Source: Erodium maritimum
Taxonomy: Eukaryota; Streptophyta; Magnoliopsida; Geraniales; Geraniaceae
Assembly (NCBI GenBank): GCA_963921825.1
Contig: OY997592.1
Coordinates: 55,696,336 to 55,760,335, forward strand
Direction of reading: 5' to 3'
DNA: 64,000 nt
Position numbers and translations under genes: made by a program. The notes below the pieces were generated by a model. The model saw nothing but the letters and a program-made list of their open reading frames with translations, was not told the DNA's origin and did not search any database. Shown here one piece after another: positions 1 to 64,000 of this stretch (the stretch's first letter is position 1; every line of letters starts with the position of its first letter).

Positions 1-16
1 CTATATATATATATAT

Positions 17-1613
17 GGAGGCTTTCAGGTGGGAACCCCTCTTAAAATGTGAACATGCGAACTCAACAACAACATGACACGTGTCGCGCTTAGAAATGCT
101 CATCTTTTTTTCCCCACCAAGTTCATTAATTTAACTTTTCCCACTTCGTTTCAACTCCGATTTAATTTTTTTTTTGCGCCAATATTCTTATTTTTTTAAG
201 AGCTTTCTAACAAGTAGTGGATTGCATATATTTTGATGTGTTTTTGAATACGTGTGTGGATGTGTGAATATGAGTGCGAAAAGTGTGATGTGTTTTTGCA
301 AATTTAGTGTATATGGTTTGCGGATTTAGTGTATATGGTTTGCGGATTTAGTGTATATGTTTTGCGGATTTAGTGTATATGGTTTGCGAATTTAGTGTTT
401 TTTGCAAATTTAGTGTATATGGTTTGCGGATTTAGTGTATATGGTTTGCGAATTTAGTGTAATTTTCACACTTTTGTATGCAATAACCTTGGTCTTGGCC
501 ACCTGAATGTATCCAACATTATAGATTGAGCAATAATGGGCAAAAATGGGATATGGAGTCTGAATCAATAATCCAGAAGTGTTAGATGATATAATGTAGT
601 GTAATCCCTTGTCATATAATGACACAGAGGATGTATATTTATATATATTAGCAGTTATACAATGCTTCAACATAACTACATCATAACTACAATTATAACT
701 TACAATAACTATAATATAACTGCTAATAATAAGGATCACTTCTCTTGAAATCTCTAATAGCAAGCCTTTTTCCTTGGACAACAACTACTTTCAGCAACCC
801 CACAGACTCCTCCATCATGTTATACCAAAATCTACATAGTCATATTTGTGAATTGAATCAGTACCAAAAGACTCTAGTCTTCAAAACACAAACATAAAGC
901 AAATCCAAGACTCCAAAAGAAGCTACTTTAGGAAGAAACTAAAACTGGGTTTGGTTCCAAGAGATGAATTTGTAACTTGGTATCAAGCTACCATCATAAA
1001 AACATGAATTAAAGCTGAAATCAACAATATCAACAATATCCAAGCTGTAACATGGTATCTAGCAATCAATTCAAGTTAGGTTATTGCATACAAAAGTGTG
1101 AAAATTACACTAAATTCGCAAACCATATACACTAAATTCGCAAACCATATACACTAAATCCGCAAACCATATACACTATATCCGCAAATCATATACACTA
1201 AATCCGCAAACCATATACATTAAATTTGCAAAACACACTAAATTCGCAAACCATATACACTAAATTTACAAACCATATGCACTAAATCCGCAAACCATTT
1301 AAACTAAATCCGCAAACCATATACACTAAATTTGCAAAACACATCACACTTTTCGCACTCATATTCACACATCCACACACGTATTCAAAAACACATCAAA
1401 ATATATGCAATCCACTACTTGTTAGAAAGCTCTTGAAAAAATAAGAATATCGGCGCAAGAAAAAATGAAATCGGAGTTGAAACGAAACGGGAAAAATCGA
1501 ATTAATAAACTTGATTATAACAAAAAGGGGCATTTTCTGAGCGCGACACATGGCGCAATCTGGTTGAGTTCGCAGGTTCACACCGTAATTCATGGTTCGC
1601 ACCTGATTGCTCT

Positions 1614-1615
<2 letters not shown>
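17..1615. mobile_element. Fold-back DNA element with ~490-bp terminal inverted repeats, in a TA microsatellite
   Basis: The left arm (about 17-490) is repeated in reverse complement at about 1080-1615, down to the innermost tract CTTTTGTATGCAATAACC at both arm ends. Outer ends read GGAGGCTTTCAGGTGGGAACC and, on the other strand, GGAGAGCAATCAGGTGCGAACC. Both ends abut (TA)n, so the target is a TA repeat. Each arm carries a run of a 21-bp unit (TTAGTGTATATGGTTTGCGGA) with small variants. The 590-bp centre holds only a 124-codon minus-strand frame (410-784) that partly overlaps the arm and that I do not recognise. No transposase is visible, so this is a non-autonomous element. The family is unassigned. 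Confidence 0.75.

Positions 1616-1665
<50 letters not shown>
1616..1665. repeat. (TA)n microsatellite between two fold-back elements
   Basis: About 50 bp of pure TA separates the right end of the first fold-back element from the left end of the second. It is probably an expanded target or duplication shared by both insertions. Confidence 0.9.
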
Positions 1666-1667
<2 letters not shown>

Positions 1668-1987
1668 ATTGGTATCAAATACAAACCACCCCTTATTGTG
1701 CAAACTACGAACTCACCAGGTGCTGACACGTGGGCGCGTGCGCTACTGGTGCGCGCGCATAGTGCTAATAGTTTGGGCGCACAGTGCTAATAGTTTGGCA
1801 CTGTGCTAAACTATTAGCACCGTGCGCGCGCGTGGTCAACACGCTCACGCGCGCGGGCAGAGGCGCGCGCGAATCTGCCACATGTCAGCATCGCGCGCGC
1901 TCTGCTGACGTCACTTTGACCGCATCCTGTGGCTTAGATTGGTTCGTAGTTTGCACAATAAGGATGGTTTTCACTGGATAGCTACCC
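1666..1987. mobile_element. Second TA-flanked MITE with GC-rich hairpin core
   Basis: This is a 322-bp element bordered by TA repeats. Its ends are inverted copies: GGATTGGTATCAAATACAAACC on the left against GGGTAGCTATCCAGTGAAAACC on the right, both followed by the box TTATTGTGCAAACTACGAAC. The core is very GC-rich (GCGCGC runs) and contains a hairpin whose arms are GTGCTAATAGTTT and AAACTATTAGCAC near 1780-1825. The terminal pattern GG..(ATC/TCA)..AACC with a downstream CGAAC box resembles that of the neighbouring element, so they are probably one superfamily. Long frames over it are chance. Confidence 0.7.
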
Positions 1988-2600
1988 TATATATATATAT
2001 TATCTTCAGGGGATGATAGCGTATCGATTGTCAATGCAAGTACTAATATCAAGATGAAGAGGATTTACTGTGGTCCAGGACATGGCGTCAGGTATATATT
2101 ACTATTTTCACAACTCCAACACATACAAATTTGAAGGTCAAATAGCGAAAAATAACACTTACACTATCATCCGTACAAATTGAAGCACCTACAAATCAAA
2201 ACAAGCAACACACAAATTGCAGCACCTACAAATCAAAACAAGCAACACAAAACATACGGAATCAGAAGCCCTAACATGGAAGGAGCGGTGCCCTAACCTG
2301 CAACAAAATGAATCGAGCTGGGTATGGAGCTGTGCCCATATATAGTCCATGGAATCGAGGTGTCGGGACCTTCCACTCCCTTATCGCATTCATTGAGGTT
2401 GATTGAGATGCCGAGCTGAAAGCCGTGGAGTCCAAGGAATTGAAGAGACGAAGAAGAGCCGGAGTGGAAGAGACGAAGAAGAGTCGGACTGTGTGGGCAT
2501 CACGCGACTAAGCCAAACCGGGTCGCGTCAATTTGGGAGGGGTTACGCGCACAGGGAGGAAGCGCGTGAATTGGGTTTAGATGTTGTCTTTTGAGATATA
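1988..2600. other. Intergenic, no gene seen; short direct duplication
   Basis: No convincing coding potential. A 37-bp unit beginning GCACCTACAAATCAAAAC is present twice in tandem at about 2185-2255. Confidence 0.5.
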
Positions 2601-3022
2601 ATAGATTATACAAAAAAAAAATTGGTGCCCCCCTCACTTGAAAAGTTAGATACAAAGTCATTAATTCTTGTGGATGAGTCACTTCCAAGTGTTAGTCATG
2701 CCATGGTGGTGGCCATCAAGTTGTACAAGTGTTGGTACACATGTTCTACAACACTCTCTTTTGGACACCATCATTTATGAATACATCAAACGCGTCTTAA
2801 GTTGCCACATTAAAAACCTTCTCAGGAAAACTCGGTGGGACAAAAACCTGTAAAAAAAACGTGCAACGTGCAAAACGTGCTTGATGCTGCCTCGTTAAAA
2901 ACCTTTCCAAGAAAACCATCTGGGAAAAAACTCGGATAAGGGAAAAAGAGTAAAGCACACAAAATTTGTCTCCCCCTGACTTCAGGCAGACTACTTTGCT
3001 TGCTTGGTAAAGCGACGCATGC
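2600..3022 (-). mobile_element. Ty1/copia fossil, 3' part (LTR edge, PPT, 3' internal motif)
   Basis: On the minus strand an LTR start TGTTGTAGAACATG lies at 2753, preceded by a purine-rich tract (plus-strand CTCTCTTTTGG, 2754-2764). Next comes a region with the motif TTAAAAACCTTTCCAAGAAA...GGATAAGGGAAAAAGAG that also occurs beside the Copia LTR at 60170. At the outer edge (about 2608-2655) the sequence resembles the end of the CAGTGGCGGATCC repeat at 20920. The rest of this Copia lies beyond the inserted Gypsy, from about 9057. The element is broken. Confidence 0.65.
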
Positions 3023-4780
3023 TGTAAGAACCACTCCCAGTCAACGCCAATCAAATCGGCGAAAAACAGGAAAAATTAAAATTTTGGGACATACACTTAA
3101 ATGAACCTAAATTTGACCCCGAGGGTCATACCGGACATAAGTTGACACCGATATCGATCAAAGTGAGTCTGGGGGACTCAGGGCAACTTTCTGACCAGTT
3201 TGGGAAAGGTTGACTTTTTGCCGGAAATATCAACCGAGCGACGTTTTGGTCCGTTCGAGGTCCGTTTTGGATCCAAAAAGCTTAACCGTCGTGAAAACGG
3301 TCTTAGTTGAGTCGTTTACTTGTAGCCCGTGAAGTTTCGTAATTTCTTGGAAAATGGGCACGTTCGGGGCCCGAGACGGCCAAATTTCGCGAATCTGACT
3401 GAAAAATACCTAGAAGATATTTTCTAAAAGGGGTGGGACCCACTTGCCACTTGTCACACAAGTGGTGGTGTTAGGTAACTTTGAACAAAACAAAAAGGAA
3501 ATGAGTGGTAGTTTGTAAATAAGAAGAGATTGGTTTGGTTTTTAAAACAAATTAAAAGGAAATGAAAGGGGCAGTGTCGACAAATCAAAAAAAAGAAGAG
3601 AAGGAGGAGAGAGAAAGAAGAGAGAAGAAGGAGAAGGAGAGAAGGAAAAGAAAAAGGGTTAGGGATTTGCGATTTCCCAACGATCCAACCGACGGATCGT
3701 CTCAACGGTTGAAGAATCGAGCTCCCATCATCATTCCCTACGGTGAGAACCTAATTGATTTTCGTTTTGGTACGTTTAAAAGTTAGGGTTTGTGTTTAAA
3801 CGGGTTAAATATGGATGAGTCGAGGTGTAGGGTTCGTTGGGAACGTTTTGGAGCGAAAATTGATCGGTTTCCGGTGACCGGAGGCTCGGGGGAGCTCCAG
3901 CCACCGTGGGTGGTGGCTGGCCGGAGCTAGGACAGGCCACCATTGTGCTGAACCGGCCCAAAACCGGTCCAGCCACCCACGGGTCTTGATGGCCGGGTGG
4001 GGCCCACGTTTTTGGGTCTCGGGTTTTCGTGTTCGGGTGGTTTAGGACGATCCCCAAGTCGTTAACCCACACCCGGAACGAATTTTGGATTTAAATTGTA
4101 AAAGTTGGAAATGACGGGTTTAGAAACTTTAAACGCGAATTAAATTGCTCAGAAGTAGGAAATTGATTCCGTCGATTGCATTGGAACCCTTGAACTATTC
4201 TAAGATCGTAGAAACGAAAACGGGAATTTTCGGAGCCCTAGAAGGGCGTTTTCCAATCCCGGGCAGATTCGCCGAGCCGGGCGAATCGGGCCTTTTCGGG
4301 CCCATTATTGACAATGTCGAGTAATTGGGAAGTTTAGGAGTGATCAACATTACCGGGGTTGCGTTTGGGCGTCTAATTCTTTAATTTCAGTTTTTGCCTG
4401 CAAACTTAAAAAGTGTTTTAATTGTGATCTTGTTAGACTGTGCCGGGGACCGCGGAAAGGGAAAGCGAGGCGAGTGATTGTGAGCACGCCGGAGCTTGGT
4501 TGTGAACTTTTGGGAAAGCGTACGAGGTAGGTAAAAGTAGCCGGATCTCGGCCTTGACTAGGGAAAGTTAACAGTAGAAATGCATGTGACACTTGGTAGT
4601 GTCGTAGGATAAGTAAGTTTATCGAACACTAGAAATGCAGGCGGCACTTAGTGTTGTTGTATGATACGTGAACGTATCGAACAATAGAAATGCATGTGAC
4701 ACTTAGGAGTGTCGTAGGATAAGTGAACATATCGAACCTTAGAAATATGTGTGGCTTTTAGTTGTGCCCCGAGGTCGATT

Positions 4781-5340
4781 GAATTGTTTGTGTCTTGGGT
4801 GGCCATGAGTGCCCGTGGGGAGTTGAACCCGTGTTTTACTGTTTGTGTGTCTTGGGTGGCCATGAGTGCCCGTGGGGAGTTGAACCTGTGTGTTACTGTT
4901 GGTGTGTCGTGGGTGGCCATGTGTGCCTTTGGGGTGTTGAACCCGTGTGTTACTGTTGGCGTGTCGTGGGTGGCCATGTGTGCCTTTGGGGTGTTGAACC
5001 CGTGTGTTACTGCTGGTGTGTCGTGGGTGGCCATGTGTTCCTTTGGGGCGTTGAACCCGTGTGTTACTGTTGGCGTGTCGTGGGTGGCCATGTGTGCCTT
5101 TGGGGTGTTGAACTCGTGTGTTACTGTTGGTGTGTCGTGGGTGGCCATGTGTGCCTTTGGGGCGTTGAACCCGTGTGTTACTATTGGTGTGTCGTGAGTG
5201 GCCATGTGTGCCTTTGGGGTGTTAAACCATGTATTACTGTTGGTGTGTCGTGGGTGGCCATGTGTGCCTTTGGGGTGTTGACCCGTGTATTACTGTTGGT
5301 GTGTCGTGGGTGGCCATGAGTGCCTTTGGGGTGTTGAATC
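4781..5340. repeat. 57-bp minisatellite inside the LTR, about 10 units
   Basis: The unit reads GTGTGTCGTGGGTGGCCATG, continuing through TTTGGGG and GTTGAACCCGTGTGTTAC. Because 57 is divisible by 3, all six frames can stay open. That explains the overlapping 150-185-codon frames on both strands here, which I do not call as genes. Confidence 0.85.
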
Positions 5341-5364
5341 TTGGGTGTTGATTATGATTGCCTG

Positions 5365-5579
5365 AGGTTGGGGGCCCGCCTGACAATAAAAGGGTCCTGT
5401 GGTCGCGCGCGTGGGGGTTGGCTAGCCTTCCGACTAACCATCGGTAAAGTTGTGCATTCTTCTGCGACGAGGTTGGGGGCCCGCCTGACAATAAAGGGGT
5501 TCTGTGGTCGCGCGCGTGGGGGTTGGCTAGCCTTCCGACTAACCATCGGTAAAGTTGTGCATTCTTCGGCGATGAAGGG
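5365..5579. repeat. 105-bp direct duplication inside the LTR
   Basis: Two tandem units start AGGTTGGGGGCCCGCCTGAC at 5365 and 5470 with very few differences. The period is again a multiple of 3, giving spurious frames. Confidence 0.85.
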
Positions 5580-6319
5580 CGGCTCCCCTTCCGACTAGCT
5601 ATCGGAAAAGTATTACGGTATATGTCGCTAACAAGTCGACCGCCTGGCTCGACTGCGTTCGGGGGAAGTTGCGTGGGGCAGGCTCGAGCCCAGCCGGTTA
5701 GCAACCGGCACTGAGCAGCTGGAGTGCGGTCCTTTGTGATCTTGATTGTTGTGTGCGGTCCTTTGTGATCTTGATTGTTGTGTGCGGTCCTTTGTGATCT
5801 TGGGTGTTGTGTGGTCGTTATTTGCGTTTTTGGGTTGATGTCGTAACCGCTGTGTCAGGTCTACGTTACGCGTCCGAATTTTAGTTGGGGAAAGTGACAG
5901 TTTTCGTGTGACAGTCGGGTTACTTGAGTTTGGGGATAGTAGTCCCGGGTGTTTGGGTTGTTGTTGGTGTTTCCGGTATTTTCCTGCTAGTATGTCGTAG
6001 TCAGTCTGGTATCCGTGGTGGTGAGCGAACGCTCACCCCTAGCTGCTTTTCCTACAGGTACTGGTCGCGAGACGGACTAGGGGAACTCTCGAAGCTTGAG
6101 GAGCTGGGAGCGGGAGTCCGGGTTTTTGGGGAGTTTAGCGACGTACGCTTTGTTTATTTTGTCCGCTTGTTTTGGACGTACTTTTAAGTTGTAAACTATT
6201 ATTTTGACTAATTAAATGGTGATTTTAAGCGGTTTACTTAAAAGGGTTTGAAAATTTGTTTTATTGTTTCACCGTTCGCGTTCCGGGATCGGTTCTACCG
6301 AATTTGGGGCGTGACAGTT

Positions 6320-6331
6320 TGGTATCAGAGC
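6320..6331 (+). other. Primer-binding site (initiator tRNA-Met type)
   Basis: TGGTATCAGAGC lies three bases after the LTR end GTGACA. This is the usual plant retrotransposon primer site complementary to the 3' end of initiator methionine tRNA. Confidence 0.85.
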
Positions 6332-7067
6332 TCGAGGTTTCACACCTCGAACTGTACGTCAATTAGTTGGGGGAGTCGAGTCAGTAAAAGTCCCGTCGTG
6401 CGTTGGTTGCGCAAGTCGGAAACCGTGTGTAGACCCGTAGTGACAGGAGTCATGTTTGTTGTTGTGTGTATGTTCAGTACCGTGGTTACTGTCATAATGT
6501 TGGTGTGTTGCTGCGTGAAACGTTTTTTAAGCTGTCGCGACTCGACTCAGGAGCGCTCCTGTAGTCGAACGTGACGGTGCTTATATCAAGTGGGTACAAT
6601 GTAGTTCGGGGACGCCTGGACCGGGTTGTAACTACGTGATGTCAAAAATGAGGTTTTATGATGAAAGGGAGAAAGGTTTTAAAGTTGGTTGGCCATGTGG
6701 GCGTGTTTTAAATTGGTCGGCCCTGTGGGCGTGTTTTTAAATTTGTTGGCCCGGTGGGCGTGTTTGATGTTGGTCGGCCTTGTCGGCTTGTGATTGAGGT
6801 TGGGTGACTTGATTTTGTTTGTGAGTCGTGTGCAGTTTTTGTGTTGTTATTGAGTGACGTTGTTCACGTTTGTGTCGAGTCGTGTTGAGATCTCCCTTAC
6901 GTGAGCGAGTAATTGAGGTGTTAATAGCGTGAGCAGTGTGGCGTTTTAGTAACGAGTACGCTAGAGTAGGCGTAGGCGGTGTGAACGCTAGTATATTGAG
7001 CACGTCGTCATTGTATAAGTTCGCAAACTAAGCGTTTGCGTGTATCGGTGTAGAGGATACCGACTAC
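6332..7067 (+). other. Gypsy leader (untranslated)
   Basis: Sequence between the primer site and the gag start, with no supported frame. A degenerate ~35-bp unit (TTGGTCGGCC..GTGGGCGTGTTTT) repeats about four times at 6680-6800. Confidence 0.5.
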
Positions 7068-8198
7068 ATGGCACGTGGCAGGAGAGGACGATCAGTCGGG
7101 GCACCGGAACGGACGTCCACACGTGGCAAGAGAAGACGATCAGCTGGGGCACCGGGACGGATGCCCACCGTCGAACCCGCTGAGTCCACGGAAGCCAAGG
7201 GTACTCCCGTCGGGGAGGACAGGTGGAACGACGCAGGACCATCTGTGGGCACGCCCAGCGTCCCACAGGTCGCAGACCCACCCACTGCGACCGCTCTAGA
7301 TGAGCTGACCCGGACGGTGCAGAGCTTGGTGGCGATCATCGCCCGTAGGGAGTCTGCATCGCCAGCTCCGGAGACAGCAGTCGTTCCAGCGAGGCTCGTT
7401 CAGCCCGAAGGCCATACGGCCCGGACACAGCTGGATTTCTTGAAGCTGGGCATACCTACGTTCGTCGGGGAACCGAACCCCGACATAGCCGAGAGATGGC
7501 TGGAGCAGGTCACTCGGGACCTGGACACGTCAGGCATCGAAGACGGTCACACTAGGGTGTCATTTGCAGCTCATCAGCTGAGGGACAGCGCCTACCACTG
7601 GTGGGGGTGCGTACGGGACAGAGTCGGAGACGACTACAGTATCTTCGAGACGGCCTTTCTGGAGCAGTATTTCCCCGAGTCGGCCAGGGTGGACCGACAT
7701 CAGCAGTTCCTGGAACTGCAACAGGACGGAGCGTCAGTGGTAGAGTATGAGGCCAGATTCACGGCCACGACCCGATTTGCACCAGAAATGGTGGCGATAG
7801 AGCAGAACCGTTGCCGGCGGTTCGAGGCGGGGTTGAGGCCGACGATTCGAGATCGAGTCCTCGCCCTGAGGTTGTGGGTTTACTCAGAACTCGTAGACAC
7901 TGCAGCGATAGTGGAGCAGAGTCTCCGAGATGCAGCGAGGATCAGTGAGGTTCGGCAGCGACCGACCAGTATTGCGGGACCGTCCGAGTCTCGAGATCAG
8001 AGGAGACAGAAGGCCGGGGGGTTCTTTCAGCCACAGGCTCAGCAGGGCGGATCGAGACAGATGGGGTCGGTGGCGTCATTAGGGCCAGTCGCTTCAGAGA
8101 GGGGCCGATATGTTTTACCTACGGGCAGCCAGGCCAGATGCGGCGAGAGTGTCCGATGGGAGGAGGGCCCGCGGCACCACCAGTGGTCAGACAGATAG
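7068..8198 (+). CDS. gag: Gypsy gag polyprotein (fossil element)
   Basis: A 376-codon frame starts ATGGCACGTGGCAGGAG. The N-terminus is basic and low complexity. A Retrotrans_gag domain spans about residues 120-290, with family hallmarks LDFLKLGIPTFVGEPNP, the helix around AYHWWGCVRD, and FLEQYFPES...FLELQQDGASVVEYEARF. It would form the virus-like particle that packages element RNA. A CCHC knuckle follows at 8234-8275. The base composition is GC-rich compared with the AT-rich flanks. It is a fossil, and no pol follows it. Confidence 0.8.
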   Translation: MARGRRGRSVGAPERTSTRGKRRRSAGAPGRMPTVEPAESTEAKGTPVGEDRWNDAGPSVGTPSVPQVADPPTATALDELTRTVQSLVAIIARRESASPAPETAVVPARLVQPEGHTARTQLDFLKLGIPTFVGEPNPDIAERWLEQVTRDLDTSGIEDGHTRVSFAAHQLRDSAYHWWGCVRDRVGDDYSIFETAFLEQYFPESARVDRHQQFLELQQDGASVVEYEARFTATTRFAPEMVAIEQNRCRRFEAGLRPTIRDRVLALRLWVYSELVDTAAIVEQSLRDAARISEVRQRPTSIAGPSESRDQRRQKAGGFFQPQAQQGGSRQMGSVASLGPVASERGRYVLPTGSQARCGESVRWEEGPRHHQWSDR

Positions 8199-8233
8199 AC
8201 CAGGGCAGGGGACCGATGGGCGGCAGTGCCAGA

Positions 8234-8275
8234 TGCCACCGGTGCGGCCGGATTGGACACCTAGTTGGGGCATGT
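8234..8275 (+). other. CCHC zinc-knuckle segment of the gag region
   Basis: The translation CHRCGRIGHLVGAC fits CX2CX4HX4C exactly, the nucleic-acid-binding knuckle found at the C-terminus of Gypsy Gag. Confidence 0.75.
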
Positions 8276-8392
8276 CCTGAGTGGGGCGGGAAAGCGTCGG
8301 TGCAGCGATCGCGGTTTTTCGCACACAGTGTAGTCACCTATCGGTTCGACTCCGGAGGTACGTTTGTTTTAAATTTCGCGGACGAAATTCCT

Positions 8393-8405
8393 TTAAGGGG
8401 GGTAG
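8393..8405 (+). other. Polypurine tract
   Basis: TTTAAGGGGGGTAGA immediately precedes TGTAAGAACC of the 3' LTR copy (8408). This is the plus-strand priming site of the Gypsy. The same tract is seen in reverse beside the LTR at 24854. Confidence 0.8.
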
Positions 8406-8407
8406 AT

Positions 8408-9056
8408 TGTAAGAACCACTCCCAGTCAACGCCAGTCAAATCAGCGAAAAACAAGAAAATTTAAAATTTTGGGACATACACTTAAATGAACCTAAATTAG
8501 ACCCCGAGGGTCATACCGGACTTAAGTTGACCCTGATATCGATCAAAGTGAGTCTGGGGACTCAGGGCAACTTTCTGACCAGTTTGGGAAAGGTTGACTT
8601 TTTGCCGGAAATGTCAACCGAGCGACGTTTTGGTCCGTTCGAGGTCCGTTTTGGATCCAAAAAGCTTAACCGTCGTGACAGCGGTCTTAGTTGAGCCGTT
8701 TCCTTGTAACCCGTGAAGTTTCGTAATTTCTTGGAAAATGGGCACATTCGGGGCCCGAGACGGCCGAATTTCGTGAATCTGACTGAAAAATACCTAGAAG
8801 ATATTTTCTAAAAGGGGTGAGACCCACTTTCCACTTGTCACACAAGTGGCGGTGTTAGGTAACTTTGACAAAACAAAAAGGAAATGAGTGCTAGTTTGTA
8901 AATAAGAAGAGATTGGTTTGGTTTTTAAAACAAATTAAAAGGAAATGAAAGGGGAAGTGTCGGACAAATCAAAAAATAAAAGGAGGAGAGAGAAAGAAGA
9001 GAGAAGAAGGAAAAGTAGAGAAGGAAAAGAAAAAGGAAAAAAGGTTAGGGCTTTGC
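8408..9056 (+). repeat. 3' LTR copy of the gag-only Gypsy (partial)
   Basis: Matches 3023-3672 of the 5' LTR with a few percent difference. The neighbouring sequence from about 9057 is Copia. Only the first fifth of the LTR is represented here. Confidence 0.8.
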
Positions 9057-10640
9057 GATGGAAGAATGCCGATTAAGCATAACACATGCTTCAAAACGGA
9101 TCGCAAGAATACACATTCTCGGTTAGCTTCATGTAGCGCCACAATCTCCGAGTGGTTCGAGGATGTCGCAACCAAAGTTTGCTTCGTAAAGCGCCAGGAA
9201 ATGGCTGTTTCACTGCGGGTGAAAACATATCATGTCTGGGAGCGAGCTTTGTGAGGATCTGATAAATAGCCTGCATCCGCATATCCAACCAGGCCGACGC
9301 TCCCCCTGGACTTAGAATACATAAGTCCCAAATCTCTGGTCCTGCTCAGATAACGAAATACATGCTTGATACCGTTCCAATGTCGTCGAGTGAGTTCTGA
9401 ACTGAACCTGGCAAGTACATTTACTGCGAATGCTATGTCAGGTCGCGTACATTGTGCCAAATACAACAAACCCCCAATAGCATTTAGATATGGTACTTCA
9501 AGACCGACTATCTCTTCATCTGCTTCCTTGAGACGGAATGGATATCTTCTGGGATCTAAAGAACAGACAACCATTGGAGTACTGAGAGGGTGAGAATTAT
9601 TCATACTAAAACGCTTCAAGAGCTTTTCAACATATGCAGATTGATGGATCAAAATGCCATCAGACAGATGCTCGAGCTGCAGGCCGAGACAATGTCTAGT
9701 CCTTCCCAAATCTTTCATTTCGAATTCTCTTTTCAGATAATCTGAAGCTTTGAGGATCTCTTCTAGAGTCCCAATCAGATTTATGTCATCAACGTATACT
9801 GCTATAATAACAAAACCGGAGGTTGTTTTCTTAATGAACACACATGGACAAATAACATCGTTCTTAATGCCTTCTTTGGTAAGGTATTCGCTAAGGCGAT
9901 GATACCACATCCTACCATATTGTTTTAGTCCATACAAAGATTTTTGTAATTTTATTGAACACATATCTCTAGGGATATCTATCATTGCTTCATGCAATCT
10001 CAACCCATCGGGGGAGTTTCATATAGATATCAGTGTTCAAATTATCATGCAGGTAAGCAGTCACAACGTCCATCATGCACATATCAAGTCCTTCAGAGGC
10101 TGATAGGCAGATCAAATATCTGAAAGTGATCATATCCATTACTGGGGAATATGTCTCATCAAAATTGAGTCCTAGTCGTTGAGAGAATCCTTGAGCCACA
10201 AGTCTAGCCTTATATCGGGCGACTTCATTTTTCTCATTTCGTTTCCTTGTAAATACCCACTTGTAACCAACAGGGTTGACATCTTCTGGTGTCTTAGAAA
10301 CGGGCCCAAAACTTGGCGTTTCGCCAATGACGCCAATTCTGCCTGAATTGCTTCTTCCCACATAGGTCAGTCATCCCTGTGACGGCATTCGTCGATGCTT
10401 CGGGGCTCAAAATCAAAATCATTTATGATCTCGTTGGCCACTGCGAACGCAAAGACTTCATCAACAATAATTTTCTCATTTCTTAACTCTTCAGGAGTAT
10501 TAGAGTCTTCTGGTACTTCTGGACCGATTGGTTCTTCTGGAACTGGTTCTGGTAGTTCTTCTAGAACTACCTCTGGTAATGAGGCTTTTTCATTGGCTGG
10601 TTCTTCCGGAACCACTGTTTTCTTATCCCCTCTATTTTTT
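9057..10640 (-). mobile_element. Ty1/copia fossil, pol part (RNase H, reverse transcriptase, hinge)
   Basis: On the minus strand the translation shows Copia RNase H-type sequence (SEIVALHEANRECVFLRS, near 9150), a reverse transcriptase segment at 9230-10003 with KSLYGLKQYGRMWYHRL and the catalytic YVDD box, and the family sequence RPDIAFAVNVLARFSS. Upstream is the start of the RT domain (10000-10361: YKWVFTRKRNEKN...YKARLVAQGFSQR), then a Glu/Pro-rich hinge (10367-10615). It is the continuation of the fossil at 2600-3022. It is broken in several places and abuts a LINE at about 10641. Confidence 0.8.
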
Positions 10641-13590
10641 TAATTAGCAAAAAAAAACGATTTTATTAAGGTGCAAAAGGGAGAGGTATAGAAGAGAATA
10701 AGAAAAGCAGAAACTAAGTCCCCAACGGGCAGCCAAAACAATAGGAGGGGGAAGCCTACCATCGGAGAGGATCTAAGCTGTCGGGAGAAGGAGATTTGGA
10801 GCTAAGCAGGGAGAAGCAATAGAGCTTGATCCGGAGCACCACCAGGTCCGGCGGCTCCGAGATAGTGGAGAAAATAGTAGCATTACGGGACAGCAAGATA
10901 AACCAGAAACTGATGAACAAAATCTTCTTCCAAAACAAGCCGGCCATTCCACGGGGGTCAAGGCCTTGCCACTGGGAGATAAGATCGATCGGAGAAGAGG
11001 GAAGACATTCAGAGAGATTCCACCAGTTTAAAATAGCGTACCAAATGGAGGCCGATCTAGGGAAAATCAGTAAGAGGTGAGACGCGTCTTCAAAGTTGTA
11101 TTTGCAAAAGCAGCACCAAGACTCCGAGAGAGAGATGGGCACACCACGATCTTCAAGAAAGGATTCAGAGGGATCGCATTCAAAGCAACCAACCAAATAG
11201 AGTGATTTTTTTAGGGAGTTTGGATCTCCAAAGGATCGAGCACCAATGAGGATTATGCACATTTAGGTTTTTCCTGATCTCATAATACACCAGCTTGACA
11301 GAAAACCCATTAGAATTATGGACCCATCTTACTGAATCTGGGGCAGCCGAAGGTTTGAACAAAGCAAGATGTTGCTGGAGGAGTTCGGAAAGATCAGTTT
11401 CGAAGACAAACAACCCGCGTCTAAAGATAAGGACCCAATAGTTTTCGGACCAGTAATCACAAACTCGCGCATTTTTATCAGACGCAAGCGAGAAAAGCCG
11501 GGGGTAGAGAGAGGCAAATGGTTCTGAGCCTGCCCAGCAGTCGTTCTAGAAAGAAATCTTAGAACCAGAACCGAGCTCCCATCTGATACCATCGGGACCA
11601 AATAGGCTTGCAATCCTGGAGTCCTTAAAAAGACTGAGGATGTTTGAGATGTTTGAGGAACATCTAGATGTAGATAGAGCCGACAAATCCCAGGCATGGT
11701 CGGGCCAATTGTAAATTGCACACAAAACTCTTTTCCAAAGAGGATCGTCCTCAACTGCGAATCTCCAGAGCCACTTAGATAATAGAGATAAATTGAAGTC
11801 ACCAAAGTTACGAATTGTAATACCTCCATGAAATTTCGGTTTTTGAACATGGTTCCAGTTGACTTTGGCAAAGGTTTTGCGGTCGGGTTTGGTTCCCTAT
11901 AAGAAAGACCGCTCAATAGCCTCAAGCTTCTTTGTTATCTTGGTGGGAGCCTTGAAGAGGGACATACGGAAGACGGGGATAGAGCTCAAGTTGGAGCAAA
12001 TTAAAGTGTGTCTACCACCAAAAGAGAGATGCTTGGTTTGCCATAGCTCAGTAGCCTTCTGAAACTTCGCGACCACTGGACCCCAAGTCGCAGCCAGCCT
12101 ATCATTGGCACCCAAGGCAAACCCGAGATACGTGAAGGGGAGTGGCATAAAGGAGCAACCGAGAGTAGAGGCTAAGGAGTTGGCTTCACCCGGTTCACCA
12201 TTTAATAGAGTCAAGTGTGACTTTGAGAAGTTTATCTCTAAACCTGAGGCCAGGTGAAAGGCTGCTAACAGAGCCTTAATGTTGGTGATAACCTGGTGAT
12301 CGGCTTCAAGTAAGAGCAATGTGTGATCAGCGTATTGCAGATGAGTGATGGAGGAATGGAAATTTGGGAGAGAGACGCATTTGATGACACCTAACGCTTC
12401 AGTTTCAACCAATAAAAGATGCAAGCCTTCAGCAGCAAGCAAGAAGAGGAAGGGCGAGATAGAACACCCTTGTCTCACTCCACAAGAGGAGGTGAATTCG
12501 TTCGAGGGAGAGCCGTGATGAGGACCAAGGCGTGGGCTTTAAGACATGAACTCATCCAATTCCTCCATGTAGCCCCGAAGCCCATACGAGTGAGAACCCT
12601 TTGAAGATAGTACCAATTCAACCTGTCAAATGCTTTCGCGAAATCAAGTTTTAACAAGATCAACTTGAGCTTTCTGGATTTTGTAAACCAAATAATTTCG
12701 CCGACAATTAAGACTGAGTCCACAAGCTGCCTTCCCTTGGCAAAAGCCATCTGAAAATCACTGATCAAGCTGGGTACAAGTGTTTTGATTCTTGAAGCAA
12801 GCAACTTAGAAAGGATCTTATAGGGTGCCGAGAGGAGGCTAATAGGGTGGAAATGGCTGGTGAGGGGATCTTTTTAACAGAGTAATGAAGGAGGAGCTGA
12901 AACCCTTGCCAATCTTACCAGACCGATGAAATTCATCGAAGAAACTCAAAACATTGAGCCTAATGATGTGCTAGGCTTTTTGAAAGAACTTGAGCGAGAA
13001 ACCGTCAGGCCTCTGAGCTTTATCCCCATTTAAACTGAATATACAATCAACAATGTCTTCTTCCACAAAAGGAGCCTCGATATTCCTAGCTTCCTCGGCT
13101 GAGATGGCTTTGAAGGGGAGGTGTGGAAGGCTCAGGTGTTTATAGAGTCTGCCAGGGACTTGATCCGATCAGGGTCAAAGACTGATTCTCCCTCATGAGA
13201 GATGGAGCTAATGTTGTTTAAGAAACTCCTGCGACTAGCGAAAGCTTGGAAGTGTTTGGAGTTCATGTCACCTGAGGATAACCATAGGGCTTTGGACTTT
13301 TGACGCCATAACTTAGTGTGAAGCTTGATCAGACTGATAAGTTTGGCTTGGAGATTGGAACGACTTGCGATTTTTAGAGGTGTAAGCTGCCTGGAAGACA
13401 CCATCGCATCCAAGTCGGCAATTTCAAGAGCGGTCTCTTTGATATTGAAGTCCACGTTCCCAAAGACCAAGAGGTTCCACTGAATCAAGTCACTCCTTAG
13501 CATTCTGAATTTACTCCAAAGAATGTGGTGCGTATCTCCTTGAGGTTTGTAGGATTGCCAAAGCAGACTGACGTTGGGGAGGAAGGATAT
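10641..13590 (-). mobile_element. 5'-truncated L1-type LINE
   Basis: Read on the minus strand, it begins inside the endonuclease-RT linker (13132-13503, FQAFASRRSFLNNISSI). It then shows RT motif A (KLDFAKAFDRLNWYYL, 12475-12804) and the motif RQGCSISPFLFLLAAEGL (11897-12478). The catalytic box reads YADH where YADD is expected, so the enzyme would be inactive. A zf-RVT region with FCKYNFEDASHLLL lies at 10756-11262. The tail reads GCTAATTAAAAAAATAG on the minus strand. Coding is split over several frames with stops between them. No endonuclease remains. I found no TSD because the right edge is a truncation. Confidence 0.85.
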
Positions 13591-14580
13591 ATTAGGGTGT
13601 CAGCATCTGCTAAGTAAAATTTCTTTTTCATATGATAACAAAATTACACCAAAAAGAGGTTAAATTCAAAACACTAAATACTAATATTTTATGCAAAAGA
13701 TAGAAAGATAGCAGCAAATCATATAAAGCATGGGATTTGAAGTTAGGTCATGCCAATAAACATAACTCAAACTTGTGATTCTTATATCCCTCCGCAAAAT
13801 AAAACAAAGATCACAACAAAAAAGACCAATCGCACAACAAAATCCACAATGTGATGAGGTCTATGAAATCGAACTAATTGACAAACCAAAATGGAGCACA
13901 ACACATAATTTTACCCATTATCATATCTGGGACAATACATCAGAAAAGAAAAACTTGACATGGAAACAAAACTAGAGTAATGATGATCTCCTTGAGATAA
14001 CACCGCCTCCGCCGATCTCTCACCGGAAAATCAACCCCTTCTTCTCCCTCTGCCACAGCTCACGCTCCACCGATTTCACACTGCACCGAACAAACATATA
14101 CAAACAATTCAAACAAAAAAAACTGAGGTTTTGGTGTAAGAGACCATCAGCGAAGAAAAGACAATTTTTTTTTAGGTTTTGGTATAACTTATAAGAGACG
14201 GTCGGCGGAAGGAAGAGGTAAAAAATTTGGCTGAAGTTTAGAAACCTACACGTGAGAGCGTGTGAGGCGCGTCAGGCTGTGAGTGAAAACCGTGAGAGCC
14301 GCGCGTGGTATACATTGTCACAATCCTTTAATATATAATATAGATCATTAGATTTGTTGTTCTTCTAATTTTTTTTGAAATGACAAAAATAGCCTCAACC
14401 TTATAACCCTAAGGCCGACCATGACTTTCAAATAATTACAAAAAGACCATTATACGTTCACGATTTTCATGGAAGACCAACTGCTAACTTTCAATTTTGA
14501 CATTTCACGATTTTCATTGTTTGAGGAATCAATGACATAGTTTTGAAAATTTAATTGCTAGTGAGGGGTAGAGTTTGGAT
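13591..14580. other. Intergenic, no gene seen
   Basis: AT-rich flanks around a pyrimidine-rich patch (about 13995-14095: CCTCCGCCGATCTCTCACCGG). The only frame (13775-13975) is 66 codons and unrecognised. No exon structure was convincing. Confidence 0.4.
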
Positions 14581-14595
14581 TTTTTTACGTTCTTT

Positions 14596-16032
14596 TTCTT
14601 TTGATCGGCGAAAGCAAATTTAGATTCATCTCTTCCGAGGAAGAAAAGATTACAAAAAAAAAACAATCTTACTACAGATTGTCCAATCATACAACAGATT
14701 GTCAACGAACAAAAGAAAAGAAGCATCCCTCCCCAACAAAAGTAAAAGAGAACCAGAATGAGCTAGAGCACCCACCCCTCAGCAGCAGTCTAGGAACAAC
14801 AGAAGTAACCCACCCTGAGGAACAAGTCTTGAGCAGGCATGAGAAAATGCAGTCATGAGTTTAGGAGAGTGGCCACTCCCAAAACCATCAACACCCCCAT
14901 AATGTTGAAACTACCAAACTCTCTTCTTAATAAAACCACCTCGACTCAACAGAGCAAAGGAAAGGATTATTACGTCGTCGGCCTACACCGTAATCGGCAG
15001 AGAAGAATCCGGTGGAGACCACCAGAACACCTTTCAAAACAGACAAACCTAAAAGGAGTGGCTTCAGAGGTAGGCTGAAAAAGCCCTAACATTTCGCCGG
15101 CGGCCCGAGCTTTGAACCGACGAGTTCGAGCCATAGTTGTGGTCGAGAGAAAGAAGACCGCTCCTTTAGGAATTGCAAGTAAGGGAAAGAGCAGGAGAAA
15201 CAACAGAGAAGGGGGGAGACAGAATATTACCTTCAAAAGCAGATCCCCAATCGTATCCAACCTTACCCTTAGTCGGACCTCCCATCCATTTCCGGCCAAC
15301 ACCGAGGGAAGGGGCATAGAGGAAGTCTAGTATTTCTACGGGAGCCAAGGGGGTTGAGTAGATCGAAGGAAATACCCTCCAACATCAAGAGGAGGTGAAG
15401 GCCGGAGATTGGGAGGTCCAGATCTGCCGAGGAAAGGACAGATCTGACCTTGTGACCAGACGTGGAGTCGGAGTCGGTGACCATGGCCTAAGTCAATGGC
15501 CATGGTCGGAGTCGAGGTTAGCGGCTTGCCGGAGGCGAGGGTCGGATCTGACCTTGTGACCAGAAGTGGAGTCGGAGTTGGTGACCATGGCCTAAGTCGA
15601 TGGCCATGGTCGGAGTCGAGGTGAGCGGCTTGCCGAAGGCGAGGGTCGGAGAACAGTCGGAGAGGTGAGCGGCGTCGGAGTCACCAGAAGAAAAGGAGGA
15701 GACCGAGGGCCACGGGCAGAGCGGGGTGAGGCGCAGCGGAGAAGGGCATGCCGAAGTCGGGCAGAGCGGGGCGAGGCGCAGCGGAGAAGGGCATGCCAGA
15801 GTCGGGCAAAGCGGGGCAAGAGGCGGCGAAGAGAGTCAGATCCGAAGTCGAGCGGAGGAGAAGGGAAGGTGGAGCAAAGGAAGGAGAAAAAAAGTGGGGA
15901 CAGCAAAGCCTCAACGGCAACGGCTTGGCCAGAGGCGCGCCGTCACCGGTGAGGGAAGAGGAAGGAGAAGAGGCACTAGGGTTCGGTGCACAGATTTCAA
16001 GTCAGAGGAAAAAAAAGGGGCTTGGAATTTAT
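14596..16032 (-). mobile_element. Minus-strand non-LTR retroposon, ~1.44 kb, no complete ORF
   Basis: It is flanked by a 15-bp TSD, TTTTTTACGTTCTTT (14581-14595) and TTTTTTAAGTTCTTT (16033-16047), with one mismatch. The minus-strand 3' end reads GCTTTCGCCGATCAAAAG, like the GCTGATAAAA tails of LINEs elsewhere in the window. The 5' end (right side) is the GC-rich ACCCTAGTGCC type usual for plant LINE leaders. The body holds a ~120-bp tandem duplication (about 15465-15655) and a ~50-bp GC-rich duplication (about 15725-15800). It is probably a non-autonomous LINE derivative. Confidence 0.65.
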
Positions 16033-16047
16033 TTTTTTAAGTTCTTT

Positions 16048-16737
16048 AGATAGAAAGTTAACGACAATTTTTTAGGGTAGTAAAAAGGAAAATAAAACAA
16101 TTTAGGATACTTTAATAAAAATTGAACTGAAATTTATTTTGTTATAATTTGCACATAAATAATTTGTTTTATGATTTTGTTTGAATAGTGAGGGGAATTT
16201 CCGTCTTTTTAACTGCAAGGTGAAATGAATAATAAAAGTGCAAAAGGCATCGGAAGGGCACATGCAATATTCTACCTCCAACATCCAAAATGTGGTGTCA
16301 ACCTAAAGAAAAAAAACAAACAGCGTTGGAGTCGTAGATATTCAACATATCCAATTGATCTTTCGTCCTTGTGTGTTTGTAGATATATATAGGTGCATCA
16401 TGAATGAATCTGGAGTAAGAGTTATGGATCTGGCCTTGTACAGAATCATGAGCAGGAGTCTTAGATCTTGAAACACCACTCCTGAATCAAGAGGAAAACA
16501 CTAATCAGGTAAATTTCAATCTATGAGTACACTGCTTGTTAAGATCTATCATACACACATATATATTATATCCAGTAGGACATATTAAAAATAGATATCA
16601 AGTGAGTTGGGCACAAACAAGGGTATTGTGTTCACTAAAGGGAATTTGTAAACGTTTCCGAGAGAGACCTTAACTTGTTTATATATATACATGAAGCATG
16701 GTACAAGAGAAAGAATACATACTTCATTGCCTTGTAC
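16048..16737. other. Intergenic, 3' flank of the five-exon gene
   Basis: AT-rich and without supported coding sequence. It may contain the 3' UTR of the minus-strand gene that ends at 16738. No clear AATAAA was found close to the stop. Confidence 0.4.
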
Positions 16738-18387
16738 TCAAATTGCCTGAACCGGTGGCAATGGAAGATCTGTGTGAGGCAAGAGGTCTGGAAATATGCA
16801 TAAATTCTTATTAGAAAAGGCATAAGACAAAACCATCATCAGGTAGAGTGTATTTTTCATCCATTCTTTGTACACAAAGTCTACCATAGACATTAATTAA
16901 GGGACCATCAGACAGCGGAAGCTGTGCAATTATTCATTTTTACAAACATAATGATAGCACTAACACAACTGAGTTGAGTTCTAAAGCAAGGTCATTAACC
17001 TAATCTGAAGTTTCAAATAAGGGAAACCAGATCAACATGAGAATTCCAATGCATATTTTCTATATTAATTTTTCCCACACTCATCACAAATCTAGGCTCC
17101 AAAACTTCATAGATCTCCATTTCATATACAAGTGAGAGGGTGTTTCATCTAGAAGCGTGGTTTTGTGTATAACCAAATGAACTCTTTCCCATTTTATTCC
17201 TTCCGGAACAATGAACAAAAGCAAAAAATAAAATAAAAGGAGAAAACAAGTTTTCTTTAGTTTTTATGAAATTCAGAAAAGGAATAACACTCAGCTCTAG
17301 TGAAATGCAGCTGCAATAGACTGAAGCTGAGAACATTTTTTTGACTTTCTTGGGTACAAATGAGAAATAAAAAGTGCACTTTAATTCCTCCCACCCCCAT
17401 AAACTTCTCACCTACCAAACAAAGCCATCCCCCACCACACCTTAAGTTAATGTTTGAATGGAAGCTTCACCTTTTACCAACCAAAAACTTAAGATTTGTG
17501 AAAATTGAAAATAAAAAAGAGAATGTTACACGTACCGGAGGAGTTCAACACTCTCTACTACTTTGCTTTTATCATGAGCATATCCAATCTTGGCAGTAAA
17601 CACACCGAGATCATTCTTTATATCACGAGCTCCGAAATATAGTAAAAACTTCGAATCACTTAAATTGTAAGAGCATCAGAAATATATAACCTCCTCCCAT
17701 TCCCACCCTCTCTTTCCATCATTGTAATGGTCCAGAGCCATACTTGCCATGCTTATTACCCAGTCTCTCTTCAAATCCTCAGACGTGAATTGGCTCCAAT
17801 AACCCATACCTCGTTGAAGGGTTTTACCGTGACGGGCGGATACATAACCCTTGAAAAATGCACGCATTGTGCATCTTTGGAACGACTGAGGCAACACGTT
17901 CAAAGGTCCATACTTCCTCATAATGTCCTGGGTCTTCTCCTCGGCCTCCTTTGTGATATCAGGGTCATAAGCCGTAGAATTTGCCTGTAAATAAGAGAAT
18001 TACTTAATGTCAAATTATAGATGAAAAAAATAAACATTAAAGCATGAATGAAGACGAATAGAATACCGAGGACGATGCTGATTCGTTATTGCTTTCACTT
18101 CCGCCGCCTTTTTCTTCCTTGTTTGGTTGATCCTCAAGCTTTTTATCATCTTCTTCCTGGTTCCCTTTTGGAACTATAGGTGGTTCACCATCTTCTTCTG
18201 CTAGTTTGAACTTCATTTTTCCCAACCCCTTTTGGCCCCACTCCATGCCATGAGTATTCGATGCATTCTTCATATCGAAACCTTCAATTGGGTCGGGTAC
18301 CCTCCGTTGCTCAGCCACGGACTCCGGCGTTCTCGTTCCCAGAACTCTCCGCCGCCGCCGACCGTGCCTCAGAACTCGCGTCGCCAT
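16738..18387 (-). CDS. Host gene, five predicted exons, 278 aa, unknown function
   Basis: Predicted exons on the minus strand are 18387-18067, 17984-17691, 17615-17532, 16921-16834 and 16787-16738. Every junction is GT-AG and in phase: TCG|GTATTC to TTACAG|GCA, GAG|GTTATA to AAAG|AAT, TAC|GTGTAA to GCACAG|CTT, ATG|GTTTTG to CCAG|AC. The N-terminus is Arg-rich (MATRVLRHGRRRRRVLGT), compatible with an organellar or nuclear signal. Residues 60-107 are acidic, Lys- and Ser-rich and look disordered. A conserved-looking block follows (DIMRKYGPLNVLPQSFQR, GYWSQFTSEDLKRDW, MASMALDHYND) and the end is TDLPLPPVQAI. I do not recognise the family; the ALDHYN string weakly recalls DUF3615. Exons 3-5 are joined only by frame and splice logic. 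The third intron is 610 bp and could hide another exon. Confidence 0.6.
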
Positions 18388-18913
18388 CGTGCCTCCGAAC
18401 TCGAGAATTAGGATGAGAGACTGAGAGGAACAAATTAGGTTTTGAGTTGTGTAATACAGAGATAGATGTGCGTTGTACAGATGTTTATTAAATTAATTTA
18501 ATAACTATTTTATTTTTATTTTTTATTTATTTAAATTAATTAAATAATTTAATTCTTCTACTTTTTATTCTTTTAATTTGATTAATTTTTTATTCATTGT
18601 ATTATAATTGAATTGGGGATATAATGATAATTTTGTTTATAAAATTGATAAGGCTAAAATAAGGAATGACAAAATAGTACTTTCACTCCTCACTAACAGG
18701 CACATGTGGTCACATGATTAACTTAAAAAAATATTTCGTTAGTTTTCTAACGGAATATGCTAATTCCGTACGTGGACAGAACATTAGGGGTGCCCAAATG
18801 TATTAAAAAAACATAAGAGTATCAAGAGCTCCGTCGACAGAACATAAGGGTACCATAATGCATTTAACCATTTCCTATTCGTATAAATGCTCTTTAATTG
18901 AGAGATCTACTTG
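18388..18913. other. AT-rich flank with remnant of a repeat
   Basis: The first part is 5' flank of the host gene, without a clear TATA box. At 18640-18880 lies sequence with GGTACCCTTATGTTC-type phrases on the minus strand, which recur at about 59460-59560. This is probably half of an inverted-repeat MITE. Confidence 0.4.
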
Positions 18914-20919
18914 TGTTAGGAAACATAAAGATTTACTTTCCAAGACTTGAAGATACATAAGATATATACGTAGATTTGCATAGGCAAAGATTAGAAAGAC
19001 GTATTGAACAAGGGAATCAAAGATTCAGCTACATCATGACTCAAAAGTCACCAAAACCCTAGAAGCCACGATGCAAGGGTGAGAAGAGCTATACATACAA
19101 GTCTATTCATTCAAGCTCAATTCGGATCTCTCACAGCACTCAACGCCTACATCGTGAGGGAGATTCGTAAGTGCAAGTCCGTGAAGGTCAGTTCATGATC
19201 CGTAATTTATGGATCGAGATTCCTAAGCATATTTCAGGAACTCGAGATGAAGTAAACTAACGGAGAACGTTATATGCTCATACTTGAATCAATAATCGAT
19301 CAAGTAGCAGATCTAAATGGTGACCATATAAGAGTCACAATAAACGCAGAAGAACAAGAAGTGTCCGAGGGTGAAGGCTCTCGAAAAGTGGAACTGAGAT
19401 TGGGGTATCAAGGTCAGGGGGAGTCTCTGATCGAGGTTTGTTTACTTGTAATAATAGCATATGGTGATCTGGATGATCTGAATAGCATGTATGTTGATTG
19501 ATTACACTATAGTGAAAAATCTATCCACTGGAAAAGTTCCCCAGCTGTAGGTATGTTGTACCAAACTGGGTAACCAAACTCGTGTGTTCTTCGTGCTTAT
19601 GTATGTGTGGATTAATTGTCTTTGCCTTCCAGTGACAATGCAAGATGCCAGCAAACAATTCATAGTACCGTTAGTGACATCTTGTCTTCATGCATAACTA
19701 GAATTACAATTGGTATTAGAGCCGGTCATACACCTCACGCGGTGTGATCCTAAAGAGATAATTCTGAGTATGCAAAATGGAAACTTTGAGAGGAGACTAT
19801 GTGAATCGTCCACCGGTGCTTGATGGGACAAACTACAGCTACTGGAAAGCCATATGAGAGCTTTCATAAAAACCCTCGATAGCAAAACATGGATACTTGG
19901 AATCATGAGTGTACGTCTCCACAAGCTGTTGAAGATGGAGGAAATGCTTGCATTGACTGTGAAGAGTTTTATGAAGCGCTTCAACCGTATGCCAGGACGA
20001 TATGTTCGACAAGATGTCAATCACGATGTCCCTGACATCTCTTATCAAAAGGGAGTCCGACGTCATGAATGTGAAGGGTATAGACGTATTCAGCGAGAAT
20101 GTTCAACTCATCAGAAGAGACAAAAGAGAGGACTTAATGCCTTCATGTCTTATGGAGAGGATGATCATAATGATGATGAACAGGTTTGCAATCACCTTGC
20201 GTTTACCACTGATGTTAAATCTATTGAAGCAGGGGGATACTGTAGATGAATGTTTCTCTCCAGAGCTACTGTCTAATGATGCGACAAAACTGCTTATGAT
20301 CAATTGTTCATCAAATGTGTAGAAGAGTCAAAAGTCTTGAACACTCAAAACAACCAAACACATACTCTGACAGAAGATTTTAAACTAGATTGATTGAAAC
20401 AATTGCATCTCTCCAAAAGAAAGTAAGCAAACTCAATTGGGGAATTGGTAGAAACCCCAAGGCTGTAATAATGATTAACTTAAATACAGACAAACTAAAC
20501 ACACTTCTGACTATTGGCAAGCCAGCTAGAGACATGACTATGCTTGACTACACAATAGTGCCACTACCTCACTAGACATATCTGGCTCTTAGAGAGATCT
20601 TCACCAGGCCATACCTTCTGGGAAACAGATTGTTGATTAATCATCAGCAAACTCCGAGGCGCATAAAATTCAGCAACACTACTATCGACATCTCAGCCAA
20701 CATCTTATTTAAATCTTGCACAACATCTAGAGAATCAGTAAGATCGTCGTTATTCTAATACTCAAGCTGGATTTTTGTATGCAAACCAGCTCAAGAGAGC
20801 TAAGGTGGATCCTCAAGGCATATGAATGGTAATCAGAATACATGAAAGATATTTTTCCATGTGCTTATGGACATGTTACCATTGGAGATGAAGTAAAGGC
20901 AAGAGTCATAGTGTATTGT
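18914..20919 (+). mobile_element. Ty1/copia fossil: 5' LTR, primer site, gag and start of protease region
   Basis: An LTR-like stretch begins TGTTAGGAAACATAAAG and runs to about 19705, followed by a primer-site-like TTGGTATTAGAGCC. The gag region then reads PPVLDGTNYSYWKA (about 19810) and has a CCHC-type segment (ECEGYRRIQREC, about 20070). Protease-region phrases of the Copia family occur near 20810-20890. It is broken in several places. It ends at the CAGTGGCGGATCC repeat. Confidence 0.6.
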
Positions 20920-21549
20920 CAGTGGCGGATCCAACTTTTTGAATGAGGGGGCACCATTTTTATTAATACCAATATATAACGTTAAAATAGGTAATAAAAT
21001 ATTTATATCGTATAAAATGACAATAAAAATAATTATTACAAAACACGTTTCACGACAATGAATGTTATAATAAACATGGGCACCACAGCATACGCATCGC
21101 CTAAGACGTTTCCCGCATCGCCTTGGTACTAACGAGTGTAACCACTATTGCTCAAGTGACGGCGCCTAAGAAAAGTCATTCATCCAGATACCTGAGCGAT
21201 GTTATATTTGATACAACGTCACTTAGGATGTTATAAAAATCCTAGTCAACAATGGATTTTTGGGGAAAACTACATAAAATCGTTATATAATGGGTGTTGG
21301 TACCTTACATACACGGGTGTTGATACCTTATATACACTGGTGGATCGGTGACGACTCGCGGCTCCCTGTTGCGGTGGTGCTTGCCCTCTTCGTGTTAACC
21401 TCCCTCGTCTCGAGCGGGTACAGACCAACGACATAGCTGAAAACAATTCGACGACTCAGGCGAGGTCTATTATGCAGCCTCGCCAGGTCCAATGAGTGAC
21501 CAGGGATTCATGGCCTAAAAAGGGAGGGGCCTCTAAATCAAGCAAACAT
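20920..21549. mobile_element. Unclassified repeat starting CAGTGGCGGATCC
   Basis: Begins CAGTGGCGGATCCAACTTTT followed by GAATGAGGGGGCACC, a terminal phrase common at the ends of plant DNA transposons. A related phrase sits at 2608-2655 in reverse. No transposase was seen. The right border is unclear, and sequence from about 21340 on is unrecognised. Confidence 0.35.
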
Positions 21550-24383
21550 TGTCACGCCCCAAATCTGGTATTGACCGGACCCGAGACGTGACTTAGTGAA
21601 TTTTAAATAATAATAATTAAAAGAGGATAAAAGATATCTGATAAAGACGAGATAATACATAAATATAGAAGTTCGAAACCCTGAGTCCTACGCTCAGTAC
21701 GACTCTACGAACATAAATAAAGATAATCCCGGACCCTCGCTAGCCCCATGCTCCGCGATGTCCTCTACTCCATATTAAAGCTAATACCTGTAGAAAACAC
21801 GGTAAGAGGTGAGCTTGACGCTCAGTAGGGAAAACCAAGGAACCAACCTCAAAACAGATTTACCAGAAAGTTATTCCACAATTTAAGTTAATTACAAAGG
21901 CTGAAACAACGACGCGACACTTAGAGTAATTAAAAACGAAAACCCCTTTTGAACCTGACACGCATAAATCCAACCTTACCGGCGTTAACTCAACACCAAC
22001 CACTAAACCAAATGCCTTGTTCGTCGCATGTAACAATCCAAGTAAAACACCCAAGTACATTTCCAAACTAACTTTTAACAATTAACGGGAGAAGGCGACA
22101 ACGAGGAACTGTAATCCAAATTAACAACCTTCACTTTACTCGACCAAAAACTATCCCGAAAATCCTCGTCAGAACCCCTTCACGACCGACTCACGGATAA
22201 CCACAAGATGACGCTTTACTCACACGGAAATCACACACAAAAACTCAGCATCAAACAATCAAATCAAGTCATGCACGGTCACACACAACTTCCAACGAGG
22301 AAAACACTCATAGCCACAATACAGCAATACTCATTCAAATCCAAAGCAATCACAAACACACAAATCGTAACCATCGCACAGTCTCGGGAGCAACCCGCTC
22401 GGCCCGGCGCAGCCGCACGCAACTTCTCCAACACAAAGTCGGGATAGGCGGTCGACCTCATCGCGGAACACAGCGTTTTACCGATCGATGGAAGGCAGGG
22501 AAATCGCCTCTTCGCGGCCTCATCTCTCGCGGCATCGCGGAACAACCTCATCACGGCACAACACAACGTTTTACCGAGTGCTAGTCGGAAGGTAGGAAAA
22601 CCACCTCTTCGCGGGACACAGCGTTTTACCGACTCACGGTCGGAAGGTAGGGAAACCACCTTTCTCATGTAACCCAAAGCACAACACAACATCACACTTC
22701 ACCGATTGCGCGCCGGAAGGTACGATACACCTGACGGAAGTACATCTCTCACACTTTACCGGCCGCACATCGGAAGGTACAACACCCTCTCGGGCACAAC
22801 TCAACCAAATATCACCATAACAATCACAATCAAAATCACAATCATAATCACAACTACAGGTAACCACAGTACCACCACCACAATCATGATCACGTCGGTC
22901 TATCACTGACCCGACCATATCACAACCAATGATTCACATCATAACAATCACGGCACACTTGCCCACACATAGAAACGACATGTTACACCGAATATGATAT
23001 GCTTTGACCCTTAATTACACTCACAACTGCTCTGCACTTACCATCACTTACCGACACCACACTCCACGTGGTAACCCCACCGGCTTAACCGGTATTCGTT
23101 CCCCAACATCCCCAGTTCAACATATCAACGAAACTGGAAAATAACCACTCAAGTCATCAACATGTATCACAAGTTCAATTCTACTCGTTTTCGTGTTCGT
23201 TACTTATTAACCATTCAAATAACACATCACCGAGCATAACCATTCAGCAAACAATCCTACAGGCACGACATGGCCCGATTCTACCAGCACGACAATTCCC
23301 AAGACTGAAATCGTAAATGTTCACAATTTATACGTCTACGCTAGTTATTCACATCCTACATGCATACTAGTTCTTTAACCGGTTATTAGGTTTCCCTATA
23401 TGCATTCTAGTTAATCCGAAATAAAGCGGGTTCGAGGTAATCCCTACCTCAAGAAGAACCACAGTTGCGTCTCCTAGCTGCTGACGTCCGGGCCTACCTC
23501 CGGTCTTTTCTGTGCTCGGGGTAAAGGCCTGGTTTTAACACAAAAAGGAACGATCATTAGTCCCGGTCCAGTCCGTAACGGTCCTCAAAATTTAATAAAT
23601 AAGTCCTCTTTAATTAACGGTCCCGTCCTCTAATTTATCTGATTTAAAACCTTTAGAAAGCCCGATAAGTCCTTCAAGTTATCAGTCAAGTCCGTTGAAT
23701 TCTCCAATTTAATTTAATCAAATTAAATAAACTGATTTTTAATTAATCAAGTCTTTAAAAACGGTCTGACCCGGATCCGACCCGAGGCCGACTCGGATCC
23801 GAGTTCGAACCCAAAACCAAACCCGATCCGAGCCTGACCCGACCCGAGTCCAGCTCCAGACCCGAGTCCGGACCCAACTTGGTCGAGGCCTGGTCTAGCC
23901 TGTCCGAGGCCAAAGCCCACTTCGCCCCTAAGCCCGAGTCCAACCTGGGCCCAAGGTCCGTCTCGACTTCGCCTTGGCCCAACCCGTCTGGCCCAATAGC
24001 CTGCTCGTGTCACGGGAGAGAGGGCGGCTAGGGTTGGGGACTCCAGAGGTGTCTGCGTCTTCTCGTGGCGGTGGACGGCGACGGCGGTGGCCGAGAGCTC
24101 GACGAAGGGACGCCGTCAGGGAAGAAGGAGGGATACGGCGGCATCGGGAAACAATTTCCCCTTGCCTCTCCGGCGAGCACTCCCCGGCAAACAGTTCCCT
24201 TCGATGACTCGTCCCCTCTCAGACCCATTCGAGCTCGGACGGATTCACGGCGGCGCAACAGAAAACGAGAGGGAGGGCGTCGGATCTGGTGGATCTGGGC
24301 GAGTTCGTCGCGAGGGTTTGCTCGGAGGGAGGTCTCGCGCGGGCGAGTTTCAGAAGAAGAAGAAGAAGAAGAAGAAGAAGAAG

Positions 24384-24415
<32 letters not shown>

Positions 24416-24854
24416 GAAGAAGAAGAAGAAGAAGAAGAAGAAGAAGAAGACGATGGAGGTTGGAGCTCCGGTGTCGTGTGGGGGGGCAGAGGAAGGAGAC
24501 GGAGTTGAGGGAGGAGTGAGGTCGACACGACAGCGATTTTTTGTTCTGGATCTGGTTCGCAAGCGTGAGAGGCGAGAGGAAAGGGATGCAAAGGGAAGCG
24601 TGCACTGAATGAAGCGGGAGAGAGAGAAGACTAGGGTTAGTCACGCGCGCGTTGGGCCGGCTCAAAGGCGTGCGCGCGGATTGGGCCTGATCCATTGTTC
24701 GGCCCAAGTCCGAGTCTGGCTGGCCAAGATCTAATTTAGCTCCTCTCCTTTTTTCTTTTTCTTTTTTTTTTGAAAACGATCCAAAATCCAATTCGTTCTC
24801 CAACCTTCGACGCTCTACACAAAAATTTAAAACTTAAGTTTTCAGGTCTTTACA
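21550..24854 (-). repeat. Gypsy long LTR, minus strand (3.3 kb)
   Basis: On the minus strand it starts TGTAAAGACCTGAAAAC (24854) and ends GGGGCGTGACA (21550). It has the same architecture as the LTR at 3023. A polypurine tract lies next to it at 24855-24870, so this is a 3' LTR whose internal region lies to the right. It contains repeats with GGTCGGAAGGTAGG phrases (22480-22800), a Pro/Arg-rich stretch with GACCCG repeats (23770-23950) and a GAA microsatellite. Frames inside are low-complexity artefacts. Confidence 0.75.
24352..24450. repeat. (GAA)n microsatellite
   Basis: About 33 AAG/GAA triplets with one GTAG interruption. It generates poly-Glu, poly-Lys, poly-Arg, poly-Ser, poly-Leu and poly-Phe frames on both strands that are not genes. 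Confidence 0.95.
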
Positions 24855-25230
24855 GTCTACCCCCTTAAAGGAATTTCGTCCCCGAAATTTAAAACGAACG
24901 TACTCCACTTGAACCTGCCTCAAGGTATGTTCGATTTAAAACTCCCAGTCCATTGTCACCCAAACCCACAGAAACACAAAACCAGTTAGTCGATACCGTA
25001 ATCCTCCGTCAGTAGAGACGTCGCACCAACATACGCGGCTTGGTCGAGATATCCTACACCGGAACCGTCCGTCGGTACAAGTATCATACCGGAACAACAC
25101 ACGGGGAACCGCGCGTACGTGAGACTACGACCGTTATTCGAGCAATCCACGCCGGACTCCAAACCCTATCGAGTTTGTTTATTCAATCGCACTCCTCGCG
25201 ATGTAAAGAGTGTTCACCATGAGATTAAAC
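24855..25230 (-). mobile_element. Short internal end of the minus-strand Gypsy
   Basis: The polypurine tract (plus strand GTCTACCCCCTTAAAG) is followed by sequence equivalent to the region before the 3' LTR of the element at 3023 (both have AATTTCG(G/C)GGACGAAATTCC on the element strand). No protein domain was recognised. The element is incomplete. Confidence 0.55.
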
Positions 25231-25490
25231 ATCGTTCAGACATCATCTTATGTAGATTTCCTACCCCCATAATTTCGAAGTATTAAATTCTAATTAAGAA
25301 TGTGAGCCCATCCCATTGATCATCGAGGCCCAAAGGATCCAATAAGGTTGTCCTGTTCATCATTACCTAGAAATGGAAGCACTCAGATGCTTGCATAACA
25401 AGTTACTGTTATAAAAACTCTATCTCGTTCCAATACCAACGGTTTGATATCCTAAAAGAACTAAACATCCGCCACGGAAGACAAGTATTT
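25231..25490. other. Spacer, nothing recognised
   Basis: AT-rich, no frame or repeat that I can name. Confidence 0.4.
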
Positions 25491-25497
25491 TACTTAG

Positions 25498-25640
25498 GAC
25501 CTTATCATCGACATCATCAGCCGAGCGCCCACAAGCACCTCACGCGCTTCATGTGTGTCTCCAAATCATGGTGTTTCTTAATTCGCACCGACCCTTATTT
25601 CTTTCGCTGAGAACGCACTGCCTCACTCCACTGACTCCGT
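25498..25640 (+). pseudogene. F-box gene fragment 1 (broken)
   Basis: DNA closely matches the F-box exon at 27870-28010 (compare CACGCGCTTCA, GTCTCCAAATCATGG and CACCGACCCTTATTTCTTT). It encodes an F-box-like DLIIDIISR then loses frame, so it is a pseudogene. It ends with ACTCCGTATGT, the same splice-donor-like sequence as the other copy. Similar spacer phrases (ACGTTTTTGTTT..ATTTCAG) follow both, suggesting duplication of a segment carrying the exon and the start of its intron. Confidence 0.65.
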
Positions 25641-26603
25641 ATGTATTGTGTGTTCATCTCTTTCCTCATAATTCGATTATTTCTATGTATTCATCTCTTT
25701 CCTCATAATTCGATTATTTCTATGTATGTATGTTCCCACGTTTTTGTTTCGATTAATTTCAAATCGTCAGATAAGTTATGTAATGTATACTTTGATGATC
25801 TATCTCAATTTTCGTTGAAACCTTAATCAATATACTTGATTCCTATACATGTCACATTTTTGTTTTGAATAACCATCCAGTTTTGACCGTTTTCCACCAA
25901 TATTTGAAAATTGGTCGAAACTCGGTCAAAACTCAGTCCACTAATTTATACATATAATTGTAAGCTATACATGAAAACCTGTAGTCGAAAATATGTGTAT
26001 AGCACGAACACACACAAAAAAAGATTATCAATAACAAATTCAATTCAATTTTCGAATACAATTAAATTTCATCAAACGTGATTAGAATGTGTTTGGAACT
26101 ATCTCGTTTTATTAACTTGTTGCTATTTTTGTCTTAAATATATTGTAGTTGTTTGTTATTCAATACAAAACTTGATTTGTTGATATCTTCCCGTTAAGTG
26201 GAAATGGTGAAATATCTTTAATCGGTACCTTAGCACGATTTGATCGCTACCGTTGTTTAGAACATTTATAATTTCAGAATGAGGTATGTGCTTTCATCTA
26301 TTTGAATTTCCAAACTTTCGTTTCCATATTTGTGTACGTCTTAGAATGTGTATTCTAGAGTGATGCACATTGAAAGACTTGAGAGCATGTGCTGCGGTTG
26401 AGGCCAAGGAGATTCTAAGCACATATGAACACTTTAATGTGTTTCCCGAATGGTTCCGAAGAAACACAGAGCTTGCCCTTTACAACGGATGTAGAGTCCT
26501 CGCATGTAGACTCGGATACAGTTCAGTAAATTGCATACCTTGTTTGATGATCCGGCACAACAAAAACGTCAATAAGATATGTTAGAGAGAAAGTGAAAAT
26601 GTC
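25641..26603. other. Spacer; one unrecognised 71-codon frame
   Basis: AT-rich. A frame at 26370-26585 (ACAAVEAKEILSTYEHFNVF) could be an exon remnant, but I cannot assign it. A retroposon is inserted at its right side. Confidence 0.35.
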
Positions 26604-27432
26604 TTTTTTTTTAAACAGGTAACAGAGGTGTCACATTAATTTCTATCGAACATTACAATATGGGAATTACCCCGAGCACCAGGATACTATCCGAGTCCAT
26701 CTCGAAGAACCCGACTGTCATGGCCCCATATAACTAGCCTACTTTGCTTCGTAGACAAACACAATCACAAAGGAAACCCTCGTACCCACAATTCAAACAT
26801 CCTAAGAACAGTAAAATAAACCAAACGAAAAATAAAATCAACTAAACCTGAAACAAAATGCCTCAAACTAAGACAGGAAAAACAAAATGCTTCCTTGCTC
26901 CTCCCGGGACAACCAAGCAAAGTCGATCCCGGGTCTTGATGGATACGCCCCGGATCCCAAATTTGTCGATTGCGGTGCTCCAAGACCTTCTCCGAGCAGC
27001 TCTTGCGGGAGGGAGAGAGAGCCAAAAACTGGGAGGATCGATTTTGGAGTAGCTTTGGAGAATCTGAGTCTCATAGGCTCTCATAACAGTCTCTTAGACT
27101 CAATTGGCAGTGTCTTAGACTCGATATTACCTCGGTCGGCGACAAAGAGGTAAGTAGCCATCCGTGGCTCGTATGATTGAAGCGTATATCCAGCTTCGAT
27201 GGAGGGACACGACAATTGCAGGAACGGCTGTGCTCGGGGGAGGGAAGGTCGCAGTTATTATTCAGATTGAAGTAACTAATGAAAGAGAAGATCGAACGGA
27301 GGAAAAAGAGGACAAAGGGGCTCCACCGGTAATCTCCATGGCCAAAACCATAAAGGCTACAAACGGCGGCGGCTAGGGTTTGGTGGGGTTCTCGCAGATT
27401 TGAGAGGAAACAAAAATTTTAGTCCTGTAATC
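26604..27432 (-). mobile_element. Minus-strand retroposon with long TSD
   Basis: Both sides carry ATATGTTAG followed by AGAAAGTGAAAATRTC (26577-26603 and 27433-27455, with one small indel and one mismatch). The insert starts on the plus strand with T(9), i.e. a poly-A tail on the minus strand. Its other end has the GC-rich AAACCCTAGCCGCCGCCG leader typical of plant LINEs. Overlapping short frames at 26765-27153 are unrecognised. It is likely a non-autonomous or internally deleted LINE. Confidence 0.65.
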
Positions 27433-27828
27433 ATATGTTAGAAAGTGAAAATATCTCAGTTATATATTAATCGAACATCCTTATTGGATTGGGACCTCAT
27501 GTCCATCGAATTTACCTTTGGGCCCTTGTGTCCATCGAATTGAAGGCATCGTGAAAGATGTTCTGCTCATTACCTCAAAGCAGTCAGATATTCCTATGTA
27601 TGTTCTTACGTTTTTGTTTTGGTTAATTTCAGAAGCGTTGGAACCCTAATCAACATACTTGTTGTTACGTTTTTATTTTGAATAATTTCAGAACAAACGT
27701 ATGCACCGGATACAACGATTTTGGGTGAATTTACGCTAATCAAGCCAATTTGGGATTTATTTGTTTATGGAAAGCGTCGCTTGAAAACACCAATAAAACG
27801 TCGCCGACTATACTTGCTCTTAACCGCC

Positions 27829-28004
27829 ATGGAAAACAAGGAACGAGGAGAGATGGAAGAGAAGAATTTTACCGAGGACCTCATCACCGACATCATTAGG
27901 CGAGTGTCGACCAAACACCTCACGCGCTTCACGTGCGTCTCCAAATCATGGCGTTCCTTGATCCGCACCGACCCTTATTTCTTTGGCCTCTATAAACAGA
28001 CTCC
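27829..28004 (+). CDS. F-box exon, partial gene
   Basis: The frame from ATG 27829 reads MENKERGEMEEKNF then an F-box (residues about 13-50: FTEDLITDIIRRVST, LTRFTCVSKSWRSLIRTDP). F-box proteins are the substrate-recognition part of SCF ubiquitin ligases. The frame is also open upstream to 27721, but the Met at 27829 directly precedes the conserved part. Coding sequence probably stops at a good donor, ACTCC|GTATGTATC. The C-terminal kelch or FBA part of a ~380-residue F-box protein is not found before the LINE at 28226. It is either a truncated gene or a pseudogene, and it is related to the fragment at 25498. Confidence 0.6.
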
Positions 28005-28225
28005 GTATGTATCTAAGTTATCACGTTTTTGTATATTTATAGAAATTGTCGCTTAAAAACGCTTGTAAAACCCTAACCAATATAGCAGATTCCTATATAT
28101 ACTTGTTGTTGTTACATTTTTGTTTTGAATAATTTCAGAACAATGTGTGCAATGTCTTTTTTGTTGTCAATAATTTCATAACAAAGTATGCAATTTGTGG
28201 GGTATCATTCTGATACCTTGGGCTG

Positions 28226-28681
28226 GTGAGGTATTTGGATGAGCTTGTGGAACTATTGGTTGCGTATTTGGTGGTGCTGGTTGAGATTTTTGACCATGTT
28301 GGACGTCTAACCTCTCTTCTCCTTTTCGTATTTTGCTTTCATTATCCTTTGGACTTCAAGGCTGGAAAATCTGGGTACTCAGACATGTTATTTTGGGTGT
28401 TTGTATTTTCTGTTGTTTTTCGCTTGTATTGTGCTTATCGTTAGTGTTACTGGGTTTATATACCTGTTTTGTTGTGTAATCTGCTATGTTTACCCCTTGT
28501 TGGGTAGTCTGGTGTGCTTAATGTTAGAAACATTTATGTATCAGACATGTTGTATCCCCAGTGTTTGGGGTGTTAGTTTGAGGCTCCCTGATTGAGGTGC
28601 TCATCGTTTGTAATGGTTTGGTTGAGAGCTGAGCCCTTGTCCTTGTCTTTTTTTTCAAAGACTTGGATCTTTATAAAAAAA
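28226..28681 (+). mobile_element. LINE 3' end, 5'-truncated
   Basis: Contains TTTGTAATGGTTTGGTTGAG and a short A-rich tail TTTATAAAAAAAAC. This matches the arrangement TTTGTAATGGTTTG..GGGCTC..AAAAAA at the LINE tail near 51330-51427. No coding motif survives, and no TSD was found. Confidence 0.5.
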
Positions 28682-28691
28682 ACTAGGTGGG

Positions 28692-28712
28692 GCACCGCGC
28701 GATGCGCGGTGC
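28692..28712. repeat. Perfect 9-bp hairpin after the LINE tail
   Basis: GCACCGCGC, then loop GAT, then GCGCGGTGC. It stands in AT-rich sequence immediately after the poly-A. It may be the end of another repeat; family unknown. Confidence 0.6.
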
Positions 28713-29452
28713 TTGGTGTGAGGACATGTATGTTGCATCTAGTTATTATGATAATGTTTAACATAAACATCAATAAATACCAACAATAGACTCTAACACA
28801 TTCCATGACCATATGGTAAAAGAATAAAAGCTTCAAGTAGAATTTGAGATATTATATAGTTCTTAATGCCAACGACAATTCCACCATGTATATTGGTAAC
28901 GCCAAATTTTTACTCGACGGAGTTTTCTTCTTGAACATGGACTTTAAATTTTGATGTTTCTTATCGACCGTTCAAAGATTCTTCTTCTTGAACATGGACT
29001 TTAGCTTTTGATGTTTCTTGTCTATTCTTCTTCGCAAGCTTCCTCACATTCTTTTCCAATTTACCCATCTCAATACTTCTATTTCTGGTATCATCCAATG
29101 AAGCTAGAAAACAAAAAAAAATGATTATCAGTACACTTTATTTCAAAACCGGTAGGGTAACGGCTACACCAATAGTAACTCCAATAACAACTACCGTTTG
29201 GAGGTCTCGCATGGCTTCAATTTTGAGCAATGGAACATGGAAGGTTGGAGCAGTAATGAAGGGAGTAACTGACCCAAGCAAGAATATGGGCGAGAGTGAA
29301 AAGGTTAGAATTTTGGGAGAGCCTGATATAGCCACACAGGGGCCAGCGTGGACCAAGTGTGAGGATGTGTGTGAGTCCCACGTTGCCATGTAGGCGCCAT
29401 ACTGGTTTATTCTTTCCTATTATAGTCTTTGAGATTGTTGGTCAAAAAAAAA
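28713..29452. other. Spacer with an unrecognised 90-codon frame
   Basis: The frame 29121-29393 (+) and an opposite frame 29138-29389 (-) are both open. Neither matches a family I know, and I make no gene call. Confidence 0.35.
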
Positions 29453-30925
29453 GGGAAAATTTCAGTATAATACCCTGGCAAATTTTTTTTGCACTTTCAT
29501 ACCTAAACCAAACATTTATTTTCACTTTAGTACCCAACCGTTAACTTTATGTTAGTTTGAATGGAAAAAGTTAAAAAGACCATAATACCCCTAACTATTA
29601 CTCAAATTTTCAAACTCATGCCATTGAATTCAAACTTGAAAATAAGTGAAATGACAATAATACCCTCCATTGTTAGGGTATTAAAATGAAAATTTCACTA
29701 TTTTTAAAATAAAATCAGTTTTTTTTATATATAAATTCAGTTTTTATTTATGAAAGTTATTTTTATTTTTAAAAAAATCAGATTTTAATTTAAAAAATAC
29801 ATTAAAATCAGATTTTATTTTTAATAATACATAAAAATCAGTTTTTTAAAATACATAAAAATCAGTTATTTTTTGTTATTCAGTTTAATTTTTCAAAAAT
29901 TCAGATTTTAATTTAAAAATACATAAAAACCATATTTTAAAAAAAATACATAAAAATCATTTTTTTAATTTAATTAATAATTTATTATATTTGTTTTTTT
30001 TATTTTCCTTTTGCTGGCACGGCCTCGAACCAGATTTGCTCACTTCATTTCTTCTTCACTCCCGTCCGATCCGACTGGAGCTGCGGTGATTTCAGAGGCG
30101 TGGTCCGATGTTGTGCCTCGCTAGAGTTGAAGGGATATGGTCCGCGGACTCGGTTTGACGGCGGGGCTCTAGGAGGGTCTTCTCGTCTTTTCGTCCCGCC
30201 GCCACCATGGGAAACTCTCCTGATGCTGGCATGGACGCAGTCAAGAGGCGACTCATGTTCGAGGACGAGTCTGTTCCTAATCCTTCTAAATCTCTTTAGC
30301 AATCGTGTCAGTTTTTTTCGATTTTGTGCTCTGCTGAATCGATTTTGTGCTATGCAGATATGGATTTGTAAAAAAAACATCGAAAAAAGAAAAAGGTAAA
30401 ACAAAAAAATGCTACGAGATAGAAAAATTATTCTGGGTAGAAAAATGAAAATAAACAATATAATTAAATTACAAAAAACTGATTTTATGTATTGTTTTTT
30501 TTAAAACTGATTTTTATGTATTTTTGAAAATAAAAATAATTTTCATAAATAAAAACAGAATTTTTGAAAATAAAAATAATTTTCATAAATGAAAACTGAA
30601 TTTATAAAAAATAAATTGAATTTTTGAAAAATAAAAATAATTTTCGAAATTTTCGTTTTAATATCCTAACAGTGGAGGTTATTACTGTCATTTCACTTAT
30701 TTTTAAGGTATGAGTTCAATGACATGAGTTTGAAAATTTGAGTAATAGTTAGGAGTATTATGGTCTTTTTAACTTTTTCCATCCAAACTAACAGAAAGTT
30801 AACGGTTGGGTACCAAAGTGAAAATAAATGTTTGGTTTAGGTATGAAAGTGCAAAAAAAAAATTTCCAGGGTATTATATTGAAATTAAATGTTTGGCAAG
30901 GTATTATACTGGAATTTTCTTTTTT
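29453..30925. mobile_element. Mutator-like fold-back element carrying host DNA (Pack-MULE-like)
   Basis: The left arm, from GGGAAAATTTCAGTATAATACCC through about 29700, returns in reverse at about 30640-30920 (GGTATTATACTGGAATTTTC). The arms share long phrases such as TTGCACTTTCATACCTAAACC and ACCGTTAACTTTCTGTTAGTTTG with small differences. Between them lie AT-rich sequence and a GC-richer island at about 30000-30310 that holds the start of an IDI-like coding sequence. No transposase is present. I could not find a 9-bp TSD, so the MULE label rests on the long arms and the captured segment. Confidence 0.6.
30207..30299 (+). pseudogene. Captured fragment of isopentenyl-diphosphate isomerase (IDI)
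   Basis: After GCCACCATGG the translation reads MGNS then PDAGMDAVKRRLMFEDE. This is the conserved start of the cytosolic part of plant IDI, which isomerises IPP and DMAPP in isoprenoid synthesis. After residue 21 the similarity stops and a TAG closes a 30-residue frame. The point of divergence fits an exon end of the parent gene, but I cannot check that. No Nudix domain is present, so it cannot be an enzyme. It is intact as a very short frame in a good start context. Confidence 0.6.
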
Positions 30926-31056
30926 ATCATGCACCATGCCACCATCTGATTGCTTCTTTACCCTCTAGTTACACTACTTGTTTTGACATACATCTACATT
31001 ACGTAACATAGTGGGCTGATGCTAATTACATTATATATTTAAGAATATTCATGCCA
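30926..31056. other. Short spacer
   Basis: Host sequence between two inverted-repeat elements; nothing recognised. Confidence 0.4.
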
Positions 31057-31065
31057 TTATTGAAA

Positions 31066-31480
31066 GGGTAAACTACAAATATCTAACCCAAACTTGTAGC
31101 GTTTAACTGATACCTATTCTAAATTGTTTTTTAACTGATACCTACTCAGATGTTTAGTTATATAACAAATAGCCCAAGCTGTCAGCTAAAATGACAAAAA
31201 TGCCCTCAAATTTTTTTTTAATATTTTTTTAAAATAAAACTGAAGTGATTTTTTTAAATTAAACTAAAGTGAATTAATAAGTGCATATATATACCTAAAA
31301 AGTGATTTTTTTTAAAAAAATAATTGTTGAAGTTTAGTTGAGGGTATTTTCGTCCTTTTAGCTGGCGGCTTGGGCTATTTGTTATATAACTAAACATCTG
31401 AGTAGGTATTAGTTAAAAAAACTTTAGGGTAGGTATCAGTTAAACGCTACAAGTTTGGGGTAGGTATTTTTAATTTACCC
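31066..31480. mobile_element. MULE-type MITE, 415 bp, TSD TTATTGAAA
   Basis: Inverted arms of about 150 bp start GGGTAAACTACAAATATCTA and end in the complement ...TTTACCC. A perfect 9-bp TSD, TTATTGAAA, lies at 31057-31065 and 31481-31489. A 9-bp TSD plus long arms indicates a non-autonomous Mutator-like element. Confidence 0.85.
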
Positions 31481-31645
31481 TTATTGAAATCAATTACTAA
31501 TAAAAAGATATGGTAAACTTCCATGCATCAGATTGAGGTGTTAAGGTGAAAGAGGTTAGAGAGTAAACTCATAAAGGTGATTAGTCTAACTCAACTTCTT
31601 TGAGTGTTAGACGACCTCTTGTTGAATTGCAAACATGTCAAATTG

Positions 31646-32037
31646 GGGAAAACGTCGAATCCTAACTGTGTTGGAAATGTGGTTTTCACGTCCTAACTAT
31701 GCCCACCTTTTTGTGGCATGTCCTATACCAAAGGTCACATTTTGTCACATGTCCTATACAAAAGGTTTTTTTTTTACAAAACATGTAAAATGACACAAAA
31801 AAAGTGTTTTTTTAGTAAACTTATACCACCTACCTCTTGTAGTACACTGATAAACGCAAATTATACAAAAATTAGGAGGAAAAACCATCGAATGCGAACA
31901 TTATACCATTTTTTGGGTGTCATTTTACATGTTTTGTAAAAAAAACCACCTTTGCTATAGGACATGTCACAAAAAGGTGTGCATAGTTAGGACGGGGAAA
32001 CCACTTTTCCAATACAGTTAGGATTCAGCATTATCCC
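31646..32037. mobile_element. MULE-type MITE, 392 bp, TSD GTCAAATTR
   Basis: Arms read GGGAAAACGTCGAATCCTAAC and, reversed from the right end, GGGATAATGCTGAATCCTAAC. The inner arms share GTGTCATTTTACATGTTTTG. A 9-bp TSD lies at 31637-31645 and 32038-32046 with a one-base difference. It contains no gene; its frame at 31718 is incidental. Confidence 0.8.
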
Positions 32038-32201
32038 GTCAAATTATTAACAAGGTAAAGTTATGAGAGAAACTATCTGAAAATCAAGTTTGTAAACTTT
32101 CCTGAAGTAACTATAGACTAAGTAAACATGATATATAACCAGTCATGTTCAAGAAACAGATCGAGAAAGTAAAAGAGGAACATGTGCCCATTTTGAATCA
32201 A

Positions 32202-32603
32202 GGGTAAACTACAAATACCTACCCCAAACTTGTCACGATTAACTGATCCCTACCCTCATGTTTTTTTGTAACCGATACATACTCAAATGTTTAGTTTTTT
32301 AACAGATAGCCCAAGCAGACATGTAAAATGACGAAAATGCCCTCAACTACATTTCAGTAATTACTTTAAAAAAATTTAAAAAAATCACTTTTGTTAGGTA
32401 TATATTTATTTATTAAATCACTTCAGTTTTATTTTTAAAAAAATATTTAAAAAATCACTTCAGGGCATTTTCGTCATTTTACCTGTCTGCAGGGGCTTTG
32501 CGTTAATTTTCGGAACATTTGAGTATGTATCGGTTACAAAAAAACATGAGGGTAGGTATCAGTTAATCGTGACAAGTTTGGGGTATGTATTTGTAGTTTA
32601 CTC
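32202..32603. mobile_element. MULE-type MITE, 402 bp, TSD TTGAATCAA
   Basis: Same family as the element at 31066 (arms GGGTAAACTACAAATACCTA). A perfect 9-bp TSD, TTGAATCAA, lies at 32193-32201 and 32604-32612. The arms contain CATTTTCGTCATTTTAC and GTATCGGTTACAAAAAAACA. Confidence 0.85.
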
Positions 32604-32739
32604 TTGAATCAAATCAACCCCAACTGCAAATGCTAAAAGCCATGCAATTATTTTGGGCTTTATTTTCTAAGCCAGGCAAGCCCATCACTTGCTTGTTAAT
32701 TTTTTGGGACAATGGAAAAATGTGAGGCATTCACTTCTT

Positions 32740-33075
32740 AGAACAACTCCAATGGATTGATGCAGGATTGACGCAGACGGATCGTTGGAGGCGTTGTCAC
32801 GCCTCCTGACAGAATATCAAGAAGTTTACTCAATGTCAAGTAAACCTCGAGGAGTCGGACCCCGACAAAGAAAGTGAAGCAAGAAAGCGTACAAGGTTGG
32901 ACGACAATTACAACTACACATCGACCGATGGAATCGAGCACGAGTTGACCTCACTTGTACGAGAGGAGCGTCCGATCGGCCAAAAAAAGAGAAAGCTAAA
33001 GTCAAAGATAAAGGGAAACAACTGACTGTGGAGGCAGACATTGATGATGTATTTGCAGCTAATATCTTCAAGGTA
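32740..33075 (+). pseudogene. Harbinger ORF1-like (Myb/SANT, NAM-associated) fragment, left part
   Basis: The translation includes GVVTRLLTEYQEVYS and RPIGQKKRKLKSKIKGKQL, resembling the ORF1 protein of plant PIF/Harbinger elements. That protein assists the transposase in binding DNA, and its C-terminal part typically has an RP(I/M)GxKKAK motif. The sequence is out of frame in places. A LINE enters exactly after position 33075, and the matching right part is at 35364-35534. Confidence 0.5.
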
Positions 33076-33514
33076 GTCCTCGTTCTCTGGCAATTTTTTC
33101 GAGCCTGCTTTCAACCTCGAAAACGTGTTTCTCCTCCCTTCGATCTACAATATTCAGAAAAACATTGGCTTCTCATACTCGTCGGTTGTTTTTCTGGTAG
33201 ATCTTCTTTTCTATGCTGATACATGAATCTCTCTTGGGGGTTCATAGATCGGGGCAGATGAAAAAGATGCAAAGGGACGAGATAAAAGGGAAGGTGGTAC
33301 TAATTTAAATCTTCCTACTTTGGTTTTAGAGGACGATGTTGTCTCAAACAGATCGTCCAACCACTCTGAATCTCAAGTTCTGAAAAAGTTATTCATCTGT
33401 AACATTCCACCGGGAAGAAATGAGTCTTGGCTGAGGGATCTGCTGGGTCCGAATGGTATTGAATCTTGTTTTGTTTGTAAAAGAACAAATCGCTCCTGAA
33501 ATTTTTTTGGTTTC

Positions 33515-33784
33515 GTGAAAATGTTCTCAGGGAAAGGTTTGGAAGTCATTGATTCTTTTCATGAAACTCTCCAAGATGGATACAAACTACTGATGGATTT
33601 TGCAAGACATGCTAAGCGTAAAGAAACGATCAAACTTCCTCGTTTTCTAAAAGTAGTTCAAAAATGGATCCCAAAAGTGAAGCCGACGCAGCCATACTTG
33701 GACTTTGTATTTATTGGAACATCGGAAATTGGTTCTCGGGAGATGGCACTATCATGTGTTCTAGTGATGGCACATAACAGTTAG
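33515..33784 (+). pseudogene. LINE ORF1 segment, N-terminal part
   Basis: A frame of 89 residues with LLMDFARHAKRKETIKLPRF and KVKPTQPYLDFVFIGTSE. It continues the RRM-like block at 33370-33480 in another frame. It is part of the nucleic-acid-binding ORF1 of the LINE. Confidence 0.55.
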
Positions 33785-33985
33785 AGTGTTACTCAATATC
33801 AATATCTATTAAACTCTTTGGGGGTTGTCTGAGATCTTTTGGTCATCGTATATTCCTGCTTAGAGTCATTAATCCAACACTCAGAGATGAGTTGGAGAAG
33901 GAAAGTTGGGCTTGTCTGACACCTTGGTTTATACTCGTTAGAAATTTAAGTATTATGGTTACTATGGGATTTTTTTTTTCGATGG

Positions 33986-34786
33986 TTGATGATAAAGGGC
34001 ATTCCCTTTCATGAACGTACAGAAGAAACTGTGTTATCTGTTGGCAAAAATTTGGGAACCATTTTACATCACATTTGTGATAACAATCCAGAAAACGCCT
34101 CTTCTGACAAGGCATTTATCTTGGTTCATACAAATACAAAAGTCTCTTCTATGGGTATGACACTCAAGTTGGGAAATTCTAGTTTCCCCATTCTTGTTTC
34201 TGGTGTAAAGAACTTGGATATCCCTGAGCTATTTTTTTCAATCGTTACCTTGCCGGAGATGTCTTCGGATAAAGATCAGGCCAACTTAGAAGATCAGATA
34301 GAACTAGAGGATAAATCCAATTCCAGAGTTTCAAATTCGAGTTCTATTTCTAACTCCTCATATTTGTTAGGAGAAGTTAAAGGCTTGAATACTACCTTAT
34401 CCTCGCAAGAGCCTCAAGTGTCCCAAATTCAAAAAGCTTCTGAGGAAATTGATCTAAGCTTGCGTGTAACACAAGTTATTTCTCCTCCATTGAAGTCTAA
34501 GAAAAGGCCAAAGTTTTCCAAGGCCTCAGTTGTTTATCAAACCCTAGTTCTTTTAGGAAGTCGAGATCGTGATTCTAGTCAAGAAGATTGGGATTATGTT
34601 AAAAATATTGGAGTGAAAGCTCTGAAATCTGACGTTTTGGCTATTGATCAGTTCAATAATTTGGACTTAGAGGTTCCTGAACGTCTTGATCTGGAAATAG
34701 ACGAGGACGACTTATATGAGGATGTATGTGATGATGAGGAATTGGATGCTTTGAGTTATGTTCCTCCTCTTCTTATTTCAAATTGA
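33986..34786 (+). pseudogene. LINE ORF1, C-terminal 266-codon frame
   Basis: The longest frame of this LINE: KGIPFHERTEETVLSVGKNL near the start, then an acidic, Ser-rich tail ending DDEELDALSYVPPLL. It lies directly before the endonuclease start, the normal place for ORF1. The true start of ORF1 is upstream in a different frame, so this is a remnant. Confidence 0.55.
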
Positions 34787-35363
34787 GAAAAGAAATGACG
34801 GGGTATTTGTTGTATTATCAGTTGTGAGATCCGAATTTTGTTTTCTTACAAGAAACGAAGGTGATTTTTTTTTCTCCCTCTTGTATTCTGGGAGATTGGT
34901 CTCATGCGTTTTTCTATGGCTGAGGGAGTTTCAGGTGGCCTGTTATCTATTGTGAAATTTTCTACTCAAGTGTCTTACTTGGATTGGGCTTGATGAAAGT
35001 TGCAGAGCCCTATGGTCTTGATAAGTGTTTATGCGCCCTTGAAGGAGCATGTTAGATCCTATTCGGATTGGTATGGTAGTTACTAGTTTGGTCTGTCTTC
35101 TCAAATCAGTAGTTTTAGTTCAGGTGGGAGCATCGTTTGTGGAATGGCAAAGTCATCTTGTTGGTTTGATGTTCTTCTGCTTCCTATCCGTGTCTTCTTG
35201 CTTGTCGTTTTATTGTGGAGCAAGCAATGCCTAGTTTCCATTTTTATTTTTTTAGTCTTTTCAGGATCGACCTCTCTGGTCTTGTATCTTTCTTTTCATT
35301 GTACCCTTCTCAAGTATAATGAAATTTGTCCTCCCTTATCAAAAAAATATATATCTTCAAGGT

Positions 35364-35534
35364 AAGGCAGCATAGTTGTGCATGCTGGTTGAGTGAAAAG
35401 CCAAGAACATCATTACTTTTCTTAATTCGTATGCAACAATCACTAGCCAAGACACCTCAACGATGAGTGAGCCAGAATTGGATGCTCGTGCCATGCTTCT
35501 ACAGAGCATCGTGAAACAAATGGGAAAACTTTGA
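35364..35534 (+). pseudogene. Harbinger ORF1-like fragment, right part
   Basis: After the LINE the reading continues with NIITFLNSYATITSQDTSTM and LDARAMLLQSIVKQMGKL then TGA. A TSTM..EL..R...L..I...M pattern is typical of the coiled C-terminus of ORF1/NAM-associated proteins. It joins the part at 32740-33075 across the LINE. Confidence 0.45.
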
Positions 35535-36690
35535 ATTGGCATCACATTAATAAAAAGAGATGTTGTTGTCATTAGTTTTTGTTCTATCCATCATGTATAT
35601 CAACGTTGATTTATCAAAGATTATACATGTGTTAATTTTTGGATTTTTTTACCGTTTCTCGGTTTGTGCGTACGCATACTATTTGGGGAATAGTGGCCGC
35701 TGCGTCGCCCTTACAACAACACAACCGACGTCTCCCCTCCCTATAAACACCCCATCCATCCTTCATTGATCCCAACACCTCTCTCAGATTCTCTCTTCCT
35801 CCATAGTCTTCTTCGTCTTTCTTTTTTCTCCTAAGAATGAGTTCGTTAATGGGTGGCCTTTATAGTTCAACAAGAAAGAAATGCATATGATGATCATGTG
35901 GCTAGAACATGACGAGGTCGGTGGGAAATATAGGGAGCCACTTTACCTCAATTTCGTAAGTTAGATAGATAAAAAGTTTCCTAAACGGACGTAGAAACAC
36001 GACAATGATCATTGGGTAAGAATAGCCAGAAGGAGAAACCGAGTAGGAGATCATTGTTGCGACCGTGTCCGATTACGAAGGGAAACACGAGAAATGGACA
36101 AAAGATGTTTGTGGCAGTTCCTTAAAGATTAGCCAAAATGGCGTCTCTACATTGCCGCTAATAAGTAGTTGAATTATCCTAGGATATGTTTAAATGTCGT
36201 TTGTTTGAGTATCCTATGTCGTTTTTATAAATGGTTTCTTTCCTAACTAGAAATAAATTTTGAAGTTTGTTTTGGGCTTCTTTTGGAATTATTAAAAATT
36301 ACAAAAAAAATCTAACCACCAATTGCTACCACTAGCTGGTGGTTTACAACTGTAGACTTAGTGGTAATAGGTTGTGGTTTGGCAGAGAGAGAAACTAAAA
36401 ATGTGTTCAAACTACTAGTTGCTTGCACTAGCTAGTTGTTTACCACGGGAGATGCTCTTACAAAGTATAATATTTTCCTTTTTTTGGCTACAAAAATATC
36501 CCGATTTATCTCCTTGTTACATTTGAAGTAAATTTATTTTAAAAGATTAAAGTATTCTTGATAAGAAAAAACATATGTCCACGTTGCTGTCAAAGCCACC
36601 GCTACTCAAAGCCATGTTGCCAGATATGATCCTCGTAAGCTTCATGTTCTACTCTTGGAAGCCCTTACGCTTCTCTCTCGTGCGCCTCCG
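35535..36690. other. Spacer with promoter-like and repeat-like sequence
   Basis: At 35730-35830 a CCCTCCCTATAAACACC box is followed by a C/T-rich leader and an ATG. This resembles the promoter and leader of the Harbinger transposase gene at 36995-37115, but the downstream frame is broken. It may be a decayed non-autonomous relative. The stretch 36290-36465 has TGGTGGTTTAC/TAGTTGTTTACC repeats. No gene call. Confidence 0.35.
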
Positions 36691-37113
36691 AATCTCTGCA
36701 TCGCTATGTCTGAAGGTCAGAGCATCCCTGGAGGCAATCTGTCGTGTCTTGTTGCGGTGGGTCTCGTATTCCTCGCGACTCACGTCGCGAACTGCGACTC
36801 GCGTCGCGAACCGCCACTGACAAATGTGAGTCGCTGGTTTGGGACTCATGATTCATAGCCGGCCAATCACAGGCTGCTAAGTGTCCAAGGGAGAGCAAAA
36901 CAATTTTAGACTGTTGCCAACGGTCTGAATGCAACAATTATTTTTTTTTCTTTTTTAATTAAATCAAATACAAACTCAATACCAAAAAATATTTTTTTCT
37001 CCACCTATAAATACCCTTTCCCTCATTCATCAAAACACCAATACTTCTATCCAATTTCTCTCTACTTTTCCTACCAAAATCCCAAAATTTTCACCCTGTT
37101 TTTTTTATTCAAA

Positions 37114-37653
37114 ATGTCCGACAACGAGTCTACAATGAGGGAGGAGTTGGAAGGCCAAGTTCAAGTAGTGGAGCAATGAATCCGGCGAAGGGCCGACATA
37201 ATGTTAGAGAGAGAAATGCCACAAATGAATGTATCAAGGGAAAGGATCAAACAAGGTGGACCTTCCCAACGTATGATTGATAGAGGTCGTGTCGAAACTC
37301 ACAACCGACTAATGCAGGATTATTTTATCGGGGAGCCAACCTATGGGCCTGATATGTTTAGGCGTCGATTCTGTATGTCCCAGCCACTCTTTCAACAGGT
37401 GATGGAAAAGGTAGCGGAGCATGATGATTACTTCGTTCAAAAGCGGGACGCTTTAGGAAACATGGGGTTATCAATGCACCAAAAATGTATCGTTGCGATG
37501 CGAATGATAGCGTATTGGTGCTCGGTCGATTTTTTTATAGAATCCCTATGTATGGGGGTAAGTACCATAATCGAATGTACTAACATTTTTGCAAGGCTAT
37601 TATTGAATTTTTTATGGAGGAATACGAGCATAAACCAACACCAAAAGACATGA
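37114..37653 (+). pseudogene. Harbinger 1 transposase, 5' part
   Basis: ATG at 37114 opens a 21-codon frame ending VVEQ then TGA (37177). A second in-frame Met at 37201 opens a 150-codon frame: MPQMNVSRERIKQG, DYFIGEPTYGPDMFRRRF, KRDALGNMGLSMHQKC. The domain before the catalytic core is present. After residue ~110 of this frame the family sequence moves out of frame (STIIECTNIF is still recognisable). Confidence 0.7.
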
Positions 37654-37679
37654 CCCGATTACTCGAATCGGGGTACAAC

Positions 37680-38400
37680 CGAGGGTTCCACGGTAAGATT
37701 CGTAGTCTTGACAGCATTTATTGGGAGTAGAAGAATTTCCCAACCGCATTGCAAGGCTCCCATGGCCGCAGAGACCAACGCGGGTATCCAACTGTTATGA
37801 TGGAAGTTGTAGCGTCGCATGATTTATGGATTTGGCATTAGTTTTTCGGTATGGTTGGCTCGAACAACGACATCAACGTCCTCAACATGGGCCACTTATT
37901 CAAGGACACTTTTCATGGTCGGGACTTAGCTGTGGAGTACGAGATCAACGGGCATCGGTATGACCGACCTTATTATTTGGTTGACAGTAGTTACCCATCA
38001 TGGAGTCGGTTCGTAAAGTCGATTCTCCATCCCCATACTTGCAAAGAGAAATTGTTTGCTAAAGTTCAAGAAGGTTGTTGGAAAGATATTTAACGGGCTT
38101 TTGGGGTCCTCCAAACACGGTGGCACATAATTTCCTGGCCCGCTCGATTTTGGAAGAAGACGACTTTGCCTGATATCATGCACACTTGTATCATTCTACA
38201 CAACATGATTGTAAAGGATGGACGCGACCGGTACGAAGCAGGAGATGACAACTTGTATTATGAGCCACCTCTGGAAATACCAAATTGGACACCACCTGCA
38301 CGATGGAAGCAAGGAGGGCCCATGTCCTACCAACAACGCTTGGATTGTCGACTCAGTGTCACAAATGATCTGACCCACCGACAACTCCAAGATGACCTTT
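37680..38400 (+). pseudogene. Harbinger 1 transposase, DDE catalytic part
   Basis: Catalytic-region phrases in order are LDSIYWE (family LDCMHWEWKN, so the Cys-Met pair and a Trp are altered), GSHGRRDQRGYPTVM, GSNNDINVLN with the second acidic residue, DRPYYLVDSSYP, and a RAFGVLQ block with the Glu position just upstream lost to a stop. It then has DIMHTCIILHNMIV and the C-terminus LTHRQLQDDL, where the retroposon enters. Confidence 0.7.
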
Positions 38401-38522
38401 GGGGTTTGTTCGGGGTTTGTTCCCGCAGCTCCTTTTGAGAGCTTCCTTGTAATGGTTTCCTTTGGTTAGATCCTACTTGGATCTAACTTTTTCCTAATAA
38501 AAAACAGAACTTCTCAAAAAAA
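38400..38522 (+). mobile_element. Small poly-A retroposon in transposase, 17-bp TSD
   Basis: AACTCCAAGATGACCTT (38383-38399) recurs as AACTCCAAGATGATCTT (38523-38539). Between them are 123 bp ending CTTCTCAAAAAAAA. A TTGTAATGG phrase suggests a severely 5'-truncated LINE rather than a tRNA-derived SINE, since no A/B boxes were seen. The transposase reading resumes after it (VEHIWSRFGATYHHSDD). Confidence 0.8.
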
Positions 38523-38640
38523 AACTCCAAGATGATCTTGTTGAGCACATATGGAGTCGGTTTGGAGCGACTTACCATCACTCAGACGATTAGTGAGATG
38601 ATTCTTCTATGTACCAATTGTGTTGTCAAATGTATTATTC

Positions 38641-40464
38641 ATGTAGTAATGAAATTTCAAGTTTAATTATCCATTTTAGTTGATTAATTTATTTTTATTA
38701 ATTATTTTTCCATTTTAATTTAATTAAAAAAATTATTGCTTAATTTTATCAAATTTATTTAGCCTTTACTATTTTAAATCGGAATTTAATAAATTCAACA
38801 AAATAATAATTAATTATCCCGTCAGCATCTACTCATCATCTATATAAATATTAATTGATTGCATGTCAAAAACTCTCTCGTCTTGAGATACTAACCCTAG
38901 CCTAGTCCCTATCCGCTATGGAGTTCCTTTCTACCACCGCCACTCTTGTGCTTTCTACGGCCGCTGTCGGATTGGCAATCCCGGTGTTCATCTGTCCCAT
39001 AGGGTTACAACCCTCGTAGACCACGCCTGGTGCGGGGGATATATACCGATGGGACTAGGTCCCCATCCCTATCCCTTCGCCTTCTCTTTCCCTCTCCATC
39101 GCTTCCGTGGTCTCGCCGCCATCTAGCCTGATCGTTTTAGAACCCCAACTCTCTTCCCAGCCGATGCAGGCTGAGTTTCCTGCCTTATCCCCTTATCTGC
39201 TGTTTGCTGCCCTAGGTCGGGATGCACTGGTGCCGGGGGCTGGGATGCCTTCCGACTCACGCAAAGAGGCGGCACGGCTTCGGCCGAACCCTAACACATC
39301 TCCCTAGGCCCACCACGACCTTGCTATGATGACTAGGTGGAATGGGATACGTCATGGCGGTGCACCTACGCAGTATGCACCCCCTCGCTTCATGGAAGCG
39401 GGGACGATTAGGGATGTGACGGAAACCTGGGCATCCTCCTCGGTCACGATGATGAAAACCAGATTCCAACGCCTGGTTTGTGATCTCTACGGGGTGAGAC
39501 GGAGTACGGTGGAAGCCTCCTCCATGTTCATTCGGCGTGGTTGGGCAAGGAGGCGGAGGAGGGTTTGGATACCCTTCAGCGGGAGGGGTCCCGGTTCTGC
39601 CTATGGGGATGGTGGCTCTTTTCATTTGGCCTCGCGGATGCAGGCACCGGCTCATATGAGGACTACGGCCCGGAGGAGAGCCTAGACATCGGCCTCGACA
39701 CGGTACCCTCAGAATCATCTCACGGCGTATCAAAGAGGCCTACTGCGATTCCATCCGGCACGAGGGCCTCGTCCACGCGCCATACGTCCGGCTGGGGTGC
39801 CACTGCAGGTTTTTGGGGAGTCTGGTGGAGATGATGAGGCATTGGGTTGGAAGTGGGAGCCTGAAATCCCAACCCTGGTGACAATGGACCCGATACCTAA
39901 GGTTCGGTCATCTCGAGGGATGGGGACCAGGGTAACAATGGACCCGATACCTAAGGTTCGGTCATCTCGAAGGATGGGGACCGGGGTAACAATGGACCCG
40001 GTACCTAACCCGGACCCCCGAGCCCTCACCTGGGATGGCGGCCATATGCCCACCATAGGCCTATGTGGGTGGTCCTAAACGAAAGCCCCGGCTTTTGTAC
40101 ATGGGAACATCCGGCGAGGGGCTGGTGGAGATCAGCTATCTGCTGAATCAATTGCTGCCCTCCAATCGCAGGAGTGTGGTGGAAGTGGAGGTGGTGGCCG
40201 CGCCCACCCAAGAGCACGTGTTGTGAAAGCCCAGGTGCCACTGGTTCGTAGGAGCGCGGCTGCTAGAGAACGTGAAGGGATGGTGCATGCGTTTGGCTGG
40301 CACGTCAAATCACAGGCGGGGGAGGTGCCCCACTAGGAGGAATGAGGCATCATTTGAGCATCAGGGACTGGCCTTGGGAGGTGTCCCTAGACGATGCATT
40401 GCCTCCCACCACCACTATTACTGTAGAGTTCCCTCAGGATCTCCGGTACCCCGTTCCTCCTCCC
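38641..40464. other. AT-rich spacer then GC-rich unclassified repeat
   Basis: 38641-38880 is AT-rich. From about 38885 (ACTAACCCTAGCCTAG) to 40464 the sequence is GC-rich with overlapping frames in all directions (for example 39257-39733 on the minus strand). None is recognisable. The ACCCTAGCC start is like LINE leaders in this window, so a LINE ORF1 remnant is possible. The solo LTR at 40465 is inserted into its right side. Confidence 0.35.
39885..40010. repeat. 54-bp tandem repeat, about 2.3 units
   Basis: The unit begins AATGGACCCGATACCTAAGG and contains TTCGGTCATCTCGA and GATGGGGACC. The two full units are nearly identical, and a third is partial. Confidence 0.8.
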
Positions 40465-43400
40465 TGTCACGCCCCAAATCCGGTTTTGACCGGACTCGAG
40501 ACGTGAACTAAAGACATTAATTAAATAACAAGTAAAAGAGATTTAATAGTGCAAGTTCCACGAAAAACTTAATAAAAACCAAAATCAAGAGTCAACAGCT
40601 CTATAGAACAAATAACAACAAATGTAGTTAATACAAGCAGTACGTCTCTAGAACAAAAATCCCAAATCACAAGGAGCTCCCGAGCCTTGAGACCACCTCT
40701 AGATACTACTCATCAAGGAAACTTGTACAAACAGTAAACAAGAAGGGGGTGAGCTTACGCTCAGTAGGAAAAGTAGTAAAGTAAAAGAAACCCCCACTTT
40801 AGTAATAAAACCCGAATTGTACAATTATCCAAAAGTTGCGATTAGTACGATTAACCAAAATGATGCCATAAATAGAGATCAACAAGAATTAAAATACTTA
40901 ATAAACCAGTAACTCAAAGGAGACAATTTAATCTTTAATAAAAACAACTAAAGAAAGCACGTGAACGTCATGTCGATAACTTAAGCCAATGCTCTGATCC
41001 ACAATTAGTCATTGTATCATGTCAGATTGCCCCTTGGTCCAGAGGAGACACATATCGTCGAGGCCACCGGAAACATCCCTAAAGGGACACATATCGTCAG
41101 AGTCCTTGGAAATGTCCCCAAAGTACCATAGATCATCGGGGCGAAACAAGATATCCTCCTGGAAACGCTCCCGCATGAACACATACCCTCGGGGTGAAGC
41201 AACAAGTAACAATCCCCGCAGGGTCAACAACCTCACGTCATACTGGAATTCCCCTCAGCTTGGACGTCTTCCCGGGATTCACATCGGGGTGAACATAATC
41301 CCTCGGCTTAGGTACTACCCCACACCGGCATACTCCCTCGGTGTAGGTACCATACCGGAACACAACCCATCGGCCTAGGTACTACCCCACACCGGCATAC
41401 TCCCTCAGTGTAGGTACCATACCGGAACACAACTCCTCTTAGAACACACAACGAGAGAATAACACACATCATAGTCATAGTACAATCACAGCTTAGCAAC
41501 CCAACTATCTTATCACAGCACGTCACCAAGAACTCATATTAGCAATCACGCTTACCGGCATGACTTACCAACCACGTCCCATCGGTCTATCACTCACCCG
41601 ATCATACCATTAGGCACAATCAAATCACAAACAACAATCATTCAATCAATCATAACACGGATCAACCATTCACATACAATCATCATAATTCAACTAGATT
41701 AGTGAGACTCTTATATTAACCTAACGACGGAGCATGCATCAATACCAAGGATGAGCAATCAACAATGAGAACAGTCAACAAGCAATCCTAAGGCTCGACA
41801 TGACCATTCTACCAGCACGGCAATTTCCCAAAGTATTGAAAGCGGTTAACTAGTGAATCACATCCTATATGCATACTAAGACTCGTCCGATTATTATTGT
41901 AATTGAAAAGCGGTTATTCTTGTGAATCACATCCTATATGCAAACTAGGACCTTTCCGGTTATTATTATCCTATAGGCATACTATTAGCGTTCTTTAAAT
42001 TAAGAGATGAGTTTAGTATGTTCCCTACCTCGAAAACTCCAAAGCTAAAATACTCCTAGCTGCTGACGCCCTGGCTAGCTTCCTCGTCCTCTCACGGGGT
42101 CTCAAAGTCTTCCTCCTTCCTCGAGCTCGGTCCACGGTCTTGGATTACAATTAAAGTTATAATTAATAACTACACAAAGATGGTTTTAACTTAAATTATC
42201 TAAATTACTCTTAACGACAACACTTGGGCTAAAAGGACAAATTAGGCCTAAACTAGGCCCAATTCAGGCAGCCCACGGATCTGGAAACCTACCCGGGTCG
42301 TGCCCCTCAGGGGCCCGGAACCAGACCCGGACCGTGCCCCTCAGAGGCCCGACACCAGGTCCGGACCGTGCCCTTCAGAGGGTCGGTATGGGATCCGGAC
42401 CGTGCCACTCAGAGGGCCGGTCGGGGACCCGTTCCGTGCCGCTCAAAGGGTCGGTCTGGGACCCGTTCCGTGCCGCTCAGAGGGCCGGAATGGAGCCCGG
42501 ACCGTGCCGCTCAGAGGGCCGGTGTCGTGTCCGTTCCGTGCCGCTCGGAGGGCCGGAATCTGACCTTTTCCTCTTCCCCAGCTTCATTTCTACGAAAACC
42601 GAGCAGTTCCTGCCTTCCTCTTCCCCAGCTTCATTTCTACGAAAAACCACATCAAAACCTCCAATTTTATCCAAATCAAACCTCAAAACAGTCAAACCAA
42701 AGCCCAAACTTCACTACCCTCAATGGGTTTCATCAATGCTTCAACAAAATAACCAAAAACAACCTAAACTTCATTATTCTTCACCTCAAACCATCATCTA
42801 ACAACAATTGAAACAAAACTCAACAAGCTCTAGCAAAAACCCACAAAACCCACAACTTGAAATTGATGGAAATGAGAAGTTAAGAGTGTACATACCTTTA
42901 GGATGATGAGATGATGAAGAAAAGGATGATTTGGAGAGGATTTGATGAACACAAGGCTTCAAGCTCTTCCCTTTTCTTCCTTTCTTCTTCCTCAAGTCAA
43001 GAGCTCTCTCCTCTCTCTCCCCTTAGTGATTTTCGGCTGCACCAATGTAAATGAGCTGAATTGGGTTGCTCCAATTGCCTTAAAAGACCTAAAAGGGGTA
43101 AAGTCCAAAAGACCCCTTTAGTTTTTATCCATTTAAGGGCACTTGTGAGGGGTAAAAGGGTCCTTTTAGCCTATTTTATTCCCCTCCAAGCTAGCATGGA
43201 CAAGTGTCCATGTAGGGACCACTTGTCCTCAGTTGAAAATCCAGCACCTCAAAATACGTCGATTTAGTCGATAAAAAGTTCTCGTTTGACCGAAAATTGA
43301 CCTTTACAAAATTACAGTCAAAAGAAAGGAAATGGCCCAACTAAACTAATCGTGATGACGGCTAAGCTTGTTGGGCCCCGGAAAGGTCCCGAACGACTCC

Positions 43401-43479
43401 CGGAGTCATTGGTTGACTTTTTCGGCCGAAAGTCAAACTTTGCCAAAACTCACCGGTTCGACCGGGGGCGGTTCTTACA
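40465..43479 (-). repeat. Solo Gypsy LTR, 3015 bp, TSD CTCCC
   Basis: Reads TGTCACGCCCC..GGTTCTTACA on the plus strand. The minus strand starts TGTAAGAACCGCCCCCGGTC. An exact 5-bp TSD, CTCCC, lies at 40460-40464 and 43480-43484. No internal sequence remains on either side, so it is a solo LTR formed by recombination between the two LTRs of a complete element. It belongs to the same broad family as the LTRs at 3023 and 55187. It contains a 34-bp array. Confidence 0.9.
42300..42568. repeat. 34-bp minisatellite in the solo LTR, 8 units
   Basis: Unit pattern GTGCCGCTCAGAGGGCCGG followed by a variable part ending CCGGACC or CCGTTCC. Overlapping frames at 42300-42811 come from this array plus a Pro/Gln/Asn-rich flank; no gene is called. 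Confidence 0.85.
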
Positions 43480-43484
43480 CTCCC

Positions 43485-44981
43485 CGCCTTCTTTCTTTGC
43501 CCATAGGGCGTTAAAATACCATCTATGACGATTCTGGTACTTCAAGGGTCACTGAACTAGTGTTCATTCATACTGACTTTTCATGGCCGAGGAGCACGTT
43601 CCTCGATGCATTTTGATGTAATTGTTTTTAAAAAGTTGTAAAATTGCAATTTGTCGTTAAAAAAATCATCTCTATAAATTCATTATGGAATACAACTCAG
43701 TTTAAAAAAGACGCATGATAATTTTTTCCAATCACCACATGATTCTCATGATGTAATCTCATATGTGGACTTACTATCCATTGAAAACCACTATACTCAA
43801 TACAAACTAAGGACAAAAAGTAGTCATTGGATTGCAAATTTTACACGGTTAAGATATTAGTGGCACAGTCTCGTAATTTTCATCAATTATTACTAGAATA
43901 TTGTACTTTCACTCCCACAAGGGCATTAAAGTCACAACAACATCCATTTCTCTCCCACGATCTTCAGTATATTCAGAGTCCCTTTATTCTATCTACACAT
44001 ATCTTGTTTTCCAATTTTAGAGTTTGAAATTAATTCCTTATCTAAGATCTTTAGGAGATTTTTACTCAAAGAACCTTAATTAAAGGTCATCATGAGTTTT
44101 TATGGTGGTGGTGAGCTTCAGATGGCATTGTGTCGCCATTTTTTATGTAATAATTGAGAGACAAAAAATGAAACAATAGAAACATTCGATAAACTTGAAT
44201 GAAGACATGTTTTAATATGCAATGCAAGGGTCTCGTTGTAATGTGCTCTTACATGATACAATGAGACCATTTCTTAAAAAAAAAAGGGATAACTCTTTTA
44301 CAATGAGACCATTGATAGTTGTGTTGCATGCCATTTTGCATTGTTTCGTTTCACAGTGCAATTTTTTTTAGGAAAAACTCTGGGTCCAAACATTTCCCAA
44401 CGTTTTGTTTTAACGTCCTAACCCAGACCAACGTTTCGTTACAGTTCCATACACGAAAGGTTGGAATATTTACAAAACCTGATATGAACCATTTAAATTA
44501 ACGATTTCATTGACATGGTAAGTGAAAAGTCGAAACTACCCCTCCATTCACGTTAACCTTTCTTATCCCTTGCTGCGTTTTTGGCTGAAATTATGTAGTT
44601 TTGGAAACTAAATCATGTCCACCCATGTAGCTTTAATCCAATGACCATATTTAGTTCATAGTTTGTATTAAATCATAGTTTTTTTTTTGTACATTGTGTC
44701 CCCTTATATGTGATCTTTTCCCAATAGATGCTGCTACAAATGCTCTTCGTATTTTCTAAACCAACTACAAGACAAAAACAGAGATATTTCAAGGACAATG
44801 GACAATGGAATCCTAGTAAACTGACAATTATCTATATTGCCCCATCATATCAACAGATATCTCATCAAAGAAACCCAATATTGCTCCATCAACAAAAGAA
44901 AATAAAACAAAAAAGGTAGCTCTCTATACTGCTTGATGATATTACAGATGAAAATCAAACATGTACTCCAGTATCGTATCT
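43485..44981. other. Intergenic with a MITE remnant
   Basis: No coding region. At about 44365-44540 lies a one-sided repeat (AACATTTCCCAACG, CGTCCTAACCC, CATACACGAAAGGTTGG) resembling an arm of the long-inverted-repeat MITEs at 31646. Short phrases GTCTCATTGTA/TACAATGAGACC form a weak inverted pair at 44230-44310. Confidence 0.4.
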
Positions 44982-44987
44982 TTTATT
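44982..44987 (-). terminator. Polyadenylation signal of the DUF599 gene
   Basis: AATAAA on the minus strand, about 80 bp after the stop codon at 45065-45067, in a T-rich setting. Confidence 0.6.
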
Positions 44988-45064
44988 GAAAAATACAACG
45001 CCAAATATGACAAGTACATATAACGGAGTAACGTCGTCTTGTGTAGTATGTATCAAAGTTTCTA

Positions 45065-46297
45065 TCAGCAACCCTCGTCGTGTTGCAGCTTAGCCATCTT
45101 CTTCCCACTGACGAACACGAAATCGAGGTTGTACATAACGGGCACTAAACCCACACAACACAAGAAGACGAGAACGGGCCCAAAAATCCAGAGCAGCAAC
45201 GGCATTGCGGCGTGGAAGAGGCGGTTCCCTAGCGTGTTGAGCAAGAAACCTCTTTCGAGGAGCTCGGAGACGTAGTCCGGCGTGACGACGCATACCGGGT
45301 CGGTGGGGTCTTGCGGCGAGTTGATGAGGAAGTTGACCTGGTTGATGAACCTGATGGAGAGGGAGTGGCAGAAGAAGGACAAGAGGAACAAGGTCAGGAG
45401 CGTCACGTATTTGACGGACAACATGAACTCCCCATGGGCCCCCAAAACGGAGTCGTTTAGCGGCTTCTTGATGCTGTAGGTACTGCTGATCACCGCCGCC
45501 AGCCCGCAGCAGAGGAGGATCGATGTCGTCGCCATTAAGGTTGATCCCATGATTGTGTTCCGAAGAGTTTGGACTGCCAGGATGTTCTTCTTCTCGTTGT
45601 CCTATATATATATATATGTATGTATACACAATTAAAAACAAATTAATTGTGGTATTTTAATTGGAAAACCATGGATTCTAACTTTTTTTAAGGGTTGTTT
45701 TAACAATCTTAACTGGTTTTGACGTTTTTTTGCACTTCTCAAATATGACTTTTTTATTTTTTGCACGGGCTAACATTTCTCGCATGAATAAACGCTGTCG
45801 TTAGTTTTGGATAAGAAAATCCTAAAATTCCCTCAACAAAAAATGTTAGTCCGTGCAAAAAATGGAAAGGTCATGATTGAAAAGTGCAAAAAAAAAATCA
45901 AGCTCAATCTCCGGTTATTGACTTTTGCTGAGGGTATTTTAGGTTTTTTCCATCTAAAACTAACGGCAACATTCATTCAGGCGGAAGTGTAGTCTATACA
46001 AAAAATAGACATACCATAGTTGAGAGATACAAAAAAAAAGAATCACTAAAACAAAGTTCAAACAGGTTAAGACCAATAATTCCCCCTATTTTAATTATAA
46101 TAATTGATTTGGATAGAAATGGTAGATACCTTCATGATGGAAGAGACCCAAGAACGGCGGCCCCTAACATTGGTGCCGATGATGGTGGAGAGGGGCTGAG
46201 TCCGGACCTTGTGCCACAAGAACAAATGGTAGCTAACCATTACCATAAACCCTAGAGGCACCAACAACACATCCAAATAGCTCTGCCTCCAACCCAT
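45065..46297 (-). CDS. DUF599 family membrane protein, two exons, 234 aa
   Basis: Exon 1 is 46297-46130 and exon 2 is 45601-45065. The junction AAG|GTATCT to ATATAG|GAC is in phase. The start MGWRQSYLDVLLVPLG matches the family start. A Met 13 codons upstream (46336) would add a poly-Lys stretch but lies at the expected transcription start, so I reject it. Four membrane segments fall at about 8-27, 74-96, 121-139 and 188-211. Family blocks are HKVRTQPLSTIIGTN, KKNILAVQTLRNTIMGSTLM, FFCHSLSIRFINQVNFLIN and RGFLLNTLGNRLF. The protein ends in a Cys. Function is unknown in the family, and a membrane location is inferred. The frame is intact. Its single intron holds a fold-back element. Confidence 0.92.
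45691..46087. mobile_element. Inverted-repeat MITE inside the DUF599 intron
   Basis: Arms of about 150-190 bp: the left arm has AGGGTTGTTTTAACAATCTT, ATTTTTTGCACGGGC and GCATGAATAAACGCTGTCG. The right arm repeats these in reverse with more divergence (ACGGCAACATTCATTCAGGC). Both meet in CCTAAAATWCCCTCARCAAAA. It takes up about three quarters of the 528-bp intron (45602-46129). No TSD is clear. It is likely of the same Mutator-like type as those at 31-32 kb. Confidence 0.7.
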
Positions 46298-46325
46298 CCT
46301 CTTCTTCTTCTTCTTCTTCTTCTTC
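46298..46325 (-). repeat. (AAG)n microsatellite in the 5' UTR of the DUF599 gene
   Basis: About nine triplets directly before ATGGGTTGG on the coding strand. It lies between the presumed transcription start and the start codon. Confidence 0.8.
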
Positions 46326-46353
46326 TGGATCTTCACCCAATCTAAAACCCTGT

Positions 46354-46363
46354 AATATATATA
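46354..46363 (-). promoter_or_regulatory. TATA box of the DUF599 gene
   Basis: CTCTATATATATTAC on the minus strand places transcription start near 46332. This favours the ATG at 46297 as the start. Confidence 0.55.
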
Positions 46364-47807
46364 GAGGCTTGGTATGCACTGTGGAAGATTGAATATGGAC
46401 TTGTTTGAGTGCCCGATACAAATTCTTCAAAGTGGAGTTACGAAGAAGACAGTGTTTCAGGCATGTCTCTTGTAAGCTAACTCTCTTGCTTTATATATAC
46501 TGCAAACATCACGCGGCTAGTCAACTGAAATGTACTCACCTTTTCTCATCTTTTTTTTTATTGTTTTTGTTTTTCAAGTTGGACCCCATATCTTCCTACT
46601 TTATTAGCTCCATCATAGAAGAAACGTTTTGTTTTTTTTTTTCTCTCTTTGTGTTTTAGTGTGCATTGATTTAACTACCACCATTGTTAAAAGTAATTTT
46701 TGTAATGTGTCATGCCACTACGGTACCAGAACACTTAAAACGAAACATTATTGTAATACATTTTTAGATTTATTGTAGCGTCTTTTAAGTATTTGCGAGG
46801 CGCTACATCAAAAAAGTATCATCACGTTCAAATCACCGTTTAAGTAACAGTTCGTTAATAGAAAAAGAGCCGCTATATTTAAAGTAACGTCTCTTTAGCA
46901 AGTGAAAGGACGCACTACATTTTACTGTTGTTCAAGAGTATCTCGCATTGTTTTTTAAGTTAATTTCAAGAGATACTACATTTTAAATGATCTAATCAGG
47001 AACTAATAATAATTGGATTCCTTATTAGCATCTCTTAAATTAACATGGAGTATAATTTTGCTTTGCTGATAAAAAAATACATGTAAACATGTGAAAAATT
47101 TAGGCGCACTCTCAGTTATTCATGGATTATATGACATTTACACACGACACACAATCTAAAAGTACACATTTTTTTTACATAGCTTTACATGTGAATTTGT
47201 TTCTATTATAGGAATCAAATACCTAATCCCAGCTGTAAATTGATTTTCATTTTGCCCAATATTCTATTCTTCAAATTCTTGGGGGCGGTTTTTTGTTATT
47301 ATTTTCTAAATTGAGAGTGGCAATCTGACAAGGCGCAGGAAAATAAAGGAAATAAGAAGACAAGGGAAGGACACAAACACAACCACGCACGCCCTCGTCG
47401 TGAGTGGACTCATCTCTTCCGCACTTGTCTAAGTGCTGTTGTCATTTTAATTAACATAACAACCTTAAACGTTTCCTCGATTATTCTTCCTTAATTCGAC
47501 ATTAATGTCCGATCGCAACAACAATCCCTATGTATAATGGAATGGTTTGGATTGTGGGTTTGAATTAGAGACTTTGATGCTAACTGTATAAAATAATGGG
47601 AATCAAGACTCAAAAAAAGTTGTGTTTTACAATGGTGAGTCCTAGATTGAGGCTTAAATTGTTAGTGGATGCTGACTGGTTAATTAATTGATATTTTATT
47701 GTTTTATTTAATTAGTTGTCAAAACAGTTAATATTATATAAAATTAAAATAAATGTGAAAAAATAATTAATGAGAATTATAAAATAAAATAAATTAAAAC
47801 TGATAAT
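46364..47807. other. Intergenic; decayed repeat
   Basis: At 46740-47030 there are several phrases of the kind GTAGCGTCTTTTAAG and GGCGCTACATC, in both orientations. This style is seen in the subterminal repeats of some CACTA and related elements, but no ends were found. Near 47300-47400 there is a GC-richer stretch without frames. Confidence 0.35.
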
Positions 47808-49540
47808 TTTATTTATTCCCGAATAAGAGCATCAAGTACAAAAGACTAATTGTTGGGATTGAAACTAGCTCCATATAGACCTCATAAGTGCCCAATAAGA
47901 TCATTTTGTAGTTGCTTGTGGGTCCGGTGACTTGTGACACTTTGTTGAGCATCCAATCGTTGTCGGTATTGCAAGGGCCCTCCTCGGTGCCATCGTTCTG
48001 GTGGTGTCCAATTCGGCATTTCTGGAGGTTGCTCGTACAACAACTCGTCATCTTCATATTCGTACCGGTCGCGTTCACCCTCTACAATCATGTTGTGTAG
48101 AATGATACAAGTGTGCATGATATCAGCCAAAGTGTGTTTGCTCCACACACGAGCGGGACGGGAAATGATATGTCACCTTGCTTGAAGTATTCCAAAAGCC
48201 CTTTCAATATCTTTCCGAACACCTTCTTGGAATTTAGCAAACAACTTCTCTTTGAGCGTGTAAGGATGCCAAATACTCTTCATGAACCGTCCCCATGATG
48301 GTTAAATGTCGTCCACCAAGTAATAAGGTCGGTCGTACCGATGCCTGTTGATCTCGTACTCCACGGGAAGGTCACGGTCGTAATAAGCGTCTCAGAATAA
48401 GTGGCTGTTGTTGAGGACGTTGAGGTCGTTGTTCGAGCCAACCATCCCGAAAAAAGCATACCAAATTCATAAATCACGGGACGCTACAACTTCAAGCATA
48501 ACAATACTTACCCCGTGGTGACTTCTCCGTCCATTGTCATCTTGTGATGCGATTGGGAAATTCTTCCACTCCCAATGCATGCAGTCAAGACTCTCATCCT
48601 TTTCGGGTAACCCTCGGTTGTACCCTTCTCGAAGTAAGTGGTCCATGTCAGCCGGTGTGGGTGTAAGCTCGTAATCGGGTCCGAATACCTCAATGACGGC
48701 CTTGCAAAAGTAACGTCAACATTCAAGTATGGTGCTTACCCCAAGGTGTAGAGTTTCGTCCAATGAATCGGTCGAGCACCCATACGCAAGCATCTATATT
48801 GCGGTGGTGCACTTCTGTTCCGTTGATAACCCCAAGCGTCCGACCGCGTCATGCTTCTGAACAAAGTAATTGTCCTGTTCCTTGACCTTGTCCATCACCC
48901 GTTGAAAAAGTGGTTTGCACATACGGAACCAACGCCTATACATATATGGCCCATATATGGGTTAATCGGAAAAATAATACCTCATTAGTTGGTCGTGAGT
49001 TTCGACACGACCTATGTGAATCTCTCGTCGCATTGGTTCCCCACGGTCGATCCTCTCCCTCATAGCGTTCATCCTTGGCATTGCTCTCTGTATGCCTCTC
49101 TCAATCATTCGCAAGATTCATTGTTCAACTATCCGCATTTGGGCTGCCAACTCCTCATATGATGGACCCTCATCGTCGGGCATTTTGTATCGAAATGTAG
49201 AAAGGAAATTTGTAGAGAATTTGTATAGAAGTTGTAGGATGGTTTGTGGTTTGAGAAAGAGGTTGAGGGTATTTATAGGGTTAGAATTTAAGATTTTTGA
49301 ATTAAAAAAAAGTAGCCGTTAAACACCAACGGTCGAGACACGTGGCGGCCTGCCATTGGCTGACGCTCTGATGCAGGACTCGGGATGCAGGCCTCAGCCT
49401 GTCCCGGGGTTGCAGGACGCAGGACGCGGGACTCGGCTCGGCCCGCGCTTTTACGGGACGCGTAAATGCCTTTTCACAATAGAACGGTACGCGTCTTGCG
49501 TCTCGTAAAAATAGGAGTCGGATCGAAGAACGCAATAAGG
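47808..49540 (-). mobile_element. PIF/Harbinger DNA transposon 2 (inactive)
   Basis: A minus-strand relative of the element at 36700. The transposase begins at 49183 (MPDDEGPSYEELAAQMRIVEQ then TGA) and ends near 47890 (THKQLQNDLIGHL). Family blocks include the LDCMHWEWKNFP-like block (about 48560), GSNNDLNVLN (about 48410) and ERAFGILQAR (about 48190). Here the catalytic D, D and E positions are readable, unlike copy 1, but several stops and frame changes interrupt the gene. A GC-rich end with GCAGGACGCAGGACGCGGGAC-like repeats lies at 49330-49480. Terminal inverted repeats were not resolved. Confidence 0.75.
47882..48148 (-). pseudogene. Harbinger 2 transposase, C-terminal part
   Basis: An 88-residue frame, ADIMHTCIILHNMIVEGERD with YEQPPEMPNWTPPERW, closely similar to 38166-38438 of copy 1. 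It lies at the end of the DDE domain and tail. Confidence 0.75.
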
Positions 49541-50043
49541 ACCGGCATGTTGTGTGTGCTCTGCATCATGACTACGATCCAATTAAGGACCGGCATTATG
49601 ATGTACACGTTAACGACACAAAAGTCAACGTTATATATGATCCTAACATGTTATGGATCACTAATAAATAAAATTTGTGCATTCCTAGATATGGGATTTT
49701 GTGATTCTAGAACTAATGGGAACCCAAGACACCATAATAATCCACAATTACATAATGTCCTAATATCCCCAGCTCGTGGTGATTAGAATATCTTAGAAAT
49801 TGTAGGCATAAATTCGTCTTGGTGGAGGATAAAAAAGATGCAAATTTGGATGGCAAGTTGTAATAAATATTCTTTGTGTACAATATGGTATTTTCTGGTT
49901 CGATTAAATTTATGTATCGTTTGGAAGATAAGAAAATGGAGAGAGACATGAATGATTGATTCTAAGGTCCAATTATCCACTAATAAGAATAAGTTGTCAA
50001 AACACTGAACTCTTCTCAGGTCTCCTCTCTCGAAGGCTCGTAG
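49541..50043. other. Intergenic, nothing recognised
   Basis: AT-rich with only short frames. No repeat could be named. Confidence 0.4.
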
Positions 50044-50057
50044 TCTAACCCAAATCA

Positions 50058-52861
50058 AAATAACTTGGAAGGAGTTAGAGAGAGGCTCTCTGTCTTCTCT
50101 CTAGAATTTGAACCCTTTTTTCCTCTTTCAGAAACTCTCCTTTCTGTAATGTAAAACTAAACATTAGCAAACGAGAGCTTATCTCTCTAAAAACATCTCT
50201 CAAAAAGCCTCTCTTTCAAACCCTAACTTCGTCTTCCTCGAGTTCACACCAACGACGGCTGTGGCCTTCTGCCATGGTTGTGGCCCTCTGTCATGGTTGT
50301 CGATGGTGGTGCTACTCCTTCCTTTTCCTCTCCCTCCCTCCTTCCCTTCCCCCTTCTTCGCCAAGCACCGGGATTTTCTCTTCTTTTCTCTGTACTAGTC
50401 TCGGGAGTTTCAGATCTGGCTGATTTCAATCGTTGCTTCTGGCCTTCATTTCCTTGGAAGGTGATTGAGAGCTGGTGATTTGGATTTCGTTGCTTTGGGC
50501 AGGTTGGGGTTAGTTCGCCGTCAAGGGGCTACCACCAGATCCTTCTTTTCCGATCTGGTGGGGGTTGGTTGTTTCCTTCGCGTGTGGAGGGTTGGTGTAG
50601 CTCCGATCTGTCGTGGGACGACTTTCTCAAGAGGGATTGTCGCAGATCTGACCTGGTGTGCCTTCGTGGTGGTTCCTGCCCCTTCTAATCTCAGAACTCG
50701 ACGTTTGGATCCGCATCAGTGGGACTCGATTTCTTCGACTCCGGTGAAGATTTGGTGTGGCTTGGGTCTGGTTCGTTGCCATCGGTAACTGATCTAAGGT
50801 TCTGGTTTATTTCTCGGTTCCTTATCCTTCTAGCGCTTACCCCTCCTTTGATTTCAACTTTGATGATCTCTCTTCTCCGGCCACGGTTGTGGCGGAGACG
50901 TGACGTGTCCGGCGTTGGCCGACGTCGTGTGTTTGGATTTTAAGCATGTTCTGATCTTTCAATGGTGATTTTGGGGGGTGACTCTACCGGTTTGGTGTTG
51001 GCCATCGGTGTGTCGGGGCTCTTGCAGCTTCGGTGAGTTAGGGGTTACACAAGTTTGGTTGTGAAGCTGCTGGTTGAATCTGTTTGAAGTGGAGGGCTGG
51101 TTCGTCACTTCCCCTTTGGTGACCTGGTTCAGTTTGTGCTTAATGGTGGTGTTGCTCTGGGTTTTTTAGACCTATGTTTTTTTTTTCTGTTATGTCTGTG
51201 TTTTGTCTTTAGCCCTTGTTAGCTCAATTGTTCTTAAGGGTAGATAGATCTGGTGTTTAGGCCGTTTGTTGTATGTTTCCCGATCAAGGATGGTTATGAG
51301 ACAGTGTTGCTAGCATGTTCTCTGGTTTGTAATGGTTTGTATTGGGCTCTTTGGCCCTGGTCCTTCAGTTTCATTTTGAAACTGTGGGACTTTTATTATA
51401 TAAAAAAACTTGCTGATAAAAAAAAAACAAGCTCTCCTTTCCCTTTTCGTTTTTGACGGTGCCTACGATGGTTATAATCACCACGGCCACCGTTGGTACT
51501 CTTCTCTCTATCTTCTTTAGTCCCTTCCTCTTCTTCATCTTCTGGTTACGAATCCTCAACCCTTTTTCCTTAACCTCCCTTGGCAACCCTTGTCCCTTCT
51601 GATCTGGTTTCTACAGATCTTCCTCTTCGACTTGGGTTTAGTGTATATCAGTCTGGTTTTTTCACCTTCCCGTGTTCTTTGAGGTGTGAGGTGAGGGTGG
51701 GATGGGATGTTTGTATCCTTGGTTTCTTTCACCTTCGACAGTGGCTTCCTTCTTAGATCTGGTCGTGGGACCTCTTTCCCAGCCGGGATTGAAGCGGATC
51801 TGGGTGGAGCTCCTTTCCGTTCGTGGTGGTGATGATGCGTGACTTTGCTATCGTTGATGCGGTATCGTCTCTGGCCAAGGTTCTCTGGCCCGTTCTATCC
51901 TCCTCTGGGCGCTCTCCTCTCCGGTGAGTTTCGGTTTTTCTTCTTCCTCCTGCTGTGGGGCGCGCTTCTCGGATCCGGTCAAGATTGTGGGGTTAAGGAA
52001 GATCTCGCCCTTCGTGGTGGCTGAAGGTGTTGGCCTCAACACAAACTCACCGACGTTGGTTTGGTAAGGGTTTGTTGCTAGCCTCTCTCCCTGTTCGGTG
52101 GTTGTTCTGGCCGGGTTTGGTTGTGTGGATTCTGACCTCTACAAATCCGAAATGCTGGCTCAAACTCGGTAGAAATGTCAGTCCTCCCCGTGGTGGCGCT
52201 TCTTGGTGTAGCCTCCCTTGGGGTTGCAGGAGGAAGAGTCTTCTACTCTGAGGTATTTCTTTTCCCTTCTTTTGTTTGTAAAGCTCTCTTCCCTTTATTT
52301 TGGTCATAGACATTTGGCTTCGCTTCTTCTCGACCTAGTTTAGATCGAGCTTGCTGGTTCAAGGCGTTGACCTCCAGCGAGGTTCTTGGATGTTGTTTGC
52401 CCACCTCAGAAGCCATTATCTAAAGTTTGTATGCTCGTTTCTGTTTAAGGAGTCTTTCTCACTCAAGGCTTAGGTCTAGTTCTCATCAAGGTTTGGTTAG
52501 GGCGGCATGGTGCTTTTTTTATCAATGTGCTTAATGGTTGGAAAACTTAGGTTAAAGACCTCTGTTTTTCAGGGCTTTAAGGTTGGTAAATTCAGGTTTC
52601 AGGCCTCTCTTTGTTTTTCTTTTATGGTTTGTTTCCGATTGTTTGTTTGTATTCTTGTTGTTTTTCCTGGTGTATTTCTGTTGTGGTTCAGGTTGTGTAT
52701 CTGTATTGTTGTTTTCTGGTTTGTTATGTACATTCCTGGTGTAGGGCTCTAGCGTCTTGAGGTTCCGATGTGTAATGCTCTTTAGTTGTAAGGTTCCTTC
52801 ATCCCCAAGCTCTATACTTCAAAGACTCGGTTTTTAATATATGCATTGCTGATAAAAAAAA
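50058..52861 (+). mobile_element. LINE derivative (outer), TSD TCTAACCCAAATCA, with nested LINE
   Basis: An exact 14-bp TSD lies at 50044-50057 and 52862-52875. It ends ATTGCTGATAAAAAAAA, the plant L1 tail. After removing the inner insertion (50145-51427) the outer element is about 1.5 kb, mostly GC/T-rich leader-like sequence plus a 3' UTR. I see no ORF1, endonuclease or RT motifs, so it is non-autonomous or deleted. The frames listed on it are short and unrecognised. Confidence 0.7.
50145..51427 (+). mobile_element. Inner LINE derivative nested in the outer one
   Basis: The tail ACTTGCTGATAAAAAAAA ends near 51427 and is followed by AAGCTCTCCTTTC. AAACTCTCCTTTC occurs at 50132-50144, giving a 13-bp TSD with one mismatch. 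The 5' part has an AAACCCTAACTTCGTC leader, and the 3' part has TTTGTAATGGTTTG. No protein motifs were seen. Confidence 0.55.
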
Positions 52862-52875
52862 TCTAACCCAAATCA

Positions 52876-53880
52876 CTTTTACACACTAATGTTTTACTGC
52901 TGCTAATAGCTCTCGTAGTTCTCTTTGAACTATGGGAACGGCTGATCTCCCCGCCTCTCATCCTCCCTCCGTTTCATCTTCTTCATATTTGTATTATCGA
53001 AATTACGACCCTTTAGTTGGAGGTCCTTGTGCCACTTTTTCTACACATGAGTTTTTGTTGGCTCGCAGTTTAGGACCTATTCCAGCTCCCCCCTCTTTCC
53101 CCCGTCTTGTGTCGCGGCACATCGTCTTGTCTTGTTGTCGACCTTGTCTCCTCCTCATTCATCGTTAGTTCTTCGTTGTTGCGCATGATGCCAAACTGTG
53201 TGGTCCTACTTCTCCGGTAGTTTTTGTCACCGCATCTGATGGTTTCTTGTCTCTCCTTAACATCGACCTTGGTCCTCCTCTATTTTCGGAGCATCCTCTC
53301 CTTCTGCCTTCTACAATTACGATCTCAAAGGGTTGTTAGATCTAGGATGAGGGCCTAATTTGATCACGACAATTTTTGTTTCTAGTCCATATCCCTATCC
53401 ATTTCTCTAGCGGAGGTCTCGCTGCTAGGAGGAGGGTCTTTCTTCGCCAACTAAAGATCTATCCTCCTTCACCGATTTTAGTGGGTGTTTACCCTCACCC
53501 ACTTGTGGTGCTCATTCCCATTGCCATCATTTCCTTTTCCTTCGTCATGGTAAGTTGTTGTTCTTCCCATGGTGCACCTCTCAGGCACGTAGTTTTGTCC
53601 TGGGTACTAGCCCCCGATGTTAGAGCATGTACAACAAGCTCCTCCGCCTCCTTCCCCCCTCCCCCCGTGCCACGACACATCGTCTGGCCTTCCTATTGAC
53701 CTTGTCGCCTCATCGTTTTCCGTCAGTTCTTTGTCGTTGTGCATCGTCCTACGTAGTTCTTTTCACCGCGCCTGGTGGCTCCTCGTCACTCCTTATCACC
53801 AACCTTGGTCATCCTCTACATTCGGAGCAACCTCTCCTTCTACCTTGCCTCTTCTTCTTCTAAGCAGGGGGGTGGTCATC
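52876..53880. other. T/C-rich sequence with a ~230-bp internal duplication
   Basis: The segment around 53085-53330 (CCGTCTTGTGTCGCGGCACATC..CTTGGTCCTCCTCTATTTTCGG) is repeated with divergence at about 53635-53860. The frame 52932-53168 (MGTADLPASHPPSVSSSSYL) ends inside the first unit. I do not recognise it. Confidence 0.4.
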
Positions 53881-55186
53881 CTTGCCCCTAGAAGCTAGAA
53901 TTTGTCCTTACTCCTAAGAGCTGACTCGTCTCCTAGGTATGGACCTAAGTCGGGGAGGCTTGCAAGTTTCTAGGAACCTTCTAGTTAGGCATGAGGTCTT
54001 ATATTGCTTCGACCTTGAGTGTCCATTCACACGTGGAGGATGGGGTGGAGGATCAGATCGAATGGACACGTGCTTCTGGCTCCAAGTATGTTTCGCGGTG
54101 GTAGGCAAGAAATCTTGTGCAGGGACAGATGATGGAAGCCTTAGCGAGCCCCTACGTCCTAAACCTCGGTGATTAGTCGAGGCGGGCTAGAAGATGGGCG
54201 GGTATCTGGGATCGGCTAGGGTCCGACAAATCCCTACTTATACCTCGTTGTAGATTTAGGTTCTCCTCCATCATCAGAGATAGATGAAAACGATGGGCCA
54301 CTGGCATTCCGATGGTTGTCACTCGGGGGCACGTCATTCAGATTGTCGTAAATAATCGCACTGGAAATAGAAACATGGGAGCCGCTCATACAATAATCAC
54401 ACGCGGGCCGACGACACATGCCTTAGGATGAGAATAAGATCCGAACGGTGGATTGATGTGGACATGTACTTCCAAAAGCGTACCTTCAGGGTTCCCCCCA
54501 ATCTAGACCCGCGGTTTCTGTTTGAACGTTCATAAATCGACAAGTGCCTACCCTACCTGGAAGCCTATTGTAGTAGGTGAGGCCGTTCGGGGAGAAAGGT
54601 TGAAGAGGCGAGCCTAAATCTAGATGCGGTAAAAAGGGAAGTTGGCCGGGTTAAAGTGCGGATGAATATCCTCCTGGACGAGGGGCACTTTCTTGAATGA
54701 CAATGGCTTCCCCTTTCGAATCTAGTCCTTCTCCGCCTGTAAGGTGAAATAGAAACCGGAGATCACGTAACCGAGTTCCTTGATGACGAGGCCATCATGG
54801 TGCCAACCCAGGCCCTCATTGGTGGGTAAATCATGTTGGCGATACATTAATAGCTGACTACCAGGTCAAACATCGTGTGGGCTCACGATTGTTCCGCCCT
54901 CGTGTCACGCATGATAGATATGACTCGCTTTTCCTCCTTATCCAGTGTGAGTGCATCAAAGCCATCTTGAAGGGAAAGGAGGTCCTCCAAAGGAAATAGT
55001 GGTGCACCCATGGGAGCGACTGTAGGAGGTGGGGTGGTCGTGGTGTAGGTTCTGTTGTCGTGGGTCTCGGAAGCCAGCACAAGCGAGGTTGGGGCAGCCA
55101 ACAACGTGGCTGGGGCTGGATCCGCCCTCGGTGTTATGACAAGAAAGGTGACAGGAGGAGGATCGACCGGTGTCGCCATGGGAAGG
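53880..55186 (-). pseudogene. Possible LINE ORF1 remnant
   Basis: On the minus strand ATG at 55179 opens a 98-codon frame with LEDLLSLQDGFDALTLDKEE. This is followed in other frames by ELGYVISGFYFTLQAEKD, KGKPLSFKKVPLVQ and HPHFNPANFPFYR, a pattern recalling the DUF4283-type ORF1 of plant LINEs (FxFxFxxxxDxxRVLxGxPWxF..). Several stops interrupt it. A solo LTR is inserted just upstream of the ATG. The match is by pattern only. Confidence 0.35.
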
Positions 55187-58100
55187 TGTCACGCCCCAAT
55201 TTCAGTAAACCGAACTCGGGACGCGAACGTTTAAAATAAGAAAACACTTTGAAACCCTTTCCATTAAATCACTTTAAAATACCACTTTAGTTCAACAAAA
55301 TAATAATTACAACTCAAAATAAAACGTCCCACAAGCAGACAAAATGCGAGGTATCCGTCGCTAGACTAAAAAAAATAACCCGGACTCCCGCCCCTAGCTC
55401 TTCAAGCTTCGGAAGCTCACCTAGTCCGACCTGCGACAAGTACTTGTAGGAAAAGCAGCTAGGGGTGAGCGTTCGCTCACCACCACGGATAATAGACTGA
55501 CCACGGCATAATTAGCAGACAATGCCGGTAACACCAACAATAAACTCAACACCGGGGAACACTATCCCCAACTCAAGTACTCCGACTGACACACGCCCAC
55601 TGTTACCTTCCTTGACCAACTCAACACTCTGACACGTAAATTAGACCCGACACGACAATCACGACCTCTTCCAAGGACTCAAGACCACCACGCAACACCC
55701 AAGATCACAAAGGATCGCACACCAAACAAGATCACAAAGGATCGCATACCAGCTGCTCAGTAACCTCCCTCAATCACGCGCTTTGCCGAACCACTCAGGC
55801 CAGGCGGTCGACCTGTATCAGTAACCTCTCTCTCTCTCTCACGTGCTTCCCCGACACAAAGTCGGGCCAGGCGGTCGACCTGTCACACTCACAACCACCG
55901 AACCACACACGCGCGGCCAGGACCCCTTTACTGACGGGTGGGCCCCCTACCCCGTCTGAACGTGCAGACGCGTGTGATCGAGGACCCCCGTTTCATGAAG
56001 CGGGCCCACAACCTCAGGTAACCACAATCACAATCACAAACAAAGTTCAACAAACAGCAACAACACAAGTTCAGCACTCCACAGGCTCTCATGGCCACCC
56101 AAGACACCAACCGTAAAACATGGACTCAACAACCCCATAGGCATTCACGGTCTCCCAAGATACACCAATAGTAACTCACGGGCTCAACGACCCCACAGGC
56201 ACTCACGGCCTCCCAAGACGCACCAACAGTAAAGACACGTGTTCAACAACCCCACGGGCACTCACGGCCTCCCAAGACACACCAACGATAAAGACACGGG
56301 TTCAACAACCCCACAAGCACTCATGTCCACCCAAGATACCAATAGTAAAGACACGGGCTCAACAACCCCACGGGCACTCACGGCCTCTCGAGACACACCA
56401 ACGGTAAAGACACAGGTTCAACAACCCCACGGGCACTCATGGCCACCCAAGACACCAACAGTAAAACACGGGCTCTCATGGCCACCCAAGACACAACAGT
56501 AAAGCACGGGCTCTCATGGCCACCCAAGACACAACAGTAAAACACGGGCTCTCATGGCCACCTAAGACACAACAGTAAAACACGGGCTCTCATGGCCACC
56601 CAAGACACAAAAAATACACAATCAACCTCCGGCATAACCAATGCCTCTAACAGTCCTAATATCAACAGTTTCACAATCAACCTCCGGGCATGGTCATATG
56701 CCTCCAGTACTCCTAATCTCGATAAGTTCGCAATCAACCTCCCCGGGCATGGTCATATGCCTCCCGTAATTCTACTAACGCTAAGTTCTCTGCTCCTACG
56801 ACACTACTAAGTGTCACATGCATTTCCAATATTCGCTACGTTCCCGTATCATGCCTTTCTAGTATTCGATAACCTACTTAACCCACGACACCCCGGTGTC
56901 ACATGCAATTCTACTGTTAACTTTCCCTAGTCAGGGCCGAGATCCGGCTACTTTTCCCTACCTCGTGCGTGTTCTCCAAAAGCCAACCAACAAGCTCCGG
57001 CGTGATCTCAGTCACTCGCCTAGCTTTCCTTTCCCTCGGTCTGCAGCACGATCTAAAAGAACACAATTTCAAAGGCTTTTAAGCTTGCAGGCATAATGCT
57101 GAATTTTAATAAACCTGACGCCCAAAAGTAACCCCGACAATGTCGATCACTCCCAAACTCCCCAATTACTCGACATTGTCGATATTGTACCCGGAAAGGC
57201 CCGATTCGCCCGACATGGCGAATCTGCCCGGGTTTTGAAAACGCCCTTCCGGGGCTCCGAAAATTCCCGTTTTCGTTTCTACGGTCTTAGAATAATTCAA
57301 GGGTTTCTAGGCACTCGACGGAATCGAATTCCGACTTCCGAGGCATTTAATTAGCGTTTAAAGTTTCTAAACCCGTCAATTACAACTTTCACAATTTAAT
57401 TCCAAATTTCGATCCGGTTGTAGATTAATTACTTGGGGAACGTTCTAAACCACCCGAACACGAAAACCCGATACCCGGGCATGTGGGCCCCACACGGCCA
57501 TAATGGGAAAATTCCCTTTTCGCCCCAAAACGTTCCTAACGAACTCCAAACCTCAACCATTCATCTTTAAACCAATCTTAAACAAAACCCAACCTTAATC
57601 AACCCAATTAAACTCAAACCCTAAAATTCAAACGTTCCAAAACAAAAATCGATTAGGTGCTCACCGTAGGGAATGACGGTGTGAGCTTGAATCTTCTATC
57701 GTTGAGACGATCCAATGGTTTGATCGACGGGAAAAGCCACCAATCTCCAAACTCTCTTCTCTTTTTCTCCCTTTCTTCTCTCTTCTTTCTAACACCACTT
57801 TCTCTCTCCAAGTCTTTTTTTTTTTTGAAATGAACGTGTATCACCAATTCATCCCCCTTTTGTTTTGTTTTAAAAAATCAAAACTAATACTTAATTACAA
57901 AACTAACACTTAAAAGTAGTCTTCTCTTGTCTTGTCCAACAACCTAACACCACCACATTGGTGACATGTGGCAAGTGGGTCCCACACCTTTTTGGAAAAT
58001 ATGTTCTACATATTTTCCAATCAGATTCGCGAAATTTGGCCGTTTCGGGCCCCGAACGGGCACTTTTTCCAAGAAATTACAAAACTTCACGGGCTACAAG

Positions 58101-58397
58101 GAAACGGCTCAACTAAGACCGTTGCGAAGACGGCTAAGCTTTTTGGATCCAAAACGGTCCTCGAATGGACCAAAACGTCGCTCGGTTGACTTTTCCAGCG
58201 AAAAGTCAACATTTTCCAAATTGATCAGAAAGTTGCCCTGAGTCCCCCGGAACTCACTTTGGTCGATAACGGGGTCAACTTAAGTCCGGTATGACTCTCG
58301 GGGTCATTTTAGGTTCAATTAAGTGTCTGTCTTAAAAAATTTAAATTTTCCTGTTTTTCGCAGGTTTGACTGGCGTTGACCGGGAGTGGTTATTACA
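55187..58397 (-). repeat. Solo Gypsy LTR, 3211 bp, TSD GAAGG
   Basis: Plus strand TGTCACGCCCC..GGTTATTACA. An exact 5-bp TSD, GAAGG, lies at 55182-55186 and 58398-58402. Reversed, its first ~600 bp track the LTR at 3023 closely (GTCAACGCCAGTCAAAC, CTTAAGTTGACCCCG, GGGGGACTCAGGGCAAC). It also has the same type of minisatellite, so they belong to one family. No internal region is left. Frames within it are not genes. Confidence 0.9.
56090..56610. repeat. Minisatellite in the solo LTR (~57-bp and shorter units)
   Basis: Units with CTCATGGCCACCCAAGACAC or GGCCTCCCAAGACACACC and GGTTCAACAACCCCACGGGC. This is the counterpart of the 57-bp array at 4781 in reverse. The last units shrink to about 40 bp. 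Confidence 0.8.
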
Positions 58398-58402
58398 GAA
58401 GG

Positions 58403-58879
58403 GGTTGGAGAGGAGTAGGAGAAGGAGAAGGCCGAGATGGACTTCACTTCGATCTCGCTAGCTTAATAGAGTCTTGAGATGAGGGTGGGGGCATGACCCG
58501 AGGCAACCCGAACAATGGAACAACGTGGGGTGGGGGGGGGGGGGGGGGGGGGAAGTTGGTGCAGATGGCCACGAGGGTGGGTGGTATTGTTTCATGAGCA
58601 GAGGTTACAAACGGTGTCATTAAGAAGCAGGAGGGAGAGAGGGACGCACTGTTAAACCCTAAGCCGAGAGTTTTTTATTATATTAATACGCTATTAGCAC
58701 TTACATACATAGATATAAAAGCGCTTCATCTCCCCCATCCCCAATTTTCCAAAAATTATCACCGTCTACTTTTATATCCAAAACCTTATCAACCTAACTT
58801 TTAAAGAATTACGAAAATACCATTATACATATATTTATTCTTTTTATGTTGTAATTTACTTGATGAAAAGAGATTAAAC
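58403..58879. other. Right flank of the solo LTR; contains a 21-G run
   Basis: Purine-rich sequence that may be the leader of the element at 53880-55186. It includes an uninterrupted run of 21 G at 58532-58552. No gene is seen. Confidence 0.4.
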
Positions 58880-59201
58880 ATAGAAACAAGTACAAAACTT
58901 GTACTTTGAAGTCTTTAAGGCTCACAAATGAACAAGGATGACTTATGAATATGTACACGGCTGAAAACAAGGTAAAGTGGTTATTGTATTTATGGAGAGT
59001 AAAACAAACCTCATTTTCATATATATCACACACAATTTATAATGAATGGTCCTATTCCTATATATAGACCAAACCGAACTCATGCCATCATAGCTAATAG
59101 AACTTGACACATTAATAATACCCTTCATTAATTACAAAGGAAGAGGATAATTTCTTGAGTCTAGCAACTGATATAATGGTGGGCCACCTATTTCTACACC
59201 A
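58880..59201 (-). repeat. Copia LTR, solo copy, ~322 bp
   Basis: About 90 percent like the LTR at 59849-60170 by eye (GTACAAAACTTGTACTTTG, CTATTCCTATATATAGACC, TTAATTACAAAGGAAGAGG). No Copia internal sequence adjoins it on either side. No TSD was found. Confidence 0.7.
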
Positions 59202-59848
59202 TTTTCAATATATTTTATTATGAACAAAAAAAATCATTATTTTCATAAATTTTTTTATTATTATTTATAAAAATATATAAAATTTAAATATCCAATCTCC
59301 CTCTTTATTATTATTAATTCATTTTTAATATTTCTTGTTTTAAAAAAATTTGTATTAATAAATTTCTCATTTATTTTTTTCAAAAATTCTTTTTTCTTAT
59401 TAATAAATTTTTAATATTGTAAATAATTATGTATATTTTTATTAATAATAGAGTTAAATATTGTTGGGTACCCTTATATTCGGTCCATGAACGTTTCGGT
59501 ACCCTTATGCTTTTTATTCCAATTTGGTACCCTTATGTTCGGTACACGGAAGATATGAGTCGAAGGGGTTAAAAAACTAACCGAATTATGTGAATTGACT
59601 ATTTTACCCTTTGTCATTTCAAATGAATTTGTCTTATGAGTTAAAAGACTATTTTACCCATGTGATTATTAATTTTTTAATAATTTATTATTAAATATAA
59701 ATAATATCATTTATTTATTAAAATATTTATGATTATTCTTTTATTTATTTCTTAAACTATTAATAACATTTTTTAAACAAAATTGATTTTTTATTTTTTT
59801 ATTTTTAATTCATTTATATATATATATATATATATAATTTCTACATTT
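59202..59848. other. AT-rich spacer between two Copia LTRs
   Basis: Holds repeat-like phrases GGTACCCTTATGTTCGG and CCTTTGTCATTTC (59460-59620), related to 18790-18870, and a TA microsatellite (59817-59836). No gene. Confidence 0.45.
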
Positions 59849-60170
59849 TGATAGAAACAAGTACAAAACTTGTACTTTGAATTCTTTAAGGCTCACAAAT
59901 GAACAAGGATGGCATATGAATATGTACACGGCTGAAAACAAGGTAAAGTGGTTATTGTATTTGTTGAGAGTAAAGCAAAGCTCATTTTCATATATGTCAC
60001 ACAATTTACAATGAATGGTTCTATTCCTATATATAGACCAAACCGAACTTATGTCGTCATAGCTAATAGAATTTGACACATTAATAATACCCTTCATTAA
60101 TTACAAAGGAAGAGGATAATTTCTTGAGCCTTGCAACTGATATGATGGTGGGCCACCTATTTGTACAACA
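59849..60170 (-). repeat. 3' LTR of the minus-strand Copia fossil
   Basis: The minus strand starts TGTTGTACAAATAGGTGG at 60170, right after a polypurine tract (plus-strand CTCCCCCTTGG, 60171-60181). It ends near 59849 (CTATCA). A TATA-like CTATATATAGGAATAGA lies within and may be its promoter. Confidence 0.75.
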
Positions 60171-60181
60171 CTCCCCCTTGG

Positions 60182-60660
60182 AACACCATTCGTAAGTATA
60201 TCGGACGTGCTTCAAGCTGCCTAATTAAAAACCTCCTCAGGAAAACTCGGCGGGACAAAAACCTGTAAGGAAAAGAGTGCAACGCACAAAATGTGCTTGA
60301 AGTTGTGCTTGATGTTGCCTCATTAAAAACATTTCCAAGAAAACCCCGTCGGACAAAACTTGGATAAGGGAAAAAGAGTACAGCGCACAAAACTTGTCTC
60401 CCCCGGACTTCAGGGAGGTTACTTTGGATGCTCGGTTGAGTCGATGCATCCTGATCGTGCACATTAACTTCTCAACAAGTGGATGTCAGTAAATTCATTT
60501 CGAGTAAAGTGTTTCTTCCATTCACTCACTTCTGGTGAGCTGGACGTGCATAACAGTTGCCTCGTTAAAAACCTTTCTAGGAATACCTCGTGGGACAAAA
60601 CCTGAATAAGGGAAAAAGAATGCAGCGCACGAAAAGATACTCCCCCTAACTATCGCTCCT
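60182..60660 (-). repeat. Three ~95-bp motif copies between Copia pol and 3' LTR
   Basis: Each copy carries TTAAAAACCT..C..GAAAACY, GGACAAAACCTG and a GAATAAGGGAAAAAGAGTRC-like phrase (starting near 60223, 60319 and 60561). Two of the copies end in a CTCCCCCNRACT phrase. The same motif is at 2805-2990. It is non-coding, conserved between two elements and of unknown role. Confidence 0.7.
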
Positions 60661-62588
60661 TTGGAAGACCGATTGAATAATATCGGTTTCTTGCAAAGTC
60701 GACTCATATTATCTTGTACACTGACTTTCCCAAAAATGATGTTCCCAAACTTCCAGTGAACAAACCTATAGGATTTCCACTTCATGATTCTGATTGACAT
60801 CAATCTCTCATGACTCGTCTAGAGTTCATGATTATATCATAATTTTGTACGAAAATTGATTGGTTGCAACTGAAAAACACTGAAAACTATCTTCCCAAAT
60901 TATAATTGTCCCGGGATATGCTTTATAGATATGTTTCTTTCTCAAAACCGGTAAGTAGTTTTTGAGCTCAAAACTAGCTAGCACATTTACTGCGAATTTT
61001 CTATCAGACATTGTACATTATAACGTCTCAAATTTAGATATGGTACTTCAGGACCAAATATCATTTCATCTCTTGGAGACAAATGAGATCCTCTTTAGAA
61101 TCTAAAATATCGATCGATCGTTTGCATATCAAGTCGAAACATTTTAAACATATCTAAACATATGTATACTTATTTATCCATTTGAAATATGCTCGATCTT
61201 CAGGCCGAGAAGTTTTAAGGATCTCTTCAAGAGTCCATTATCAAATTGACACACACTGCTTACTGAGTATATGGTTTCTCATACCATGTCTCATGCAAAT
61301 TAAACCCTTCAGGGAGTCATTTCTCTAGATAATCTTAAATCTTTTGGGGAATGGCATTGCTTCTGGCAATTTAAATTTTCATAGGATTTTCTTTAGGCAA
61401 TGCATGAGATTTGCTTCAGGAAAATTGCAATGCTTCAAGCAATGCATGGTATTTGCTTCAGGAAAATTGCAATGCTTCAAGCAATGCAAGTCCTTCAGGG
61501 ACTTTTATAAATGTTGGCACTCAAAGTACCATTAGGAGTGAATACGTTCAATATACCATGGTGATCACACATCATAACTTTATCAAAAGTTGATTTCAAT
61601 TCATTCGAAAAAATACCTTTATAATGCGTGCTTTATATTCAAAATCTTTGTTTTCTCATTCATATATACCTAGCTGGAACAACATCTTTCGATGTTTTGA
61701 ACATTGGACATTGTTTCAATAAGTCAATTCTTCTGGATTGACATTTTCTCGAATTGGTCAAACATGTCTGTAAATGACATTAGTCAACACCACGTGGTTC
61801 AATGTCAACATCATCTACCATTTCAATCATGGTAATAGTAATGCCCTTATTAATGGAAACCGATTTCCAATTCCATGATTTCTTTTATATGTGAGTAATT
61901 CATATGAATTTCCTCATTTATTTTTTCTTGCAACTCTTCATGAGTATTAGAGCATTTTGGCACTTTCGGGCCGAATGGTTCTTCTAGAACAGCTTATGGT
62001 GGTTCTTATAGTACCACCTCTAGTAGTTCTTCTAGAACCACCTCTAGTAGTTCTTCTAGGCCTAACGCTTTTGTTGGAACTGATATTCTTATCAATTTCG
62101 AGAATCATGCTCATTCATGATCTGCCTGATTCTTTCTTTCTTAAAATCAATATTCTTTTATTCAAGTAGCCTATCACGCTTTTGGCATGTACAAGAGGAG
62201 TCATTCCCCGTTTTCACAAAGCTTTTAAATCTTTGTAGGTATCTTGGCATAGCATTTGGTCTGCAACATTTTTCAAACGTGTGAGCTTATGTACTTCAGG
62301 TCCATATGATGAGACAAAAATAATTTTCCAACACATGTCACGCCTTACTTCAGGAAGACCTTTTCTCTTCACTTAAAGGTGAATTATATGGTCTTATAAA
62401 AAATGAAACTAATAAATCATGCAATAAACATCTTGTCCTTCAGGGACTCAAGATACCAGAATTGTCACGGCGATCAAAACTTATAAAGCGTGTCAACAAC
62501 TTAGCCAATGCAATGTTACACAACAAGACCATCTACTGGATGCGTCTCTTATTAAGTAAGTATGGACATATATATCCTCATAAATTCT

Positions 62589-62855
62589 CTACATGAGGAA
62601 TTGGAATGCCACACTGAAGTTGTCTTTAGATGGTTGGACCATTAACTTCCCTTGTGAACAAGTTGTACATGATATCTCATTAGACATTATCCAGCCCTTT
62701 AATGAATGTCCATATGAGTTCTCAAAAATCCTACGCATCGTCGTTGATCCAGGATGAACAAGACGATTATGCAAAAGCACACAAACATCTGGACTAATGA
62801 ACTTCTGGTTCATAGTCGCGTAGGTTTCAATTTCTCTTATGATAGTATAATACAA
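62589..62855 (-). pseudogene. Copia GAG-pre-integrase segment (fossil)
   Basis: The 88-codon frame shows LLHNRLVHPGSTTMRRIFEN and SCTTCSQGKLM, the H..H/C..C zinc-binding region before Copia integrase. It is part of the fossil at 60171-64000. Confidence 0.75.
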
Positions 62856-63839
62856 ACCTGATGATAAAGCCTATAAATTTTAAAGTACAAGTTTTTCACC
62901 ATATCTATCACTTCTGGTGATACAAAGAAATTAAATCTCATTTGTGGTCTCAACATGGCATGTATGTCGTTAATGCTAAGTAGATGCTTCTGGATGTACT
63001 TTCATATAAAGCATTTTCAACACTGAGTAGACGCCTATGGATCTACTTTCATATAGGGCATTATGAATGCTTAACTTCATTGTATTCTCAATGAATTGGT
63101 AGCTCTTCCGGAGCCCTTAATTACATTACCAAAATATTGTTAACTTTTACCTCAACCAAGGTTAAATATGAAAATTGTTTCTAATTCTTTAGGGTAATAT
63201 TGTGCCAGTGATAAAAATGTCATTTTCATTTTCGCACATGGATTGATCGCTTCAGGGATCAATATATAATCAGCGAAATGAACCATGATCATACGGACTA
63301 TATCGTCATCTGTAATACGTCTGAGACATTAAATTCATTTAGATCTTCAAGATCTAGGCCATCGATAAGACTCTATCTTTATCACCCATTTCTTTTCCCT
63401 TAGTTGATCCTTGATATAAAGTCATCAAAACATTTGTTCATACAAAAGATAATCAAACGATAATATCTCCCATCTCATATTTGAGCATATATTTCTGGGA
63501 GGTTAAGTTTATATGAACTTCTGGTCATATAAATTGCAAGAGTGCATCTTGAATTGGAATCTCAAGTTCTATGAGACTTTAAGTCTGTATGAAATTCTGG
63601 CCACACGACATGTAGCGATAGTTCACATATCTATTTCCATTTGAACGATTGTGTCAATAAATTTATCTAGGTCATGTGAAACTTTGGTCTGTATGAACTT
63701 CTGGTCATACGACATTTAACAATGGTGCACATATCCGTTTCACTTGAGCGAATAGTTCAATGAACGTGTCTTTAACGGTTTTGGAACTTCGGGTCCAAAG
63801 TATCATGATATTTGTAAACTTCGGGTTACAAATATACAA

Positions 63840-64000
63840 CATTTGAGTAAACACAATTCGATATATAACCGCACAATGAGCGAACATAATAAATGCATAA
63901 ACTAAATATATGCATAACTGCACAACGAGCGAACTCGATGGGTATAATAAATATCAAGTATATACATAACCGCACAACGAGCGAACTCGTAAGGTATAAT
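63840..64000. repeat. Short repeated phrases at the right edge
   Basis: CATAACYGCACAACGAGCGAAC occurs three times at 63859-63990, about 50 bp apart, with ATAATAAATGC-type spacers. It belongs to the 5' part of the Copia fossil and is cut by the window edge. Confidence 0.6.

Follow-up and report, generated by a model that had tools for sequence, protein, structure and literature searches.

A probable Pack-MULE-like element in Erodium maritimum carrying a genomic fragment of an isopentenyl-diphosphate isomerase gene

Mutator-like elements (MULEs) generate target-site duplications of 9-11 bp, have terminal inverted repeats (TIRs) of typically 100-500 bp, and carry captured sequences that may regulate the parental genes, according to one published account (PMC3310237). 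In another, MULEs are described as capturing GC-rich parental sequence, also from two parents, and a repair or conversion model is presented for how such sequence is acquired (PMC4858842). The available text of the paper retrieved as naming both isopentenyl diphosphate isomerase (IDI) and Pack-MULEs describes no capture of IDI, and a literature search with an IDI peptide returned nothing.

We analyzed a 64,000-nucleotide stretch of Erodium maritimum DNA (hereafter the window), corresponding to positions 55696336-55760335 of contig C5 in a 763-Mb genome of 40 contigs. With a probability of roughly 0.86, we consider that it contains a Pack-MULE-like, non-autonomous member of a large Mutator-like family, which carries a genomic IDI fragment derived from the gene on contig C6. 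Like the Pack-MULEs of these accounts, the element has long terminal inverted repeats, and its family makes 9-bp target-site duplications. It also holds GC-rich sequence, intron included, that was copied from the genomic DNA of a non-transposon gene; its island is composite, and no recognizable transposase lies inside. The difference is that the window copy lacks a recognizable target-site duplication and that a single IDI-bearing copy was found. Another relevant group is the MULEs with tandem TIRs (PMC3310237), since several members of the family studied here bear an extra unit at the arm end; that unit, however, is about 35 bp long rather than a whole TIR, and is one-sided in the window element. 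The parts of the element are as follows.

29453..29893, + strand: left terminal inverted arm, with the GGGAAAATTTCAG terminus, a conserved outer part of ~240 nt and an AT-rich inner part, from the arm alignment
29894..30007, no strand: AT-rich spacer between left arm and island, from sequence and GC profile
30008..30087, + strand: island stretch matching only itself in a genome search with 29990-30320
30088..30176, + strand: island stretch shared with positions 3926-4009 of locus L012 (83% over 87 columns)
30174..30268, + strand: final 95 nt of coding exon 1, captured from the C6 IDI gene (L008), as given by the DNA alignment
30269..30344, + strand: 76 nt from the start of IDI intron 1, likewise captured, beginning at the 5´ splice site GA/GTCTG
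30345..30453, no strand: junction and AT-rich stretch, in which a cryptic 3´ splice site may end at 30357
30454..30925, - strand: right terminal inverted arm; an additional outer end unit lies at ~30887-30925

Elsewhere in the window there are a tandem-repeat-like region with several open frames on both strands (4648-5319), a retrotransposon gag fragment (7032-8198), RVT_2 (9230-10018) and RVT_1 (12475-12873) fragments, an F-box ORF (27682-28056) and a DUF599 ORF (45065-45601).

The sequence-only reading had proposed long inverted arms around a GC-rich island, and both are present. Positions 29458-29893 pair with 30886-30454 (85% over 429 columns, and 83% over 450 in a second alignment). The outer arms are 94% complementary over 160 nt, with 94.1% identity over 238 ungapped columns, or 92.5% over 241 when gaps are counted. 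The island reaches a maximum of 0.61 GC per 100 nt, and GC content is 0.43 at 30000-30499 versus 0.17 in the neighboring 500 nt (29500-29999). The interior between the arms spans ~560 nt. No transposase was found inside the element, whose two interior frames of at least 120 aa had no Pfam match at E 0.1. The extra outer end unit is confined to the right arm in the window element, is present in several other family members, and lies at a terminus that, by reading, looks decayed; the left terminus was placed by comparison with members of the arm family.

Other copies with matching arms, which the sequence-only reading had proposed to look for, do exist. A genome search with the left arm (29453-29660) gave 3,237 first-look candidates, and the best 40 of these yielded 46 matches, namely the arm itself, 40 nearly full-length at 93-96% and 5 short; scoring was limited to the best candidates, so this number does not give the count of copies. 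Among the listed matches are four close inverted arm pairs, three of which have perfect 9-bp target-site duplications (TAAAAAATA, TAATGTATA and TTCTTTTTT); the fourth has no duplication at its script-defined ends and, by eye, eight of nine bases when the right end is moved by one base. Two of the four pairs (L034 on C2 and L035 on C5) enclose GC-rich islands, with maxima of 0.63 and 0.66 GC per 100 nt; the remaining two pairs have no such island. Two observations count against our main reading or against the mobility of this exact composite: for the arm copies at L010, L012 and L024 the examined span includes no inverted partner, and no second IDI-bearing copy appeared in the genome search with 29990-30320.

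Other elements of related appearance occur nearby. A short element at window positions 31066-31480, roughly 140 bp away from the main one, is a MULE-type MITE; its termini read GGGTAAACTACAAAT, and its 9-bp duplication, TTATTGAAA, is perfect by reading (one mismatch was scored by the script, which had set the left end off by one base). At ~C5:55824424-55825686, L030 is another Pack-MULE-like element; its GGGTAAATTACATC arms share 97% identity over 115 nt, and it has a perfect TTTGTTTTT duplication and a GC-rich island. Three nearby elements with GGGTAAA termini show 9-bp duplications: L030 (perfect), one with a single mismatch, and the element at 31066-31480.

For the window element, no 7-12 bp duplication with at most one mismatch was found. 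At its outer ends the best 9- and 10-mers carry three mismatches and thus give no 9-11 bp duplication, and in a control with random positions three mismatches were reached by 9-mers in 275 and by 10-mers in 176 of 400 trials. The inner right end gives 9- and 10-mer pairs with two mismatches, a signal that is weak at best since chance reaches it in 62 and 22 of 400 cases, respectively. All nine bases preceding the left GGG are A. The term Pack-MULE-like is therefore kept, as the strict name would not fit a copy with no recognizable duplication of its own, while the other parts of that earlier designation hold: the inverted repeats belong to a Mutator-like family in which 3/4 related pairs have 9-bp duplications, and the interior carries a fragment of a non-transposon host gene whose parent is identified (C6 IDI).

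The missing duplication bears on whether the structure arose by one transposition at all, or instead through two separate insertions or the recombination of two family members. The latter reading would account for outer ends with no duplication, for arms that are unlike in the outer end unit, and for the 10-mer pair at the inner right end; partnerless single arms do occur in the examined DNA, and each of the eight arms in the four relatives resembles the left arm more closely (94.5-96.3%) than does the right arm of the window element (94.1%). However, L034 is equally asymmetric in its end unit and has a perfect 9-bp duplication, the arms of the window element match from outside inward over ~430 nt, a stretch that takes in their AT-rich inner part, and loss of the duplication is easily explained by a right terminus that looks decayed. 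On balance, we regard an origin by recombination or two insertions as unlikely, and continue with a single transposed element.

The GC-rich island had been said to carry the first exon of an IDI gene. In the genome search with 29990-30320, seven matches were obtained: the window itself, two with the upstream part only, and four with the IDI part, at 94, 84, 82 and 84% identity over 89 to 171 columns (best E 2.4e-54). The four belong to the IDI loci of the host genome, each with downstream isopentenyl-diphosphate isomerase exons, which were located with a plant IDI protein probe. The claim that the island aligns to the host's own IDI genes, and that the peptide at the ATG is IDI-like, is thus supported at the DNA level. 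Lack of a significant DNA match to IDI had been named as what would refute it and reduce the peptide similarity to chance; the 30-residue frame is indeed short and, searched alone, the peptide has no match in Pfam, NCBIfam or PDB, but DNA matches of this length and significance to all four host IDI loci, the best of them including intron, leave chance with practically no probability, and it was rejected. Searches with a degenerate IDI pattern and arm patterns in bacterial/archaeal and viral collections, which are not meant for plant genomes, returned nothing.

The C6 gene is the parent. Island positions 30174-30344 differ from it at 10 of 168 aligned bases and by a 3-nt insertion, and from the other three loci at 22/148 (the C2 gene, L009), 42/161 and 57/165. 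At the 12 aligned sites where the C6 and C2 genes differ, the last two of which sit in poorly aligned intron, the element agrees with C6 at 11 and with neither at one. The joined exons of the C6 gene score 191.5 bits for the TIGR02150 equivalog (cut-off 105.8), and exon 2 begins GTGCATTTTAG after CAG.

The captured piece extends from the closing part of the transit-peptide region, through the long frame's second methionine and RRLMFEDE, to the donor and the start of intron 1. What was called the first exon is therefore exon 1 sequence, of which only the last 95 nt of the coding part are present, and the description of the island as IDI applies to 30174-30344, its 5´ half being something else. 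Similarity was expected to end at an exon border and does not do so, as the match continues through the donor into 76 nt of intron 1, which is what copying of genomic DNA would predict; an exon-only capture was rejected on this ground, and the captured piece is genomic DNA. The same feature decides against a processed, reverse-transcribed IDI pseudogene between two repeats. The presence of a single exon would fit such a pseudogene, which should have no intron; with a 5´ splice site and intron 1 sequence in the copied piece, and a match that stops within the intron, the evidence argues for DNA copying, and the processed pseudogene was rejected as exceedingly improbable. By reading, CGATTTTGTGCT(C/A)TG occurs twice at the right capture junction (window 30318-30357) and once in the parent, a duplication possibly left by template slippage during copying.

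The remainder of the island points to a composite make-up. L012 (C5:55615925) has a similar left arm, with no outer right arm in the span examined, and no IDI match; the recurrence there of 30088-30176 indicates that the island is composite. A 50-nt core of the same stretch recurs at positions 3667-3716 of L013, whose arms are of another family. Pieces of 30088-30176 are thus found in elements with two kinds of arms, as if this sequence might have been captured or exchanged more than once.

The ATG of the captured piece, at 30207, opens MGNSPDAGMDAVKRRLMFEDESVPNPSKSL followed by a stop codon, in the surrounding sequence GCCACCATGG. This frame and those upstream are listed below.

30207..30299, + strand: 30-codon frame, MGNSPDAGMDAVKRRLMFEDE plus SVPNPSKSL, the last nine residues coming from the intron
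30108..30158, + strand: upstream ORF MLCLARVEGIWSADSV (ending in a stop codon), 5´ of the ATG at 30207, from ORF reading
30137..30172, + strand: upstream ORF MVRGLGLTAGL (ending in a stop codon), 5´ of the ATG at 30207, from ORF reading

The frame of 30 residues reported as intact is open for its full 30 codons, and its last nine are intron 1 read in frame, given that the match includes the intron. Could it nevertheless be a young functional gene or regulator, through a translated peptide or through small RNAs against IDI? Besides the open frame, a candidate acceptor at 30357 would give a spliced frame of 50 residues, and six exon-1 21-mers match both the C6 and the C2 gene perfectly. Against this, the two upstream ORFs precede the ATG, and the captured exon stops before the NUDIX domain, which occupies residues 51-187 of the C6 IDI product. 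Five of the seven exon differences from the parent are nonsynonymous, a small number set against the 77% expected in the absence of constraint; at six of the seven, the C2 gene has the C6 state, which by reading of the alignment places the change on the element's side. The captured frame thus looks to be under neutral-looking substitution, with no selection visible in the comparison, and a functional role appears very unlikely from the sequence.

The potential for small RNAs is nonetheless uneven among the IDI genes. Perfect matches to both C6 and C2 that lie in exon 1 only amount to the six 21-mers and one 24-mer, and those touching the intron comprise 36 21-mers and 30 24-mers for C6, none for C2, and six 21-mers and three 24-mers for each of two C1 genes. 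Folding prediction for a full-length transcript gives a long hairpin (-587 kcal/mol, a value obtained without a shuffled control), a point in favor of a regulator; yet this hairpin would leave the IDI piece between the paired arms. Production of small RNAs against IDI would require transcription in both directions and is a minor possibility. The fuller version, in which inward promoters in the arms drive bidirectional transcription of the island and yield 21-24-nt RNAs that tune the C6 paralog, or the spliced 50-residue peptide, has a slimmer chance still. If it were true, one copy of a four-locus IDI family would be tuned by an element with perfect matches to exon 1 and intron 1. Most likely, the element has no effect on IDI.

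We suggest that the Pack-MULE-like element formed in the following way. An arm-bearing ancestor, probably with the unrelated GC-rich stretch already inside (that stretch would have been captured before IDI), would have copied ~170 bp of genomic DNA from the C6 IDI gene, taking the end of exon 1, the 5´ splice site and the start of intron 1. Ectopic gap repair between the arms is the likely route of copying, and mobilization would have depended on a transposase encoded elsewhere. The copy would then have decayed, with no selection visible on the captured frame. Divergence between the arms (5.9%) and between capture and parent (6.0%) is similar, consistent with similar ages. Overall, this looks like an ordinary, ageing gene capture that is in decay, and nothing points to a working product; capture of this kind is well known, and nothing suggests a new mechanism.

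The locus adds one well-resolved capture, with an identified parent gene and both ends of the copied piece defined. With a large arm family, and other GC-rich islands in two of four members, this genome is suited to studying how frequently the starts of genes are captured.
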